Shown here one piece after another: positions 1-64,000 of a stretch of 64,000 bases of DNA. The stretch comes from Polyangiaceae bacterium. Lineage in GTDB: Bacteria > Myxococcota_A > Polyangia > Polyangiales > Polyangiaceae. Made by a program: the position numbers and the translations under genes. Below the pieces are notes generated by a model. It searched no databases, was not told the origin of the DNA, and saw nothing but the letters and a program-made list of their open reading frames with translations. The stretch is taken from positions 1-64,000 of the forward strand of contig JABSRN010000177.1 of NCBI GenBank assembly GCA_013214025.1, written 5' to 3'. Each line of letters starts with the position of its first letter. The first letter of the stretch is position 1.

Positions 1-2
1 AC

Positions 3-125
3 AACGGAAGCCCAGGTTGGCTAGTATTGCACCGTGGCTATCGCGAACTCGCGACATTGCTAATGGGATGGCAACTGCGCCGTTCCATTGAGACGGCACA
101 ACCCGCAGAAGAATATGATCAATAG
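3..125 (+). pseudogene. C-terminal piece of a probable IS4-like transposase
   Basis: An open frame enters from the left edge and ends in TAG at 125, giving 40 residues. It contains GWLVLHRGYREL followed by a GWQLRRS segment. This resembles the C-terminal end of IS4-type DDE transposases, where a Gly-Trp/Leu-rich stretch is followed by an Arg-rich helix. The catalytic part would lie outside the window, so the gene may be intact or truncated upstream. No terminal inverted repeat was identified. The assignment rests on a short resemblance only. Confidence 0.4.
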
Positions 126-491
126 TCAGGCCCCAGCCCCGGCCGGCGTCAGCTGACGCGAAGTAACGCGCAAGGCCGCTCGCGCTAATCGGTCCGCGTT
201 CGGTATTCCGACGCCGGGCGAGTGAGGTCGGGGCCTCACGCTGCAACCAACCGCAGGAGCGTAGCTCCGAGGACGCCGCAGCCGCGTAGCTCCGAGGACG
301 CCGCAGCCGCGTAAGCGGCGAGGACCTCAGGAAAAACTCCAGTAGAGCCAAGTGCGACGAAAGGAGCGAAGTGACCTGCTCTTGCCCCGACTGGGGCAGG
401 TCACGCAGCGATCGTCAACCGGGCTCGTAGACTGGACTCGCCGAAGGAGAGGGGTGGGCGGCGCAGCGATCGTCAACCCACCGCTCGATCT
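126..491. repeat. Noncoding stretch with short direct repeats and a hairpin
   Basis: No convincing gene. A 25-bp unit (GCGTAGCTCCGAGGACGCCG...) occurs twice in tandem at 259-283 and 284-308 with a partial third copy. A 17-bp sequence containing GCAGCGATCGTCAACC occurs at 404-420 and 462-478. An imperfect hairpin spans 371-404 (GTGACC/GGTCAC outer arm and TGCCCC/GGGGCA inner arm). Such short reiterated, structured DNA beside a transposase end suggests a decayed insertion region. Confidence 0.5.
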
Positions 492-974
492 TCAGCCTAC
501 GCGCCAGGGCATCAGGCCGCCTCGCGCAAAGACTGGGGTGGTGACGCCTTCCGAGGCTCGTGAGGCTTCACGGCCGAGGCCCCGAGGCGCCATGTTGAGG
601 TACAGCGTTTGGATGCTCTCACGGCCGACGGGGTAGATCTCATGCCACACTCCCACCTCACCACTTCGGCGCACTCTACGATTGAAGTCGACCCATGCCG
701 GAAAATGCTCGCCATCGCGATCCTTGGCGTAGGCGTGAAGCTGTTCCACGGACGCCCAGTACTGAACCATCGTGCCAAATCCCATGGGGTCCCAACCGAG
801 GAAGCCAGATTCAGGTTTCGACTCCAGCTCCCTCAGCATGCGCGGCATGGCTAAGGCCACCGCCAGCCACTTGTGAATCTTCCACCAGTGGTTGAGGAGC
901 ATGCCGATGATAAATACCACCACTTGTTAGGGGAACTGAGCCCGAGGAACGGTTCCAAGGACTGGCTGCTTCAT
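492..974 (-). pseudogene. DUF4188-family protein gene interrupted by a stop at codon 16
   Basis: The body (VVVFIIGM, HKWLAVALAMPRMLREL, MVQYWASVEQLHAYAKDRD, FNRRV, VGVWHE) matches the DUF4188 (monooxygenase-like, ferredoxin-fold) family, whose biochemical function is not established. An ATG at 974 has a good ribosome-binding site (GGAGACAGACC-ATG). Reading from it gives MKQPVLGTVPRAQFP, then TAA at 929-927, then the family core in the same frame. Family members normally have about 15-20 residues before the VVF strand, so the ATG is very likely the ancestral start and the TAA a nonsense mutation. A GTG at 923 could restart translation but has no obvious ribosome-binding site. The gene lies downstream of a TetR gene, with an operator-like palindrome just upstream. 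Confidence 0.6.
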
Positions 975-993
975 GGTCTGTCTCCGATCTGTG

Positions 994-1006
994 TTAACAG
1001 TGTTAA
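994..1006. promoter_or_regulatory. Palindromic operator candidate, copy 1
   Basis: TTAACAGTGTTAA is a perfect 13-bp odd palindrome (TTAACA-G-TGTTAA). It lies about 20 bp upstream of the ATG of the DUF4188-like gene. The identical sequence recurs at 1639-1651 in front of the TetR gene. This pairing is what is expected of the binding site of the adjacent TetR repressor; the repressor-site link is inference. Confidence 0.6.
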
Positions 1007-1016
1007 TGCCTTGGTT

Positions 1017-1042
1017 AAAAAGGGGCCCCGATCGGGGCCCCT
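1017..1042 (-). terminator. Rho-independent terminator of the TetR gene
   Basis: Read on the minus strand, a perfect 22-bp palindrome (AGGGGCCCCGAT then CGGGGCCCCT) is followed directly by TTTTTAACC. It lies 11 bp beyond the TetR stop. It separates TetR transcription from the DUF4188-like gene, which has its own operator-like site and ribosome-binding site. Confidence 0.75.
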
Positions 1043-1052
1043 GGAATTTGAG

Positions 1053-1637
1053 CTAGGCGCTCAAGGATTGAACAACACCACGAATGCTTCGGTCGACCAG
1101 GGACTCGAACATGGCGCGCTCCTCCCCGAGCTGTCCGGTCAACCAAAGGCTGACGAGCCCGTGGTTCTGCGCCCAAACGAAGACCCCCGCAGCCTCCAGA
1201 TCCGCGTAACGAAAATCGCCGTTCTCGGAGCACTCCCGCAGGCGGTCGAGCAGGAAACGATAGGTGTTACCGAGATTCTCGCGGGTGCCCGCGGACAGAT
1301 CGAGAAAGCCCAAATCACGACAATCCGTCATGAAAATCAGCTGATAATCGCGTTCGTTCTCGATGGCGAAGTCGAAATAGGCGCGTGCCGTGAGCTCGAA
1401 TCGCTCCAGCGGTGTCTTGCCGGAGAGTGAGCGCATGAGATAGGCTGAAAACAACTCGAAGCTTTGCACCACGATGGACACCAGCAGCGCGTCTTTGTCG
1501 TCGTAGTGGCGGTAAATCGCCGTCGCGGACAACTCGCAGCGAGCCGCTACCTTACGCATGGAGAAGGCGTTGAGGCCGCCGTCGAGAAATACCTCGCGCG
1601 CCGCCTCGCTGATCTTCTGTCGTGTGCCCGAACTAAT
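1053..1637 (-). CDS. TetR-family transcriptional regulator (start uncertain)
   Basis: DNA-binding repressor of the TetR family, probably acting on the two flanking palindromes. The helix-turn-helix is complete in the open frame: TRQKISEAAREVF, then SMRKVAARCELSATAIYRHYDD, followed by an all-helical ligand-binding domain. The first ATG (1559) would cut off helix 1, and there is no in-frame ATG, GTG or TTG upstream that would restore it. The open frame continues through an ATT codon at 1637 and a CTG further up. The coordinates given assume the ATT. Possible explanations are a rare start codon, a sequencing error, or gene decay matching the stop in its neighbour. The stop at 1053 and the family call are secure. 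Confidence 0.75.
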   Translation of the reverse strand: MSSGTRQKISEAAREVFLDGGLNAFSMRKVAARCELSATAIYRHYDDKDALLVSIVVQSFELFSAYLMRSLSGKTPLERFELTARAYFDFAIENERDYQLIFMTDCRDLGFLDLSAGTRENLGNTYRFLLDRLRECSENGDFRYADLEAAGVFVWAQNHGLVSLWLTGQLGEERAMFESLVDRSIRGVVQSLSA

Positions 1638-1638
1638 T

Positions 1639-1651
1639 TTAACAGTGTTAA
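1639..1651. promoter_or_regulatory. Palindromic operator candidate, copy 2
   Basis: This is TTAACAGTGTTAA, identical to the site at 994-1006. It sits at the 5' end of the TetR open frame, where autorepression would be expected. It leaves almost no room for a ribosome-binding site if translation began at the ATT codon at 1637. Confidence 0.55.
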
Positions 1652-1782
1652 CTGAAGTCAGGAATTTGTCAAGCGGGCTGTCACAGGCGGTCGTCCTGGG
1701 CGCCGATCAGCCGAAGAGAGCAGCATTGCCGGCGCGTAGCGTCGCCCCCCGTTGGATGCGCGACGGACCGTTTAGCGCTGGG

Positions 1783-2238
1783 CTACCGCCCGACAGGTAA
1801 GTGGCAGTTGACGCAGTCGAACACGGTGCTGCCCAGCAGCGCCGTCATGAGCGGTACGACTTTTTCATCCATGAACGCAGCTTCGCTCGCCTTTTCCGTC
1901 AGGAGCTGATCGGTCAGGGGCGGCAAATGCGCCGGCATGCGAAAGCCATTCCGTTTGTCCCCATGGCAAGTGCCGCAACTGAAGTCCGCAAATGCCTCGG
2001 GATCGTGCTCCTGAAACACCGCTGCGGCTTTGGGCAGGACCACGTTGCGCATGTAGTCGAGACGCTGGGGCTTTGCCATAGTCGCCCAACCGCCCTGCGC
2101 TCTGTCCGAGGACTGGGCCTCACCCGGCGCTTGGCTTGGTGAACAAGCCGTCAACGCCAGGCTCACCAACACTGCCCCCAGCAGCCATACATGCGTTGGG
2201 TTCGACGGCGTCAGGGGCCCTCTCTCGCGCATTAGCAC
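1783..2238 (-). CDS. Di-haem c-type cytochrome lipoprotein
   Basis: A 151-residue exported protein. A hydrophobic signal (about 15-30) ends in the lipobox LTAC with Cys32, so it is probably membrane-anchored by lipid. Two covalent haem c motifs are visible: CGTCH at 88-92 and CVNCH at 142-146. The second is seven residues from the end. Between them are Met- and Pro-rich segments that could supply axial ligands. The role would be periplasmic electron transfer; the redox partner is not identified. The gene stands alone, with pckA upstream on the same strand across a 237-bp gap. Confidence 0.8.
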   Translation of the reverse strand: MLMRERGPLTPSNPTHVWLLGAVLVSLALTACSPSQAPGEAQSSDRAQGGWATMAKPQRLDYMRNVVLPKAAAVFQEHDPEAFADFSCGTCHGDKRNGFRMPAHLPPLTDQLLTEKASEAAFMDEKVVPLMTALLGSTVFDCVNCHLPVGR

Positions 2239-2475
2239 AGTCCAATAGTACGACCGTCCCGACCATTCAGCAAATCAATGCCTTAAATTCCGACTTGGCG
2301 TTCCGCACATACAGCGGGCAGCGCTAACATCGCGGCATCCGAGTCGGGGCTCGAACAAGGCCGCAAAGGGCACAACTGGTGGCGGGCAAACGGCAGAGTG
2401 CTGCGGTTTAGTGACCGCAACGCTCGAAACGGGTCACCCCATTTAGTTCGATCGAATCAGATCGGGACGCTACTC
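2239..2475. other. Intergenic region between pckA and the cytochrome gene
   Basis: No open frame with family features is visible. A small hairpin TGCGGT-TTAGTG-ACCGCA lies at 2402-2419, about 55 bp past the pckA stop, without a T-run. It may help end pckA transcription or be incidental. Confidence 0.3.
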
Positions 2476-4071
2476 TTAAACAGCCGGACCTGCAGCTATC
2501 AAAGCCTTTTCGGCCGAACCCGAGAACTTTTCGAAGTTCGCCTTGAACTGACCCGCCAGGTGACGCGCTTTGGCGTCGTAGGCATCTTTGTCAGCCCAGG
2601 TGTTTCGCGGATTGAGCACCTCGCTGGGGACGCCCGGTACGGACGCCGGGATACCGACTCCGAAGATGGGATCCGGCGTGAACTCGACAGAGTCCAGCTT
2701 GCCCTCCAGGGCCGCAGTCACCATGGCGCGGGTGTAAGCGATCTTCATACGACTGCCGACACCGTAGGGGCCGCCCGTCCAACCCGTGTTCACGAGCCAC
2801 ACCCTGGCGCCGTGCTGGGCGATTTTTTCGCCGAGCATCTTGGCGTAGTAGGTCGGTGCCATCGGCAAAAACGGCGCACCGAAACAAGCGCTGAAGGTCG
2901 CGGTGGGCTCGGTCACGCCGCGCTCGGTGCCTGCCACCTTCGCGGTGTAACCCGAGATGAAGTGGTACATGGCCTGCTCGGCCGTGAGCTGGGAGATCGG
3001 AGGCAACACACCGTAGGCATCCGCCGTCAGCATGATGATGTTGGAGGGGTGTGCCGCCATGCCCGTCTCGGACGCGTTAGCGATACGGTCCAGCTGGTAC
3101 GCAGCGCGGGTGTTCTCCGTGTGCTTGGAGCTGTCGTAATCGATCTCCCGGGTGTCCGGATCCATTGCCACATTCTCGAGAACGGTGCCGTAGGAGTGAC
3201 AAGCTTTCCAAATATCGGGCTCGGCTTCCGCTGATAGCTTGATCGCTTTCGCGTAGCAGCCGCCCTCAAAGTTGAAGACACCGTCGTCGCTCCAGCCGTG
3301 CTCGTCGTCGCCGATGAGCTCACGCGCCGGGTCGGCGGAAAGAGTCGTTTTGCCGGTTCCAGACAACCCAAAAAAGACAGTCGACTTGTCCCCTACGTTG
3401 ACCGAGGAGTGCATCGGCAAGATGCCCTTGAGCGGCAACATGTAGTTCAGCACGCTGAAGATGCTCTTCTTGATCTCACCGGCGTATCGAGTGCCACCGA
3501 TGAGAACTAGGCGCTTGGCGTAGTTGACCACCACGAAGGTCTCGCTGTTGGTCTCGTCCGTATCTGGATTCGCCTTGAAGGTGGGCGCGTGCAGAACGGT
3601 GAATTCCGGTTCGGCCTTCTCGCGCTCTTCGTTGGTGGGACGAAGAAACATCGTGCGGGCGAACAAGGAGTGCCACGCACTCGTCGTCACGACCCGAATG
3701 GCCAATCGTAAACGTTTGTCGGCGCCGCCAACTGCTTCTTGAACGAAGAGTTCGCGGTCCTGCATGTAACCAACCAAGCGCGCGTGCAGCCGATCGAAAG
3801 CCTCAGGGCTCATCGCCTTGTTGGTTTTGCCCCAATCGATCTTTTCTTCGCTACTCGGTTCGCGAACGATGAACTTGTCGTTCGGAGAACGACCCGTATG
3901 CTGTCCCGTCAACACAACAAGCGCGCCGTGCTGGCTCATGGTTCCCTCGCCACGACTGAGCGCGGCTTCTACGAGGGCACTACGCCCCAGGTTCCAGTAA
4001 GCGGCTTTGGCGTTAACAATGCCGTGATTCTCGAGACCGTAATTGCTGCGGACCGGGCCGAAATGCATCAT
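2476..4071 (-). CDS. pckA: Phosphoenolpyruvate carboxykinase (ATP)
   Basis: Converts oxaloacetate plus ATP to phosphoenolpyruvate, CO2 and ADP: the entry step of gluconeogenesis, in the cytoplasm. At 531 residues it has the usual length of the ATP-dependent family. Visible signatures are the substrate-binding RYAGEIKKSIF segment, the P-loop GLSGTGKTTLSAD, the kinase-2 metal-binding segment LIGDDEHGW, the adenine-binding region near NTGWTGGPYGVGSRMKI, and the early TGRSPNDKFIV motif. No truncation is seen. It is transcribed alone; a 495-bp noncoding stretch lies upstream. Confidence 0.95.
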   Translation of the reverse strand: MMHFGPVRSNYGLENHGIVNAKAAYWNLGRSALVEAALSRGEGTMSQHGALVVLTGQHTGRSPNDKFIVREPSSEEKIDWGKTNKAMSPEAFDRLHARLVGYMQDRELFVQEAVGGADKRLRLAIRVVTTSAWHSLFARTMFLRPTNEEREKAEPEFTVLHAPTFKANPDTDETNSETFVVVNYAKRLVLIGGTRYAGEIKKSIFSVLNYMLPLKGILPMHSSVNVGDKSTVFFGLSGTGKTTLSADPARELIGDDEHGWSDDGVFNFEGGCYAKAIKLSAEAEPDIWKACHSYGTVLENVAMDPDTREIDYDSSKHTENTRAAYQLDRIANASETGMAAHPSNIIMLTADAYGVLPPISQLTAEQAMYHFISGYTAKVAGTERGVTEPTATFSACFGAPFLPMAPTYYAKMLGEKIAQHGARVWLVNTGWTGGPYGVGSRMKIAYTRAMVTAALEGKLDSVEFTPDPIFGVGIPASVPGVPSEVLNPRNTWADKDAYDAKARHLAGQFKANFEKFSGSAEKALIAAGPAV

Positions 4072-4566
4072 TTTCGTATCGTCTCCAACTCGTGAAATTC
4101 TGGCGAAGGGGGTGCCAGACCCGAGCCCTGTAACACGGCCGGGCGCATCGGGGATTTACAAAAGTCACTGATGATATGAACAGTAACCCGGGAACGGCGG
4201 TCGGCTCGCGGGTCTGGGGCGGTTCGGCAGGGGATGCCATGAGGAGATTTCCCGACTTCTGTGGTCGCGGGGGCGGTGGGCACCAGGCGCGGCTGCTCCC
4301 CCGAGTCAAAAATGTAAATCGCTCGACTTCCCACCGGTACGGCGCGGGCTCGGCTCAAGGGCGCCGGCCCCCATTCTTCAGCCGGCAAGAGGACCGGTCA
4401 ATGCTGTCCGCCCAAGAACAACCGCATTACCCCGGACGATGCGGACAAGCACAACGACGGATGACCCGCCACCCGACCGCAGACAACAACAACAACAACA
4501 ACAACAAGCAGCGACTGCCGGATGACCTTCCCCGAGAGCCTGATAAGCTGACACCTTGAGGCATCG
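4072..4566. repeat. Intergenic region with an (ACA)8 microsatellite
   Basis: Noncoding region between the divergent pckA and 4567 genes, presumably holding both promoters; no clear -35/-10 pair was recognised. The notable element is a run of eight ACA triplets at about 4483-4506, some 60 bp before the start of the downstream gene. Open frames on the opposite strand here are low-complexity shadows of the repeat. Confidence 0.6.
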
Positions 4567-5547
4567 GTGGCGACGGACAAACCAGACGGCAATGACGGGG
4601 ACGCACCCGACGACCCAGCCCCGGGAGAGAACTCCCCAGGAGACCAGGTCGCGGACGATTCAAGCGAGTCGCCTCGAGCGCCGCTGCTCTCTAGGGAACC
4701 CAGCCATTCCGTACCGCCTCCACTTCCGATGGAAGGAACATTTTCAAAAGTGGCTAAAACGGGCCCCTCGATACCCCCGCCCCTCGATACCCCCGCCCCG
4801 AGTACTGCGGTCGGAGCCCGACGAAGCAGCGTGCCGCCCCAGCCGCCACCGAAAAATGGCGCATTCAAGTATGTCGCCGGACTCGGTTGTTTCGCCATCG
4901 GGATGCTCGGTTTTTATTCCCTCGTCATGGTGCCAAGCCAGGGCCGCCAAAAAGGATCCCTTGCCGAAGCCGTGCGAGCAAAAACCCCCGGCCTAGGCGG
5001 CGTCTTCGCCAAGCCCGCTGCTGTCGTTGAGGTGCCCGCGGATATCGTGACGGAGAACACCACTACCCTGTGCGTGGAATCCCATCTGCCTCACGGCACT
5101 TTCGGCGAAAATCCGGATCTAGATTTCGTCTGTGAAGAGGCCAGTGCCTGGACCATCGGCGAGCGCATCTACAAGGTCATCGCTCAAGGCGGAGGCCAAG
5201 GGGAAGGCGTAACGCTCTGGGCCCATCTCGGTTGGTTCGAACTGAGCGCCGTCAGCGCCCTCCGTCACGACTGCTGCGACAGTGCCAAACCTCTCAAGGC
5301 CGCGACCCCGACCAGGGCTTGCCCCTCCCTGGAGGACGCGGTCAACGCCGTGGGTGCGGAGGCTTCACCGACCACCCTCGTCCAATACGAAGAGGCCGCC
5401 ATCTGCCTGCAGGCGAGAAAAATCAAGGCCCCGGCGCGATACCGACGTGTCACAGCCGAGCAATCCAAGAAGGCCATTGGCGAGTTTTTTGCCTCGGTAC
5501 GTCACCAACACGATGCCGGAACGACGGCGGCTAATTCCGGCAAGTAG
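4567..5547 (+). CDS. Single-pass membrane protein of unknown function
   Basis: A 326-residue protein starting at GTG, with GAGG about five bases upstream. Residues 1-95 are acidic then Pro/Ser-rich and probably disordered, with a duplicated PPLDTP-like stretch encoded by a repeated CCCCTCGATAC. A single hydrophobic helix lies at about 102-122. The remaining roughly 200 residues would be periplasmic and contain paired cysteines (HDCCD and several single Cys). The arrangement resembles myxobacterial envelope proteins with a disordered cytoplasmic tail. No family was recognised. It converges with the ClpB-like gene. Confidence 0.7.
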   Translation: MATDKPDGNDGDAPDDPAPGENSPGDQVADDSSESPRAPLLSREPSHSVPPPLPMEGTFSKVAKTGPSIPPPLDTPAPSTAVGARRSSVPPQPPPKNGAFKYVAGLGCFAIGMLGFYSLVMVPSQGRQKGSLAEAVRAKTPGLGGVFAKPAAVVEVPADIVTENTTTLCVESHLPHGTFGENPDLDFVCEEASAWTIGERIYKVIAQGGGQGEGVTLWAHLGWFELSAVSALRHDCCDSAKPLKAATPTRACPSLEDAVNAVGAEASPTTLVQYEEAAICLQARKIKAPARYRRVTAEQSKKAIGEFFASVRHQHDAGTTAANSGK

Positions 5548-5577
5548 ACGCCGTCGTTATTAGCCTTTGGCGCTGCG

Positions 5578-8154
5578 TTACGATTCGCCTTTGGCGAAGT
5601 GCAGCTCCCCGTCCGCGACGCTGACGGCGACGGTCTCACCGGATTCGTATTTGCCACGCAGTAGGGCGTCCGCGAGGGGATCCTGCACGTAGCGTAGGAA
5701 CGCCCTCTGCAGGGGACGGGCGCCGAGATGGGGCTCATGACCACGCTCCACCAGAAGGGCTATCGCCTCGTCGTTGATCTCGAGGCCGAGGCCCCGGGTC
5801 GCTAGCATGCTGGCAATATCGCGCGTTTGAATCGCGGCTATCTGTGTGAGCTGCGTGGGCCCCAAGGGGCGGAACATCACCGTCTCGCTGATTCGGTTGA
5901 GGAACTCCGGGCGAAAGAACTTACCGAGCTCGCCACCCAAGACCGCGTTCAGCGCGTCGAGCCCGTCCTCCGAGGAAAACGCCGACGCGCTGGCGTCGAG
6001 GATCTTAGACGATCCAATGTTGCTCGTCATGATGACAACCGTATTGCTGAAGTTGGCAAGCCGACCGCGACCGTCCGTTAGGCGGCCGTCGTCGAGCACC
6101 TGGAGCAAGAGATCGAATACATCTTCGTGCGCCTTCTCCACTTCATCGAAGAGCAAGACACTGTAGGGGCGCTTTCGCACGGCCTCCGTGAGGAAGCCTC
6201 CCTGATCGCTGTCCGCGTAACCCGGCGGTGCACCCACCAGCCTCTGGGCCATGTGGCGCTCCATGAACTCACTCATATCGAGACGTGTCAACGCCGCTTC
6301 GTCATCAAACAGAAACTGAGCCAGTGCCTTCGCCAATTCCGTCTTGCCGACGCCGCTCGGTCCTAGAAACAGGAAGGAGCCTATGGGTTTGTTAGCGTTC
6401 CGCAGGCCGACTCGTCCGCGGCGCACGGCCCGCGCGATGGCAGCCACCGCCTCCGGCTGCCCAATCACGCGTTCGCCCAAGCGGCTCTCCATCTCCAACA
6501 GTTTCGTGGTTTCCTCTTCGAGCATCTTGCTAGTGGGAATGCCCGTCCAGCTCTCCAGAACCCTGGCTATCTCGGCTTCGCCGACCGTTCGCTCCTCGTC
6601 GCCTGCGCTGGCGCTCGCGGCGGCTTCCGCGCGGCTCAGGCGGGAGGTGATGTCGCTGATGGTGACGTGCTCCAGCTCGCCGGTGCGAGCCCAGTTGCGA
6701 TCTTTTTTCGCCTTTGCGTATTCCGCTTCCGCTTCCGTTAGCTCCAAGCGAAGAGACCGAACGGCCGCCACCGCCCCCCGACGGGAGTCCAGCTCCTCAC
6801 GCCACTTCTTCACTTGCGGGCGTAAACCATCGGCTTCGGTAGCGAGGCTGGCCCGGGCCGCCACGCTTCCGGAATCCGCCGCCCCCTCGAGCGCGCCAAG
6901 TTGCGCATCCAAGGACTCCAGCCTGCGAAATGCGCGATCCGCCTCCGCGCCCACTCCGTCACTCTCGACCCGCACGGTTGCGGCGGCCTCGTCCAGCAAG
7001 TCAATGGCGCTGTCCGGCAGGAAACGATCTTGCAAGTACCGCTTCGCCAAGCGAACCGCCGCCGTCACGCCCCCCTCGGTGACCACCACCTGGTGATGGT
7101 CTTCAAACCGAGCGGCCACACCGCGCAGTATCTCTAGGGCGCCCTCTTCCTCGGGTTCTTCGATTTCCAGCGTGGTGACTTCCCGCAGCAGCGCTGGATC
7201 CTTCTCGCGGATTTTCGCCAGCCCCTGAGGAGTCGTGGTGCCGATCATGCGCAAGCCGCCCCGCGAAATGCCCCCCTTGAGCACCTCGCCCAGGCCGGGG
7301 CCCGTGCCGCCAAAAAGCTCTTCTACGCCCAACACCACGAGGATGCTGTCGCCGCGTTTCGCCAGTTTTGCCATGGCCTGACGCAAGCGATTCTCGAGAT
7401 CGCTGCGCAGCCGCGCGCCAGCACCGATGGCGCCCAAATCCAGCTCGATCAAGCGTGAGCCCGCGAGACTGGTGGTCACGTCATCGTTAGCGAGGCGCTG
7501 GGCCACCGCCTCGATGATGGTTCGCCGCCCCACCCCTGCCTCGCCGACCAGTAGCGCGCTGTTCTTCGTTTGGCGCTCGAGAATAGTGAGCAAGCGCCGA
7601 ACTTCGCCGTCGCGACCGATCACCGGAAATAGTTCGCCGTCCCGAGCCGCACGCACGAGATCCCGCGAGCCCGAGGTTGCCGGGGAGTCATCGGGCCCAG
7701 CTGTGGCCATGCGTAAGGCCGACACGTGAGAACGGAGCGAACCGGGCCCCACCCCAACAGCGCTCATGATATCGCTCGCCGGGCCGCGGATCTCCGAACT
7801 CAAAGCGTTCAGCAAGTGCTCGACGGACACTTGGGCATCGATGGCCCGACCAGCATCGCGCTCCGCCCGCCCTAGAAGCTCCAACAAGGCCTTCGACAAA
7901 TAGCTCGCCTGATCGCCGGGGGGCAGCGTCGCCATCGCGGTTTCCGTGAGGCTCGTGAGCTGCACCAGGTTCACACCCGCTTTGCGAAAGACGGCACCTA
8001 CTCCGGCCTCTCGCTCGAGCGCGACACTCAACAAGTGCAGCGGGGTCACCTCTTTATGACCGGCTTCGTCCGCCGTGGCCTGAGCTGCCACCACTAGGGC
8101 CTTGGCGGAGGCCGCGTAGTTATCCAAGCTCAGGGTGGTCGCGTCTTTTCCCAT
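5578..8154 (-). CDS. clpB: ClpB-family AAA+ protein with a degenerate first ATPase domain
   Basis: An 858-residue protein with ClpB architecture: Clp N-domain repeats (about 10-150), NBD1 (about 170-395), a coiled-coil middle domain (about 397-525) and NBD2 (about 555-858). ClpB is a cytoplasmic disaggregase working with DnaK/DnaJ. NBD2 looks active: GPSGVGKT at 598-605 and LLFDEVEKAH. NBD1 does not. Its Walker A reads GEAGVGRRT (204-212), with Arg210 where the catalytic Lys belongs; its Walker B ends VLGVEEL instead of DE; the KYRG pore loop is ARLRS (247-251) without the aromatic residue; and the tandem Arg after ALE is ALLREV. It is therefore probably a specialised paralogue or regulatory variant rather than the housekeeping ClpB. 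Confidence 0.85.
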   Translation of the reverse strand: MGKDATTLSLDNYAASAKALVVAAQATADEAGHKEVTPLHLLSVALEREAGVGAVFRKAGVNLVQLTSLTETAMATLPPGDQASYLSKALLELLGRAERDAGRAIDAQVSVEHLLNALSSEIRGPASDIMSAVGVGPGSLRSHVSALRMATAGPDDSPATSGSRDLVRAARDGELFPVIGRDGEVRRLLTILERQTKNSALLVGEAGVGRRTIIEAVAQRLANDDVTTSLAGSRLIELDLGAIGAGARLRSDLENRLRQAMAKLAKRGDSILVVLGVEELFGGTGPGLGEVLKGGISRGGLRMIGTTTPQGLAKIREKDPALLREVTTLEIEEPEEEGALEILRGVAARFEDHHQVVVTEGGVTAAVRLAKRYLQDRFLPDSAIDLLDEAAATVRVESDGVGAEADRAFRRLESLDAQLGALEGAADSGSVAARASLATEADGLRPQVKKWREELDSRRGAVAAVRSLRLELTEAEAEYAKAKKDRNWARTGELEHVTISDITSRLSRAEAAASASAGDEERTVGEAEIARVLESWTGIPTSKMLEEETTKLLEMESRLGERVIGQPEAVAAIARAVRRGRVGLRNANKPIGSFLFLGPSGVGKTELAKALAQFLFDDEAALTRLDMSEFMERHMAQRLVGAPPGYADSDQGGFLTEAVRKRPYSVLLFDEVEKAHEDVFDLLLQVLDDGRLTDGRGRLANFSNTVVIMTSNIGSSKILDASASAFSSEDGLDALNAVLGGELGKFFRPEFLNRISETVMFRPLGPTQLTQIAAIQTRDIASMLATRGLGLEINDEAIALLVERGHEPHLGARPLQRAFLRYVQDPLADALLRGKYESGETVAVSVADGELHFAKGES

Positions 8155-8299
8155 GCCCCCAAACTAACGCGGCCTGCACCGAAGAGCTAATGGCGACAGC
8201 GCAATAATTCGTTTTGGTGCCGCAGGAACAGCGAGCCTGGTGCCGTCGCAGACGCCGTAAAGACAAAAAGACAGCTCCCTCCAGCTTGAATGGTTATGG
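8155..8299. promoter_or_regulatory. Divergent promoter region of the clpB-like gene and pilD
   Basis: A 145-bp gap between divergently transcribed genes must carry both promoters. No convincing consensus boxes were recognised by eye. Confidence 0.3.
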
Positions 8300-9268
8300 T
8301 TGTCGTCTGTGACTCTGGTTGAAGTGCCGTTCTGGTTTATCGCGTTCTTTGGCGTAGCCTTCGGATTGCTGTTCGGAAGCTTCCTCAATGTGGTGATCCA
8401 CCGAGTGCCGCGGCACCAAAACATCGCCTTCCCAGCGTCCACCTGCCCGGGCTGCAACACGCCTATCGCCGGCTACGACAACATCCCGGTACTGAGCTGG
8501 CTCATCCTGAGGGGCAAAGCCCGCTGTTGTAAAACGACGATATCCGGCCGTTACCCCTTGGTCGAGCTGGTGGGCGGCTTGATGGCGTGGGCGGTTATCC
8601 AACAGGTCGTGTTTGAGCTACCGGCGTCAACTCCGTGGGAATACGCGCTGCTGAACTTCGCGCTGTATCTCGCTGTATCTCTCACCCTCGTGGCGATCGC
8701 TTTCATCGACGTCGAGTTCATGATCATTCCCGATTCCCTGAGTTTCGGCGGCGCCGTTCTGGGGATCCTGAGTTTCGCCGCTCGAGACATGACGCTGATC
8801 GAATCGCTCGGCGGCGCGATCGCGGGTTTTCTGATTGTCTGGCTGCCCTTCGACTTCTTGTACCGACTCCTCCGAGGACACGCGGGCATGGGGCGCGGAG
8901 ACGCCAAGTTGCTCATGTTAGCCGGCGCCTGGTTCGGCTGGCAGGGCGCCGTCTTTGCCCTCATGGTGGGTTCTGTTCAGGGCACTTTACTGGCCTTGGG
9001 TTTGCTCATCACCGGTACAAAGCTGGAGATCCCCGACGCGGTCAAAGCGGAACTTGCCGAGTTGCGCGCAGAGATCGAGGCAGCGGAAGGTGACGAAAAA
9101 GCCGAGCTGGAAGCCGAACTCGCCAAAGATCCTCTCGCCGCGGATGTGGGCGACGGCTTTGGCGCCGGGCGTCTCGCCTTTGGCCCCTTCCTCGTGCTCG
9201 GTATTCTCGAATACATGCTGTTCGGACAGTGGGCCGCTGACCAATACCTGAACGTCCTGTGGCTCTGA
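8300..9268 (+). CDS. pilD: Type IV prepilin peptidase / N-methyltransferase
   Basis: Inner-membrane aspartyl protease that removes the leader from type IV prepilins and type II pseudopilins and methylates the new N-terminus. The N-terminal methyltransferase-type domain shows FGSFLNVVIHR and the zinc-binding CPGC...RCC pattern; the second pair is RCC rather than the usual CxxC. The two catalytic Asp are in the IDVEFMIIPD segment and in GRGDAK. Several membrane helices are obvious. An unusual charged, Glu/Ala-rich stretch of about 45 residues is inserted before the last helices. The start is TTG at 8300 or GTG at 8309. It opens a four-gene plus-strand run. Confidence 0.92.
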   Translation: MSSVTLVEVPFWFIAFFGVAFGLLFGSFLNVVIHRVPRHQNIAFPASTCPGCNTPIAGYDNIPVLSWLILRGKARCCKTTISGRYPLVELVGGLMAWAVIQQVVFELPASTPWEYALLNFALYLAVSLTLVAIAFIDVEFMIIPDSLSFGGAVLGILSFAARDMTLIESLGGAIAGFLIVWLPFDFLYRLLRGHAGMGRGDAKLLMLAGAWFGWQGAVFALMVGSVQGTLLALGLLITGTKLEIPDAVKAELAELRAEIEAAEGDEKAELEAELAKDPLAADVGDGFGAGRLAFGPFLVLGILEYMLFGQWAADQYLNVLWL

Positions 9269-9269
9269 T

Positions 9270-9707
9270 ATGAGACCGCCACGGTCGGGTCCCCCGGCGA
9301 TCCGGGCTCGTAACTGGACCGCCCCCGGGCTTACCGGCGCGTGCCTCTTGGCCAGTTGTGCCAGTGGTGTACCGACCGTTCCGAAAGGACCCCATGGCGC
9401 TGCGGCCGTGGCAGCCCTGATTGTCGATGGGGCGCCCCCCACAGCCCAGGTCGAGACGGTCGGCGCCCCCCCTAGCCCCGAGTGCGCCTGGCTGGACGGT
9501 GAGTGGCAATACGTCGACGGCGATTGGCTTTGGCGCGGCGGACGCTGGGTCATGCCCCCCCCAGACTGCTACTACGCGCCGCCGGTGGCCAGCTGGGTCA
9601 GCACCACCGGCACTAGCGTGCTGTATTACGTAGGCCGTCAGTGGTATCGGGAGGGCGGAAAAAAACTCTGCTCGAAGGTTCCCGAATGCTCCGCGAGGAA
9701 ACGCTGA
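9270..9707 (+). CDS. Small Trp-rich lipoprotein
   Basis: A 145-residue protein beginning one base after the pilD stop, so probably translated together with it. A short hydrophobic segment ends LLASC, a plausible lipobox, although the stretch before it (about 25 residues) is long and basic. The mature part has a Trp/Gly-rich motif (WLDGEWQYVDGDW, then WRGGRWV) similar to YXWXXGXW-type repeats of myxobacterial surface proteins, then Pro/Tyr-rich sequence. Function unknown; probably outer-membrane or periplasmic. Confidence 0.65.
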   Translation: MRPPRSGPPAIRARNWTAPGLTGACLLASCASGVPTVPKGPHGAAAVAALIVDGAPPTAQVETVGAPPSPECAWLDGEWQYVDGDWLWRGGRWVMPPPDCYYAPPVASWVSTTGTSVLYYVGRQWYREGGKKLCSKVPECSARKR

Positions 9708-9752
9708 GCTGCCTCCCGCTGAGCCCCTGTCCCCCAAACGACGAAGGAAAGC

Positions 9753-11132
9753 ATGACGACCCCCGCCCATATCTTCCGTGAGTACGACATCCGCGGAAAA
9801 GCCGACGTGGACTTGACCGACAATCTGACGACCCGACTCGGTCTGGGCCTGGCCAAGATGCTCAGTGCCGATGTGAACGGTCGAGCACGAATTGTGGTCG
9901 GGCGAGACTGCCGGCTCTCCGGCCCCCGGCTACAGAAAGCCCTCATCGATGGGCTGACCCGAGGCGGCGTCGACGTGCTCGAAATTGAAATCGGCCCTAC
10001 GCCCCAGATGTATTTTGCGGTTCATCATCTCAAGGCCGACGGCGGTATCATGATCACGGGCAGTCACAACCCCGGGGACGACAACGGATTCAAGATGATG
10101 ATTGGGCGCGCCTCGTTCTTCGGCGCGAGCATTCAAGAATTGCGAGTATTGGTGGAAGCTGCCGACTTCGCCGAGACGGAGCCCGGAACGGTCACAGCGA
10201 CCCCCGTCAGCGACGCCTACATCGACGCGCTCACCGCCGACATCCAGCTCGACAAGTCCCTGAAGCTCGTCGTGGATGCTGGCAACGGCTCCGCGGGCCC
10301 CTTGGGATTACGAGCCTTCGCGAAACTGGGCCTCACCCCCAGCGCGCTGTTCTGCGATATGGACGGTACCTTCCCCAATCACCACCCAGATCCTACGGTC
10401 GCGAAAAATCTCATCGATCTGACGGCTAGAGTCGCTAGCGACGGCGCTGTCGCCGGTCTCGCGTGGGACGGTGATGGAGACCGTCTCGGTGTGGTCGACA
10501 AGACCGGCGAGATCATCTGGGGCGATCGTTTGCTCGCCCTCTTCGCCCGGGAACTGCTCAAGACCGAACCCGGCGCCACCATCATCGGCGATGTCAAATG
10601 CTCCAGTTCGCTGTTTACCGACGTCAATGCTCGCGGTGGCCGCAGCATCATGTGGAAGACCGGCCATTCGCTGATCAAAGCGAAAATGAAGGAGGAAAAA
10701 GCCAGCATCTGCGGAGAGATGAGCGGACACTTCTTCTTCGCCGATCGTTACTTCGGCTACGACGACGGTATCTACGCGGCTCTGCGGGTCGCGGAAATCT
10801 TGTCGAAGCAAAAGAAAACCATCGCCGAGCTACTCTCAGATCTGCCCAGTTTAGTCTCGACTCCCGAGATGCGCGTCGCCTGTCCCGACAACATCAAGTT
10901 CGACGTCATCGAACGAGTCCGCAAGCACTACAACGGCAAAGAGAAGATCATCGAGCTCGACGGGGTCCGAGTGGAGTACGAAGACGGCGCTTGGACTCTC
11001 GCCCGGGCCTCGAACACGGGACCTGTGATCGTGTTGCGGATGGAAGCCAGCGACGAGGCTCGCCTAAGAGAGGTCAAGACCGACATGGAAGCGGTCGTAA
11101 GCTCCGCTCGGCAAGCGCTCGAAGCCACGTGA
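9753..11132 (+). CDS. Phosphomannomutase/phosphoglucomutase
   Basis: Alpha-D-phosphohexomutase interconverting hexose 6- and 1-phosphates to feed polysaccharide and lipopolysaccharide synthesis. At 459 residues it has the usual length. The four signature sites are all present: phosphoserine loop TGSHNP, metal loop DGDGDR, sugar-recognition loop GEMSGH and phosphate-binding loop RASNTGP. The N-terminal FREYDIRG is typical of the AlgC/ManB type. It lies 45 bp after the lipoprotein gene and about 100 bp before prmC on the same strand. Substrate preference (mannose or glucose) cannot be read from the sequence. Confidence 0.93.
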   Translation: MTTPAHIFREYDIRGKADVDLTDNLTTRLGLGLAKMLSADVNGRARIVVGRDCRLSGPRLQKALIDGLTRGGVDVLEIEIGPTPQMYFAVHHLKADGGIMITGSHNPGDDNGFKMMIGRASFFGASIQELRVLVEAADFAETEPGTVTATPVSDAYIDALTADIQLDKSLKLVVDAGNGSAGPLGLRAFAKLGLTPSALFCDMDGTFPNHHPDPTVAKNLIDLTARVASDGAVAGLAWDGDGDRLGVVDKTGEIIWGDRLLALFARELLKTEPGATIIGDVKCSSSLFTDVNARGGRSIMWKTGHSLIKAKMKEEKASICGEMSGHFFFADRYFGYDDGIYAALRVAEILSKQKKTIAELLSDLPSLVSTPEMRVACPDNIKFDVIERVRKHYNGKEKIIELDGVRVEYEDGAWTLARASNTGPVIVLRMEASDEARLREVKTDMEAVVSSARQALEAT

Positions 11133-11164
11133 TGGCGACGGCCGTGTGCTTGCGCACGACAGAG

Positions 11165-11215
11165 CAGAGTGCTGCCGCGCAGAGTGCTACCGCGCAGTGT
11201 ACTACCGAACGCAGA
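11165..11215 (+). repeat. Short tandem repeat in the prmC leader
   Basis: Imperfect reiteration of a GCAGAGTGCTnCCGC unit (three variants in a row) just before prmC. The open frame runs through it, but the good start lies downstream, so it is probably untranslated. Confidence 0.45.
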
Positions 11216-11231
11216 GAAACGACTGAGCCCG

Positions 11232-12122
11232 ATGAGCCCTAGCGAGACTTCCGATCCGTGGACCGTGTCTCGCATGATCGCGTGGGCGGCTGACGATTTT
11301 CGGTCCAAGGGCTCCGACAGCCCTCGGCTGGATGCGGAACTGCTACTCGGGCGCATTCTCGACAAAGACCGGGTCGCTCTGATCATGGAAGCCGGACGCC
11401 CCCTGAACGATGACGAGCTCAGAGCCTTCAAACAACTCGTCGTTCGGCGACGTCGCGGCGAGCCCATCGCCTACATCCTCGGTCAACGCGAATTTTACGG
11501 TCATGTGTTTCGCGTCGACAAGAACGTGCTCGTACCGCGACCGGACACGGAAATCCTCGTAGGCCTTGCGCTCAAAGAAACCCAGAAGAACGACCAGTTT
11601 GGGCTCGCGCTCGATCTGTGTACGGGCTCAGGCTGCGTCGCAGTGAGCTTCGCCTTGGAGCGACCCAATTGGCGGGTAACCGCGACCGATCTCTCAGCGG
11701 GCGCCCTCGGTGTCGCCCGAGCCAATGCCGAACGTCTCGGAGCAAGCTGGAGCTTGAATTTTCGCGAGGGCTCCCTCTTTGAGTGCATCGCGCCGGGGAC
11801 GAAATTCGACGTCATCGTCTCGAACCCGCCCTACATCCCTTCCGGCGAGATTGCCGAGCTCAAAGCAGACATTAAGGACTTCGAGCCACGCATCGCCCTC
11901 GACGGAGGACCGAAGGGCTTCGACCTGGTGGACGTGATCATCCAACAAGCGCCGAACTTTCTCGCGCCGGGCGGCCTGCTAGCTCTGGAGATCGGCGCCG
12001 GACAAGCTCCCCACACCGCGTCATTGATGCGTGCGCAGGGTTTCGTCGACACAGCCTCCCACGCGGATTACGGACACATCGAACGGGTGGTCACAGGGCG
12101 CATTGCCGAGCGCGACGCCTGA
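11232..12122 (+). CDS. prmC: Peptide chain release factor N5-glutamine methyltransferase
   Basis: Methylates the Gln of the GGQ motif in release factors 1 and 2, using S-adenosylmethionine. The N-terminal helical domain precedes a Rossmann methyltransferase domain with the SAM motif LDLCTGSGCVAV and the catalytic NPPY at SNPPYIPSGE. The conserved substrate-binding segment RPDTEILV is present. The ATG at 11232 was preferred over the upstream GTG/ATG frame because the upstream residues are encoded by repeats and homologues begin near this point. About 296 residues, normal length. Confidence 0.93.
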   Translation: MSPSETSDPWTVSRMIAWAADDFRSKGSDSPRLDAELLLGRILDKDRVALIMEAGRPLNDDELRAFKQLVVRRRRGEPIAYILGQREFYGHVFRVDKNVLVPRPDTEILVGLALKETQKNDQFGLALDLCTGSGCVAVSFALERPNWRVTATDLSAGALGVARANAERLGASWSLNFREGSLFECIAPGTKFDVIVSNPPYIPSGEIAELKADIKDFEPRIALDGGPKGFDLVDVIIQQAPNFLAPGGLLALEIGAGQAPHTASLMRAQGFVDTASHADYGHIERVVTGRIAERDA

Positions 12123-12165
12123 GCACAGCTGAGCCTAAGCGGGGAGAACCGCCCGCCGCTCAGAG

Positions 12166-13533
12166 CTATTTACGAACGTTGATGATCGTGGTGTTTTTCG
12201 CAACGGCGGTTTGACCGTGCCAGTTGCCGGGCAAGGTCGGGGTGGCCCATTGCCAGACTCGTTTGGCATCGGCGACCGACAGTTGGATATTGCCCGGGCC
12301 GTGTTCGATACCGAAGCGGTCGTGCCAATAGGCACCGTGCATGAGCTGGCCGTTGTCTAACTCAAGCACCCACGGAGTATCGAAGATGTCGACGTTATTG
12401 GCGAAGCCCTTCGGATCGCTGGCAGTCGCGGTGATGTGTTTGCCGACCACGTTGAACTCGCCGCGAGCGGTAGAGTCTGAATTTTTCGGATCGCCGAGCC
12501 GATCGCGGCCGACCGTGACGAGAGTCACGAACACGGGGGTGCGCCCCTCGTAGAGTGTCGCTGTTCCGGTGATCACACTGACATCCACCCACTTTTGATC
12601 GCCAGTCGCGAAGACTGGGTACTTGCTGCGTTTGCGGATAATCGTGATGTCCTTGTGGCGCACCCAGCGGCCGTCACTCAGAGCCCAGAACTGAACCCCT
12701 CGGACGCTCCGGAAGCGACCCGTGAGTTCCAAGCGCTTGTGGTAGTCGAGGCGCTCCCGCTTCGAGACGATCTGCTCGTCGAGAAACCACGCCCTGACGC
12801 CGCGTTTGACGATGTAACCCACCGGCAACTGCAGCTCGTCACTCAACTCGACCCCGGAAAACTCGCTCGGGTCGGCGGCTCGTAGAAGAGCTGCGTCGAC
12901 GAATCTGCCGTCCGCCATCATCGCCAAGCGCAGCTCTTCGCCGTCAGGTTTTTTCGCGGTCCACGATCCCACCACGGCCAAGCCGCTCACACTGGGAAGT
13001 TCGGCAACCGGCCGCACGTGTTTATCGTGCTCCGCATCCACCTCGTACACGACCGTCTTCTTCAAGCTGCGGGCGTAGGTGTACGGTAATACAGCCTTGA
13101 GATCCGGTTGAATGGCCATCGCCTGAAGCGTCGGGTGGTCCATGTCGAGGGTGGCGCTGCCCTCGGCGCAAACGAAACCCTTGGGGGCGATGGGGTACCA
13201 GCCGCTAGCGCAGCCGCGGGTACTGAAGGCCTCTTTCGCCCGGGGTACCCTCGCGCCAGCGTGCAAATAGCCGAGTTGGTTGCCTTGCTTCTTGGACGGT
13301 CGGTCGTAGATAGGCGTCAGGTTCGCTATAGCTCCCAACTTCGGACCATCAGCGGGGGGAATCGGCACATCCGGGATGCCGATTTCTTGTTCTTTTTCCA
13401 TGTGGCTCAGCGAAGGCCCGCCCTTCAGCGCGTCGCACCCAAGGGAGCCCACAAGGGCGGCTAACGCCGCACAAGACACAAAGTAACGCCGGCTTTTTCT
13501 AAGAACCTGTTCCATCCCCCCTGCTGTGGGCAC
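12166..13533 (-). CDS. Lipoprotein with SH3-like and YkuD-fold domains; catalytic Cys absent
   Basis: A 455-residue lipoprotein: hydrophobic signal ending GSLGC, a linker, an SH3b-like segment (LTPIYDRPSKKQGNQLGYL), then a C-terminal L,D-transpeptidase (YkuD) fold. YkuD enzymes cross-link peptidoglycan through the Cys of a SHGCVxLS motif. The fold signature is clear here: MHGAYWHDRFG at 398-408 and LSVADAKRVWQW at the end. The expected SHGC reads GPGN (412-415), so both the motif His and the nucleophilic Cys are missing. A non-catalytic, peptidoglycan-binding or structural role is likely. It is transcribed alone and diverges from the gene at 13623. Confidence 0.8.
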   Translation of the reverse strand: MPTAGGMEQVLRKSRRYFVSCAALAALVGSLGCDALKGGPSLSHMEKEQEIGIPDVPIPPADGPKLGAIANLTPIYDRPSKKQGNQLGYLHAGARVPRAKEAFSTRGCASGWYPIAPKGFVCAEGSATLDMDHPTLQAMAIQPDLKAVLPYTYARSLKKTVVYEVDAEHDKHVRPVAELPSVSGLAVVGSWTAKKPDGEELRLAMMADGRFVDAALLRAADPSEFSGVELSDELQLPVGYIVKRGVRAWFLDEQIVSKRERLDYHKRLELTGRFRSVRGVQFWALSDGRWVRHKDITIIRKRSKYPVFATGDQKWVDVSVITGTATLYEGRTPVFVTLVTVGRDRLGDPKNSDSTARGEFNVVGKHITATASDPKGFANNVDIFDTPWVLELDNGQLMHGAYWHDRFGIEHGPGNIQLSVADAKRVWQWATPTLPGNWHGQTAVAKNTTIINVRK

Positions 13534-13622
13534 GAATTGGCCCGATGGCCCAGTTTTTGGTGTTATTTGTTCGCAATCGCGACCCCTTGACCCTCGCTCG
13601 GGGATGCCGCCATATCCCCCGC

Positions 13623-14267
13623 ATGAGACGGCTCAGCGCAATCGGCGGAACTCTCGCGGCACTGATGCTCGCCCGGCCCAGCAATGCTGACACTGGCGAT
13701 TTTGAAACCCACTACGAACCCGACGACTCCGAAAAGCGCTCGGGCTTGCTCGTCGTGCTCGAAACCGGGACGGCCATGGGGAGCATTTCGGGGTACCCCA
13801 ACCACTACGCCAAAATGGACGTCGACGAATATTACGTCGCATCCCCCGTCGGATTCGGCAGTAACGTTGGCGGCTGGGTAGGAGCCATTCCTCGAGACTG
13901 GTTCAGCTTCGGTATCGGCTTCACGGCCACTTCCTACACAACCAACGCAGGCGACGCCGCCGGCTTCATGGTGGGCATTCGCGGAGAGGTCTATCCCCTC
14001 TACTCCCAAGGCGGATTTTATAAGGATTGGGGTTTGCTCGTCGAATCCGGTGCCGGCCGAGTGACGCTCGAAAGCGAGGGCGAAACAGATCCCATCGTCG
14101 ACGGAGGCAGCATGTCCTCCGTGTCCACCGGCACCTTCTTCGAAGCCGTAGAGTTCTGGCAAATGAACGTCGGCCCCCAACTCCGTTACACCTACCAGTT
14201 CGGCAACCCCGCAACCGCCCACACTACGACGCTGTCTCTACGTATCGGTTACCACTCAGGCCCTTAA
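13623..14267 (+). CDS. Outer-membrane beta-barrel-like protein
   Basis: About 214 residues. The ATG at 13623 gives MRRLSAIGG followed by a typical signal peptide ending near SNADTGD, so it was preferred to the longer frame. The mature part has alternating aromatic/glycine strands (VGGWVGAIPRDWFSFGIGF, GLLVESGAGRVTLE, MNVGPQLRYTYQFG) and ends with an aromatic-containing strand, as small outer-membrane barrels do. No named family was recognised. A terminator overlaps its stop codon. Confidence 0.7.
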   Translation: MRRLSAIGGTLAALMLARPSNADTGDFETHYEPDDSEKRSGLLVVLETGTAMGSISGYPNHYAKMDVDEYYVASPVGFGSNVGGWVGAIPRDWFSFGIGFTATSYTTNAGDAAGFMVGIRGEVYPLYSQGGFYKDWGLLVESGAGRVTLESEGETDPIVDGGSMSSVSTGTFFEAVEFWQMNVGPQLRYTYQFGNPATAHTTTLSLRIGYHSGP

Positions 14268-14287
14268 ACTCGCGGAGCGAGTTTTAA
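14266..14287 (+). terminator. Rho-independent terminator overlapping the stop codon
   Basis: AAACTCGC-GGA-GCGAGTTT forms a perfect 8-bp stem with a 3-base loop (14266-14284), followed by one further T and then AAG. The first two bases are the last two of the TAA stop. The A-rich 5' arm means it could work in both directions. Confidence 0.6.
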
Positions 14288-14403
14288 GAACCTGAGGAGT
14301 CCGTTTACGAGCCGCGCTCGACGCTGCTCATTTCCCCCCCCTGGCCTTCGGCCAGTCCGCTGTTCGAGCCGTTGGGTAGCGATCGCTGCGCCTGGAATAG
14401 CGG

Positions 14404-14447
14404 ACTCCGCTTCGTCCATGGGCAAAGCCCGTGGTAAGAAGCGGAGT
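14404..14447 (+). promoter_or_regulatory. Large hairpin covering the start of the ferritin-like gene
   Basis: ACTCCGCTTC (14404-14413) pairs with GAAGCGGAGT (14438-14447), and inside it CCATGGGC (14416-14423) pairs with GCCCGTGG (14427-14434) around an AAA loop, with one G-U pair. Both possible GTG starts (14431 and 14446) lie in the 3' arm. There is no T-run after it, so it does not look like a terminator. It could hide the ribosome-binding site until melted or bound. Confidence 0.55.
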
Positions 14448-15312
14448 GAGCATATTTGATACGTTGACGAAGATTGAGCGGGATCGGACGCAGGACGCGT
14501 ATTTGGAGTACGTGAAGGGGCGGGATGGGGTGCCGGATTTAGCGGCTCGGTCGCTGAAAAAGCGGGAAGCATATTTCGCCAAGGTAGAAGCGGAAGCCGC
14601 CAAGTACCAAGGAGACGTTCCCACAGCTGAATTTTTCGCTGGCATGAAGTCCAACCGCGAGCTCAAGCAAATGTCTGAGCTCGGTCAATGGATGTGCTGT
14701 GTCGCCCGCAGCAACGAGGGCGAAAGCTTCGTTATCGACATGGCGCTGGCGGACTCAGACAAGCGCAGTCGCGATCTCAACGATCCCATCACCTACGTGC
14801 AGCTCGAAGAATTTTATCACACTCGCATGCTGCTGCATTCGCTGGATCTTCTCGGCGTCAGCGATCTCAGGCTGAGCGAGCCCCGCGGTTTCGGACGCAC
14901 CTTCCTCACCCTGCTCGCCCGCATGCCTAAGGACGTATCCAACGTGCTCGCTCTGCTCGGCGAGGTGGCCGGGGTCGTGCTATTCGATGCGCTGCGGGAC
15001 AAAGGTGCCGAACTGCTGGATGCCGACGATCCTGTCACTGCGCAAATTCTCGACATGCTCGATCAGTTGCTGATCGACGAGTACGGACACATGGCCTTTG
15101 TGCGAAGCCGACTCGGCCCTGTCCGCATGGAACTCGTGCGTAAGATGGCTCCCAAGTTCATTCCGCGCATGTACTTGGACAATCGACCGGCAGCGGCCCT
15201 GTTTTCATTGCGAGAGCTCACCGAACGAGCTCTCGCAATGGACTTGGATTTTCCGCCAGAGCGCATCCAAGCCCGAGTCTTCGACGCCAAAGCCGTGATG
15301 GCGCCCAACTGA
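14446..15312 (+). CDS. Ferritin-like di-iron carboxylate protein
   Basis: No named family was recognised, but the ligand pattern is classical for a four-helix di-iron protein. Counting from the GTG at 14431, it has Glu96/98 in SNEGESF, EFYH (127-130), Glu178 in LLGEVAG and EYGH (217-220), i.e. E, ExxH, E, ExxH. Members of this superfamily are oxygenases, desaturases, demethylases or ferritins. The protein is soluble, about 290 residues, with no signal peptide. The start is either GTG 14431 or GTG 14446; the shorter one gives MSIFDTLTK. The start lies in a strong hairpin. Its substrate is unknown. Confidence 0.75.
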   Translation: MSIFDTLTKIERDRTQDAYLEYVKGRDGVPDLAARSLKKREAYFAKVEAEAAKYQGDVPTAEFFAGMKSNRELKQMSELGQWMCCVARSNEGESFVIDMALADSDKRSRDLNDPITYVQLEEFYHTRMLLHSLDLLGVSDLRLSEPRGFGRTFLTLLARMPKDVSNVLALLGEVAGVVLFDALRDKGAELLDADDPVTAQILDMLDQLLIDEYGHMAFVRSRLGPVRMELVRKMAPKFIPRMYLDNRPAAALFSLRELTERALAMDLDFPPERIQARVFDAKAVMAPN

Positions 15313-15320
15313 GTCACTCT

Positions 15321-15386
15321 GCTGAGCCACTCTGCGGTGGCGACGCTGCTGAGCCACTCTGCGGCGGTGACGCTGCGGGGGGGGGG
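15321..15386. repeat. 27-bp direct repeat and a G10 run
   Basis: GCTGAGCCACTCTGCGGYGG lies at about 15321 and again at 15348, with a 27-bp period. It is followed by ten consecutive G at 15377-15386, five bases from the deoC stop on the other strand. The region separates two convergent genes and has no clear terminator. Confidence 0.6.
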
Positions 15387-15391
15387 CACGC

Positions 15392-16054
15392 TCAGTCCGC
15401 TGCAGGCTGGTCGGTCTGGGTCACTAGATGCACTCCCTTGGACGTCCCCAGACGAGTGGCACCGGCCTCCACGAGCGAGCGCGCGACTTCTGCTGTGCGA
15501 ATGCCTCCGGCGGCTTTCACTTTCGCCCGATCCGCGCAGTAGCTGACCAACAACTCCACGTCCCGAACGGTGGCGCCCCGGGGCCCGAAGCCCGTCGAGG
15601 TCTTGAGATAGTCGGCGCCAGCGTTCACGGCCAATGACGAGAGCGTGCTGATTTCGATCTCATCGAAATAGCCTGTCTCCAAGATTACTTTCAGCTGTGA
15701 TCCGCGCGTCGCGGTGCGAACCGCTTCGATACATCGGCCCACCTCGCCAAACTCCGCCGCCAAGGCAAGACCGATCGGAACTACCATATCGATTTCGTCG
15801 GCTCCAGCATCGATCGCATCCGCCGCCTCCCGCGCCGTGCTGGCGAACGAACAAGCGCCCAGAGGAAATCCAACAACACTCACCACCCGAGTGGGAGAGG
15901 AACTCAATTGGGCGCTGGCCTGGGCGACAAAATACGGGTTCACGCACACGGCAACGAAGTTGTGCTCTGCCGCTTCTCCGCAGAGCTGCTCGATCTCGGC
16001 CGGGCCCGTCTCGGCAGCCAGAGCCGTGTGTTCGATGTAGGGGGCAAGATCCAC
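15392..16054 (-). CDS. deoC: Deoxyribose-phosphate aldolase
   Basis: Class I aldolase splitting 2-deoxyribose 5-phosphate into acetaldehyde and glyceraldehyde 3-phosphate, for deoxynucleoside salvage. At 220 residues it has the usual bacterial length. The Schiff-base Lys is in LKTSTGFG, the second essential Lys in VKAAGGIR, and the motif EIDMVVPIG is present. The start is GTG. It is monocistronic, with the 135-bp tandem repeats immediately upstream, where its promoter would be expected. Confidence 0.93.
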   Translation of the reverse strand: MDLAPYIEHTALAAETGPAEIEQLCGEAAEHNFVAVCVNPYFVAQASAQLSSSPTRVVSVVGFPLGACSFASTAREAADAIDAGADEIDMVVPIGLALAAEFGEVGRCIEAVRTATRGSQLKVILETGYFDEIEISTLSSLAVNAGADYLKTSTGFGPRGATVRDVELLVSYCADRAKVKAAGGIRTAEVARSLVEAGATRLGTSKGVHLVTQTDQPAAD

Positions 16055-16058
16055 GATT

Positions 16059-16193
16059 GAGCAGATCCTAATAAGGATCTGCGACCATGGGAAAGGGTGA
16101 ATTACGATCGCAAAACTTCCGGAGGTGCAGCGCCTGCGTGACCTCGCTAGCTGGCTTCGCGCTGGCGCTGCGAGTTCTGGCGAGCGGTTCTAA
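16059..16193 (+). repeat. 135-bp tandem repeat, unit 1
   Basis: First of two near-identical 135-bp units; the only clear difference is GGAGGTGCAG against GGTGGAGCAG in the middle. The unit begins with a 22-bp hairpin GCAGATCCT-AATA-AGGATCTGC and then GCGACCATGG. It holds a 39-codon frame starting with ATG (16087-16206) that has AAGGA nine bases before it. In another frame it reads IAKLPEVQRLRDLASWLRAG...ERF and stops, which looks like the C-terminal tail of a protein. Confidence 0.85.
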
Positions 16194-16339
16194 GAGCAGA
16201 TCCTAATAAGGATCTGCGACCATGGGAAAGGGTGAATTACGATCGCAAAACTTCCGGTGGAGCAGCGCCTGCGTGACCTCGCTAGCTGGCTTCGCGCTGG
16301 CGCTGCGAGTTCTGGCGAGCGGTTCTAAGAGCAGATCCT
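16194..16339 (+). repeat. 135-bp tandem repeat, unit 2, plus 11 bp of a third
   Basis: Second unit at 16194-16328, followed by the first 11 bp of another copy (16329-16339) that runs up to the metF stop. It carries the same hairpin and the same 39-codon frame (16222-16341), ending in TGA instead of TAA. The partial third copy suggests that the array formed by duplication anchored at the metF end. Confidence 0.85.
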
Positions 16340-16343
16340 GATG

Positions 16344-17207
16344 CTAGGGACGCAGGGCTTCGAGGATCTGTACCGTCGCCGGCGAGCGGTTCAAGGTGTA
16401 GAAATGAATGCCGGGCGCGCCACGGTTGAGCAGGTCGCGACATTGCTCGATCGCATGGGCTACGCCGATCGCTCGGATACGCTCAGAATCGCCGTCCGCT
16501 TCTTCGAGTCGTACACGCAAACGCTCAGGCAGCTCGGCACCACACATCGCCGTGAAGCGTTTAATCTGGTTGTAGTTGGTGACCGGCATGATGCCCGCCA
16601 CGATCTTTTGCTCGATACCGAGCTCGCGAGCACACCGCACAAACTCAAAGTAGTCGTCGTTGTTGAAGAACAACTGAGTGACCAGAAAATCGAGCCCCGC
16701 ATCCACCTTGTGTTTGAGATTGGCAAGATCGGCGCCCATAGACTCGGCTTCGGGGTGTTTCTCCGGGTAGCAGGCGCCACCCAAACAGAAGTCGTAGTCC
16801 TTGCGGATAAATTCGATGAGTTCGGACGCGTAGCCGAAGCCGCCCTCGTGCTGAGCAAAGGTCGTTTCGCCCTTCGGAGGATCGCCTCGGAGGGGCAGCA
16901 AGTTGTCGATCCTCGCCTCCTGCAATTGGTCGAGCACACTCCGCAACTCCGCTTGGTCTGCACCAACACAGGTCAGGTGCGCCATCGTGTCGATGCCTGT
17001 CTCCGCTTTGATGCGACGCACCAATTCCACCGTGAGCCGGCGAGTGCTGCCGCCGGCGCCGTAGGTCACCGAAACGTACGCAGGCTCGTACTGCTTGAGC
17101 CTCGCTACCGTTTCAAAAAGGGTATTCATGCCCTCTTCGTTTTTCGGCGGAAAAAACTCGAAAGAGAAAGCCGGAGCCCCGGTTTTTAGCTTGTCGATGA
17201 TCTTCAT
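16344..17207 (-). CDS. metF: 5,10-methylenetetrahydrofolate reductase
   Basis: FAD enzyme reducing 5,10-methylene-tetrahydrofolate to 5-methyl-tetrahydrofolate for methionine synthesis. At 287 residues it has normal bacterial length, as a TIM barrel. Signatures are FSFEFFPPKNEEG near the N-terminus, VSVTYGAGGSTR (folate/FAD site), HLTCVGADQ, LPLRGDPPKGE, and VTQLFFNNDDYFEFV. The start at 17207 is an ATG. A strong hairpin lies about 55-75 bp upstream. The gene is not linked here to other methionine genes. Confidence 0.95.
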   Translation of the reverse strand: MKIIDKLKTGAPAFSFEFFPPKNEEGMNTLFETVARLKQYEPAYVSVTYGAGGSTRRLTVELVRRIKAETGIDTMAHLTCVGADQAELRSVLDQLQEARIDNLLPLRGDPPKGETTFAQHEGGFGYASELIEFIRKDYDFCLGGACYPEKHPEAESMGADLANLKHKVDAGLDFLVTQLFFNNDDYFEFVRCARELGIEQKIVAGIMPVTNYNQIKRFTAMCGAELPERLRVRLEEADGDSERIRAIGVAHAIEQCRDLLNRGAPGIHFYTLNRSPATVQILEALRP

Positions 17208-17561
17208 AGCTTGGCCTCGACCTCTTAACTCAATTCCACCGTGCAGGCCGCCAAATTGGGGTAGGTGCAGTGAGCACCTACTTAACAGCTATCATCCAGA
17301 TCGGCCAAAGGACCGTAACCGGGCACATGCTGTCGGCTCTCGGGCGGATGCTCACGCTCCGGTGTAACGGCAGCCAACAGCTCTAGTCGGGCGAGTCGAA
17401 CGCGCCGCAGCGACAACAAACGGGGCAAAGCCAAGGCTAAGAATCTGGCCCCGTCGAGCACTCTTCAGAAGGCGATGCGTCTGGCGACGGGGGCCAGCTT
17501 ACAGTACCTTGGGGCTTGGTGGATTTTGCGAACCGGGCCGAGGGGGCCTGAGAAAGCTGGT
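17208..17561. other. Divergent intergenic region between metF and the phoH-type gene
   Basis: A 354-bp gap without a recognisable gene. Apart from the hairpin at 17261-17281, no structure was seen. An in-frame extension of the phoH gene up to 17475 exists but lacks family features. Confidence 0.4.
17261..17281 (-). promoter_or_regulatory. Hairpin or operator in the metF leader
   Basis: GTAGGTGC-AGTGA-GCACCTAC is a perfect 8-bp inverted repeat with a 5-base spacer, 54-74 bp upstream of the metF ATG. There is no T-run on either side, so an operator or RNA leader element is more likely than a terminator. No known SAM riboswitch consensus was recognised. Confidence 0.45.
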
Positions 17562-18878
17562 ATGCGAAAAAACTACGTCCTCGATACGAACGTTTTACTC
17601 CACGACCCAAAAGCCATATTCAAGTTTGAAGACAACGACATTGTTATTCCGATCTACGTGATCGAAGAGATCGACAAGTTCAAGCGCGACACATCGGAAC
17701 GCGGCCGCAACGCCCGACACATCACTCGAGCCCTCGATGCCCTGCGAGCCGAGAACGGTTCCCTGGCAGCAGGTGTGCCTGTCGGTACCGACGGCACGCT
17801 GAGAGTCGACGTTCCCGCGGCGCGACCGAAAGTAAAAAGCGCTCTCGACCCGCACTCGAATGACAACGCCATCATGCAAACGGCGCTCGATCTGCGCGAT
17901 AGCAAGCCAGACGTTCCCACCATATTTGTCACGATGGACGTCAACCTGCGTATCCGCGCCGATTCCCTCGGACTCAGCGTCGAGTCCTACGAGAACATGG
18001 CGGTTCAGCCCGACGATATGGCCCCGGGCTATGTGGACATCGTCGTCGACAACACCGCCTTCGAAGAGTTCTTCGAGCGCGGCACACTCAAGGATCCGCA
18101 AGTAGAAGGACTGCAGAGCAACCTCTGCGTGATGCTGACCGACGCTAATTCGCCAAAACGAACGGCCCTGGGCCGATACCGACGATCCGAGAACTCGATC
18201 CGCGCGTTGCAGGTCCCGCGGGAAGGAGTCATTTCAGTACGACCCCGGAACCGCGAGCAATCCTTCGCCCTCGATCTGTTGCTCGACGACTCGGTTCGTA
18301 TGGTGAGCCTCATCGGCATGGCGGGAACCGGCAAGACGCTGTTGGCGCTCGCAGCCGGTGTCAAACGCGTGGTGGAAGACGGCACTTACGCCCGCCTTTT
18401 GGTGAGCCGCCCCATCGTCCCGCTCGGTAGGGATCTGGGCTACCTACCCGGTGACGTGGAGGAGAAACTGGGCCCGTGGATGAAACCCATCTTCGACAAC
18501 CTGGAGTTCCTGCTCGTGTCAGGCGGGCGACGGCGCGGTCTCCGGGGTTTTGACGAGCTTCTGCAAAGCGGTCAAATCGAGGTCGAGCCTCTCACCTACA
18601 TCCGCGGTCGAAGCTTCCCGCAACAGTTCGTGATCGTCGATGAGGCACAAAATCTCACGCCCCATGAGGTCAAGACGGTCATCACTCGTTGCGGCGAAGG
18701 CACGAAAATCGTCCTCACGGGAGACCCGAACCAAATCGATAACCCCTACGTGGACTCCGCCACCAACGGGCTCAGCGTCGCCGTGGAGCGCATGAGAAAC
18801 GAAGAATTGGTCGGACACATCCTGCTCACCAAGGGAGAACGCAGCGAGCTGGCCAACGTCGCCGCCGCCAAGCTATAA
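17562..18878 (+). CDS. phoH: PhoH-family ATPase with N-terminal PIN domain (PhoH2 type)
   Basis: About 438 residues from the ATG at 17562; the upstream 29 codons are ignored because family members begin MRKNYVLDTNVLLHDP. The N-terminal PIN nuclease domain has its acidic residues in VLDTNVLL, VIEEID and VTMDVNLR. The C-terminal PhoH ATPase has Walker A GMAGTGKT, Walker B FVIVDEAQN and the LTGDPNQID segment. PhoH2-type proteins act as RNA helicase/ribonuclease. It is cytoplasmic and 12 bp upstream of mpl, suggesting co-transcription. Confidence 0.92.
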   Translation: MRKNYVLDTNVLLHDPKAIFKFEDNDIVIPIYVIEEIDKFKRDTSERGRNARHITRALDALRAENGSLAAGVPVGTDGTLRVDVPAARPKVKSALDPHSNDNAIMQTALDLRDSKPDVPTIFVTMDVNLRIRADSLGLSVESYENMAVQPDDMAPGYVDIVVDNTAFEEFFERGTLKDPQVEGLQSNLCVMLTDANSPKRTALGRYRRSENSIRALQVPREGVISVRPRNREQSFALDLLLDDSVRMVSLIGMAGTGKTLLALAAGVKRVVEDGTYARLLVSRPIVPLGRDLGYLPGDVEEKLGPWMKPIFDNLEFLLVSGGRRRGLRGFDELLQSGQIEVEPLTYIRGRSFPQQFVIVDEAQNLTPHEVKTVITRCGEGTKIVLTGDPNQIDNPYVDSATNGLSVAVERMRNEELVGHILLTKGERSELANVAAAKL

Positions 18879-18890
18879 ACTCTGCGCGAC

Positions 18891-20357
18891 ATGCGCATTC
18901 ACATCGTAGCCGTCTCCGGTACCGCCATGGGTTCACTCGCGGGCCTATGCGCGGAGCTCGGCCACGATGTGAGTGGAAGCGATGTTCGTTTCGATCCTCC
19001 GATCGGACCCGCCCTCAAAAAATGGGGCATTCAGTTGTTCGAGGGTTTCAGCGCCGATCACCTCGCCCACAAACCGGACTTGGTCGTGATCGGAAATGTA
19101 TGTCGAAAAGACAACGTGGAGGCCCGCGCCGCCATTGACGGCGGGTTTCGTTACACCCATGTGGCAGGCGCGCTCCAAGAGTTCGCCCTCGAAGGGACGC
19201 GACCCTTGGTCGTGGCAGGAACCCACGGCAAAACCACGACGACCAGTCTGTGCGCCTATTTGCTGGATGCGGTGGGGCTTGAGCCAGGTTTCTTGATCGG
19301 CGGCATCGCGAAAAATTTCGGAACGAGCTTCCGCACCGCCCCCACAACACGCAGCTTGCCCACCCTTGGGGAAGCTGGTCTCAGTCGTCCCGGCGGGGCC
19401 AAAGCCTTTGTGCTCGAAGGGGATGAGTACGACACCGCCTTCTTCGAAAAAACAGCGAAGTTTCTTCACTACCACGCCCAGGTCTTGGTGCTCACGTCCT
19501 GCGAGCACGACCACATCGACATCTACCCAACCGAAGAGAGCTACTTTGCCCCCTTCGTGCAGCTGCTGCGGGACATGCCCGAAGACGGCCTGCTCATTGC
19601 CAACGCGAATGACGCCAAGGTGGTCGAACTGACCCGTCACGCCCGCTGCCGAGTCAGCTTCTACGGCACCGAAGACAAGAAGAGCTACGCGCCGGCCATC
19701 CACTGGCAGGGTGCGATCGCCAGTAGCGATGCCAGCGGCACCAGCTTCGACCTCTACGGTGGTGGCAGCTACTTCGGGCGTGTTGCGTCCCCCCTCTCCG
19801 GGCACCACAATCTTCAAAATGTGCTGGCAGCCTTCGCCGCGGCAGCCGAAGGCTTTGGAGCCAAGGTCGACAAATTGATCGAAGCCTTAGCCCGCTTCGA
19901 GGGCATCAAGCGGAGACAAGAGTTGATCGGGACGCCTGGCGGCGTTCTCGTCTACGACGACTTCGCCCATCATCCGACGGCCGTCCGGGAAACCCTGGGA
20001 GGCCTCAAACGCCGCCATCCTGACGGAAAGCTGTTTGCAGTTTTTGAGCCCCGCAGCGCCACGGCCTGTCGCGCGCTGCACCAAGACGCTTATCCCGGAA
20101 GTTTTTCCGAGGCGGACATCGTGATGCTGGCCCCCTTGGGTCGCTCCGGCCTCGCGCCCGAAGAAGCCCTCGATCTTGGCAAAATCGTCGAACAATTGGC
20201 TCAGTCCGGCACCCCCGCCAGCGTCATGCCCGATGTAGACAGCATCGTCGCCGCGCTCAAGATGCAGGCAAACGCCGGAGATGTCGTCGCCCTATTGTCG
20301 AACGGCGCGTTCGGTGGCATCCACAGCCTCGTGCTGAATGCACTGGCCGATTCCTGA
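18891..20357 (+). CDS. mpl: UDP-N-acetylmuramate:L-alanyl-gamma-D-glutamyl-meso-diaminopimelate ligase
   Basis: Peptidoglycan recycling ligase attaching the recovered tripeptide to UDP-MurNAc, in the cytoplasm. It has the Mur ligase fold: an N-terminal Rossmann domain starting IHIVAVSGTAMGSLAGL, the ATP P-loop GTHGKTTTT at about 110-118, a central ATPase domain, and a C-terminal domain with YDDFAHHPTAVRETL, which is characteristic of Mpl. At 488 residues it is close to the usual length. It indicates a diaminopimelate-type cell wall and active recycling. Confidence 0.93.
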   Translation: MRIHIVAVSGTAMGSLAGLCAELGHDVSGSDVRFDPPIGPALKKWGIQLFEGFSADHLAHKPDLVVIGNVCRKDNVEARAAIDGGFRYTHVAGALQEFALEGTRPLVVAGTHGKTTTTSLCAYLLDAVGLEPGFLIGGIAKNFGTSFRTAPTTRSLPTLGEAGLSRPGGAKAFVLEGDEYDTAFFEKTAKFLHYHAQVLVLTSCEHDHIDIYPTEESYFAPFVQLLRDMPEDGLLIANANDAKVVELTRHARCRVSFYGTEDKKSYAPAIHWQGAIASSDASGTSFDLYGGGSYFGRVASPLSGHHNLQNVLAAFAAAAEGFGAKVDKLIEALARFEGIKRRQELIGTPGGVLVYDDFAHHPTAVRETLGGLKRRHPDGKLFAVFEPRSATACRALHQDAYPGSFSEADIVMLAPLGRSGLAPEEALDLGKIVEQLAQSGTPASVMPDVDSIVAALKMQANAGDVVALLSNGAFGGIHSLVLNALADS

Positions 20358-20396
20358 CGAATCGACCTGACCCCAACCGAATGATCTGGAGGACAC

Positions 20397-20888
20397 GTGG
20401 CTTGTGAGTGCGGACTAGAAGGAACGACGAAGACATGCTGTCTCCCCATCATCAAAGGTGAGAAGGACGCGCCGACAGCTGAAGCGCTGATGCGCGCCCG
20501 CTACACCGCCTACGTCGAGCACGAGATCGATTTCTTGATCGGATCGCTACATCCTGAGCACGAGCACAACGTCGATCGGGAGAGCACCAAGCAGTGGGCG
20601 GAGAGCGCCGCGTGGATGGGTCTCGATGTGCTCAACGTCAAAGATGGCAGCGAGAACGACGAAACGGGCGAAGTCGAATTCATCGCCCACTTCCAGATAA
20701 AAGAGCAGGATCAGGCGCACCACGAGCGGGCCACCTTCGCCAAACACAAGGGCAAGTGGTTCTTCGTCGATGGCCAAGAGCTCAAGGGTCAGCCCGTCGT
20801 CCGCGACACCCCTCGCATTGGTCGAAACGAACCCTGCACCTGCGGGAGCGGGAAAAAATACAAGAAATGCTGCGGTAAAGCCGCCTAG
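20397..20888 (+). CDS. ychJ: YchJ-like protein with SEC-C zinc motif
   Basis: 163 residues, GTG start with GGAGG about seven bases before. It has the N-terminal Cys cluster CECG...CC and the RARYTAYV element of the YchJ (UPF0225) family, an NTF2-like middle domain, and a C-terminal SEC-C motif [18 protein letters not shown] that binds zinc, as in SecA. The cellular role of YchJ proteins is not settled. The start is 39 bp after mpl on the same strand. Confidence 0.9.
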
Positions 20889-20934
20889 TCGCATTCACTG
20901 TAGAGCTACTGCGCCGCCAGCCTACTGCGGCAGC

Positions 20935-21825
20935 CTACTGCCGGATGGTCTTTCGCTCACAGCGGGGGCTATCGAGCACGACCGTCACGCCTTGGTTGCT
21001 TGGGACCAGATGATTGTACATCTTGGTCATGCCGGTATCGCCGGTGAACACATCCACGTGACGACCTTTGACCCGTAGCCCGCGATCCTGAGCAATGAAA
21101 CAACCGTCGTGCACCGTCTTGCCCGCTCCGTCCCGGGGCAAGCCGTCATAGTCCGGAATGTACACCACGGTGTGCAGGGGAATCACGTCACTATCTACGG
21201 CAATGGTGACCATCGGCGTGATGGGGCCGCCGGTGGCGCCCCGTCCCCAGGGGTAGCTCGCCGGATCTAAGCTATCGAAACAAATCTTCTGCCCGGTTCG
21301 CGGACACTCCGCAGCGCATTCGCAATCTCGACGGGAAAAACTTACCGTCTGCCCTTCGCTCAGATGACCGCTGCCTTGCACACAGACAGCGTCATGAAAG
21401 CCCCGGGGCACCGCTTTGATGGTCTGGCAGCTAGCGTTCATCAGCGGGACGGGATCGCCTTCAAACTCCAGCTCGCTGGGGAAATTGTAGTAGGTGTTTC
21501 GGAAAGTGCCGAGCACGCGCCCGGTCAGTTTTCCGCGCGCAACCCGTTCATCCCGAGACGGACCCGATCCGCCGATGACGTGGGTGGACCGATGCCTGGC
21601 TCCGGAAGAAGCGAGCTCTGAGGTCGCGCCCAACTCGGAAATCACGACGCTCTCCACGGGCGGGTCGTATTGCTTCCCCGACTCCGGCTCCCATTGACTC
21701 GAAGCGCCACAGGCGCTTAGCAAGATCGCTCCCGCCAGCATCGGCAAACCATGTGAGGCCCCGCCCTGGAACGAGTTGGCATTCAGCATCAGTAGAGACT
21801 GGGGGCGGCTCAAGGGGTTGTTCAT
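20935..21825 (-). CDS. Lipoprotein with a 3D (MltA-type) domain
   Basis: 296 residues. The signal segment ends LLSAC, a good lipobox, although preceded by about 25 non-hydrophobic residues; an internal start is possible. The C-terminal part is a 3D domain, named for three conserved Asp, seen here in TIAVDSDVIPLHTVVYIP, IAQDRGLRVKG and VDVFTG. This barrel forms the active site of lytic transglycosylases such as MltA and of Rpf2/YabE-type muralytic proteins. A Cys-rich stretch (RRDCECAAECPR) precedes it. Its ATG overlaps the stop of the haemoglobin gene by ATGA, so the two are translationally coupled. It probably acts on peptidoglycan. Confidence 0.8.
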   Translation of the reverse strand: MNNPLSRPQSLLMLNANSFQGGASHGLPMLAGAILLSACGASSQWEPESGKQYDPPVESVVISELGATSELASSGARHRSTHVIGGSGPSRDERVARGKLTGRVLGTFRNTYYNFPSELEFEGDPVPLMNASCQTIKAVPRGFHDAVCVQGSGHLSEGQTVSFSRRDCECAAECPRTGQKICFDSLDPASYPWGRGATGGPITPMVTIAVDSDVIPLHTVVYIPDYDGLPRDGAGKTVHDGCFIAQDRGLRVKGRHVDVFTGDTGMTKMYNHLVPSNQGVTVVLDSPRCERKTIRQ

Positions 21826-22250
21826 TTTTCCGGATCCTTATCGTCCACACTACTCCGATTGGCGCCAGTATCCGAATTCTGAACGCACTCACCTTGAGAA
21901 TCCTTAGTTACCAGCGGTCGCAATCGCTCCGTGTGCTCCACCCAGTGGTTCACGATGTGCTCTTGCACCTCGAAGGCCGCCAGCACCTCCCGGAGGATCT
22001 GCAATCGCCGCATGAACTGACCGCCCATGATTCGATGTTTCGCATGAGCCTCCGCTATGGGTTGGCCCGTATAGACGACGTCAGCGCCAAGGTGCGACGC
22101 CGCCAGTTCGTATTCCTTTTCCTTCACGCGCTCGCGATTGGCGGATGCAAAGAAGAAGCCGATCAACATGTCGTCGAAACTACGATCGACGAATTGATCG
22201 ATGATCGCTCGCAGGATCACCTCGCCACCCAGTTCGTCGAATAGAGTCAT
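21822..22250 (-). CDS. Truncated haemoglobin-like protein
   Basis: 142 residues. The N-terminal FDELGGEVILRAIIDQFVDR and DDMLIGFFF match the A/B/E helices of truncated haemoglobins. The proximal haem His is probably His69 or His72 in EAHAKHRIMGGQF. Truncated haemoglobins bind O2 or NO in the cytoplasm. The last 30 or so residues are a polar tail outside the globin fold. It is coupled to the downstream 3D-domain lipoprotein gene by a 4-bp overlap, which may be operon packing rather than a functional link. Confidence 0.82.
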   Translation of the reverse strand: MTLFDELGGEVILRAIIDQFVDRSFDDMLIGFFFASANRERVKEKEYELAASHLGADVVYTGQPIAEAHAKHRIMGGQFMRRLQILREVLAAFEVQEHIVNHWVEHTERLRPLVTKDSQGECVQNSDTGANRSSVDDKDPEK

Positions 22251-22300
22251 CAGCTATCTAGCGGTTTAGCACATGCCGCGTGGTCCCATTCCACGCCGCA

Positions 22301-23884
22301 TCAGACGTCGGAACCAGGCTCCGCAGACTTGCGCTCCGCGGTTCTGAGCAAGCGCGCCTCAATCTCGGCTCGCAGAACTGTTTTCATGACCTTGCCGAGG
22401 GCGTTTTTCGGCAGCTCTTCGACCTGTACCAGCCGGCGCGGCAATTTGTAGCGGGCCAATTCGTCTTTGGCGAAACTCGCCAGGGAGTCCACGCTGAGCT
22501 CGACTGAGTCGGTAGCTGCGGGAACCACCGCCGCCACAACAACTTCGCCCCACTTCTCATCCGGCACGCCCACTACGCTGATCTCCCGAACCGCAGGATG
22601 TTCCTTGAGTACCGCCTCGATCTCGAGGGCGCTCAGCTTGTAACCTGCGCTCTTGATGATATCGACGGACGTCCGCCCGAGAATCTGCACATATCCGTCC
22701 GCTCGAAACTTCGCCGTATCGCCGCTTCGAAACCAGCTCCCCGCGAATCCCTTGGCCGTCGCCTCCGGGGCATCAAAGTAAGCGGCGAACACACTGGGAC
22801 CACGAATCCAAATCTCGCCGGACTCGCCCTCTGCGACGTCGATGCCTTGTTCATCCACGATTCGGATTTCCGCTCCCCCTACTGGGCGGCCACAACTCCC
22901 CGCCTGCCGCTGACTTTCCTCATGGGGATTGCTCAGCACGATGCCCACTTCCGTCATGCCGTAGCGTTCCAAAGGATACTGCCCGAACAACTCCGCCACC
23001 CTCGCTCCCATTTTCGACGACAGCGCCGCGCTGCCACTGGTGACCAATCGCAGGGTTCGCGCGTCTGCCGCCCACCGTTGGCGCTCAGTCTTGCTCGCCG
23101 TTTCCGCCGCATCGAGCAAGGTCTGGTGCTGGGCCGGCACTGCCATCCAGACAGTGGCTTCGGCGAACTCGCTGAATAACGCTTGAGACTGGAAGCGGCG
23201 CAGGAACTTCGTGCTGCCGCCGCTCCACAAACAAACCATGAAGGCGACCGCGATCCCGTGAAGGTGATGTAACGGCAAGCTGTGCAGCAAACGATCGTCC
23301 TCGCTAAATTCCCACGCTGTGCGGAGGCCATCCACTAAGGCCCAGAGGTTCCCGTGGCTCAGCTGCACTCCCTTCGGCTGCCCAGTAGTCCCGCTGGTAA
23401 ACAGCATCACGGCCCCGGAGGAGGCAGTCACATTTGGCGGCCGCTGCGGACCTTTTCCGTCCCACGCCGCACCAGAGTCCAATGCGAGCATCTCCTCAAT
23501 GCCATCGACCCGTAGCTCGCACTGCAGTGCGGAATCCGGATCCGCCAGCTCGGAGGCCACCAGCAATCGATCCAGACGCGCCGTCTGCGATATTCGATGT
23601 TGTTCTGCCGGGGGGTGGAGGGGACTGAGCGGCACCACCACCGCGCCACTCCGCAAGATGCCGACGAAGGCTGTCGCCCACGCGAGATCCGCCGGCGCCA
23701 ACACTCCGATGCGCTGCCCCGCTGTGCCGCCTGCATCCTTCATCAGCCGGCGTGCGATGCGAGACGATTGCTCGGACAACTCGCGAAAGCTCAGTGTCCC
23801 GCTCTGACCCGACACGGCGACAGCGTCACCTCGAACTCGAAGTTGCTTCTCAAGATTAGCCAAGAGCTGCGACGGCTGCGTCAT
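22301..23884 (-). CDS. AMP-dependent acyl-CoA synthetase, malonyl-CoA synthetase-like
   Basis: 527 residues of the ANL superfamily, which activates a carboxylate as acyl-AMP then transfers it to CoA. The P-loop is MLFTSGTTGQPKGVQLSH, followed by ERYGMTE, the hinge GYVQILGRTSVDIIKSAG and the catalytic Lys near KNALGKVMK. The hinge RTSVDIIKSAGYKLSALEIE and the YGMTEVGIVLSNP segment resemble MatB/ACSF3 malonyl-CoA synthetases more than long-chain FadD enzymes. The substrate is inferred, not shown. It is monocistronic; upstream is a 170-bp gap. Confidence 0.85.
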   Translation of the reverse strand: MTQPSQLLANLEKQLRVRGDAVAVSGQSGTLSFRELSEQSSRIARRLMKDAGGTAGQRIGVLAPADLAWATAFVGILRSGAVVVPLSPLHPPAEQHRISQTARLDRLLVASELADPDSALQCELRVDGIEEMLALDSGAAWDGKGPQRPPNVTASSGAVMLFTSGTTGQPKGVQLSHGNLWALVDGLRTAWEFSEDDRLLHSLPLHHLHGIAVAFMVCLWSGGSTKFLRRFQSQALFSEFAEATVWMAVPAQHQTLLDAAETASKTERQRWAADARTLRLVTSGSAALSSKMGARVAELFGQYPLERYGMTEVGIVLSNPHEESQRQAGSCGRPVGGAEIRIVDEQGIDVAEGESGEIWIRGPSVFAAYFDAPEATAKGFAGSWFRSGDTAKFRADGYVQILGRTSVDIIKSAGYKLSALEIEAVLKEHPAVREISVVGVPDEKWGEVVVAAVVPAATDSVELSVDSLASFAKDELARYKLPRRLVQVEELPKNALGKVMKTVLRAEIEARLLRTAERKSAEPGSDV

Positions 23885-24058
23885 GGGCCCCTCCTAGCCC
23901 GAAATTCGACGAAGCAACACGATGTCGACAATGCCCGATGATCCCCGGGACTTCCGGGCTCCCCCTGGGGGGGCATCACTAAACATCTGCGCAAGCGCTT
24001 CACGAAGCCGCCCCCAAAGAACTTGGCCGAAAGCCCGATAATTCACGAAAAAACAAGC

Positions 24059-24850
24059 ATGCGACGACCCCTCCTAGCGTTAGTCACTTTGAGCATCAGC
24101 CTGGCCTGTTCTCAAACCCCCGACGAAATCGACAGCCAGCGTGGCGCCCTGCAAGACGCCGGGAGCTTCTGCGCTGAATGGGCTGACGCGGCCTGCAACA
24201 GCCAGGTCGTCGACCGTTGCGCCGCCGAGTCCACCGACCACTGCGTCGGCCAGCAGGAACGCTCCTGCAAAAAACTAATCAACGCCGACGAGTATTCGAA
24301 CCGAACCGCATTCCAGTGTTTGGGCGCGGTCGCTCGCGCCTACGCGGATGCCGAGCTGACAGCATCCGAACTGAAAACCGTACTCGGCGCGCAAAACGAA
24401 TGCGACAGCGTCGTGGCCGGACCGGGCGCAGCGGATGGCGCTTGTCTGCGAACCTCTGACTGCAACACGGACCGCGAACTGGAGTGCCTCTTCCGACCCG
24501 GGAACGCCGTAGGCAGCTGCCAGTTGCCCGAAGGCATCGAGGCCGGACACGATTGCAGCGCCCTCAGCTCTGTCTGTGGCGGCGAGTACTACTGTGACGG
24601 CAGCCATTGCCTTTCGAAGAAGGCCGCCGAAGAGCCCTGCTCAAACACCGAGCCCTGCGGTGCCGACTTGCACTGCCCCGCTGGCGACGATAGCCATTGC
24701 CAGCCCACTCTCGATACGGGCGGAGAATGTGAGCTTGACGAGCAATGCGCTTCGGGGCTCTGCGCTCTGCGTACCACCGAAAGCGTAGGCGTTTGCGCAG
24801 ACTCTGTGGTGCTCAACCCGCTGAGCCCGCTGTGCGAGCAACTCCGCTAG
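24059..24850 (+). CDS. Cys-rich lipoprotein
   Basis: About 263 residues from the ATG at 24059. The signal segment LLALVTLSISLACS gives a lipobox. The mature part has more than 20 Cys arranged as small loops (CAEW, CNSQ, CGGEYYCDGSHC, CNTEPCG-like), the repetitive Cys pattern common in myxobacterial surface lipoproteins of unknown function. The upstream frame to 24023 adds residues without signal features. No catalytic motif is visible. Confidence 0.75.
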   Translation: MRRPLLALVTLSISLACSQTPDEIDSQRGALQDAGSFCAEWADAACNSQVVDRCAAESTDHCVGQQERSCKKLINADEYSNRTAFQCLGAVARAYADAELTASELKTVLGAQNECDSVVAGPGAADGACLRTSDCNTDRELECLFRPGNAVGSCQLPEGIEAGHDCSALSSVCGGEYYCDGSHCLSKKAAEEPCSNTEPCGADLHCPAGDDSHCQPTLDTGGECELDEQCASGLCALRTTESVGVCADSVVLNPLSPLCEQLR

Positions 24851-24901
24851 GGTTCGGGGCAACAGCGCACTGAGTGCAAGAATGTACAATCTGCGCGCGC
24901 T

Positions 24902-25744
24902 GTGCAATCGATGATTGCCGTGGCCGCCGCCCTTCGCATCGTCCTGGACGTTTTCGTCTTCCGACTCAAGAAGTTGGAGATGGCGAATATGGGCGCCGCC
25001 GTGGCCATCATGGTCGCCCTGCATTTGGAGATATCGGATATCGCGGTCCGTAGTTTCTTCGCTCTGCAACTGAATCTCCTCGCCTACCTGACGAACGATT
25101 ACCTCGACGTCGACCGCGATCTAAAGGCAGGGCGCGAGCCGACCAAGACACACTTCTTGGCGGGCCACCGCCGCTCGGCTCTGTTCGCCCAGTGGGGCCT
25201 CTTCGCACTCCTCATCGTTATCGCAGCCGTCTATGACTGGGGGCTGTTGATTCCCGCCATCTTCGGAGCGGGCATCTGTTGGCTGTACACGGCCAAGCTG
25301 AAGCACATGCCCCTATGGGACCTAGTGGCGATGACCGCCTGGGGCATTGCGATGACGGCAGTGGCATTCCCAGCCAGCAACTCATTGGGCTGGCTCATTG
25401 TTCTTCAACTCGGCTTGTTCTCTACCTGCTTCGAGAGCATCCAAGTGCTCCGAGACCATGACGAGGACAAAGCCGCTGGGGTCGTCACCACCGCTGTTCT
25501 GCTCGGACCTCGCCGTACCCTGCTGCTCGCGCGTAGCTGCATGGTCATCGCTGCCGTCTACGCATTTCTGCTCCTCCACGTGGGAGTGGGCGGGTGGCTT
25601 CTGGCGGCCGTGTTGTTGCCCTGCCCTCTCGATCGCGTGAGTCGTTACTGGAACCAAGTCAAAATGGTGCAGGGCCTGGGGCTCGCCACCATTCTCGCTT
25701 CGGTGTGGTTCCACTCCCAGCCGTCGGGGTGGCTCAGCCCCTAA
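24902..25744 (+). CDS. UbiA-family prenyltransferase
   Basis: Integral membrane enzyme moving a polyprenyl group to an aromatic or other acceptor. 280 residues with about eight hydrophobic helices. The two Mg-pyrophosphate Asp motifs are NDYLDVDRD at about 65-73 and RDHDEDKAAG in the second half. The short length and sequence are like UbiA proteins outside the ubiquinone pathway, so the acceptor could be a quinone, haem or other lipid. Starts GTG 24902 or ATG 24911. It lies 24 bp before rpoH on the same strand. Confidence 0.87.
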   Translation: MQSMIAVAAALRIVLDVFVFRLKKLEMANMGAAVAIMVALHLEISDIAVRSFFALQLNLLAYLTNDYLDVDRDLKAGREPTKTHFLAGHRRSALFAQWGLFALLIVIAAVYDWGLLIPAIFGAGICWLYTAKLKHMPLWDLVAMTAWGIAMTAVAFPASNSLGWLIVLQLGLFSTCFESIQVLRDHDEDKAAGVVTTAVLLGPRRTLLLARSCMVIAAVYAFLLLHVGVGGWLLAAVLLPCPLDRVSRYWNQVKMVQGLGLATILASVWFHSQPSGWLSP

Positions 25745-25767
25745 CGTTGCGATCCGGCCGGGACGGC

Positions 25768-27072
25768 ATGCCGACAGCTCCCGCTAGAACGCCGCACATT
25801 CGCGCCAAGCTTTCCGGAAAACGCTCGACTGCCCTTGACCTAGAGCGCAAGCGGACGCACGTTCTCGCCCCGTTCAAACGAATCCCTCCCGTGGCAACAA
25901 AGAAGCATTCCTCTAGCCGAAGCAGTTCCCGGGTCCCCAGAAGTTCGCCGAGATCTAGCTCCTCCGGACGCCAGAGTGCCCCCGCGAGCGAAATTATCGA
26001 TACCGAGGGGGTCGCGGACGGCGACGAGTTCATCGACACCGAAGGAATCGACACCGAAGGAATCGACACCGAAGGGGCTCTTAACGAGGAGAGCCTAGAT
26101 GCCGAGTCAGTGACGGACGATGCCGATTCGGATGCGGACAGCGAAGATCCGGATGACGATGGCGGAGAACTCGGGACCGCTGGAATCGATCTCAATGCTC
26201 CGTTGGTCAAGCCCCAAAAATCATCCTCTCAGTCTCTCGCCGTCCGGGATCCGCTGCAGGCCTACATGCGGGAAGTTCAGCGCCACAAGTTGCTCACCCG
26301 CGAAGAGGAACACGCGCTAGCATTGCGCTACACCGAAGACGGCGATGTCGACGCCGCCGCACAACTCGTGACGGCCAATCTCCGATTGGTGGTCAAGCTC
26401 GCGTACCAGTACCGCCAAGCCTACCGGAACATGATGGACCTCATCCAGGAGGGCAACATCGGCTTGATGCAAGCGGTCAAGCGTTACGACCCCCATCGGG
26501 GAGTCAAGCTCTCCAGCTACTCGGCGTGGTGGATTCGCGCCTATATGTTGCGCTACATTTTGAACAATTGGCGTTTGGTTAAATTGGGGACGACCCAGGC
26601 CCAGCGCAAGCTCTTCTTCAATCTGAACAAAGAAAAAGCCAAGCTCGCCGCCCTCGGGGTGGAAGTCACAGACGCCGAAATCGCCCAACGACTCGACGTC
26701 AGCGAAAAAGAAGTACGCGAAATGGACCGCCGTCTCGCGCGCAGTGACGCTTCTCTCGATGCACCGGTGGGAGACACGGACGGGCGGCAAACATCTCGGC
26801 TTGAACTCATGCCTTCGTCTGCGGCAGGTCCGGACACTATTGTCGAGAGCGTGGAGTTGGCGGAGATGGTGCGGGAGCGCCTCCGAGATTTTCGTACGAC
26901 GCTCAGCGGTAAAGACATCGACATCTTCGACAAACGCATGATCGCCGAAGATCCGCTGACCTTGCAGCAGTTGGGGGACCAGTTCGGAGTGTCGCGGGAA
27001 CGCGTCCGCCAACTGGAAGCTCGGATCACTCGCAAGCTGCGCGAGTTCCTCAAAGACATTGACATCGACTGA
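25768..27072 (+). CDS. rpoH: RpoH-type RNA polymerase sigma factor with long N-terminal extension
   Basis: Sigma-70 family member. Region 2 (NLRLVVKLAYQYR, MDLIQEGNIGLMQAVKRYDP, FSSYSAWWIRAYM-like YSAWWIRAYMLRYI) is followed by QRKLFFNL, the RpoH box that marks sigma-32 heat-shock factors. Region 4 shows LQQLGDQFGVSRERVRQLEARI. Before the core are about 150 residues: Ser/Arg-rich, then strongly acidic with four IDTEG-type repeats. The start is ATG 25768 or GTG 25891; both keep the extension. It overlaps rsmI by 14 bp. Such acidic N-termini in deltaproteobacterial sigma factors may be regulatory, but this is inference. Confidence 0.88.
   Translation: MPTAPARTPHIRAKLSGKRSTALDLERKRTHVLAPFKRIPPVATKKHSSSRSSSRVPRSSPRSSSSGRQSAPASEIIDTEGVADGDEFIDTEGIDTEGIDTEGALNEESLDAESVTDDADSDADSEDPDDDGGELGTAGIDLNAPLVKPQKSSSQSLAVRDPLQAYMREVQRHKLLTREEEHALALRYTEDGDVDAAAQLVTANLRLVVKLAYQYRQAYRNMMDLIQEGNIGLMQAVKRYDPHRGVKLSSYSAWWIRAYMLRYILNNWRLVKLGTTQAQRKLFFNLNKEKAKLAALGVEVTDAEIAQRLDVSEKEVREMDRRLARSDASLDAPVGDTDGRQTSRLELMPSSAAGPDTIVESVELAEMVRERLRDFRTTLSGKDIDIFDKRMIAEDPLTLQQLGDQFGVSRERVRQLEARITRKLREFLKDIDID
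26032..26076 (+). repeat. 15-bp tandem repeat encoding IDTEG
   Basis: ATCGACACCGAAGGA (15 bp) is repeated three times in tandem inside the sigma factor gene, with a related copy about 30 bp before. It is in frame and encodes the acidic pentapeptide repeat. Repeat number could vary without a frameshift. Confidence 0.75.
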
Positions 27073-27946
27073 GCCAGCCGCGACCGCAACGCTCTTCTTG
27101 GTGTCGACCCCTATCGGCAACCTAGAAGACATCACTCTGCGAGCCATCCGCACACTGAAAGAATGTGAAACCATCGCGGCGGAAGACACGCGCCATTCCC
27201 GCAAATTGCTCAGTCATTTGGGAATCGAAGGAAAAGTGGTCACAACCCTCAATGCCCACAGCCGGGACAAAGACATCAAGGGTCTGACTGACACGCTGCT
27301 CGCGGGAAAAAGCGTAGCCCTCGTCACCGACGCCGGCACTCCGTCCGTGAGCGATCCTGGCGGTGCCCTGGTTCGCCGGGCTATCGAGCTCGACATCGCG
27401 GTCACGGTCATTCCCGGACCGAGCGCAGTCACCGGTGCCATCGCTATCAGCGGCTTGGGAGAGAGCGGGTTTTTGTTTCTCGGCTTCTTGCCGAGGAAAG
27501 GCGACAAGAGGCGGCAGGCTATCGGACGCATCCTCGTGAGCACGGAGCCGGTGGTGGTTTTTGAGTCACCCAAACGGGCACGGCAATGCATCGAAGATTT
27601 GGCCGCCATCCTGCCGGATCGTGACGCCGTCATCGTGCGGGAGCTCACCAAGCTGCACGAACAAGTACTCCGGGGTTCCCTCGCCGGACTCGCCGCCGCC
27701 GAGTGGGAAGGCCGTGGGGAATTCACTATCGTAATCGGCGGAGCTATCGAGAGCGATGTTGTGGATCCCGCGCTCCTCGACACCTCCATCTCGCGGCTGT
27801 TGGCAGCCGGGCTGTCGTCCAAAGACGCCGCGAGCGAGCTCGCTCGAGCAGGTCTCGGCAAGAAACGCGACATTTACTCCCGGATCCTCGAATTGCGCCT
27901 CCGCGAATCCGAAGAAAAGCCCGAAATTTCCAGCGATTCCTCGTAG
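27059..27946 (+). CDS. rsmI: 16S rRNA (cytidine-1402-2'-O)-methyltransferase
   Basis: Tetrapyrrole-methylase fold enzyme methylating the ribose of C1402 in 16S rRNA. The signatures are VSTPIGNLEDITLRA, AAEDTRHSRKLL, LVTDAGTPSVSDPG, VIPGPSAVTGA and FLGFLPRKG. 295 residues, the normal length, with a C-terminal helical tail. It begins with TTG at 27059, inside the last codons of rpoH, so translation is probably coupled. ffh follows after 72 bp. Confidence 0.94.
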   Translation: MTSTEPAATATLFLVSTPIGNLEDITLRAIRTLKECETIAAEDTRHSRKLLSHLGIEGKVVTTLNAHSRDKDIKGLTDTLLAGKSVALVTDAGTPSVSDPGGALVRRAIELDIAVTVIPGPSAVTGAIAISGLGESGFLFLGFLPRKGDKRRQAIGRILVSTEPVVVFESPKRARQCIEDLAAILPDRDAVIVRELTKLHEQVLRGSLAGLAAAEWEGRGEFTIVIGGAIESDVVDPALLDTSISRLLAAGLSSKDAASELARAGLGKKRDIYSRILELRLRESEEKPEISSDSS

Positions 27947-28018
27947 AAACACGACCCTCCGGCCGAACTCGCCGCAAGGTCGGGCCCAGCTCGGGAAAAT
28001 GCTAATAACCGCGAGGTC

Positions 28019-29662
28019 GTGTTTGATGCGCTAAAAAGAGGGTTCCGAGAGGCCCAAAACCGTTTGGCCGGGCTCACAGAGCTCGACGAAAAGAACATCA
28101 AGATCGCGCTCCGCGAGGTCCGCCTTTCCCTCCTGGAGGCGGATGTCGAACTAGGCGTCGTGAAGCGCTTCCTAGCGAGAGTGGAGGAAGCCGCCCTGGG
28201 CACCACCGTCCAGGTAGCGGTCAAACATCAGGGCGAAAAACTCCAGGTCTCCGCCGCCGATCAGTTCGTGAAGATTTGCCACGACGAACTCATCGCCATG
28301 ATGAGTCACGACGGCGACGCTGTGAACTACGCGCCGGAAGGGCAACGCACCCGCATCATGATGGTCGGGCTCCAGGGCGCCGGCAAGACGACGACCTCAG
28401 CCAAGCTCGCCAGTTTGATGCAGCGCGAAGGCAAGAAACCCATGCTCGTGGCGGCTGACATGCAGCGTCCGGCGGCGGTGGAACAGTTGCAGGTCTTGGG
28501 CGAACAACTGGGTGCGCCGGTCTTCAACATCTCCGGCGAAACTCCGCTCAACATCGCCAAGGCTGCCGACGCAGAAGCCAAAAAACTCGGCTGCGACGTC
28601 ATCATTTACGACACTGCCGGACGTCTCGCCATCGACGAGGAGCTCATGGCTGAGCTGAAGGACATCAAGTCCGCGGTCTCGCCTGATAACATCTACCTCG
28701 TCATCGATGCGATGATCGGGCAAGACGCAGTGAAGACTGCCGCCTCCTTCAACGAGCGCTTGGGCATCACCGGCGCCATTCTGACGAAGCTGGACGGCGA
28801 CGCCCGCGGTGGCGCAGCCCTCAGTGTCAAAGAGGTAACTGGGGCGCCCCTCGTCTTCGCCGGCATGGGCGAGACCCTCGACAAGCTCGAAGAGTTCCGC
28901 CCAGAAGGTATGGCGGGTCGCGTGCTCGGCATGGGCGACGTCGTCGGCCTGATGAAGGATTTCGAAGGCGTCATCGACGAAAAGAAGGCCGAAGAAGACG
29001 CCGCTCGAATGCTGAGCGGTCAGTTCACTCTGGACGATTTCCTTCAGCAAATCCGCACCATCAAACAGATGGGTTCGCTCAAAGACCTCGTAGAAAAAAT
29101 GCCCGGCGTGAGCGGCATGATTCCACCCGGCACCGATCTCGACGACGGCGAGCTCGGCCGCATTGAAGCGATGATCCAATCGATGACACGATTGGAGAAA
29201 CAGGATCCCAACGCGCTGGTTCGTGAGCCTTCCCGGGCCGAACGTATCGCCATGGGTTCGGGCACTCCCGTTAAGGCTGTCAATGAACTAGTCCAAAAAT
29301 TCCTGTTCATGCAGCAGATGATGTCGAGCATGGGCGGCGGCGACGGCGGCATGCTCAGCAAGATCCCCGGCATGGGAGGCCTAGCGACTGCCCGCAACAT
29401 GCGGCGCGCGATGAAGAGCGGGAAGTTCCCCGGCGGAATGCCAGGCGGAATGCCAGGCGGAATGCCAGGCGGAATGCCAGGCGGAATGCCTGGTATGCCT
29501 GGTATGCCTGGTATGGGCATGCCCGGCATTCCTGGCATGCCCGATGCCGGACCCGCTCCCGGTGGACGCATGAAGGCACTCAGTCGCTCCCAGAAGAATA
29601 GCCGCAAGAGTTCACGCAAGGCGGAACGCGCCGCCCGTAAAAAGAGCCGAGGCAAAAAGTGA
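28019..29662 (+). CDS. ffh: Signal recognition particle protein Ffh
   Basis: GTPase that binds 4.5S RNA and targets inner-membrane proteins to the translocon with FtsY. 547 residues with GTG start: N domain, G domain with [15 protein letters not shown] (G1), DTAGR (G3), [14 protein letters not shown] (G4 and adjacent), then the Met-rich M domain with [12 protein letters not shown] and [10 protein letters not shown]. After the M domain comes a long tail of GMPG repeats encoded by a 12-bp tandem repeat. It ends in a Lys/Arg-rich segment that could bind RNA. The stop overlaps the next GTG. Confidence 0.95.
29431..29490 (+). repeat. 12-bp tandem repeat in the ffh tail
   Basis: GGCGGAATGCCA is repeated about five times and passes into GGTATGCCT repeats, in frame, encoding GGMP/GMPG. 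It lies in the disordered tail after the signal-binding M domain. Confidence 0.8.
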
Positions 29663-30390
29663 TTCAATCGAAAAGCAGTTCCGACGCTCTGCCATCCACA
29701 ACCATCCGTGCTGAATTCCCGAGCGCCGACGCCCACCCAGGCGGGCTTTCCCCGCTCCGGGCTCTCCGCTGGTGCGTCCTAGTCGGGGCCGTCGCCGCGT
29801 TGACCGCCTGTGGTGGCCGCCGCTCTGCCGACGGCAATACGGAGCGCCCCCAAGCCGTGCCCGAAGGCGTTGCGAAGTTCGTCAGCACCACGCCGCCCGC
29901 CAGCATGGAAACTCGACGCTTCATCGACTTCAGCAGCAAAGTGCACTTGCTCGGCTACACACTGAGCGACCCCTCCCCCAGCACCACGGTGGATCGTCAA
30001 GGGGCCGAGCAGCCCGCCACAGAGTGGAATCTGACTCTGTTCTGGAAGAGCGCCAAATCCCTCGGTCCGGGTTGGCGCTTGTTCACCCACGCCGTGAACC
30101 GCAATGGGTCCTTCCACAACCAAGACAGCAACGGCCCCTTGCGAGCGGAGAAGGGACTGCCCCCCAGCTCGTGGATCCCCGGCCAGTACTACACCGACGA
30201 ACAACGCATCATCGTCCAGAACGATGCCTCGACGTCTCGCGTTGGCTTGCGCGTCGGCATCTGGAAAGAGCATCAATTCGTCACCAGCGAAGGCGTGCGA
30301 ACTCAGGGCATCCGCCTCAACATCGTGAGTGGTGCCTCAGACCGGGTCGGGCGCGGCATCGTCGCCGACCTGGTCGTCAGCAAAGACTAG
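29659..30390 (+). CDS. Lipoprotein with a beta-sandwich domain (paralogue of the next gene)
   Basis: 243 residues, GTG start overlapping the ffh stop. About 40 polar residues precede a signal helix ending AALTAC (lipobox). The mature domain has [36 protein letters not shown] and GIWKEHQF. The same order of motifs occurs in the first half of the gene at 30445 (LLGYTIKP, LTLYWQAHKEL, GWKLFTHIND, GIWKGSQ). This sandwich is also seen attached to membrane glycosyltransferases. No catalytic residues were recognised; an envelope or binding role is likely. Confidence 0.75.
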
Positions 30391-30444
30391 TGAAAGCCGG
30401 CCCACGCCGGAACGAAGACTTCAATACTTAGGAGAATCATTAGA

Positions 30445-31896
30445 ATGCGACATTTTGCTTCCCGTACCCCTTCCGCCCGTAGCCTGACTACCCGTGGGGC
30501 TTGGCTATTGCTCGTGCCGTTTGCGCTCAGCGTAGCGCTGAGCGGCTGCGTCGACGACTCGGTCGAAGTCACTCCTGAAGATCGCAGCAAACTGAAGGCC
30601 TTCATCCTCAATGAAGCCCCCTCCACCATGCAGCACAAGCTCAAGACGAAGTTTGCCGAAAACTTCACGTTGCTCGGCTACACGATCAAGCCCGAAGCTC
30701 CCCTCAAACGCGGCAAGCGCGTCAAGCTGACGCTGTACTGGCAAGCCCACAAAGAGCTAGGCGACCCAGGTTGGAAGTTGTTCACACACATCAACGACAG
30801 CTCCGGCGAGCGCATCCTCAACATCGATAACGTCGGGCCCTTGCGCCGCATGAAAGGGGACAACCAGGTTCTGGCCCCTAGCGCTTGGAAAGCCGGCAAG
30901 GTGTATGTCGACGAGCAGAGCTTCGACGTACCCAAGGATCTAAAGACCAAGAGTTTCCAAATCACGACCGGCATTTGGAAAGGCAGCCAGCGCTTGAAGG
31001 TCAGCGGAGGTCCGACTCTCAAGGACGACCGCGCGATCGTAGCGACCATCAGCGTTTCGGGCAAAAGCTCGAAGAACAAGCCCCGACGGACTCGCGTTCC
31101 TAGCCTCAAGGTAAATAAGCTACCCAGCGGCAAGGTCATCTTGATCGACGGCAAGCTCGACGAAGCCGAGTGGAAGACCGCCGCGAACACCGGGCGCTTC
31201 ATCGACGTCACGACAGGCCAGCCCAACAAGAAGTTCCCCGTCAACGGCAGCGCGAAAATGCTGTGGGACGACAAGGGTTTCTACATCGCATTCCAGGTCG
31301 AGGACAGCGACGTCACGGGTGGCTTTCCCGCGAAGGCCAAAGACCCTCACCTGTGGACCAAGGACTGCATCGAGATCATGATCGACCCCGAAGGCGACGG
31401 CGACAACCGTGACTACTTCGAGATCCAGATCAACCCCCAGAACCTCGTCTTCGATACAAGCTACGACAGCTACAACAAGCCCCAGAAGCAGCCCGACGGG
31501 CCCTTTGGGCACGAAGAGTGGAGCGCCCAACTGAAGAGCGCGGTGGTCATCGACGGCACCTTGGACAAACCCGGCGACAAGGACAAAGGCTACGTCGTAG
31601 AAACCTTCGTCCCCTGGAGCTCGATTAAGCACAAGGGTCCAGCAGCTGGCAAAACCTGGCGCATGAACCTCTACGCCATGCAGAACAACGGTGGCGTCGC
31701 CTGGTCGGCCATCCTCGGGCAAGGGAACTTCCACAAGGCATCGCGCTTCGGCCGCATCACCTGGCTCGCACCGTCGGCGCCAATCCGGGCCGTCGGCAAG
31801 GGTGGCAGGATCCAACAGGCCGTGGGCGCAAAAAAGAAGGCGCTCCGACTCCCCAATCCAATCAAAATCGCTAAACCGATCAAAGAAAAGAAATAG
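30445..31896 (+). CDS. Lipoprotein: beta-sandwich domain fused to a CBM9-like domain
   Basis: 483 residues. The signal ends ALSGC (lipobox). Domain 1 (about 60-200) is paralogous to the preceding protein. Domain 2 (about 225-455) has the CBM9/DOMON-like pattern: IDGKLDEAEWKTA, KMLWDDKGFYIAFQVEDSDV, KDCIEIMIDPEGDGDNRDYFEIQI and VETFVPWSSI. CBM9 modules bind reducing ends of sugars; many bacterial examples are of unknown ligand. The C-terminus is a Lys-rich tail. It lies 54 bp after its paralogue and 3 bp before the TPR gene, so it is an operon member. Confidence 0.82.
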   Translation: MRHFASRTPSARSLTTRGAWLLLVPFALSVALSGCVDDSVEVTPEDRSKLKAFILNEAPSTMQHKLKTKFAENFTLLGYTIKPEAPLKRGKRVKLTLYWQAHKELGDPGWKLFTHINDSSGERILNIDNVGPLRRMKGDNQVLAPSAWKAGKVYVDEQSFDVPKDLKTKSFQITTGIWKGSQRLKVSGGPTLKDDRAIVATISVSGKSSKNKPRRTRVPSLKVNKLPSGKVILIDGKLDEAEWKTAANTGRFIDVTTGQPNKKFPVNGSAKMLWDDKGFYIAFQVEDSDVTGGFPAKAKDPHLWTKDCIEIMIDPEGDGDNRDYFEIQINPQNLVFDTSYDSYNKPQKQPDGPFGHEEWSAQLKSAVVIDGTLDKPGDKDKGYVVETFVPWSSIKHKGPAAGKTWRMNLYAMQNNGGVAWSAILGQGNFHKASRFGRITWLAPSAPIRAVGKGGRIQQAVGAKKKALRLPNPIKIAKPIKEKK

Positions 31897-31899
31897 GCG

Positions 31900-32925
31900 A
31901 TGGGGCGTCTGTCGAGTCCGTTGTTGCCCCGAATCAAGTGGCACCCAATCCGAAGCCACCTGGGCTTAGCTGTCACCACTGCCTGTTGGCTCGGCGTCAG
32001 CACGAGTTGGGCCGCCGCACCCTTCGCCCAACACCACGGGGCAGCCGACGGTCGAGCAGGGCAATCCCTAGCCGCTGACGGCCGATGCCAGGAGGCACTC
32101 ACCAAGTTCGATGAGGCGATTCGTGTACGCCCCACGGATGCCATTCTGATCCGCGACCGCGGACGCTGTCACCTGGAGCTGGACAACGAGGAACTGGCAC
32201 GAACGGACTTCGAAACCTATCTGGGTTTGGCGCCTGCCGCCCCTGACGCCGAACGCATTCGCACCCTGCTGGACTCCTTGGAGGGGCCTTCCCCTCACGG
32301 CGACGATCCCAATGCGAGCGAAGTCTCCCGCCGGGACCATGATCTCACAGAACTGCCCGCGACGCCCGACGATGAAGACGACGATAGGGAAGAGGGCGAC
32401 ACCGACGAGGCGAGTTTCCAGTCGACCGCTGACGGACTCTGGCTACTCGGCCCCGTCATCGCGCTCCGGTCTTGGCCCGACGGCGAATACCCCGAAGAAA
32501 CGGTACAGTGGGGAGTAATAACAGGCTACCTGCTCGGTCCCGACGACGAGGTGCATGCGCGACTCACGAAGCTGCAGACCCTCGGTTTCGCGGACGGCTT
32601 CAACATTAGCGCGACCTACAACCACGCCATTCTCGAGACGGGTCGCTTCCAGGGTTGGATCGGTGGCGGGGTCGCCTACGACAACCAAACATGGAACCGG
32701 ATCGATCGGCCGCTTTACAGTGTGCTGCTTCACCCCACGGTGCGTTTCGCCTGGACCGAAACCCTCTTCATCCAAGCTGGCCTAGAAGCCGCCTACGGCT
32801 ACGCTCCTGCTCCCGACGTGTCCGGCGGAGAGGGCGGCGCGGTTCAGTACTGGGCGCCCCGTGCTGAATTGGTATGGCTGCTTGGCAGCGGCAACAAACT
32901 CGAAGACGACCCGGACAATCAATAG
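31900..32925 (+). CDS. TPR-containing exported protein
   Basis: 341 residues. The N-terminal hydrophobic stretch (about 20-40) ends SWAAAP, a signal peptide. Residues about 45-125 hold tetratricopeptide-type helices (GRCQEALTKFDEAIRVRPTD, GRCHLELDNEELARTDFETYLGL). An acidic linker follows (EDDDREEGDTDE), then a C-terminal beta-rich part with barrel-like aromatic strands. The start is 3 bp after the CBM9 gene, so they are co-translated. Probably a periplasmic or outer-membrane assembly factor; the function is unknown. Confidence 0.75.
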   Translation: MGRLSSPLLPRIKWHPIRSHLGLAVTTACWLGVSTSWAAAPFAQHHGAADGRAGQSLAADGRCQEALTKFDEAIRVRPTDAILIRDRGRCHLELDNEELARTDFETYLGLAPAAPDAERIRTLLDSLEGPSPHGDDPNASEVSRRDHDLTELPATPDDEDDDREEGDTDEASFQSTADGLWLLGPVIALRSWPDGEYPEETVQWGVITGYLLGPDDEVHARLTKLQTLGFADGFNISATYNHAILETGRFQGWIGGGVAYDNQTWNRIDRPLYSVLLHPTVRFAWTETLFIQAGLEAAYGYAPAPDVSGGEGGAVQYWAPRAELVWLLGSGNKLEDDPDNQ

Positions 32926-32943
32926 TCCAGCCCAGTCATCTAC

Positions 32944-33375
32944 TCAGCGCGCCATCTGGTGGCGAAGTTGGGTCGCGCGTTGATTGCACGCCGCCAGTTG
33001 TTGGCGACTTGTCTTGAGTAAGGCCTCAGATTGGCTCAATTGCTTCGCCAGTAGCAGCGGATCCGCGCTCGCCATCTCCCCTCTCACGGACTGAGACAAT
33101 TTCACGCTCTGTTCGTGGGTCTGGTAGCCCGAAATGCAAAGGTCGCGAAGCGCGCAGATCTCCGCGATAGCGCAAGACTCCTGTTCCAGCGCCCGCAGAG
33201 CACCGCCCTTCGCCTGGTAATCCGCTTCTCGCACCCGTTCGACAGCGAACAAGATCCGCGAGAGCTCGGCGTCCCGATCTCGATCGGTTTGCGCGCGGCA
33301 CCCTACGGCCAGCCATATAGAGCCGAAGCACGCGAGCGCTCCAACCCAGTGGGCGTGGCGAGCGTTTACGCCCAC
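32944..33375 (-). CDS. Small lipoprotein with coiled-coil C-terminus
   Basis: About 144 residues from a GTG at 33375; a longer frame to 33444 would overlap the upstream gene by 56 bp. The hydrophobic segment GALACFGSIWLAVGC ends in a lipobox. The mature part is helical, with ALRALEQESCAIAEICALRDLC (two Cys pairs) and a Gln/Leu-rich helix at the end. Function unknown. It shares a strand with and closely follows the zinc-ribbon membrane protein gene. Confidence 0.6.
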   Translation of the reverse strand: MGVNARHAHWVGALACFGSIWLAVGCRAQTDRDRDAELSRILFAVERVREADYQAKGGALRALEQESCAIAEICALRDLCISGYQTHEQSVKLSQSVRGEMASADPLLLAKQLSQSEALLKTSRQQLAACNQRATQLRHQMAR

Positions 33376-33388
33376 GGCGACGCCGACC

Positions 33389-33925
33389 CTATTCCGAGGT
33401 TTTTGCGATCGGACCCATTTGGATCCGTTCTCCGAGGTACGCACCGATCAATGAGAACAACACGCCCAACGCAGACATCATGACATACATGAATGCCGGC
33501 ATTGTCTTCACCGTTTGGCCGCGGAACAAGAAAAAGGCAGTGGGCATGGCGATCAGCAGTACGGCAACCACCGGTTCAATGAAGGTCTTCCCCGGTGAAA
33601 TCAATCCCACCAAGAAACCACCGACGAACCACACCGGAATCGAAATTAGCATTCCGCCCTGGCCTTCGAAATCGAAGACGGAGATCACCATGGGAATGCC
33701 AACGATGATGGCTAGCGTGAGTACCCCAATCAGACCGATTGAGATGAAGAACCACGCAACGCTGAAACCTTCTTGTTGGTAACGGCGTTCTAGTTCTTCC
33801 TGCCGCGACAGGGAGACCTTGAGATCCTCCACCTTGGCGCCGCAAGACACACAGCGGTTGTTCGGCAGCGGCAACGTATTGTTGAACCCGCAGGACGGGC
33901 AGATAATTGTTTTAGCGTCGCTCAT
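33389..33925 (-). CDS. Zinc-ribbon membrane protein
   Basis: 178 residues. The N-terminus has a zinc ribbon, CPSCGF...RCVSCGAK, where the two CxxC pairs bind one zinc. Then come a short charged helix (SRQEELERRYQQE) and four hydrophobic helices. Zinc-ribbon/TM proteins of this size are common and of unknown function. The start ATG at 33925 is the first residue of MSDAKTIICPSC. Confidence 0.75.
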   Translation of the reverse strand: MSDAKTIICPSCGFNNTLPLPNNRCVSCGAKVEDLKVSLSRQEELERRYQQEGFSVAWFFISIGLIGVLTLAIIVGIPMVISVFDFEGQGGMLISIPVWFVGGFLVGLISPGKTFIEPVVAVLLIAMPTAFFLFRGQTVKTMPAFMYVMMSALGVLFSLIGAYLGERIQMGPIAKTSE

Positions 33926-34345
33926 AATCCCCTCTTGGGCCGCTTAGCGTATCGTAGGGCGCGTTGGCTGTTAAGGCGGCAGTCGCACTAGAGTGCCTAG
34001 CTCCCCCTGGCCGACACGCGCAGGACCACAGTTCGCTAAGTGGGAGCCGAGCTGTAAACGTCCGCATTCGCTCCTCGCCTGCCCCGGCCGCCGGCCATCA
34101 GCCGTGCGCAGTCCGGAGTTACTGCGCTCCAGAGATGCGATTTTGGGGAACCGACGGACGATATTCGGTGTCTGAATGGTCATGGTGCGGAAGATCTTAG
34201 CTATCAGGTGGAAATATGGGAATGCGCTCCCGGGGCAGGCACGGCGCCCTGCAGCTCAGAGCTGCCGCCCGCACCGAACAGAGGGCCGGAACCCTGAACC
34301 CGCCGCGTCCCTGCCGTCCAGCCGGCGTTCTGCAGGGTTTCAACC
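33926..34345. other. Intergenic region with two small palindromes
   Basis: A 420-bp divergent gap without a convincing gene. It contains GCACT-AG-AGTGC at 33985-33996 and a perfect 15-bp palindrome GCAGCTCAGAGCTGC at 34251-34265. Either could be an operator, but no partner regulator is adjacent. Confidence 0.4.
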
Positions 34346-34996
34346 GTGAACAACGCACCCAAAGACGGCGACGAGCTGGCCGATCTCACTGGGATCGACT
34401 CGCCACGACGCCCCTGGAGGCGGATCTCGGGACTGACCATGATGGCCACCAGCTTCGTGGCTCTGATGCTCTTGGTGGGCCTCGCAGCTCCTGCGCGATA
34501 CGCCACTCAGACGGAGGAGGGCCCGAGGGCTCTCGGCGAACTGCGCTCCGCAAGGCTCGACCCCGCGCTGTCGAATCATTGGATTCAAGGCACCGGAATC
34601 CTGGTGAACGAATCCGTCGAATACCGCCGCCCCCTAGACCGAGAACGTTATCGGCTCAGCGCTGTTCAAGGCATGCCGAATCTCTGGGTGGAACTCCGGG
34701 TGGTGGGTGAAGGAACCGAACACTACTTGCCACCGGAGTCCTTCGTGGGGCGTCTCATCCCCGTATCCGATCTGGGACTCACTCACGCGGCCCTGCCGCG
34801 GGCATGGCAACAAGCCACCGGCAAGCCCTTACCCGCCGGCGGCTGGATCCTACTCGATGGTCACTCCCCCGGTAGTTCACGTTGGGTACTGGGCGTGTGG
34901 CTCCTATGCGCCGTCTTTCTACTGTGCAATTTAGGGGCGATGATCCACCTGCTCCGACCCCAACATCGCATCGCGGTCGGCCAAGGGCACGATTGA
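34346..34996 (+). CDS. Two-helix membrane protein of unknown function
   Basis: 216 residues, GTG start. Hydrophobic helices at about 30-48 and 175-200 flank a roughly 120-residue extracytoplasmic domain (WIQGTGILVNESVEYRRP, LWVELRVVGEG). This topology resembles membrane proteins with a periplasmic sandwich domain. No family was recognised. Its stop codon overlaps the TTG start of thiO. Confidence 0.65.
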   Translation: MNNAPKDGDELADLTGIDSPRRPWRRISGLTMMATSFVALMLLVGLAAPARYATQTEEGPRALGELRSARLDPALSNHWIQGTGILVNESVEYRRPLDRERYRLSAVQGMPNLWVELRVVGEGTEHYLPPESFVGRLIPVSDLGLTHAALPRAWQQATGKPLPAGGWILLDGHSPGSSRWVLGVWLLCAVFLLCNLGAMIHLLRPQHRIAVGQGHD

Positions 34997-36126
34997 GTCG
35001 CGCCTCTTGCTACGACGTCGTCATCATTGGCGGCGGCGTGATGGGGTGCTCCATCGCGTGGCGACTCGCCCAAGAGAAACAGCGGGTATTGGTGCTGGAG
35101 CGGAGCGTGCCCGGAGCTGAAGCGTCCAGCGCCGCCGCCGGCATGCTCGTGCCCCACGCCGAAGCCCATGGAGACAATCCCATGACTCGCCTCATGATGA
35201 AGAGCGCCGCGCGTTTCCCCAAGCTCTCCACCGAACTGCAGAACGCAACGGGCATGGACGTGGAGTACCGTCGCAGTGGTGCCCTGCGGGTCGCGTTCAC
35301 CGCCCGGCAGGGCAAAGAACTCAAACGCCCATCGTGGGCCAGCCGCGCGAAAGTCCAACAGAAGAGCTTCAGCTCGGCGGGTCTGAGCAAACTAGAAAGC
35401 TCGTTAGCCAAGCTGCACTCCGGCGTGCTGTATCCGAAAGACGCACGAATAGATCCGCGCTTATTTCTCCGCAGTACTCACTTGGCGGCGTTGCGAAGTG
35501 GCGCGGAGTTTCGCTCCGGAACCTACGTGGAGTGCATTGAACAGCGCGCGAAAAAGGCAGAGGCAGTCCGCCTGGAAGACGGCACACGCATCATGGCGGG
35601 CACGGTGGTGGTGGCTGCCGGCAGCTGGTCCGCCCTGGTCGAAGGCGTCCCCCTGCAACGCCAAGACGTGATCCCCGCCCGAGGCCAAGTCATCGAGCTG
35701 ACCTCGTCATCTCCGCTCACCGACCGCGTTATCTTCGGACCCGACTGCTACGCCGTTCCGAGAGACGACGGGCGGATCCTGATCGGTTCTACGACGGAGT
35801 TCGTGGGCCACCGCCGCGGCGTGACAGCTCGCGCCGCCCGGGATCTGCTCACCGCAGCTATCGCCCTGATGCCAGCCCTCGGAGACGCCCGGCTGACCGG
35901 CAGCTGGAGCAACTTTCGCCCCTTCGCGGCCGACGGACTTCCGGTGTTGGGAAAAACTGGCGTGGACGGGCTCCTCCTAGCCACCGGTCACTACCGCACG
36001 GGGATCTTGCTGGCCCCGATCACAGCAGAAATCATTCGTTGTCTCATATTGGGCAAACGCAGCCCGGTCCCCCTGGCTTCGTTCTCGTCGAGCCGATTGG
36101 CAAGATCATCCCCTCTCTCCAAATGA
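34993..36126 (+). CDS. thiO: Glycine oxidase-like FAD oxidoreductase
   Basis: About 377 residues from a TTG overlapping the previous stop; the family begins right there with YDVVIIGGGVMGCSIAWRLA, the FAD Rossmann motif. Other ThiO/DAO features are SSAAAGMLVPHAE, VVVAAGSWS, RGQVIEL, and the C-terminal GHYRTGILLAP. ThiO oxidises glycine to the imine used in thiazole synthesis for thiamine. It could be a related amino-acid oxidase, because no other thi genes are near. The frame is open further upstream, but those residues overlap the neighbour. Confidence 0.82.
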   Translation: MSRASCYDVVIIGGGVMGCSIAWRLAQEKQRVLVLERSVPGAEASSAAAGMLVPHAEAHGDNPMTRLMMKSAARFPKLSTELQNATGMDVEYRRSGALRVAFTARQGKELKRPSWASRAKVQQKSFSSAGLSKLESSLAKLHSGVLYPKDARIDPRLFLRSTHLAALRSGAEFRSGTYVECIEQRAKKAEAVRLEDGTRIMAGTVVVAAGSWSALVEGVPLQRQDVIPARGQVIELTSSSPLTDRVIFGPDCYAVPRDDGRILIGSTTEFVGHRRGVTARAARDLLTAAIALMPALGDARLTGSWSNFRPFAADGLPVLGKTGVDGLLLATGHYRTGILLAPITAEIIRCLILGKRSPVPLASFSSSRLARSSPLSK

Positions 36127-36149
36127 CTGAACACCGACGCCCTAGTTGT

Positions 36150-36169
36150 CCCCGTTTTTGGGGCGTTTT
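36150..36169 (+). terminator. Weak terminator candidate after thiO
   Basis: CCCC-GTTTTT-GGGG followed by CGTTTT, 24 bp past the thiO stop. The stem is only 4-5 bp, so it is a weak call. Confidence 0.3.
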
Positions 36170-36218
36170 GCCCGCAATCGGGTATGGCACTTCCCCGCCG
36201 CGTCAGTAAGCTCCCGCC

Positions 36219-36851
36219 ATGTATCGCCCCAAATTTGGCGTCCTCGTATCTGGCGGCGGAACGAACCTGCAAGCGATTCTCGATGCCGTGAGCAGTGGCA
36301 AGCTCGAGGCGGACATCGGGGTCGTAATCAGCAATGTGGCCGGCGCCGGCGCCCTCAAGCGCGCCGAGGCTTCCGGCGTGCCGACAGCGACCCTCCCCCA
36401 CAAATCATTCGGCAGCCGCGAGCAATTCGATGAAGCCCTGGTCGCACGTCTGCTCGAGGCCGACGTGCAATGGATTGTGCTCGCGGGTTTCATGCGGCTG
36501 CTCACGCCCACGTTTCTTGAGGCCTTCCCGTGGCGCGTCATCAATATCCATCCAGCTCTGCTGCCAGCGTTCCCGGGAGTCGACGCGCAAGGACAAGCCT
36601 TCCGCTACGGCGCTAAGATCACTGGCTGCACAGTACACCTCGTCGACGCCGGTACCGACACCGGACCGATTCTGGCTCAACTCGCGGTCCCAGTTCTCGA
36701 TGGTGACACGGAAGACGAGTTGCGAAAGCGCGTCCTATTGGCTGAACACGAATTGTTCGTCGACACCCTGTGCCTCATCGCCAAGCGTTCGGTAGTGGTC
36801 AGCGGAGGGGTAGAGGGGCAGCGCACCGTTGTGCGTTTCGGACCCCCATGA
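36219..36851 (+). CDS. purN: Phosphoribosylglycinamide formyltransferase
   Basis: Transfers the formyl group of 10-formyl-tetrahydrofolate to GAR in purine synthesis. 210 residues. The N-terminal GVLVSGGGTNLQAILDA binds the phosphate. The active-site region has INIHPALLPAFPG (Asn and His) and TGCTVHLVDAGTDTGPIL with the catalytic Asp. Its stop overlaps the next gene's ATG by ATGA. Confidence 0.95.
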   Translation: MYRPKFGVLVSGGGTNLQAILDAVSSGKLEADIGVVISNVAGAGALKRAEASGVPTATLPHKSFGSREQFDEALVARLLEADVQWIVLAGFMRLLTPTFLEAFPWRVINIHPALLPAFPGVDAQGQAFRYGAKITGCTVHLVDAGTDTGPILAQLAVPVLDGDTEDELRKRVLLAEHELFVDTLCLIAKRSVVVSGGVEGQRTVVRFGPP

Positions 36852-38392
36852 GCCAACGTCACTACGATGTCATCGTACTGGGTCGCTCCATCGGCGCGCT
36901 CAGCACAGCCGCCTTGCTAGCTCGACGAGATTTCCGTGTGCTGGTCTTAGGCCAGCGCCAAGAACACGAGGCCTATTCCCACGACGGCTACCCGCTGCTT
37001 CGGAGGGCCTTTAGCTTTCTTTCCGCTACCTCCCCCTGCTGGAAACGCATTCTGGCCGAGCTCGCCCAAACGCAAACCTTTGCTCGGCGCACCCAGGCCC
37101 TGGACCCTATGTTTTCGGTGCTCAGCTCGGAGCGTCGAGTGGAAGTCCGCCCGGACATCAACGCCTTCAGCATGGCAATCGATCGCGAGTATCCAGAGGT
37201 GCGCCAGGTGGTGGACGAGCTGTACGGCAACATCGCAGACGCCAACGCCGCCGCCGATCGTCTCTTCGAACGAGACTGGGTGTATCCGCCGGGAAGCTTC
37301 TGGGAGCGTTTGATCGCCAAACGGGCCATCAATGAGCTTCCCTTCGTGCACTCAGACAGCATCGAAGACATCCTCGGAAAGTTTCCGCCCGGGCACCCCT
37401 ATCGTGATGTCGCGATGGTGCCGGCGTTGTTCGCCACGGATCTGGCCACCGCGCCCTTGGCTCTCCCCCCCTTTGCCCTAGCCCGTCTCCACGGTGCCTG
37501 GACCCGGGGCGTGTTATCGCTGCCGGGCGGCGAACAAGAGCTAGAGGACTTCCTGATAGAGCGCATCACGACCTACGGCGGCATCTGCCAACTGGACCGC
37601 GGCGCGGAGCGAATCACCCTTCGACGCGGCGTGCTAGCTGGCGTCGTCGAAGACGGCGAGGAGGAAACCACGGGCGCCGATCGCATCGTGACGGATCTCA
37701 GCGGTGAGAGCTTGGCGGAACTCAGCCAGGGCGAGGGGCTGTCCCGACGGGCTCAGAAGGACTGGCCGAAACTCAGCGTCGGTGGCGGACGCTTTTGCGT
37801 CAATTTCGTCGTGCGCCGACAGGGCCTCCCGGAGCAGCTTCCCCAAGAGTCCTTCTTCTTGCCGGACAGTGGACACGCTCCCGGCCCGCGCCGCCCCGTG
37901 CTTCATGTGCAAAGGCGCGACTACTCCGACACTCACTCGCTGCTCGTCGCGGAAACCTTGCTGCCTGCCCATGGTCCGCTGACCTTGCTGGAGGCGAGAG
38001 CCGTCGTCCGAGACGCCGTACAAGCCCAACTGCCCTTCCTGGAGGAACACCTGCACTTCGTGGACTCGGCTCACGATGGCCTGCCGCTGGACGACTACAG
38101 CACGGGCGAACATCGGGCCATCGATCGGGTGCACTTGCCGTCCTGTCCTACCGCAGCCGTCGACATGCCGGAGCTGTGGGAAGTACAACCCGCGGGTTTA
38201 TCGGGCTTGGGCGGCGAACCCGTGCGCGGCCCGATCCCCAACACCTACTTGGTCGGCAAGACCGTGTTGCCCGCGCTGGGACAAGAAGGCGAATTGATCG
38301 CCGCCTGGAGTGCGGCCAAGCTCATCACCCGACGAGACGGGGCACGACAAACCATGCGACGTCAATTGTTCGCTGAGATAGAGACCAACTGA
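36848..38392 (+). CDS. CrtI-like FAD/NAD(P) oxidoreductase
   Basis: About 514 residues; the ATG at 36848 overlaps the purN stop. The N-terminal DVIVLGRSIGALSTAALLAR is the Rossmann FAD motif, with S in place of the third Gly of GxGxxG. The C-terminal half has the phytoene-desaturase-like NTYLVGKTVLPALGQEGELIAAWSA segment. Family members desaturate or isomerise carotenoids or other polyenes, but many have unknown substrates. No carotenoid genes are nearby. Its stop overlaps the rsmD ATG. Confidence 0.78.
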   Translation: MSQRHYDVIVLGRSIGALSTAALLARRDFRVLVLGQRQEHEAYSHDGYPLLRRAFSFLSATSPCWKRILAELAQTQTFARRTQALDPMFSVLSSERRVEVRPDINAFSMAIDREYPEVRQVVDELYGNIADANAAADRLFERDWVYPPGSFWERLIAKRAINELPFVHSDSIEDILGKFPPGHPYRDVAMVPALFATDLATAPLALPPFALARLHGAWTRGVLSLPGGEQELEDFLIERITTYGGICQLDRGAERITLRRGVLAGVVEDGEEETTGADRIVTDLSGESLAELSQGEGLSRRAQKDWPKLSVGGGRFCVNFVVRRQGLPEQLPQESFFLPDSGHAPGPRRPVLHVQRRDYSDTHSLLVAETLLPAHGPLTLLEARAVVRDAVQAQLPFLEEHLHFVDSAHDGLPLDDYSTGEHRAIDRVHLPSCPTAAVDMPELWEVQPAGLSGLGGEPVRGPIPNTYLVGKTVLPALGQEGELIAAWSAAKLITRRDGARQTMRRQLFAEIETN

Positions 38393-38949
38393 TGCGCATC
38401 ATTGCTGGACAACTACGCGGTCGGAAACTGAAGGCCCCCAGCGGCATGCACACCCGCCCCACCCTCGACCGGGTGCGGGAGGCATTGTTCAGCATTCTGG
38501 GCAACCTCCGGGACCTCCGGGTGATCGACGCCTACGCGGGCACCGGCGCCCTCGGTATCGAAGCGCTCTCCCGAGGGGCTGCTCATGCCAGCTTCGTGGA
38601 GAACGACTCGGCGGCCTCAGCAGTGTTGCGGGACAATCTGGAGACCCTGGGGGTGAGCGATCGCGCCACGCTCATCCAATCGTCCATGGAAAAAACGCAA
38701 CAGCGGCTCGCCCAGATGCCGCCTTTGGATCTCGTGCTCGCCGATCCGCCGTGGGCCATCGCGCAAAAAGCCGCTACGACGATCTTTTCAGTCACCCGGG
38801 GCGCCCTGACTCCGGACGCTCGGCTGATTATCGGGCACAGTGCGACGGAGCCCCTCGACATTCCCACGGACGCAGGCTTCGAATTGGTCCAGAGCAGGCG
38901 GTGGGGCGGCTCCGGATTGTCATTTTTCAAACCAATATCCAAGAGTTAG
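38392..38949 (+). CDS. rsmD: 16S rRNA (guanine-966-N2)-methyltransferase
   Basis: 185 residues. N-terminal MRIIAGQLRGRKLKAP with RPTLDRVREALFSIL is the family hallmark. The SAM motif is VIDAYAGTGALGIEALSRGA, and the catalytic motif is LADPPW instead of the usual DPPY. It methylates G966 of 16S rRNA on the small subunit. It overlaps the previous gene by one base. Confidence 0.93.
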   Translation: MRIIAGQLRGRKLKAPSGMHTRPTLDRVREALFSILGNLRDLRVIDAYAGTGALGIEALSRGAAHASFVENDSAASAVLRDNLETLGVSDRATLIQSSMEKTQQRLAQMPPLDLVLADPPWAIAQKAATTIFSVTRGALTPDARLIIGHSATEPLDIPTDAGFELVQSRRWGGSGLSFFKPISKS

Positions 38950-39039
38950 ACTTGTTTCTGGCGAGTTCTCAGGCCATCCGGAAATTGGCCATTATATTAC
39001 CCTGCCCCTCACCCCAACGTCCGCCTCAGGAGTTCATTG

Positions 39040-39645
39040 ATGCCCGTGTCCAGCTTGCCCCCCATCCCCTCGCGTTCTTCGGGGAATGGTGCGTTTATCG
39101 GCGCGGGCGTCGTGATGTTGGCACTAACCGGTGGCCTCATTTTTTGGAAGATGGGGCAATCCCCCGAAGCTGAAGCCAATACAATAGCTGCCCCCACGCC
39201 CACTCCCCAGCCTGAAAAGCCTGTATTTGAGCAGGCACCGCCTCCTCCACCCCCGGAAGAAGAAGCGGAAGAGCCTACCCCCGAGGCAGACCAGACTCCT
39301 AAGAAGGCAGCCCTCACCCGACGTGTCGGCAATAGCGCTTGCCCTGCTGAGTGCGTCGGCACCCCTGCGGGCACCTTCAACTCGACTCTACGCTCGATTC
39401 AGGGCCTGTCTCGCGGCTGCTATCAGCGGGCTCTGCGCCAAAACTCCAGCCTCCAGGGCAGTCTCCGAGTGTCGATAAAGGTCGGCACTCACGGCCGTGC
39501 CTGTGGCGCTTCGGTGCTCCAGGACAGTGTCGGCGGGGGGGTTGGGGCATGTATTAGCCAAAAATTCCGCTCAGCGACCTATCCAGCACCAAAAGGGGGT
39601 TGCGTAAATGCTGTGGTTCCCATCAAATTCGAACCTAAGCAATGA
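39040..39645 (+). CDS. AgmX/PglI C-terminal-domain membrane protein
   Basis: About 201 residues, ATG at 39040 with AGGAG upstream (TTG 39037 also possible). One hydrophobic helix (about 22-40) is followed by a Pro/Glu-rich periplasmic linker (PTPTPQPEKPVFEQAPPPPP), then a TonB-C-like AgmX/PglI domain with SRGCYQRALRQNSSLQGSLRV and conserved Cys pairs. In myxobacteria, AgmX-type proteins take part in gliding or envelope protein assemblies. This one is smaller and lacks the FHA domain. The next gene starts by a 4-bp overlap. Confidence 0.78.
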   Translation: MPVSSLPPIPSRSSGNGAFIGAGVVMLALTGGLIFWKMGQSPEAEANTIAAPTPTPQPEKPVFEQAPPPPPPEEEAEEPTPEADQTPKKAALTRRVGNSACPAECVGTPAGTFNSTLRSIQGLSRGCYQRALRQNSSLQGSLRVSIKVGTHGRACGASVLQDSVGGGVGACISQKFRSATYPAPKGGCVNAVVPIKFEPKQ

Positions 39646-39986
39646 ATCGCACCAATCTCAGCCTCCTCCTCTCGATTTTTGTTCTTGGCGCAGCCACCGG
39701 CTGCGAAGAGGAATCGTACACTCCGCGCTGTACCGACAAGGACACGTTAATCGCCATCGATGACATCGTCCCTTTTGATCCCGAACAGCTCGTTGTGGAG
39801 ACCGCGCCGGACAGCGGCCAAGAAGTACGCGTCGCTCCCGTCGACCCCGAACGCGAGGAGGATCCGCCCTCCGATCTCAGCCCAGAGCAAAAGAGCACGC
39901 GACTAGCCGCCATCAACGCTGGTTGTCTGACGGGTGTGAGCATTCATATTCCGGACGACGGTGGCGGCGGCAGCAGCAGCAACTGA
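39642..39986 (+). CDS. Small acidic lipoprotein
   Basis: 114 residues. The signal LLLSIFVLGAATGC ends in a lipobox. The rest is short and acidic/Pro-rich with one CT...C pair and a Gly/Ser-rich end. Its ATG overlaps the stop of the AgmX-like gene, so it may be its partner at the envelope. Function unknown. Confidence 0.65.
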   Translation: MNRTNLSLLLSIFVLGAATGCEEESYTPRCTDKDTLIAIDDIVPFDPEQLVVETAPDSGQEVRVAPVDPEREEDPPSDLSPEQKSTRLAAINAGCLTGVSIHIPDDGGGGSSSN

Positions 39987-40162
39987 GTCCATCCCGTCGC
40001 GATGGATTCGTGGAGCTAACACGTCGCATTCGATACGGTCGCTGTCCACTCCACTCCCCCCACTCAAGCGCCTAGGTGCTTGGTCTAGCGATACGAGGCA
40101 TGGGTGTGCCGTCTAATCACGAGCCGCAGACTGACCACGAACCGCAGTCCGATCCCGATCCG

Positions 40163-40984
40163 ATGAAACGACGAGGCATTCTACTTCGCGTCGCCTACGA
40201 CGGCGCGGCTTACTCGGGCATCGCGATTCAGATCAACGGGCACACGATTGCTCACGAGCTGCAGCGCTCCATTGCCGCCATGGCGCCAGACGCGTCGAAC
40301 ATTCGTTCTGCGAGTCGCACCGATGCGGGAGTGCACGCCGAAGACCAAGCCGTCGCCTTCGACACCTCCAGCCAGATCGGTGCGCGCGGTTGGTTGCTCG
40401 GTCTCACAGGTCATCTGCCGAGAGACATCGCCATCACGTCGGTCGCGTTCGTGGCCGAGGGATACGACCCCAGCAAACACGCGATCGAAAAAACCTATCG
40501 CTACTTGATCCTGCAAGGCACCGTTCGCGATCCCTTCCTACGCCAGCGCAGTTGGCGTGTCTTCGAGAGGTTGAACCACCGGCTCATGGCCGCCGAAGCG
40601 GATCTGTTATTGGGCGAACACGACTTTCGAGCGTTCCGCGGAGCCGCCGATGGACGCGACAATACGGTGCGCAATATTCTGCGCGCCAGTGTGACTCAGG
40701 GTCCCACTCCCTCTCGAGTGCTCACGATCGAAGTCAGCGGGAACCGCTTCCTGTATAATATGGTGCGAATTATAGTCGGAACCTTGATCGATGTCGGGCG
40801 GGGGAAAAAAGCCGTTGGGGCGGTGAGCCGAGCGATACAAAGCGGGGAGCGCAACGATCTCGGAATGACCGCCCCCGCCGACGGCTTGTATCTCCATAGA
40901 CTTGTGCTCGACGACAACGGCGAAGGGGCCTGGCCACGCCCCGAAAAGGAACTGGCCAAACCAGTTACCCCCCTAGCTGAGTAG
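40163..40984 (+). CDS. truA: tRNA pseudouridine(38-40) synthase
   Basis: About 273 residues. It isomerises uridines 38-40 of the tRNA anticodon arm. The catalytic Asp is in SASRTDAGVHAEDQAVAFD; other TruA features are RVAYDGAAYSGIAIQ, EKTYRYLI, and FLYNMVRIIVGTLIDVGRG. The start at ATG 40163 was preferred; the frame is open to 40076, where the DNA carries short CGAACCGCAG-type repeats. It is separated by 176 bp from the lipoprotein gene. Confidence 0.93.
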   Translation: MKRRGILLRVAYDGAAYSGIAIQINGHTIAHELQRSIAAMAPDASNIRSASRTDAGVHAEDQAVAFDTSSQIGARGWLLGLTGHLPRDIAITSVAFVAEGYDPSKHAIEKTYRYLILQGTVRDPFLRQRSWRVFERLNHRLMAAEADLLLGEHDFRAFRGAADGRDNTVRNILRASVTQGPTPSRVLTIEVSGNRFLYNMVRIIVGTLIDVGRGKKAVGAVSRAIQSGERNDLGMTAPADGLYLHRLVLDDNGEGAWPRPEKELAKPVTPLAE

Positions 40985-41139
40985 ATCATTGCGCACCCAT
41001 CCGGGGTTTGACCAAGGTGCCCCTGTCGCGTAGGTTCCGGCCTTGTAAAGCGAGGAGTCTGGGCACGATCGAGACACCGTCTCGGCCGCTCCACCCCTCG
41101 CGAAAGCCAGCCGCGAAACCTACCGGGATCTACCCATCC

Positions 41140-42747
41140 ATGAGCCTCAAACAACGCTTCGTTCATCGCAGCAAAAAGCTCGCAATGAGTCCCCCCGTCA
41201 TGCGATGGGTTTCCGACGATCGGGTAATGAAAGCCGCCGAAGGCGTCATGGACGCGCGCGGTCGGGTCAAGGAAGCGTGGCGAGTCCTACGAGACGGACA
41301 CGAACTCCCCGCCATCGATCCGGCCCTCGACGATAGCATCGCCGAAGAGGTCGACGAAGACAGCAGTTACCCCGCAGCGCGGCCCACCAACGGCACGGCC
41401 ACTAGCGGAGCCGCCATCACTGACGCCCCGCCGGGGCAGACGACAAGTGAGCGACCGAGTCAGGCCGGACACGCCAGCGAACAAGGCAAAGTAGAAAAAA
41501 CCGTCACCGAAGCACTACGACAGCGCGGCACGGTGGCCGCTATCGGCGGCAAAGACATATTTGAAAAATGTGGGCAGTTCAAGGCGGCAGACAATGCGCG
41601 CAAGGTCGGCATCTATCCTTACTTCAAGCCGCTCGATTACAACGACGGCCCGGAGGCGGTGATCGACGGCAAACGCGTCACCATGTTCGGTTCGAACAAT
41701 TACTTGGGACTCACGACCCATCCCGAGGTGCGCAAGTCCGCCCAGGAAGCCATCGACCGTTTCGGTACCAGCATGACGGGCTCCCGTCTGGTGAACGGTT
41801 CGATGAAGCTGCACAACGAGTTCGAGGAAAAGCTCGCGGACTGGTTCGGTAAAGAATCGGCGCTCGTGTTCACCACCGGGTATCAGGTCAACGTCGCAGC
41901 GCTCTCGGCTCTTCTGTCCAACAAGAGCAACGTCGCGGTGATCGACCGCAATGTGCACGCGTCCCTGTATGACGGCTGTCGTTTGGGCATGGCCAACGGA
42001 GCGAAACTGGTTCGCTTCCGACATGCCAACGCCAACGCACTGGACCGCGCCCTCTCCCGTCTCGACGACGCCGAAGGCGCGCTGGTTATTACGGACGGTG
42101 TCTTCTCCGCCGAGGGAGAGATTGCCAAGCTCGACGAAATCGTTCCTGTCGTCAAAAAACACGGCGCTCGCATCTTCGTCGACGACGCCCACGCCCTCGG
42201 CGTCATCGGCCCAGAAGGTCGAGGCACTGCCCATCACTTCGGTCTGGAAGATGACGTCGATCTGATCGGCGGCACCTTCAGTAAATCCATGGCCAGCATC
42301 GGCGGCTACTTAGTCGGCGATCGCAAAGTGCTGGAGTACGTGCAGCACTTCGCCCCAAGCTTCATGTTCGCGGCAAGCGCCGCGCCCCCCTGCGTCGCCG
42401 CTGCCATGAAAGCCTTCGACATGATGCGGGAGGAGCCCTGGCGTCAGGAAAAGCTAAAGGAAAACTTCACGTACATGCGCACGGAGCTGACCCGCCTGGG
42501 CTTTGAGCTAGGTCACACGGAGACCGCGGTCATCCCCATCTACATTCGACAAGATCTGCGTACGCTGATGATGTGGCGAGACCTGCTGGAAGATTACGGC
42601 GTGTATACCAACGCGTTTATCTCGCCCGGAGTACCGCCCAAGAACGCTATGCTGCGCACCAGTTATATGGCCACTCACGAACGCAAACACCTCGACCGAG
42701 GCCTGGAAGCTTTGGAGAAGGTCGGCAAGAAGTACGGCGTCATCTAA
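41140..42747 (+). CDS. Alpha-oxoamine synthase, serine palmitoyltransferase-like
   Basis: PLP enzyme condensing an amino acid with an acyl-CoA. About 535 residues from ATG 41140. The catalytic part (from about residue 150) shows FGSNNYLGLTTHPEV, GTSMTGSRLVNGS, VFTTGYQVN, VDDAHALGVIGPEGRGT and the PLP Lys in GGTFSKSMAS. The family includes serine palmitoyltransferase, KBL and BioF. The first ~150 residues are unusual: a helical segment (RVMKAAEGVMDARGRVKEAW), then a Ser/Thr/Pro-rich linker. The next gene is a GNAT-type acyltransferase of a family seen near bacterial sphingolipid genes. SPT is the best guess, by context. Confidence 0.75.
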   Translation: MSLKQRFVHRSKKLAMSPPVMRWVSDDRVMKAAEGVMDARGRVKEAWRVLRDGHELPAIDPALDDSIAEEVDEDSSYPAARPTNGTATSGAAITDAPPGQTTSERPSQAGHASEQGKVEKTVTEALRQRGTVAAIGGKDIFEKCGQFKAADNARKVGIYPYFKPLDYNDGPEAVIDGKRVTMFGSNNYLGLTTHPEVRKSAQEAIDRFGTSMTGSRLVNGSMKLHNEFEEKLADWFGKESALVFTTGYQVNVAALSALLSNKSNVAVIDRNVHASLYDGCRLGMANGAKLVRFRHANANALDRALSRLDDAEGALVITDGVFSAEGEIAKLDEIVPVVKKHGARIFVDDAHALGVIGPEGRGTAHHFGLEDDVDLIGGTFSKSMASIGGYLVGDRKVLEYVQHFAPSFMFAASAAPPCVAAAMKAFDMMREEPWRQEKLKENFTYMRTELTRLGFELGHTETAVIPIYIRQDLRTLMMWRDLLEDYGVYTNAFISPGVPPKNAMLRTSYMATHERKHLDRGLEALEKVGKKYGVI

Positions 42748-42851
42748 GCCCCATACCGATGTCGTGATTTTTTTGCGGCCCGGCTTCAGCCCGCCGCCAC
42801 CAGTATCTACCGGCCTCCGACTGCGATCCGAGACCGAATCCGAGGGGAACT

Positions 42852-43979
42852 ATGTCAGTCGAAATCCGTGAAATTCAGATCGGCGGAAAAATTGCCGATT
42901 TCATCAACGTGGTTGATTACATCTATCGCGACGACCCCGCCTACATTCGCCCCTTGGACATGGACCTGAAGATGCGGCTGAGCCCGAAGAATCCATTCTT
43001 CGAGCACGCCGAGGGCACACTGTTTACCGCCTACCGCAACGGCTGGTGTGTCGGTCGCTGCTCCGCGCAAATCTGTCAAGAGCACCTCAGCCTGCACAAG
43101 GATGACACGGGGTTCTTCGGCTTCCTAGATACGGTGGATGACCCCGAGGTGAGCGGCGCCTTGTTGGACTCGGCTCGGGAGTGGCTGCGCGACCGCGGCA
43201 TGAAACGAGTGCGCGGGCCCATGTCCCTCTCGATGAACGATGAGCTGGGTTGTCAGATCGAAGGCTTCGAGCATTCGCCCATGCTCATGATGCCGCACCA
43301 CCGACCGTACCAATCGCAATTGATCGAGGACGCCGGTTTCGAGAAAACCAAAGATTTGTTCGCCTGGCGCTACGGCTTCGACGAATTGCCGAAACGCGTG
43401 AAGCGCGCCATCGACAAGATCGATGACATGCCCGAGGTGTCCGTCCGCCCGATGGATCCGAAGAATATCAAACAGGAAGTTCGTTTGATCATGGAGATCT
43501 TCAACGATGCCTGGAGCGAGAACTGGGCCTTCGTGCCGCTCACGGAATCCGAGCTCAATCAAATGGCCGACGATCTGAAACTGATCTTGGTGCCGGAGTT
43601 CACTGCCATCGCGACCATCGACGGAAAACCCGCTGCGGTAGCCCTGGCGTTACCGAACCTCAACGAGCTCATCCACGATGCGGACGGAAAGCTATTCCCC
43701 ACCGGGCTCGTAAAACTGCTCTGGCGACTCAAAGTAGTCGGCGCCAAAAGCGCCCGCATGCTGATCCTCGGAGTGCGCAAAGAATATCAAAAGACCCGCA
43801 AGTACGCCGCGCTCAGCGCGTACCTCTACGGAACCCTGTCAAAGTCTGGCAAATGTTATGGTCTCGAATCGGGTGAGCTCGGCTGGACCCTAGAAGACAA
43901 CGGCGCCATCAACGCCGCCATCCGCATGATCGGCGGCGAGGTCTACAAGAAGTACCGCGTCTACGAACGCGACGCGTGA
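42852..43979 (+). CDS. GNAT-like N-acyltransferase, candidate ceramide synthase
   Basis: 375 residues, ATG with GAGGGGAAC before. The pattern FINVVDYIYRDDPAYIRPL, NPFFEHAEGTLF, DTGFFGFLDTVDDPEV, RGPMSLSMNDELGCQIEGF and HRPYQSQLIEDAGF marks a large GNAT-fold family. Some members are reported as bacterial ceramide synthases that acylate the sphingoid base. It lies 104 bp downstream of the SPT-like gene on the same strand. The product is inferred from neighbour and family. Confidence 0.72.
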   Translation: MSVEIREIQIGGKIADFINVVDYIYRDDPAYIRPLDMDLKMRLSPKNPFFEHAEGTLFTAYRNGWCVGRCSAQICQEHLSLHKDDTGFFGFLDTVDDPEVSGALLDSAREWLRDRGMKRVRGPMSLSMNDELGCQIEGFEHSPMLMMPHHRPYQSQLIEDAGFEKTKDLFAWRYGFDELPKRVKRAIDKIDDMPEVSVRPMDPKNIKQEVRLIMEIFNDAWSENWAFVPLTESELNQMADDLKLILVPEFTAIATIDGKPAAVALALPNLNELIHDADGKLFPTGLVKLLWRLKVVGAKSARMLILGVRKEYQKTRKYAALSAYLYGTLSKSGKCYGLESGELGWTLEDNGAINAAIRMIGGEVYKKYRVYERDA

Positions 43980-44006
43980 ACCGCGGGGTGTTTCGCGACG
44001 CGTGAA
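43968..44006 (+). repeat. 13-bp direct repeat at the stop codon
   Basis: CGCGACGCGTGAA occurs at 43968-43980, containing the TGA stop of the GNAT gene, and again at 43994-44006. The spacing is 26 bp. Confidence 0.6.
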
Positions 44007-44031
44007 AACCCGCCGTGTTTTTGCCGATGGG

Positions 44032-44646
44032 CTAGCTGCCCGCGCGAAAAAAACCGGCGCCAGCGACGCGTAAAATGGTTGGCTGGTTATTCGGCGACTT
44101 GCCGAGGGCTTCCACCGCGTCGACATCTAGGTAGAGCCCCGGGCCCCACCCCGATTCAGCTTCTTCGTCCTCCCGCACGGCCGTGTCAGCCGCCAGTGCG
44201 TGCCTCCAACACTCGCTAGGGCCCGGCAATACACTCCAGCGTACGGCAGGGTTCTCCCCGGGCTCCAGGACGACTAGGTGGGCGTCCTCGCTCTCACTCG
44301 ACACCCAGCGGGAACCGTAACTCAGGATTGCGGCTGAGCGAAACTCCGCTCCGGTGAGTCGGGCTCGACAGTTCTTCAACCAGGGGATCAGTTCGGCTTC
44401 TTCATCGCCTTCTTCGAATTCGAGATAGACGGAGTGACCCAGACCCCAGGCCCGAACCGGAGATGCCAGCGGGAATGCATCCAGAAACTCAGCTATGGCC
44501 GCGCGAAAAGCGCTGAAGCGAGCAACAAATGCTTTAGAATCGTCTGAAGCGTATTCGTCTTGTTCTACGTCCAGATAGGACAACAAGACACCGAAAGCAT
44601 TTTGATCCGTCAACGCTGGGCTGGCTTGGGGGGTCTCGACGTTCAT
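44032..44646 (-). CDS. Protein of unknown function
   Basis: 204 residues, acidic, no signal or membrane segment. It contains YLDVEQDEYASDDSKAFVARF, WGLGHSVYLEFEEGDEEAEL and WGPGLYLDV. No family was recognised. It is alone on the minus strand and converges with the GNAT gene; the divergent Cys-rich lipoprotein starts 54 bp away. Confidence 0.6.
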   Translation of the reverse strand: MNVETPQASPALTDQNAFGVLLSYLDVEQDEYASDDSKAFVARFSAFRAAIAEFLDAFPLASPVRAWGLGHSVYLEFEEGDEEAELIPWLKNCRARLTGAEFRSAAILSYGSRWVSSESEDAHLVVLEPGENPAVRWSVLPGPSECWRHALAADTAVREDEEAESGWGPGLYLDVDAVEALGKSPNNQPTILRVAGAGFFRAGS

Positions 44647-44700
44647 GGGGGCTTCGCGCGAAATGCAGAATAGTGACGCATGTCGCTGTAAGCTCTCTCT

Positions 44701-45273
44701 ATGCGAGCCGTCAACCGATTCCGCAGACCGCTCTCCCTGGGCACCCTTGCGCTGTGTCTACTGGGCACGGGCCTGCAGTCGCTAGGCTGCGACGACGAGA
44801 ACAAGCCGCGCAAGCGACGCTTCACGGATACCGAAGGCCGCATCTTTAAGGCCACCTGCAGCGCAGGATCGTGTACCGGGCTGCGCCAGACCAAGGGGCC
44901 CAAATGGCCGGGCAAGAAGAAAGTCGCGCTAACCGTCAGCGGTCGTTACTTCGGCGTCTGCAACAGCAAGCGCGGCGGCGAGCCGGAATCCCTCGGAGAC
45001 TGCCGGGTATTGGTTTGCGAGAAGAACAAGGACTGCCCCCACCCCATGGGCCTCAAGACCGGCAGCTGCCTCTCAGGCTATTGCGCCGAGCCGAGTCAGA
45101 GCTTCACCCAACAGGACTCCGTCATGCTCTGCATGAAGGGTCTGGGCTTGGGCACGAGCAGCTCGGACCAACTCGCTCAATACGCCACGGGCCTCAACTG
45201 CGGCGAGCCGTGCAAGATCCCCTCTTCCTGCGCGCAGCCGTGGAAGGTGGGCGACCATCGCGCCGCCTACTGA
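44701..45273 (+). CDS. Cys-containing lipoprotein
   Basis: 190 residues. The signal LALCLLGTGLQSLGC ends in a lipobox. The mature part has paired cysteines (CSAGSC, CLSGYC, CGEPC, CEKNKDC) spread over about 150 residues, probably disulphide-bonded outside the inner membrane. Function unknown. Confidence 0.7.
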   Translation: MRAVNRFRRPLSLGTLALCLLGTGLQSLGCDDENKPRKRRFTDTEGRIFKATCSAGSCTGLRQTKGPKWPGKKKVALTVSGRYFGVCNSKRGGEPESLGDCRVLVCEKNKDCPHPMGLKTGSCLSGYCAEPSQSFTQQDSVMLCMKGLGLGTSSSDQLAQYATGLNCGEPCKIPSSCAQPWKVGDHRAAY

Positions 45274-45417
45274 ACGTCCCTACCGGGCGTCCCAGACTTG
45301 AATTTCCGCGGGGCTGCCCCCCCGAAAATGCCGCCATTGCGGTGATTCTTGTAATATTTTCGGGCATTGTGAGTCTGACTCCCGCATCCAGGTGTTTTTA
45401 GCTAGGCTCCCGCCGCC

Positions 45418-46872
45418 GTGACGAATCCCACCACTCTCACCGCAGCAGTCGCCTTTGCTGCCTACCTAGAGCCTCAGCTCGAAGGTCGGCGAGTGATCGT
45501 GTTCGGCAGCTCCCAATCCCCTCTCAGCGAAGCGTTGATCGAGCGCGGAGCCCGACTCGTACACGTCTACGATCCCGACGCCACCCGGACTCGGGAATCT
45601 GCCGCGCTCAACACGAATCGCAACATCAGCATCGCCCCCCTCGGCGAAGGCGGCTCCCCCGTCCGTGATGGTGCCTTCGATGTCGCCATCGTAGAAAATC
45701 TGTCCGGCATCGAAAAGCCCGCTCAACTGCTGGTGCGAGTTCGCCGCTCCCTCTCCCCCGGTGGCATCGCCCTAATCGCGAGCCCCAATCCGGATGTAAA
45801 CAGCCGGTTGCTCGACATCGATACACCCGCAGCCAGCGATGTCCTCGGCTACTACGAACTCTACGACGGCATTGCCGCTGAGTTCGACGAGGTCCGCATG
45901 GTCGGACAAACGCCCTTCGTCGGCTACGCGCTGGTGGATTTCGCCCCAGAAGGCGACGTGGAAATCAGCGTAGATAGCGGATTTGTTCCCAGCGGCGCTG
46001 AAGAGCCCGATTGGTTTGTAGCCTTAGCCGGCCAGCAGGCTCTGGAGGTCGATCCCTTCAGCGTCATTCAGCTTCCCTGCTTGGAGGTACTGCCTGCCGT
46101 GGCACCGGGCGCCGGCGACAACTCGGAGCTTTTGGCCGCTCAACTTGCCGCGCGAGAAGCCAATGAGCGTGCTGCCGGCGCCGAGAGCCAATTAAAAGAA
46201 AAATCGAATGCCCAGCGCCGCCGACAGCAGGACGACGGACGACAGGACGAGCTTCAACAGAAGATCAGCCGATTACAAAAAGCCGTCAACAAGAGCGAAG
46301 GCCGAAACACCGAGTTGGAAGGCCGTCTCGCCACCAGCGATGCGCGAGCCGAGGAACTTGAGAGCGCCGTCTCCGACCGCGAGCACGAGCTCAAGAAGTT
46401 GAAGAGCGCTCGCCCCAGCGCACCGGCCCAGTCCAAACAGAAACGCAGTGGTGCCGCCCGCAGTGTGCCCGCCCGCAGTGTGCCCGCCCGCAGTGAGCTG
46501 GACCAACTAGAAACGCTACTCCAGGAGCGGGGCGCTGCCATTCGAGCTCTAGAAGTTGAACTCGCCGAAGCCGTTCGTGTGGCCGAAGAACTGATCGTGC
46601 AGCTCGATACCAGCAAGAGCCGACCGGCTGCCAACGCCGAGGATCCCGCAGCCCTGCGCGAGAAACTGAACGTCCTGGCCGCCACCAGCGCCCGAGACAA
46701 GGCGGACCGCATCTCAGCGGAGTGGACCGCGAGCCAACTTTTGGGAGAACTCGAGACCTTGCGTCGAATCTCCGAGAGCACACCTGCCGTGCTGAATCCT
46801 TCGGTCGTAGACGAGGCTCCGGCCACGGATACGTCCGCCTCCATCAAAACCGCCGAACTTTCGGCAAGTTGA
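45418..46872 (+). CDS. Methyltransferase-like domain with long coiled coil
   Basis: 484 residues, GTG start. The first ~200 residues have a Rossmann/methyltransferase-like order (RRVIVFGSSQSPLSEAL, VYDPDA, FDVAIVENL, LSPGGIALIASPNPD), but the SAM-binding glycine loop is FGSSQSP, not GxGxG. From about 235 to 450 it is coiled coil (QLAAREANERAAGAESQLKE; LEGRLATSDARAEELESA), with three RSVPA-type repeats at about 347-362. It resembles a scaffold more than an enzyme. It runs directly into the dnaJ promoter. Confidence 0.65.
   Translation: MTNPTTLTAAVAFAAYLEPQLEGRRVIVFGSSQSPLSEALIERGARLVHVYDPDATRTRESAALNTNRNISIAPLGEGGSPVRDGAFDVAIVENLSGIEKPAQLLVRVRRSLSPGGIALIASPNPDVNSRLLDIDTPAASDVLGYYELYDGIAAEFDEVRMVGQTPFVGYALVDFAPEGDVEISVDSGFVPSGAEEPDWFVALAGQQALEVDPFSVIQLPCLEVLPAVAPGAGDNSELLAAQLAAREANERAAGAESQLKEKSNAQRRRQQDDGRQDELQQKISRLQKAVNKSEGRNTELEGRLATSDARAEELESAVSDREHELKKLKSARPSAPAQSKQKRSGAARSVPARSVPARSELDQLETLLQERGAAIRALEVELAEAVRVAEELIVQLDTSKSRPAANAEDPAALREKLNVLAATSARDKADRISAEWTASQLLGELETLRRISESTPAVLNPSVVDEAPATDTSASIKTAELSAS
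46457..46496 (+). repeat. Tandem GCCCGCAGTGTG repeat
   Basis: A 15-bp unit (GCCCGCAGTGTGCCC) repeated about 2.5 times inside the coiled-coil gene. It is in frame and encodes ARSVP repeats. Confidence 0.6.
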
Positions 46873-46896
46873 CAAGCATCCTATCGGACTTAACTT
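46869..46896 (+). promoter_or_regulatory. Sigma-70-like promoter candidate for dnaJ
   Basis: TTGACA (46869-46874), 16-bp spacer, TAACTT (46891-46896), about 50 bp before the dnaJ ATG. The -35 box overlaps the stop of the preceding gene. Confidence 0.45.
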
Positions 46897-46948
46897 GGTG
46901 CCAACCCGTGTCCGGGATTGATTCCCGTCGGAGCGTCTTGAAACAAAC

Positions 46949-48040
46949 ATGAGCGAAAAGCGCGACTATTACGAAGTACTGGGGGTTTCCCGAGACGCCA
47001 GCGAGGACGAAGTCCGCAAGGCCTACAAAAAGCTAGCCCTAGCGAATCACCCGGATCGCAACCCCGATGACTCGGCAGCTGAGATGCGATTTCGCGAAGC
47101 AACCGAAGCGTATTCCGTTCTTTCGGACGACGAGAAGCGGGCTCAATACGATCGCTTCGGCCATGCCGGCGCCGGAGCTGCCGGTTTCGATTTCTCGAAT
47201 GTGGGCATGGGGGACATCCTCGGGCAATTCCAGGATCTCTTCTCTGACTTCTTCGGCGGTCGTGGCGGTGGTGGCTTTGGTGGGGCGGGAGGTCGTCGCG
47301 CTCCTCAACGCGGGCAAGATATCCGCACCGACGCGGTCATCGATCTGAGCCAATCCATGAGCGGCACAAAAAAAGAGGTGGTCGTTCGTGGGGCCGCCCC
47401 CTGCAGCGACTGCGACGGTAGCGGCGCCAAAGCCGGTAGCCAACCCGTCGTCTGCCAAGCCTGTGGCGGCAACGGACAAGTCGCCACCCAACGCGGCTTC
47501 ATCATGTTCAGCACCACCTGTGGTCAGTGCCGCGGTCAAGGCCAGGTCATCAAAGAGCCTTGCGAACTATGTAGCGGCGCCGGAGCGATAGAAAAAGAGC
47601 GCCGAGTGGTCGTGAATTTCCCTGCCGGAATCGACTCGGGTCAAAGGTTGCGAGTTCCCGGTCAAGGCATGCCCGGTCCCGGCGGCGCCCCTTCGGGCGA
47701 TCTGTACGTTGACGTCGAGCTCGAAGCCCATGAACGATTTGAACGGGAAGGTTTCGATCTCATCTACCGATCGAAAGTCAGTTTTCTAGAAGCGGCCCTC
47801 GGTACGAAGACAGAAATCACTCTGCCCAACGACCAGACGGAAAAAATCAAGATCAGCGCGGGGACCCAACCGGGAACCGTCATCAGTCTGGAAGGACGCG
47901 GCATCCCACGGCTCGATCGAAGAAGTCGCGGCGCGCTGCATATAGTGGTCGACGTTCATGTTCCAACCCAGTTGAGCCGAAAGGCCCGTAAGGCCCTCGC
48001 CGGTCTGGAAGACGAGCTCGCCGTTCCCGGCCGAGACTGA
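46949..48040 (+). CDS. dnaJ: Chaperone DnaJ
   Basis: 363-residue type I Hsp40. J domain with the HPD motif (NHPDRNPDD), Gly/Phe-rich region (FGGRGGGGFGGAGG), four CxxCxGxG-type zinc repeats (CSDCDGSG, CQACGGNG, CGQCRGQG, CELCSGAG), then substrate-binding C-terminal domains. It activates DnaK ATPase and delivers clients. dnaK is not in the window. Confidence 0.94.
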   Translation: MSEKRDYYEVLGVSRDASEDEVRKAYKKLALANHPDRNPDDSAAEMRFREATEAYSVLSDDEKRAQYDRFGHAGAGAAGFDFSNVGMGDILGQFQDLFSDFFGGRGGGGFGGAGGRRAPQRGQDIRTDAVIDLSQSMSGTKKEVVVRGAAPCSDCDGSGAKAGSQPVVCQACGGNGQVATQRGFIMFSTTCGQCRGQGQVIKEPCELCSGAGAIEKERRVVVNFPAGIDSGQRLRVPGQGMPGPGGAPSGDLYVDVELEAHERFEREGFDLIYRSKVSFLEAALGTKTEITLPNDQTEKIKISAGTQPGTVISLEGRGIPRLDRRSRGALHIVVDVHVPTQLSRKARKALAGLEDELAVPGRD

Positions 48041-48068
48041 TTCGGCACCGCCCGCCGGTAGTGGGCCC

Positions 48069-49448
48069 TCAACCCTCAGCTGAGCCGTAGCGTTTCGCCA
48101 AGGCGAGTACCTCCCGAAGGCTATCGTCCCAGGAGACGCCGTCGTCACCTTGGCATAGAAACTTCGTCAAGGCAGCATGGGCGCGCAGTGCACGATCCGT
48201 TCGCGGATCCGATCCTTCCGAGTAAGCCCCCAGGGAAATGAGATCTCGCTTGGAGTCATAGTCCGCCATCAGGGCTCGAAGTTGGGATGCCGCGTGTTGT
48301 TGCTCCGAGTTCACCAAACGCGGCATCAAGCGAGATAGAGAGCGCGGTATGTCAATCGCGGGAAAGACGCCCCGACTCGCGAGTTCCCGGCTGAGCACGA
48401 TATGGCCGTCCAACAATCCGCGCACCTCGTCAGCGATCGGCTCGTCGAGATCGTCGCCTTCGACCAGCACCGTAAAAAACGCGGTGATGGATCCGGTGCT
48501 GCCTTGTCCGCTGCGCTCCAAGAGCTTCGGCAGGAGGGCAAACACACTCGGTGGGTAACCACGACGTGCCGGTGGCTCTCCGCAAGCGAGGCCCACTTCC
48601 CGTTGGGCACGGGCCACCCGAGTGAGCGAATCGACCAACAGCATGACGTGGCGACCCTCGTCGCGGAAATGTTCCGCGATGGCGCTGGCGACCTCTACCG
48701 CCCTCAGGCGTTCCAGCGGCGGGGCATCCGCGGTCGCCACAACGATCACGGCGTTTTTTCGAGAAGCCTCGTCCAATACCTCGTCGAGGAACTCGCGAAC
48801 CTCACGCCCGCGCTCCCCCACCAAGGCCACCACCACTACGTCTGCGGAACCACCACGAGCGATGGCCCCCAGCATGCGGCTTTTGCCCAGACCCGGTCCC
48901 GAGAACAATCCGACTCGCGCCCCGCGCCCTAAGCTGAGCAAGCCGTCGATAGCGCGAATGCCGGTCGGCATGGCTTCGTCGATGGGGCGGCGTTTCAGCG
49001 GAGCCACAGAGGTGTTGGCGACTGGCACCAGGCGCGTGCCCGCCGGGAGCGGACCGTCGTCCATCGGTCGTCCCAGACCGTCGAGTATTCTACCGAGTAA
49101 CGCATCGCCTACTGCCACCCGAAGGGGAGCGCCAGAAGCGTGCACCAGATCGTTGGGACCGATGCCCGCCGGGTCGCCGAGGGACAGGAGCTGCACCTCA
49201 CCGCCGCCAAAGCCAACAATTTCAGCTAGTAATGGCTCTCCCCGGCGCTCGATGGAGGCCATGTCCCCCACTCGCGCGGCGGGCAAACTGGCTCGAATGG
49301 TTTGTGCCTGGACGGCCAGGACCCTCCCTGTGGCGGGGGCGGTAGGGGCGTCTTTCAGTTTCTGTTTCAGAACTTCAATCGGCACGAGATCTCCAAAATC
49401 GGGGGCTCCGGGGTTCCGCTCCTGCGGACTTATCCCCTCGGCTCTCAC
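48069..49448 (-). CDS. FliI/SctN-type secretion ATPase (orphan)
   Basis: 459 residues. Flagellar/type III secretion ATPases unfold export substrates at the inner membrane. Walker A is SGPGLGKS (183-190), followed by LVGERGREVREFLDE, the Walker B LLVDSLTRVARAQREV and GEPPARRGYPPSVFALLPKLLERSG. The order and the AGRL-like N-domain fit FliI/SctN rather than F1 ATPase. No other flagellar or T3SS gene is in the window, so it is orphaned or its system is elsewhere. It converges with dnaJ. Confidence 0.85.
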   Translation of the reverse strand: MRAEGISPQERNPGAPDFGDLVPIEVLKQKLKDAPTAPATGRVLAVQAQTIRASLPAARVGDMASIERRGEPLLAEIVGFGGGEVQLLSLGDPAGIGPNDLVHASGAPLRVAVGDALLGRILDGLGRPMDDGPLPAGTRLVPVANTSVAPLKRRPIDEAMPTGIRAIDGLLSLGRGARVGLFSGPGLGKSRMLGAIARGGSADVVVVALVGERGREVREFLDEVLDEASRKNAVIVVATADAPPLERLRAVEVASAIAEHFRDEGRHVMLLVDSLTRVARAQREVGLACGEPPARRGYPPSVFALLPKLLERSGQGSTGSITAFFTVLVEGDDLDEPIADEVRGLLDGHIVLSRELASRGVFPAIDIPRSLSRLMPRLVNSEQQHAASQLRALMADYDSKRDLISLGAYSEGSDPRTDRALRAHAALTKFLCQGDDGVSWDDSLREVLALAKRYGSAEG

Positions 49449-49534
49449 GGTACTGAAGTGAGGCGCAACAAGTACAGGGAAAGCGCGAGTCGGAAGATTT
49501 GCCCCCGAGCGCCATTGGGTGGCACCCTTCGACC

Positions 49535-50296
49535 GTGAGATTTACCTTACTTGCGTTGGCTAGCTGCCTGTTCTTGACCCTTCCTGCCTGCAAGGCCTCC
49601 CTGAGTGCTGAGGTCAATACGGGCAAGAAAAAGAAGCTCATGGACTTCGACAAACCCATGGCGGAGCCGGTCTCGGCATCCGACCAGGGCGAAGAAGCCG
49701 GAATCACTCGTTTTGCGCTTTTGGGCGCTCGGAGCGATCTTAGCTACAGCGGGGACGGCAACCCCGCCTGCACCTGTCTCGCGGTATCCCTCGGAAAGCC
49801 TAACGATTCCGACTTTGCTTGGAGCGCTGACGTACCGAGGATCCGTCCCCTCACCCAGTTGGTCATCGCCATGAAGTCCAAGGGAGTCGCCTGCAAGAAC
49901 CGCGGACGCGATGACGTCGAGGTCTCCTACAACGGCTACGTACAGCAGCCGAACGGCGATGTCGTGGTGAGCGTGGAAAACACCTTCAGCGGCCGCCCCA
50001 CCACGACGGGCGCGATTATCCCCAAGCCCGGCGCCGACGGACGTATCTACCTTCGACCTGTTCGCTCCAAACTAGCGTGGGGCAAACCCCTCAAGGGCAA
50101 GGGTCTGTGCGATCTCGGCAATCCCGGTGAAAGTCTCCAGGGCGCCGAGACGAAGAAAGAAAACACGCGAGGCACAAAGCGCATCGGTGGCAGCGCCGGT
50201 GGCGTCTTCCAGCCAACCGCCCAACACGTGGATGCCGCCGGTCTCGAGCACCTGAGCTCCGAATCCAAAGAGGCGCCGCGCAAGTCGAACCGCTGA
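49535..50296 (+). CDS. Lipoprotein with Cys-containing domain
   Basis: About 253 residues, GTG start at 49535. Signal LLALASCLFLTLPAC gives a lipobox. The mature part has CTCLAV, a beta-rich region (VVVSVENTFSGRP) and a disordered Lys/Ser-rich tail. No family was recognised. A longer frame starts at 49499 but adds no signal features. Confidence 0.65.
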   Translation: MRFTLLALASCLFLTLPACKASLSAEVNTGKKKKLMDFDKPMAEPVSASDQGEEAGITRFALLGARSDLSYSGDGNPACTCLAVSLGKPNDSDFAWSADVPRIRPLTQLVIAMKSKGVACKNRGRDDVEVSYNGYVQQPNGDVVVSVENTFSGRPTTTGAIIPKPGADGRIYLRPVRSKLAWGKPLKGKGLCDLGNPGESLQGAETKKENTRGTKRIGGSAGGVFQPTAQHVDAAGLEHLSSESKEAPRKSNR

Positions 50297-50770
50297 TTCG
50301 CCGGACTCCGACGGTCTGCCTGCTCGGGAAATCCCGACGCGTTCCCCCAGCTTTCGCGACCCAGCGAAGGCCCCGGTGTAGCTGTCGTGTGCGCCTGCAG
50401 TTCCCCGGCCCTTTTTGAAGACTTCCCACCAACACCTCACGCCATGGCTCACACCACCCTAACGAGTGGGCCCACCGGGAGTTGCCCGCCGTCATCGCCT
50501 CCTCCGCATGCTGTTCAACTCCCTAGAATTCTTGCTGCTGTTCCTCCCCGTGGCCTTCGGAACAGCGCTATGGACGCGAGGAACCCTGCTACTGATCTGC
50601 CTATGCGGGTCGAGCTGATTCTTCTACGCGTGTATCCCGTCAGCTGAATTCGGACAGAAACAGACCCTGGGAAAGCCGGCGAAATGCCGAAACCTCTGCT
50701 AGGACAGACTCTGTCCTACCCGGCGGCCGAAAACGAAGACTGGACGACCGAGCAGTGTTAGCCTGGGACC
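50297..50770. other. Intergenic region holding a gene remnant
   Basis: A 474-bp gap. Besides the MBOAT remnant (next entry), no gene was recognised; nothing resembling a promoter or terminator was confirmed. Confidence 0.4.
50508..50645 (+). pseudogene. Remnant of an MBOAT O-acyltransferase N-terminus
   Basis: From ATG 50508 the frame reads MLFNSLEFLLLFLPVAFGTA, then a hydrophobic stretch ending LICLCGSS, then TGA at 50616-50618, then FFYAC in the same frame. MBOAT/AlgI acyltransferases start MLFNSLEFLLFFLP and continue to a S-W/Y-FFYAxW element. The TGA sits exactly where Trp or Tyr is expected, and the rest of the protein is missing. This looks like a decayed fragment. Confidence 0.5.
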
Positions 50771-51661
50771 ATGACGGACTTCGACAGCAACCAGTTGGAC
50801 CTGCCCACGGAATTCTCCCTGCCGGGCCCGTCACGCCTTGCCTACAGCTCCCATACCCCTGCTGCCTCAGCCAAAGGTCGCTCCAACCCTCCCAGCAACG
50901 GGGCGAAGAACCCGGGACCCGCCAAGTCCACCGCAGCCGCCAAGTCCACGGCAGAACCCACGGCTACTTCTAAGACGCTTTCTGCGCATCAGCTCAACCG
51001 CGGGGATGCAGTCGAGTGGCTACGTAGCTTGCCATCCGCCAGTATCGATCTCGTCGTGACCGATCCTCCCTACGAGTCCCTGGAAAAACATCGGGCCGTG
51101 GGCACCACCACCCGGCTGAAGAAGAGCAAGGCATCCAGCAACGAGTGGTTTCAAATATTCGCCAACGAGCGCTTCCCCGAACTCTTCAGTGAAGTGTTTC
51201 GGGTGCTGAAAAAGGACCGCCACTTTTACCTGTTCTGCGATCAAGAGACGATGTTCGTCGCCAAACCCCTCGCAGAAGCCGCGGGCTTCAAGTTTTGGAA
51301 ACCCATCGTTTGGGACAAGAAAAAAATCGGCATGGGTTACCACTATCGAGCCCGCTACGAGTTCGTTCTCTTCTTCGAGAAGGGCAAGCGCAAGCTGAAC
51401 GACCTGGGGCAGCCCGACGTGATTGAGGTCCCCCGAGTCTACCGCGGCTACCCCACCGAAAAACCTGCCGGGGTCGCCGAAGTGCTCGTCCGCCAGAGTA
51501 CCCAAGCCGGCGAGCTGGTCATCGATCCCTTCATGGGATCCGGATCCACAGGGGTCGCCGCCCTGAAACTCGGTAGGCGGTTTTTGGGGTGCGATATCGC
51601 CGATGAAGCGCTAAAGCTCAGCTCAGAACGTTTGGCCAACGCCAGCGTCGAGCTCCCATGA
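50771..51661 (+). CDS. DNA methyltransferase (beta-type, N4-cytosine or N6-adenine)
   Basis: 296 residues. Motif IV DPPY (98-101) precedes motif I DPFMGSGSTG (252-261), i.e. the permuted beta-class order. The first ~70 residues are Ser/Ala/Pro/Thr-rich (AKSTAAAKSTAEPTATSKT) and probably disordered, which is odd for this family. The stop overlaps the nuclease ATG (ATGA), so both proteins are made together. The recognition sequence cannot be read from the sequence. Confidence 0.85.
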   Translation: MTDFDSNQLDLPTEFSLPGPSRLAYSSHTPAASAKGRSNPPSNGAKNPGPAKSTAAAKSTAEPTATSKTLSAHQLNRGDAVEWLRSLPSASIDLVVTDPPYESLEKHRAVGTTTRLKKSKASSNEWFQIFANERFPELFSEVFRVLKKDRHFYLFCDQETMFVAKPLAEAAGFKFWKPIVWDKKKIGMGYHYRARYEFVLFFEKGKRKLNDLGQPDVIEVPRVYRGYPTEKPAGVAEVLVRQSTQAGELVIDPFMGSGSTGVAALKLGRRFLGCDIADEALKLSSERLANASVELP

Positions 51662-52209
51662 CCGGTAACGAATACAAGAAGCTCATCGCCCGCTATATCG
51701 CCCACACCTACCGCGAGCAGGGCGTGCAGGTGTACGAAGAGGTCCCAGTCGGCACGTCGATCATCGGCAAACAACGGCGAGTCGACGTATTCGTTCGAGC
51801 CGGCGATCAAGCCCTCGCCATCGAGTGTAAATTCCAAGACTCGTCGGGAACCGTCGACGAGAAGATCCCCTACGCCTTGGACGACCTAGCCGCCATGCGT
51901 ATGCCTGGCAGCATCGTGTATGCCGGCGGTGGATTTTCCGAAGGGGTGCTGCACCTGCTCCAGAGTTCCGAGTACGCCGCCTACTGCCTGCCGGACCCTG
52001 AAACTCTAGCGTCAACGAAACGCAAGAATGGCGAGCCGATGAACTCCGGCACCTGGCAACTGGATCACGTGATCGCGACTGGCTTCGGTTGGTGGGACTT
52101 ACTCACGGCGAACAAACAGCCAATCGTCGCCACGTTCCCCAACACAGAGCCCAGTACGAAGCCCACAGCCGAGCGCAAAGCAGCGCCAGCGCTCAGCACC
52201 GAAAATTAG
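51658..52209 (+). CDS. PD-(D/E)XK nuclease, probable restriction enzyme
   Basis: 183 residues. The catalytic core is RRVDVFVRAGDQALAIECKF, with Asp43 and Glu56-x-Lys58, the PD-(D/E)XK signature, plus an upstream Glu in VYEEVP. It is coupled by a 4-bp overlap to the DNA methyltransferase, which suggests a type II-like restriction-modification pair. A specificity domain is not obvious. The last ~30 residues are a Pro/Thr/Ala tail. Confidence 0.75.
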   Translation: MTGNEYKKLIARYIAHTYREQGVQVYEEVPVGTSIIGKQRRVDVFVRAGDQALAIECKFQDSSGTVDEKIPYALDDLAAMRMPGSIVYAGGGFSEGVLHLLQSSEYAAYCLPDPETLASTKRKNGEPMNSGTWQLDHVIATGFGWWDLLTANKQPIVATFPNTEPSTKPTAERKAAPALSTEN

Positions 52210-52263
52210 GATCCCCCACAGCCGCCGGACATCTGGCTGCCCGCGAGCTAACGGCCCTGCGCT

Positions 52264-53472
52264 TTAGGGGACAACGCGACGAATTCGGTGATTGTGGGTG
52301 TCCGCAATGTACAGGAAGCCGTCCGCGTCTACCTCGACGCCGTAGGGGCGATCCAGCAGCGCACTGGTTGCAACGTCTGCATCACCGCCATAGCCGCGCT
52401 GGACGCAAGTGCCGGCGGCGGTGCTGATGATCCCGTCGGAAGTCACTTGACGAACGCAGTGATTGTCGGTGTCGGCGATGTACAACGTGCCGTCAGGACC
52501 GATGGCGATGTCCGTGGGGCGCTTCAGCAGAGCGCTCGTTGCCGGTCCTCCGTCGCCGGCGTAACCGCCCTTAAAATCCGGGTCATATTCGTCCGGTCCA
52601 CTGCCCGCAAGGGTGGTGACGGTACCATCAGACAAGATGGCACGGATGCGATGATTGCCGCTGTCAGCGAAGTACACTGTGTCGTCCGGGCCTACATGCA
52701 ACTTGCCACCCGGGGACGCGGACTGGCTGACGGGTAGATTGATCATCGCGTCAATCGCAGGTCCACCATCGCCACCGAATCCACGCGGCCATCGCGGCAG
52801 CTCTTCTTGGGGACCCAATACTGTCTCGATGGTGCCATCGACGTTGATGCGACGGATGCGTTGGTTCGCTTGGTCCATGATCCAGATCCGACCCTGGGAG
52901 TCGTAGTCAGCGGCCACAGGTAGATCGAACAAGGCCTCGAGGGCCGGCCCCCCGTCGCCGCCAAACTCTCTCGCGCCGGTCCCGGCGATAGTTTCAAAAC
53001 TGCCCGTTTCCAAATCGATCATGCATAGCTTGGAGTTGTGCCAGGCGCTGAGCAGCATCAGGCCATCGGCATTGAAGCTCACGTGGGTCGGGTGATTGAG
53101 AGAAACTTCCAAAGCCAGGCCATCGCTGGCATCGCCCAACTCGCCGGTGCCCACCACCGTTTGCACAGCCCCGTCGGTCACGGTTCGAACGCGATGGTTA
53201 TTCCAGTCGAGGATGTACGGTGCGCCGTCTGGCCCAAAACTGACGTCTTGGGGGAGGTAGAGTCGAACCGCGAGGGGCTCCACGCCATCTTCACCCAAGC
53301 CGGGACGCCCGTTGCCGATGATCGTACAGATGTTGCCGGAGAGCCTACATTCGGGAGAGTCCGGATCTGGGCCGAGATCGATGGGGGTGCTGGGTCCCGA
53401 GTCCCCACAGGCTAGCGTAAGAAATACAGCAGCAAACGCGGATGCGCGCCCAAGTAATCGAAGAGTGGTCAT
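52264..53472 (-). CDS. NHL-repeat lipoprotein
   Basis: 402 residues. The signal ends LTLAC (lipobox). The body is a run of NHL repeats (LDWNNHRVRTV, MDQANQRIRRI, ADSGNHRIRAIL, ADTDNHCVRQV, ADTHNHRIRRV) forming a beta-propeller, with GDGGPA linkers that could bind ligands. Its ATG overlaps the stop of its upstream paralogue by 4 bp. Such propellers act in surface binding; the ligand is unknown. Confidence 0.87.
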   Translation of the reverse strand: MTTLRLLGRASAFAAVFLTLACGDSGPSTPIDLGPDPDSPECRLSGNICTIIGNGRPGLGEDGVEPLAVRLYLPQDVSFGPDGAPYILDWNNHRVRTVTDGAVQTVVGTGELGDASDGLALEVSLNHPTHVSFNADGLMLLSAWHNSKLCMIDLETGSFETIAGTGAREFGGDGGPALEALFDLPVAADYDSQGRIWIMDQANQRIRRINVDGTIETVLGPQEELPRWPRGFGGDGGPAIDAMINLPVSQSASPGGKLHVGPDDTVYFADSGNHRIRAILSDGTVTTLAGSGPDEYDPDFKGGYAGDGGPATSALLKRPTDIAIGPDGTLYIADTDNHCVRQVTSDGIISTAAGTCVQRGYGGDADVATSALLDRPYGVEVDADGFLYIADTHNHRIRRVVP

Positions 53473-54665
53473 TGGCTCGGTCTGTTTTCTAACGACAGGA
53501 CTCGTCGGAATCGGTGGTTGTAGGTGTCGGCGATGTAGAGCGCACCGCTGGGGTCAAAGGAAATACCGCTGGGTCGATTGAGCCAGGCTACAGTCGCGAG
53601 CTCACCATCGCCGCTGTCTCCGGCGCCGTTGCCGCCCGCCACGGTCACGTAGCTTTCCGCATCGAGATCAACCGCCAGGATTCGATGGTTGTCTTGGTCT
53701 GCGATGAACAATCGTCCGTCGGGGCCCATGCGTAGATGACGCGGGTTATTCAGCACTAGCTCCGCCAGGCTACCGTCGGCCGGGCTCATGCCCGAGCTTC
53801 CCGTACCGCACAGGGTATCGATAGTGTCCGCATCGAAGTCCACACGACGAATGGCATGATTGAGCGTATCGGCCACGTACAAGCGACCCGCGCCATCTAC
53901 AGCCAGCCCGCCCGCGGGGGAGGGATTCGAACCCGCCGGAAAGTCGAAGGTCGCACTCCGAGGCGACGCCCCGTCTCCGTCGTAGCCCGCTTGCCCGGTA
54001 GTCCCGGCGACCGTTTGCACAATCCCGTTGGCATCGATGGAACGCACCACCTGGTTGCGCTGATCAAATACGTAGGTCACGCCCAACTCACGAACGATTT
54101 GGCTTGGCTGGTTGAACACCGCCTCCCGCAAGGAGCCGCCATCGCCGCCGAAGCCAGGCGGACCGCCTCCGATCACGACGACTCGTCCAGTCTCTGGCGA
54201 ATAGGTGCGGAGCTTGTGATTGTGCCAGGCGACGAGCAACAGCAGGCCGTCGTCCCAGGGGGTGATTTGCGTCGGGTGATTCAGCAACACCTCCGTACCC
54301 AAAGCGCCGGGGGGGTCCTGGTCGGACTCGTCCTCGGGACCGTCGCCGATGAAATCTGTGCCAATCACCGTCTCGAGCGTGCCGTCGATCAGCAGGGAGC
54401 GAACCTTGTGATTATTCCAATCCACCAAGTAGGTGCCTTGGTCGCCCGCAAAGGTGACATCGATGGGAAAGTAGAAGTCGGACTCCAGTAAGGAATTGTG
54501 GTCGCCATCGAAGCCGGCATCGCCGGTCCCCGCCCAGGCGCAGATCACTCCTGGATCGGTGCATTCTGGGAGAGCCACGGTGGACACCGATGGGTCTCCG
54601 CAGGCCATCAACCAAGGCACCAGTATCACTACCCAGGCTCGATTCAGCCAATGTTGCCGCCGCAT
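53469..54665 (-). CDS. NHL-repeat lipoprotein (paralogue)
   Basis: 398 residues. The signal ends VPWLMAC (lipobox). It has the same propeller repeats (VDWNNHKVRSL, FDQRNQVVRSI, ADTLNHAIRRV, ADQDNHRILAV, ADTYNHRFRRV). It shares the same order of repeats with the downstream gene, so they arose by tandem duplication. It is the first gene of the pair. Confidence 0.87.
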   Translation of the reverse strand: MRRQHWLNRAWVVILVPWLMACGDPSVSTVALPECTDPGVICAWAGTGDAGFDGDHNSLLESDFYFPIDVTFAGDQGTYLVDWNNHKVRSLLIDGTLETVIGTDFIGDGPEDESDQDPPGALGTEVLLNHPTQITPWDDGLLLLVAWHNHKLRTYSPETGRVVVIGGGPPGFGGDGGSLREAVFNQPSQIVRELGVTYVFDQRNQVVRSIDANGIVQTVAGTTGQAGYDGDGASPRSATFDFPAGSNPSPAGGLAVDGAGRLYVADTLNHAIRRVDFDADTIDTLCGTGSSGMSPADGSLAELVLNNPRHLRMGPDGRLFIADQDNHRILAVDLDAESYVTVAGGNGAGDSGDGELATVAWLNRPSGISFDPSGALYIADTYNHRFRRVLSLENRPSQ

Positions 54666-54956
54666 GCGCTGACCCTAGCACTCGGCATCTAGCCGTCTGG
54701 ACAATCTTCCCACGTCATCAGCACCGCCCTCGATGCCGCGGCTTCACGAGCACTCCGCAGACAAAAACCATTGCCGCCGATGGGGCCAGCGAGCCCTCAG
54801 CGCTGCCCCACCCCATCTCCGCGTGAGCCGAGAGCCGCAACCGCGCGCTGTTTCCCTGGCCCGGGCGCTCAATAATTCTTTTATTTTCCACAACTTATGC
54901 CTGTCCCGGGTTTTCCGATCAGCCGTCCCGGAAGCCCGTGGTAGGAACCGCCCGAC
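54666..54956. promoter_or_regulatory. Divergent intergenic region upstream of the nitronate monooxygenase gene
   Basis: A 291-bp gap between divergent genes. The right part is AT-rich (AATAATTCTTTTATTTTCC at about 54872), a likely promoter area. No exact boxes were identified. Confidence 0.35.
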
Positions 54957-55928
54957 ATGATTAAGACGAGATTCACCGAACTTTTTGGAATTGATACGCC
55001 CATCGTCCAGGGCGGCATGCAGTGGGTCGGCCGAGCCGAACTCGTGGCAGCCGTTGCCAACGCCGGCGCGCTCGGCTTCATCACGGCGTTGACGCCAGGA
55101 TCCCCGGAACTACTGGCGGCTGAAATCAAGAGGGCCCAGGAGCTCACTGACAAACCCTTCGGTGTGAATCTCACGATCCTGCCCTCACTACGACCCCCGC
55201 CCTACGAAGAGTACGCAGACGTCATTTGTTCGTCCGGCGTGCGCATCGTCGAAACCGCCGGTCGCAATCCTGAGCCCTACCTACCGGCGTACAAGAAGAA
55301 CGGCATCAAGATCGTTCACAAGTGCACGTCGGTCCGACACGGGCTGAAGGCCGAAAAGATCGGCGTGGACGCCATCAGTATCGACGGCTTCGAGTGCGCG
55401 GGTCACCCGGGCGAAGATGACATTCCAGGGCTCATTCTGATTCCGGCTGCTGCCGACAAGATCAAGATCCCCATGTTGGCTTCTGGCGGCTTCGGAGACG
55501 GACGCGGCTTGGTAGCCGCTCTAGCCCTCGGCGCCGACGGAATTAATATGGGCACACGCTTCCTTGCCACCAAAGAGGCGCCAATTCACGACAAGGTGAA
55601 ACAAGCCCTGGTGGATGCCGACGAGCGCCACACCCGATTGATCTTGCGCACACTGACCAACACCATGCGTATCCACAACAACAAGATCGCCAACGAGGTC
55701 ATCGAGATGGAAGGCCGCGGCGCCCAGATCGAAGAGTTGGCTCCGCTGATTACCGGCATGCGCGGAAAAAAGATCTTCGAAACCGGCGATCTCGAGGACG
55801 GCATCTGGACCTCAGGCATGATCCAGGGCCTGATCCACGATGTGCCCAGCGTGCAAGAGCTCATCTCTCGCATCGTTTCCGAAGCGGAAGAGATCATCAA
55901 GGGACGCCTCGGCGGGACCCTCGGTTGA
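54957..55928 (+). CDS. Nitronate monooxygenase
   Basis: 323 residues, FMN-dependent TIM barrel. Features: FGIDTPIVQGGMQWVG at the N-terminus, GFITALTPGSPE, FGVNLTI, the active-site His in FECAGHPGEDD, and the FMN phosphate loop LASGGFGDGRGLVAALALGADGINMGTRF. The enzyme oxidises alkyl nitronates; the natural substrate in such bacteria is often unknown (propionate-3-nitronate in others). Transcribed alone, ended by a strong terminator. Confidence 0.9.
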   Translation: MIKTRFTELFGIDTPIVQGGMQWVGRAELVAAVANAGALGFITALTPGSPELLAAEIKRAQELTDKPFGVNLTILPSLRPPPYEEYADVICSSGVRIVETAGRNPEPYLPAYKKNGIKIVHKCTSVRHGLKAEKIGVDAISIDGFECAGHPGEDDIPGLILIPAAADKIKIPMLASGGFGDGRGLVAALALGADGINMGTRFLATKEAPIHDKVKQALVDADERHTRLILRTLTNTMRIHNNKIANEVIEMEGRGAQIEELAPLITGMRGKKIFETGDLEDGIWTSGMIQGLIHDVPSVQELISRIVSEAEEIIKGRLGGTLG

Positions 55929-55956
55929 ACAACTGCGCTTAGACAACTGCGCTTAG
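55929..55956 (+). repeat. 14-bp tandem repeat after the stop
   Basis: AACTGCGCTTAGAC is repeated twice directly behind the nitronate monooxygenase stop, before the terminator. Confidence 0.65.
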
Positions 55957-55977
55957 ACAACACTCGCTTCAGTCGAA

Positions 55978-56008
55978 CAAGACGGACACGCTCAGCGTGT
56001 CCGTCTTG
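55978..56008. terminator. Bidirectional terminator between convergent genes
   Basis: CAAGACGGACACGC-TCA-GCGTGTCCGTCTTG is a perfect 14-bp stem with a 3-base loop. It is centred between the convergent stops at 55928 and 56022. The T-run is weak on the plus side (CGTTTGTCC). It probably serves both genes. Confidence 0.7.
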
Positions 56009-56021
56009 CGTTTGTCCGGGC

Positions 56022-56531
56022 TCACTCGTAGGTGGGCAACCAGGCGCTGCGATCGACGACATCGTCGATGTCGAGATCGAGCTCGTCGGCGATATCCATG
56101 AAAAAATCGACAATATCAGCGACCGCATCCTCGGCGTCCTCGCCCTTGCCGGCCGCCAGCGCTGATCCATGTTTCTCGTCGATCAAACGAATGGACTCGA
56201 GCTCTGAGGCAAAGTGGATGTGTAGGTACTCGCCGCCCTCGGTGGCGCGCTCCAACAGATTTCGAAGGCTCTGCACCAACTGAGCACGAACTTCCGTTAC
56301 GAATTCGGGACTCAGGAAGTCGTCGAAGCCATCGAGAGCGGAGGTCGCTTGCGCCCGCAGCTCGGTGACGACTTGAGTTGCCTCTGAGTCCTCGCCGTCG
56401 TCCCCCATGAGCTGTTCTACAGCCTCAGAAACGACGTTTTCGAAGAGATCGCCCATCTCACGATTGAGCTCCACTATTTCTTGGGAAGAGAGCTCGCCTT
56501 CTTTTTGCGGCTTGTTCGGGGGTTCGTTCAT
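56022..56531 (-). CDS. Acidic protein of unknown function
   Basis: 169 residues, strongly acidic and helical (GELSSQEIVELNREMGDLF, DIVDFFMDIADELDLDIDD). No signal or membrane segment. It starts 4 bp after hisF and so is an operon member. No family was recognised. Confidence 0.65.
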   Translation of the reverse strand: MNEPPNKPQKEGELSSQEIVELNREMGDLFENVVSEAVEQLMGDDGEDSEATQVVTELRAQATSALDGFDDFLSPEFVTEVRAQLVQSLRNLLERATEGGEYLHIHFASELESIRLIDEKHGSALAAGKGEDAEDAVADIVDFFMDIADELDLDIDDVVDRSAWLPTYE

Positions 56532-56535
56532 AGCT

Positions 56536-57315
56536 TCAGTGCCCCATGCGCATGGCGATGCCGCGGCCCGCTAGGTATTGCTTGAGCCCGCTCACCGTGT
56601 ACTCACCATAGTGCAGCATGGACGCGATGAGTGCGGCATCCGCCCCGCCGTCCGTGAGCACGTCGTAGAGATGCTCCGGCTTGCCCGCCCCACCGGAGGC
56701 GATGATGGGAATGCGAACTGAGTCCGCCACCACGCGGGTCAACTTCAACTCGTAGCCCTCACGGGTGCCGTCTGCGTCGATCGAGTTAACGACCAATTCG
56801 CCGGCACCGAGCTGTTCGCTCTGTTTGGCCCATTCGATGGCGTCCATTCCCATGGCTTTTCGACCGCCGTTGATCACGATCTCGTAACCGGAAGGGATGA
56901 CTGCAGTCACCGGTACCGCGAGCACGTCCATGGAGAGCACAGTACTTTGGGCACCGATGGCGTCGGATATTTCTCGTATCAGCTCCGGCCGTTTGGCAGC
57001 CGCGGAGTTGATGTTAATCTTCTCGGCCCCCGCGAGCCGTAGCTTGGTGGCGTCGGCGACCGAGCGAATGCCGCCCCCTACGGAGAATGGAATGAATATC
57101 TGCGACGCCACCTCTTCGACCACATCGATCATGATGTCCCGCTTCTCGCTGGAGGCTGTGATGTCGTAAAAAACGAGCTCGTCGAGCCCGTCCTCGTAAT
57201 AGGCGCGAGCCTTTTCGATCGGATCGCCGATATTTTTCGTGTTTACGAACTTCACACTCTTAGCGAGGTGACCATCGCGCACGTCCAAGCAGGAAATGAT
57301 TCGCCGACTCAACAT
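56536..57315 (-). CDS. hisF: Imidazole glycerol phosphate synthase, cyclase subunit
   Basis: About 259 residues from ATG 57315. TIM-barrel cyclase using ammonia from HisH to make IGP and AICAR in histidine synthesis. The catalytic Asp are in ISCLDVRDG and LSMDVLAV; other features are [36 protein letters not shown] and [15 protein letters not shown]. The long upstream frame lacks homology and was dropped. It begins 2 bp after the hisH stop. Confidence 0.93.
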
Positions 57316-57317
57316 GG

Positions 57318-57941
57318 CTAAGCCTGGGCGCTCCCGTTCCAGGAAGCAAAACGCGCCAAGAGCTCGAGACCCAAACGACCACTTTTTTCCGGATGAAACT
57401 GAGTGGCGAACAGATTGTCCCTGCCGAGAGCACAACAGAACGCCTCGGGATAATCCGTTTCAGCGAATACATCCGAGTTGGATGTTGGGCAGGGGAAGTA
57501 GGAATGCACGAAGTAGAAGGCGTCCCCCGGCCGAATGCCGCCCAACAGCGGATGGTCGCTAGTGGGGCGCACTTCGTTCCAACCCATGTGGGGGATCTTG
57601 AGGCTGCGATCCGAGAGGTTGAAGCGCCGGGTCTGGCCCGGGATCAGACCCAAACCGTCCGTCGGACCCTCTTCGCAGCTATCCAGAATGAGCTGGGCGC
57701 CAACGCAGATGCCGAGGATCGGCACACCGCGTTCGTGCACAGTCTTCATGGCCTCGGCGAGTCCGCTTTGGCGCAGGGTGCTCATGGCGGCCTTCGCGTG
57801 ACCGACACCGGGGAAAATGATGCGATCGGCGGCTGCGACTGCTTCGGGATCGGAGGTAAACACGGAATCGATGCCGACCGCATCACACGCGCGTTTTACG
57901 CTGCGGAGATTGCCTCCATTGTAGTCGACTATGGTGATCAT
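57318..57941 (-). CDS. hisH: Imidazole glycerol phosphate synthase, glutaminase subunit
   Basis: About 207 residues from ATG 57941. Class I glutamine amidotransferase making ammonia for HisF. The catalytic Cys is in GICVGAQ, and the His/Glu pair in QFHPEKSG. N-terminal [12 protein letters not shown] is typical. Only hisH and hisF occur here; the rest of the his operon is elsewhere. Confidence 0.93.
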
Positions 57942-58070
57942 CTCGGAACCCGCCGCCGGCATACCACGCTCACCGCATTGTTTGCCGCCCCGGATCCCCG
58001 TGAGAGCGAGTTTTCCCGTGCTGACGCCGTATCGACCATCAGAAAGCCTTCGGAGCGGCTCCCAACAGAA

Positions 58071-58946
58071 CTACAGAGGGCGTTTCAGCTCCAGCAGAAC
58101 CCAGGGCGCATCATCCCGGCGCCCGGTCTCGATAGCCCCCAGAGCGGTGAAGGCCTGTTGCACTTCGGGACAGAAGGTCTGATTGAAGCCAGAGAGTCGG
58201 AACTGACCGCCAGGTCGGCAGCAGGCATATAGACCTTCGCATAACAGCACCAGCGTCGGCCCGTCGAGATTCGCCATCACGAGATCGAACTGTTCGCTGA
58301 GGCGCTCCGGCGAGCCAAACGCGAAACGGCAACGATCGGCTACGCCGCAGAGCTCGGCGGAACGACGGGACGACGCCACGCTGAGCGGATCGATATCGAT
58401 GCCCAACACATCGCTGGCGCCTCGCAGTCCAGCAAACACCGCCAAGACACCGCTGCCAGTCCCCGCGTCCAGCATGCTGCCAGCGTGGTCGGTGAAATAT
58501 TCGTTCAGACTCGCGGCGGCCATCTGCGTCGTGGGGTGGTCGCCAAAGCCAAAGGCCAACGCGGCTTCCACCTCGATCACCAGACCGTCGGGCTTGGGCG
58601 GTGCCAGCGGTCCCCGGGGACACACAAACACACCCGGCATCATCTCCACAGGCTCCACCTGCTGAGTCCACTTCGCGGTCTCGCTGGGCACAGCCGAGGT
58701 GATCTCGAACTCGGCCTGACTCTCGCGCCCTATCTTCGACGAGGCTTCGCCCAGTACTGAGCGGGCGGCCTCTTCCAACTTTTTCGCGTGAGGCTCCCCG
58801 TTAGCCCAGGCCACCAGCTTGTAGCCCAAGGTCCCCGCCCGCTCTTCGAGCACCACCACTCCGTTTTCGAACAGCACAGCTGCCACGGGCTCGATGAATC
58901 GCCCCTCAAGATCGATGCGGAGGGTGTGCGTGGGCAGTTCGCTCAT
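58071..58946 (-). CDS. prmA: Ribosomal protein L11 methyltransferase-like
   Basis: 291 residues. N-terminal RNA/L11-binding-like domain, then a SAM methyltransferase domain with the PrmA element FGFGDHPTTQMA (usually FGTGxHxTT), DAGTGSGVLAV and VMANLDGP (usually NIL). These small differences make L11 the probable but not certain substrate. It precedes hisH by 130 bp on the same strand. Confidence 0.83.
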   Translation of the reverse strand: MSELPTHTLRIDLEGRFIEPVAAVLFENGVVVLEERAGTLGYKLVAWANGEPHAKKLEEAARSVLGEASSKIGRESQAEFEITSAVPSETAKWTQQVEPVEMMPGVFVCPRGPLAPPKPDGLVIEVEAALAFGFGDHPTTQMAAASLNEYFTDHAGSMLDAGTGSGVLAVFAGLRGASDVLGIDIDPLSVASSRRSAELCGVADRCRFAFGSPERLSEQFDLVMANLDGPTLVLLCEGLYACCRPGGQFRLSGFNQTFCPEVQQAFTALGAIETGRRDDAPWVLLELKRPL

Positions 58947-59058
58947 GAGCTAGGGAATGCCCGAAGGGGCCAGGCGGCGCAAGGCTGACTCGATTCGGCC
59001 GGCCATGAGCCGACGACCCCACATGTTTTCCCACACAGTGGGCGGGCGCTGACCTAGA

Positions 59059-60054
59059 ATGAACGCGCCCATGCGTATTGTTGTCACCGGAGGCGCGGGG
59101 TTCATCGCGTCGAACATCGTCGACCGTTTGCTCACCGATGGTCACGAAGTGGTCGTGCTCGACAACTTTGACCCCTATTACGATCCTGCGCAGAAGCGCG
59201 CGAACATTCGCCTCGCCCAAAAGAACGAGAACTACCGGCTGGTGGAAGCGGATGTACGGGACCGGGCGGCGGTGGATCGCGTCTTCAGTGACTTTTCGCC
59301 AGAACACGTAGTGCACCTGGCGGCCAAAGCCGGCGTGCGCTCAAGCATGGCGGATCCTGCCAGCTATGTGACGGTCAACGAGCTGGGCGGACTCAACGTT
59401 CTGGACGCCTGTCGCCAGGGCGGCAGCATCCCTATGATATTGGCGTCCACGTCTTCGGCCTATGGACGCGCGCCGGCCCCGTTTAAAGAAAGCCACCCGG
59501 CAGTGGGCCCGTTGTCTCCCTACGCTGCGAGCAAGCGCGGTGCCGAACTGATGGCCCACGCCTATCGCGATCTCTACGACTCCCCCATCGCCATCCTGCG
59601 CTTCTTCACAGTGTATGGCCCGCGTGGTCGTCCGGACATGGCCACGTGGATGTTCACGGAAGCCATCCAAGCGGGTAAATCTATCTACATGCACGGGGAA
59701 GATACCGAGCGCGATTTCACTTTTGTCGACGACATCGTGGACGGCGTGGTGGGAGCCATGTCGTGGCTCACCAAGACACGCGGCTTCGATACCTTCAATC
59801 TAGGTCGCAGCGACCCCTACCGCGTTCGCACCTTCATCGAGACCTTGGCAAAACTGTTAGGTCGGGAAGCCACCATCGAAGTCGGGACCTTGCAGCCCGG
59901 CGAGTCCCGCGTCACTTGCGCCGACATCAGTCACGCAACCGATGCCTTCGGTTACCAGCCGAAAATCAGTCTCGAAGAGGGGCTGGCTCGCTGGGTACAG
60001 TGGTACGAGCACAGTGACGAGTCTCCGCTTCATCGCCGCGCGCCCAGAAGCTAA
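59059..60054 (+). CDS. NAD-dependent sugar epimerase, UDP-glucuronate 4-epimerase-like
   Basis: 331 residues, extended SDR. NAD motif VTGGAGFIASN, catalytic Ser/Tyr/Lys in STSSAYG and YAASKRGAEL, and NFDPYYDPAQKRANI, the segment typical of UDP-glucuronate 4-epimerase. It would supply UDP-galacturonate for surface polysaccharides. It is divergent from prmA; a lipoprotein gene follows after 2 bp. Confidence 0.87.
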   Translation: MNAPMRIVVTGGAGFIASNIVDRLLTDGHEVVVLDNFDPYYDPAQKRANIRLAQKNENYRLVEADVRDRAAVDRVFSDFSPEHVVHLAAKAGVRSSMADPASYVTVNELGGLNVLDACRQGGSIPMILASTSSAYGRAPAPFKESHPAVGPLSPYAASKRGAELMAHAYRDLYDSPIAILRFFTVYGPRGRPDMATWMFTEAIQAGKSIYMHGEDTERDFTFVDDIVDGVVGAMSWLTKTRGFDTFNLGRSDPYRVRTFIETLAKLLGREATIEVGTLQPGESRVTCADISHATDAFGYQPKISLEEGLARWVQWYEHSDESPLHRRAPRS

Positions 60055-60056
60055 GT

Positions 60057-60443
60057 TTGCGCCTCCCGTCGTCGTCCAGGCAGCGCTTGAGCTCGGTCCT
60101 GGTGCTGTTGGTAACTGCCTGTGCAGGCTCTCGAGCCAGCTCCATCGTCCAGCACGCGGCAGAGGACTCGTTGGTGTGCGCGGAGGTGGTGCTCTCTCCC
60201 CAAGACGACAGCTATCTCGCACGGGGCTGCGGGCGTTGGGCGGTGTACAGCTGCCGTGAGTCGCATTGCGCGAACCTGAGCAACCTAGCCTGGCGCCAGG
60301 GCGAGCAAGCCTTGAATTGCCCCCGGACCAAGCTGCGACAAACTCAGCCGCGACGGTTCGAAGTTTCCGGCTGCGGGAAGGCTATGAGCTACCGATGCGC
60401 ACTGGCCGATGATCTGCCCGAGTGCCAACAAATATCCGACTAA
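60057..60443 (+). CDS. Small Cys-rich lipoprotein
   Basis: 128 residues, TTG start 2 bp after the epimerase stop. Signal LSSVLVLLVTAC gives a lipobox. Paired Cys (RGCGRWAVYSCRESHC, SGCGKAMSYRC) make a repeated CGxxxxYxC unit, as in other myxobacterial lipoproteins. Function unknown. Confidence 0.7.
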   Translation: MRLPSSSRQRLSSVLVLLVTACAGSRASSIVQHAAEDSLVCAEVVLSPQDDSYLARGCGRWAVYSCRESHCANLSNLAWRQGEQALNCPRTKLRQTQPRRFEVSGCGKAMSYRCALADDLPECQQISD

Positions 60444-60480
60444 AGGCACACCGTTGAGGTGACTCGGAGGTGAACGCCTA

Positions 60481-60804
60481 TTACTCGATGGCCAGGGCGT
60501 CGAGCACTGCGCGAGCCAACACCGCCATGTGCGGGGTCACCGGATCCAGTTTGGGATTCGGGCGGATCTGCTCTAGCAAGAGTTCCAACACGTCTCGCGC
60601 TTTTTGCAGATCGGCCCCTTTGGGCATAACGTCCGGCATCAACACCGCCTGGAGCGCTTCGAGCTGAGCCAGTGCAACTCGCCGCACGTCTTCGGGAAGT
60701 TGCTTGCCTTGCACCGCTCCGGAAATCATCATCAGATTGTTCAGCCCACGTGCGAGGGCTGCAGCCGGTCCGGGCTTATGGATGGTGGTTTCGCTATTCG
60801 CCAT
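60481..60804 (-). CDS. Small protein of unknown function
   Basis: 107 residues, helical and without a signal peptide (LARGLNNLMMISGAVQGKQL, DLQKARDVLELLLEQI). It converges with the lipoprotein gene with a 37-bp gap. No family was recognised. Confidence 0.55.
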   Translation of the reverse strand: MANSETTIHKPGPAAALARGLNNLMMISGAVQGKQLPEDVRRVALAQLEALQAVLMPDVMPKGADLQKARDVLELLLEQIRPNPKLDPVTPHMAVLARAVLDALAIE

Positions 60805-60950
60805 TGGGCTCCATCCCGAAGTCTACTCCAATTTTGTCGATATTGGTCGCATTCTCCCAACCGCCCTACGGGCGCCGGCTGGATAAGGGGCGAGCTGAGC
60901 GGGCAATCTCCCGCATTGCCCTGGCTGCAGCTGACTGCTAAGTACTCCCC

Positions 60951-61679
60951 ATGAGCACCAATCGTCTCGTAGTGATGGGGCTGGCAGCTTGCACTGTGCA
61001 GCTGGCCCTGCTTCGTGACGCTGAGGCCTGAGGCCTTGCAGCGCCGGTCGGTTCGACCGGTTGTGAAGGTACCCCCAGCGAAAAGCTGTGGCAGGTGGGC
61101 GCGAACTTCGGTTGGTCCCGCAGCATCATCCTGTTTCAGGACTCGGACGGCAACAGTGCCGGCGACGCCACCATCCGCCAGCGCGCTGTAACGGCGTCAT
61201 TGGCGCGCCGATACGGCCACTATGGCTACCAGTTCTCGGCCGGCGGTCTCATCGACGGCACGCTCGAGCACGAGGGACTCACCTACGACGTCAACCCGGG
61301 TTGGTTGGTGAGCGCACAGATCAGTCGCCAGTGGTTCGGCGGGGACAACCCGTTTTTGACCGGCGGCCTGTCCCTCGGCGCTTCGGGCACCCAGACAAAA
61401 CTCAACGGGGTCGAGACGAGCCTGTTCGCAGCCGATCTCCGACTCTCGATCATGGTGGGCGATACCTTCTTCGACTTCTGGACGCCCTACGCTGCCGTCC
61501 GCGGTTTCATCGGACCGGTAGTGTGGCAAGCCGCCGGAGAAGATCTGCTCGGCGGGGATCAGAGCAAGTTCGCCCTGGGGCTCGGCAGCCTGTTCCGGCT
61601 CTCCGATTTCTCCGTCAGCGTCTACGGCGCTCCGGTCGGCGAGCGCTCCTTCGGCGCCGGCATCAACTACTCGTTCTAG
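60951..61679 (+). pseudogene. Outer-membrane protein gene split by an in-frame TGA
   Basis: From ATG 60951 the frame gives a hydrophobic signal-like start (VVMGLAACTVQLALLRDAEA), then TGA at 61029-61031, then continues in frame for about 215 codons (GLAAPVGSTGCEG, GANFGWSRSIILF, GLIDGTLEHEG) to a C-terminal strand ending NYSF. The second part is a beta-barrel with a terminal Phe. An internal GTG start at 61095 has no export signal. The gene is therefore probably disrupted or depends on readthrough. Confidence 0.6.
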
Positions 61680-61851
61680 AGTTCGGGAGTCGGGCTGGCT
61701 TGCGAGCTAGGGCCGGCGATCTGTCTACTGCACCAGTCCGATCGAGCTCACGACTCAATCGCGATGGCGGAGGCTTGCCGTCTCGCCCCCCTTGCCGTGC
61801 CCCGAGCGCTCCCTGTCGATGCCGAGCCAGAGGTACCAGTCGCCCTTGCGC

Positions 61852-63522
61852 TTATCTTATATCTCCGAAATCTGCGATTGCCGTGACGTTGAGACCGCCA
61901 GGATACTGGTAGCTGGTGAACTCGCCATAGCCGATTACTTGAATGCCCACCGGACTGCCTGCCTTCAGAACGTGAGCTCCCTCGAAGGTATCGCTCAGTC
62001 GAATTCGGGTGGTCACGTAGTTGGAACAGCCGATGCTTTCGTCGCGACCGACCACCGAAGTGCCGTCCGGCAGCTCGCTCACACTCACGCCATCGAGCAC
62101 GAGGGAGGTGCCCAGCTCGTGGGTGATATCGACGAAATTGCCGCTCTGAAAGGGGCCGATGGTTCCGTCCAGATAGACCTCTTGCACAAGGTAGTCCGTG
62201 GGCGCGATGAACACATAGTGTTTGCGGTACTGCTCCACTGAGCTGACGAGGCTCTGCGCCGGGTCGCCCGCGAGGGTGCGCACATCAAGGACCGCGCCTT
62301 GTAAGAAGGTGTTGATGGCGAAAGCTTCACTGGCCAATACCTCGAAGCCCTCACTAGTATCCCAAACAGTCACCACCTCGCCCGCGCTCAAGCGGTCCGG
62401 CGCACCATTCGGTTTCGCACCCGTAGGATACTGCAGCTCGGTGCCATCCACGGCACCGTAGAATCGAATGACCTCGTCTGCCCGGTCGCCCAAGGCGCCC
62501 GACGGCAAGCCCACGAAGTAGTGACGCCCCCAGCTCTCCAGCGGCATAACAATTTCTTCGAGATGATCACAGGCCTCCATATTCGACGGCACGTAGGTGC
62601 ACGGGATGCCACTGATGACCTGTATGGGTTTGTCCGCCAACACCAAGGAGCCACTGAGGTCGGCAAAGGCAGTGCCGAAGAGTTGCACCACCTGCCCTCG
62701 GGCGAGAGTGAACCGGGTCTGCGAACCCGCGCCGGGGTTTCCGACAACTACGCCGCCGGACACCAGGTTACCCGTAGCGGACAGTTTGACCTCCACCGTT
62801 GTATTGTCTTCGGTGCCAGTGATGGCCACGAAGGGACCGAGTAAGGCGAAGCCGTCGTTATGCCAGCCTGGGTAGCCGGTCACCGAATAAGTACCGGTCA
62901 ACGCATGGGAGGGAATCAGCAGGGAGGCATCGTTGGTGTAAGAGGGCTCCAGCTCCCCGGTGTATCGCAGGGGGTTGAACTGATAGGCCGTCACCGGGAC
63001 TGAACTGGTGAGGTGATAGGCGCCGTCCAATACTGACGCCGACGGCACGGCCGTCCCAATCGCCTCCACCGCCCCTTTGAGTTCATCCACCCAGGGCAGC
63101 TCGATCTTGCGAATGGAGTTGGGAGAGATCTCGATTTCAGCATAAGGCAGGCCCGCCCGAGTGATAGAAACGAGTGCGGCTTGAGTGCCTGTGTTGGCGA
63201 CCGCCACCACAAACTCATAATTGGGATCCACCACATTGCCCGTTACGGTCGGCCAAAAATCGCAGCCCACGTAACTCCGACTGGCCTCAGCCTGCGCGCA
63301 GGTTGCCGGTTCTTCGGCGACATCTACACCTTCGGGCATCACCAGCAAGCCGTCATCCGGAAGGACCTCGTCCTCACAACCCGCAACCACGGGAGCGCTA
63401 CCGAAGGGGGACGGTTCCGGCTCATCCGACTGGGTGCAGCCCGACTGTGCCCACAGCAGTACCGCCCCAGCCAGCCATCCTGTGCGCGCTCCCCCGAGTT
63501 TCCGAGTCATCGTCACAACCAT
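61852..63522 (-). CDS. IgGFc-binding-like lipoprotein
   Basis: About 556 residues. The signal LAGAVLLWAQSGC ends in a lipobox. The body has the IgGFc-binding N-terminal pattern, VANTGTQAALVSITRAG, VTAYQFNPL, DASLLIPSHALTG, SLVLADKPIQVISGIPCTYVPSNMEACDHLEE and the C-terminal GYGEFTSYQYPGGL. The domain is common in Polyangia/Nannocystaceae-type bacteria and may bind surfaces or glycoproteins. The frame is open to 63705, but those residues overlap the LysR gene. Confidence 0.8.
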   Translation of the reverse strand: MVVTMTRKLGGARTGWLAGAVLLWAQSGCTQSDEPEPSPFGSAPVVAGCEDEVLPDDGLLVMPEGVDVAEEPATCAQAEASRSYVGCDFWPTVTGNVVDPNYEFVVAVANTGTQAALVSITRAGLPYAEIEISPNSIRKIELPWVDELKGAVEAIGTAVPSASVLDGAYHLTSSVPVTAYQFNPLRYTGELEPSYTNDASLLIPSHALTGTYSVTGYPGWHNDGFALLGPFVAITGTEDNTTVEVKLSATGNLVSGGVVVGNPGAGSQTRFTLARGQVVQLFGTAFADLSGSLVLADKPIQVISGIPCTYVPSNMEACDHLEEIVMPLESWGRHYFVGLPSGALGDRADEVIRFYGAVDGTELQYPTGAKPNGAPDRLSAGEVVTVWDTSEGFEVLASEAFAINTFLQGAVLDVRTLAGDPAQSLVSSVEQYRKHYVFIAPTDYLVQEVYLDGTIGPFQSGNFVDITHELGTSLVLDGVSVSELPDGTSVVGRDESIGCSNYVTTRIRLSDTFEGAHVLKAGSPVGIQVIGYGEFTSYQYPGGLNVTAIADFGDIR

Positions 63523-63569
63523 AAGGGAGCCTCCCAGGAAACCCAAGGGGCAACGGTGCAGGAGTCTTG

Positions 63570-64000
63570 TCAGCGGAGGTGCTCCTTGGCGATATCGATG
63601 AACGCACTCGCCGCCCGAGACATTGGGGCATCCGCTGTCACCAACGCCAAGTGCCGAGCCGGCCCGAAACCTCGCAACGGCAGCACCACCCATTTGCCGT
63701 CGCACGCGTCATCCCGGACCGATATCTCCGGCACAACACTGATTCCGAAGCTGAGCTCCACCAGGCGCTTCAACACCTCGACACTGCTCATCTCCATTGC
63801 GATCTGAGGGACCACGCCAGCTTGTTTCAACGCCCGATCCACCACCGCCCGGCTACTGGTCGTGGCATCCAGCAATAGCAGCGGGAACGCCCCCAGATCG
63901 GCGACCCGGAGAAAACTTCGACATGCCAGTGGGTGTTCTAGCGGGACGATCGCGACGTCGTCCATGCGGCTGAGTTTGTGCACACGGATCGCCCTATCCG
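63570..64000 (-). CDS. LysR-family regulator, C-terminal part (runs off the window)
   Basis: The open frame continues to the right edge. The visible 143 residues are the substrate-binding domain: DDVAIVPLEHPLACR, FPLLLLDATTSSRAVVDRAL, SSVEVLKRLVELSFGISVVPE. The helix-turn-helix would be outside. It is just downstream of nothing else visible; the surface lipoprotein gene follows it on the same strand. Confidence 0.8.
   Translation of the reverse strand, partial: DRAIRVHKLSRMDDVAIVPLEHPLACRSFLRVADLGAFPLLLLDATTSSRAVVDRALKQAGVVPQIAMEMSSVEVLKRLVELSFGISVVPEISVRDDACDGKWVVLPLRGFGPARHLALVTADAPMSRAASAFIDIAKEHLR

Follow-up and report, generated by a model that had tools for sequence, protein, structure and literature searches.

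The closest described relatives of the protein treated here are found among the Hsp100 proteins. In ClpB of E. coli, the second ATPase domain (AAA2, NBD2) is the main threading motor, with Y653 as an essential residue. The exchanges E279A, R331A and Y251A in the first ATPase domain (AAA1, NBD1) are partially rescued by derepression of the M domain, and Y251A is then near wild type (PMC6593972). ATP turnover in AAA1 has been argued to be necessary for the transfer of substrates from DnaK to ClpB, and AAA1 Walker A mutants show oligomerisation defects (PMC5319980). The residues K250, R252, E254 and E256 form cross-loop salt bridges, which are required for disaggregation by E. coli ClpB (PMC6546751). 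The exchange E432A leaves E. coli ClpB repressed and disrupts its interaction with DnaK, while Y503D is hyperactive (PMC4023160). Skd3 disaggregates with one NBD2-type domain and without Hsp70 (PMC7343390). ClpG requires both ATPase rings and its N1 domain; removal of either Walker B glutamate abolishes most of the activity (PMC8024975). The two-ring question of the Hsp100 proteins and the role of NBD1 hydrolysis have so far been studied by means of point mutants. In the clade described below, NBD1 catalysis has been removed repeatedly in nature, while the domain, the loop-linking charges and the full NBD2 were kept by selection.

Gene product and domain layout

The window is a stretch of 64,000 nucleotides from a Polyangiaceae bacterium (contig JABSRN010000177.1). 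Positions 5578-8154 of its minus strand encode a ClpB paralogue of 858 amino acids; the checked coordinates of the reading frame agree with those of the preliminary description. B2 is the label used here for the ClpB paralogue clade that contains the window protein, and B1 denotes canonical ClpB. Substitutions are numbered after E. coli ClpB, to which the window protein was aligned. All features are on the minus strand:

5578..8154, minus strand: whole gene, clpB paralogue B2 (open reading frame; best curated model TIGR03346; B2 clade tree)
7705..8154, minus strand: N domain (Clp_N), residues 1-150, retained (Pfam PF02861; structure model)
7522..7545, minus strand: NBD1 Walker A GEAGVGRR, residues 204-211, Lys to Arg and Thr to Arg (alignment)
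7390..7422, minus strand: NBD1 pore loop AGARLRSDLEN, residues 245-255, Tyr to Leu, salt-bridge charges R, R, D and E retained (alignment)
7321..7344, minus strand: NBD1 Walker B ILVVLGVE, residues 271-278, Asp-Glu gone (alignment)
7174..7200, minus strand: NBD1 Arg-finger stretch DPALLREVT, residues 319-327, first Arg retained, second Arg to Glu (alignment)
6604..6948, minus strand: M-domain coiled coil, residues 403-517, E432 to Ala and Y503 to His equivalents (alignment; structure model)
6340..6363, minus strand: NBD2 Walker A GPSGVGKT, intact (alignment)
6196..6222, minus strand: NBD2 pore loop GYADSDQGG, Tyr653 retained, Gly655-Tyr656 to Asp-Ser, invariant in the clade (alignment)
6133..6156, minus strand: NBD2 Walker B LLFDEVEK, intact (alignment)
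5893..5913, minus strand: NBD2 Arg finger RPEFLNR, intact (alignment)
5710..5724, minus strand: NBD2 sensor-2 GARPL, intact (alignment)

The best NCBIfam model is that of ClpB (TIGR03346), with 794 bits below its cut-off of 1232. Pfam matches comprise Clp_N, the lid, the AAA_2 domain of NBD2 and the D2-small domain; NBD1 gives no AAA match above the Pfam cut-off. The domain order, an N domain, NBD1, an inserted M coiled coil and NBD2, is the layout of ClpB. An AlphaFold model (mean pLDDT 85, pTM 0.51) places the strands and helices of NBD1 in the usual order, and its top Foldseek matches are structures of ClpC, ClpB and Hsp104. Retention of the NBD1 fold is predicted from this model.

The same architecture occurs in other Hsp100 types, and the ClpV model TIGR03345 matches with 564 bits. 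An identity as ClpV/TssH of a type VI secretion system, or as a ClpA/ClpC-type unfoldase for ClpP, is nevertheless scarcely credible. ClpB is the best curated model, the ClpV match lies well under its cut-off of 885, and no part of a type VI secretion system occurs among the annotated neighbours or the recurrent neighbour families inspected. The ClpA model gives 531 bits against a cut-off of 993, and the genome has a gene for ClpA proper at another locus (L002, above cut-off). An IGF/IGL-type ClpP loop was not seen in the window protein on inspection by eye.

The same genome encodes a third Hsp100-like protein of 772 amino acids, read from a TTG start (L003:1174-3492, contig C152), beside a J-domain-like gene. 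Both Walker A motifs are intact, the NBD1 pore loop GTGVRG is without an aromatic residue, and no curated family is above cut-off among its best matches. Two further genes of the window were recorded on the minus strand. Positions 48069-49448 encode a type III secretion/flagellar-type ATPase (EscN family); no other secretion genes were recognised among the reading frames scanned. Positions 61852-63705 encode a protein of 617 amino acids that contains an IgGFc-binding domain (PF17517).

Motif changes in the window protein

NBD1 differs from that of E. coli ClpB by K212R, T213R, Y251L, D278L, E279G and R332E. The preliminary description of a ClpB-like protein with a dead first ATPase domain is thereby supported, as it is by the order-wide clade of intact genes. 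It had named the Walker A arginine, the lost Asp-Glu of Walker B and the pore-loop leucine, which the alignment bears out, and an altered Arg-finger region, of which one of the two NBD1 fingers is lost and the other, R331, is retained. Since NBD1 has lost both Walker motifs and one Arg finger, the protein does not have two catalytically competent AAA+ modules. NBD2 was said to keep all its motifs. This holds for the catalytic ones: K611, T612, Y653, D677, E678, N719, R756 and R815 are unchanged and the MTSN motif is intact. It does not hold for pore loop 2, which is noncanonical (GYADSDQGG versus GYVGYEEGG in ClpB). All 33 canonical ClpBs of relatives have every one of these NBD1 residues, with Tyr or Phe at position 251, and the homologous B2 clade lacks most of them; the losses are therefore not due to chance.

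Distribution and phylogeny of the B2 clade

The sample comprised 132 genomes of the order of the window organism (Polyangiales), at least 90% complete, and 233 genomes from elsewhere in the phylum. B2 was called from at least 1036 bits with the A1 profile, on which canonical ClpBs of the order genomes reach about 1016 bits or less. According to counts made by hand from the match lists, B2 is present in 103 of the 132 order genomes and in 71 of 80 genomes of the family of the window organism. It was not found in the 233 genomes sampled from the rest of the phylum, where the top score of 1049 bits lies within the range of canonical ClpB. Canonical ClpB above the TIGR03346 cut-off occurs in 119 of the 132 order genomes; several more are partial or cut at contig ends. 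Most of the 38 nearest sampled genomes contain two ClpBs each, one canonical and one resembling the window protein. Compared with E. coli ClpB, full-length canonical proteins score 955-1025 bits and have all motifs intact, and window-like proteins score 580-735 bits. As far as sampled, B2 is specific to one myxobacterial order. No description of the clade was found in the open-access literature searched.

B2 is monophyletic with starred support in trees of the full-length proteins and of NBD2 only. The window protein falls into this clade, has a non-aromatic pore loop 1 and carries the clade pattern GY[VA]DS in pore loop 2. The phylogeny of ClpB paralogues that had been proposed as a check yielded a single clade of genes that mostly occur together with canonical ClpB. 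In the full-length tree rooted with ClpA, B2 has a long stem and branches outside all canonical ClpBs, which come from several phyla (SH-aLRT 88), the outgroup ClpBs being drawn from a scan of named genomes. On NBD2 only, a joint clade of B1 and B2 of the order was not rejected and scored slightly better (p-AU 0.59). The most economical explanation is that the gene was duplicated at the base of the order or earlier and that fast divergence followed. The age of the duplication is uncertain because of the long branches. An additional divergent ClpB with all motifs intact, L070 (G033:C603:14712-17894), accompanies B1 and B2 in one genome; its long branch groups with alphaproteobacterial ClpBs.

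A canonical clpB accompanies B2 in 97 of the 103 B2 genomes. This co-occurrence would suit a regulatory subunit, with B2 entering mixed hexamers with canonical ClpB and tuning or braking its ATPase like a pseudo-enzyme partner. ClpB hexamers do accept ATPase-dead subunits and respond to them in mixing experiments (PMC6593972). The role is unlikely all the same: NBD2 has its full catalytic machinery and a degree of conservation close to that in canonical ClpB, which would be odd for a brake, and many order genomes contain canonical ClpB without B2. Moreover, B2 persists in six drafts without a full canonical clpB in the match lists (G000, G022, G339, G109, G317 and G027), among them the genome of the window with its remnant. 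G365 was rejected as a further case, since its canonical clpB runs into a contig end next to cinA. The B2 carriers, most of them with canonical ClpB as well, include the single-contig genomes G359, G360, G361, G350, G351, G019, G322 and G036.

Stepwise losses and selection on NBD1

Depending on the analysis, 27-29 B2 proteins were compared. Traits of 27 B2 and 26 canonical proteins were mapped on the NBD2-only tree, so that NBD1 traits were left out of tree building. The aromatic residue of pore loop 1 is retained in none of the 27 B2 proteins and was lost once on the tree. Glu279 persists in 2 and Asp278 in 3 of 27. The Walker A Lys is retained in 22 of 27 (3 changes), the Walker A Thr/Ser in 16 (4 changes), R332 in 17 (5 changes) and R331 in 26. 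All 26 canonical proteins retain all these NBD1 residues. The four hallmarks were consequently not lost together, as had been supposed: the changes in pore loop and Walker B are old and nearly clade-wide, those of the Walker A Lys and the second Arg finger later and lineage-specific. Judged by this stepwise distribution, the window protein is at the far end of NBD1 loss.

Other positions are fixed or nearly so. The inter-loop charges are retained at K/R250 (26/27), R252 (27/27), E/D254 (25/27) and E/D256 (27/27). Asp655 and Ser656 of pore loop 2, which the preliminary description had missed, occur in 28 of 28 B2 proteins. In the M domain, E432 is replaced by Asp or Ala, K431 mostly by Asp and Y503 mostly by His; R491, otherwise invariant, is variable.

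Omega for the large domain of the silent NBD1 was 0.009-0.118 in 13 congeneric species pairs, comparable with B1; these Nei-Gojobori estimates, made over short regions, are rough, with none near neutrality. By this estimate, purifying selection acts strongly on the silent NBD1. The mean frequency of the top residue is 0.65 in NBD1 and 0.81 in NBD2 of B2, and 0.88 and 0.78, respectively, in B1. Measured in this way, the domain constraint is inverted in B2 relative to B1. Several independent NBD1 losses and the long end branches of the window gene and L031 could indicate a paralogue decaying towards a pseudogene. Such a fate is highly improbable, given that the frame is full-length in about 100 genomes, that dN/dS stays well under 1 in all B2 domains, that NBD2 is as conserved as in canonical ClpB and that new residues have become fixed. 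The four losses had been taken to argue for a selected change of function. Selection is upheld by the intact clade and by dN/dS of NBD1 near that of canonical ClpB, and a changed function is what the residues suggest.

Canonical clpB remnant

A paralogue search of the 184-contig draft detected no full canonical ClpB in the genome of the window. A remnant of about 170 codons (L080, about 1520-2030; G000:C2:37008-37526) directly adjoins cinA. It is 54-64% identical to the lid and M domain of ClpBs of relatives and contains no ATPase domains. Its frame is open, with no evident ATG and a possible TTG start. Full-length clpB adjoins cinA and the same next gene in several relatives (L231, L232, L240, L242, L244, L235 and L238), which identifies the fragment as an in-situ remnant of canonical clpB. 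An assembly fault may account for the loss, although both adjacent reading frames look whole. Absence of a canonical ClpB elsewhere had been named as half of a possible refutation of the changed function. It seems to apply to this draft genome through loss in situ; most relatives carry both genes, as expected for a paralogue with a different job.

With only the lid/M fragment left at the ancestral site, B2 might perform the whole disaggregase job of ClpB here, the canonical gene having been deleted. G022 is also without canonical clpB, although its cinA lies on a 338-kb contig. Replacement is considered improbable, for the B2 clade evolved and lost NBD1 catalysis alongside canonical ClpB, the B2 of this genome is among the most altered, and the fragmented draft leaves room for a faulty assembly. 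Just possibly, the remnant encodes a short trans-acting protein. A split one-motor disaggregase, in which the NBD1-silent B2 has replaced canonical ClpB and the translated lid/M fragment acts in trans, is very unlikely.

Proposed mechanism

The favoured interpretation, considered fairly probable from the sequences, is that B2 is a neofunctionalised single-motor ClpB. Within a two-tier ring, NBD2 alone would hydrolyse ATP and pull the substrate. The NBD1 tier would form a passive structural collar, its loops linked by the conserved charges, and the Leu at the former Tyr position would hold the substrate chain. B2 would probably act without hand-over from DnaK, because NBD1 ATP turnover is argued to be necessary for DnaK transfer and the M-domain residues tuning DnaK are changed; this probable independence is read from few residues. 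The substrate set would be narrower than that of ClpB, or unfolding gentler. NBD1 Walker B mutants of E. coli ClpB (PMC6593972) and of ClpG (PMC8024975) lose most disaggregation, which counts against a one-motor reading. Members that retain Walker A could still bind nucleotide in NBD1. Since Walker A mutants oligomerise poorly, B2 forms with the Lys-to-Arg change need another source of ring stability, which is the weakest step of the mechanism. If active, B2 would set what NBD1 contributes to structure and grip apart from its work as a motor, and would represent a natural one-motor Hsp100 alongside normal ClpB in most members of the order.

No gene neighbours are conserved across the clade and hence give no hint of a substrate. 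One B2 subgroup has genes for a prepilin peptidase, a phosphomannomutase-like and a PrmC-like protein divergently upstream, another a Mur ligase neighbour. A scan for sigma-32-type promoters upstream of B1 and B2 performed no better than on shuffled sequence. Downstream of B2 in some members, partly of the prepilin peptidase subgroup, a radical SAM/Cys-rich pair was observed. The gene order there is conserved in one subgroup: in L195:4541-8525, similarly in L197, L198, L203 and L204, and partly in L201. The set of four runs from a small protein with a signal-like N terminus through radical SAM-like and Cys-rich MopE-like proteins to a second small protein, with functions assigned by eye.

Comparison with known systems

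B2 and canonical ClpB (E. coli, T. thermophilus; TIGR03346) are alike in domain order, NBD2 catalytic motifs, pore-loop-2 Tyr, pore-loop-1 charges and predicted fold. In contrast to canonical ClpB, B2 has lost the hydrolysis residues of NBD1, carries Leu in pore loop 1 and Asp-Ser in pore loop 2, has changed equivalents of K431, E432, R491 and Y503 in the M domain and scores far under the equivalog cut-off. The SMXL/D53 proteins of plants are derived from ClpB and share degenerate ATPase motifs with B2; they act as signalling repressors. ClpG and ClpK resemble B2 as extra Hsp100 proteins distinct from ClpB, and ClpG works without DnaK. B2 differs from ClpG in having no live NBD1 and scores far below the cut-offs of the ClpG and ClpK models. 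Skd3 (human CLPB) shares with the proposed B2 a single NBD2-type motor. However, Skd3 contains ankyrin repeats instead of NBD1 and M domain, both of which are predicted to be retained as folded domains in B2.
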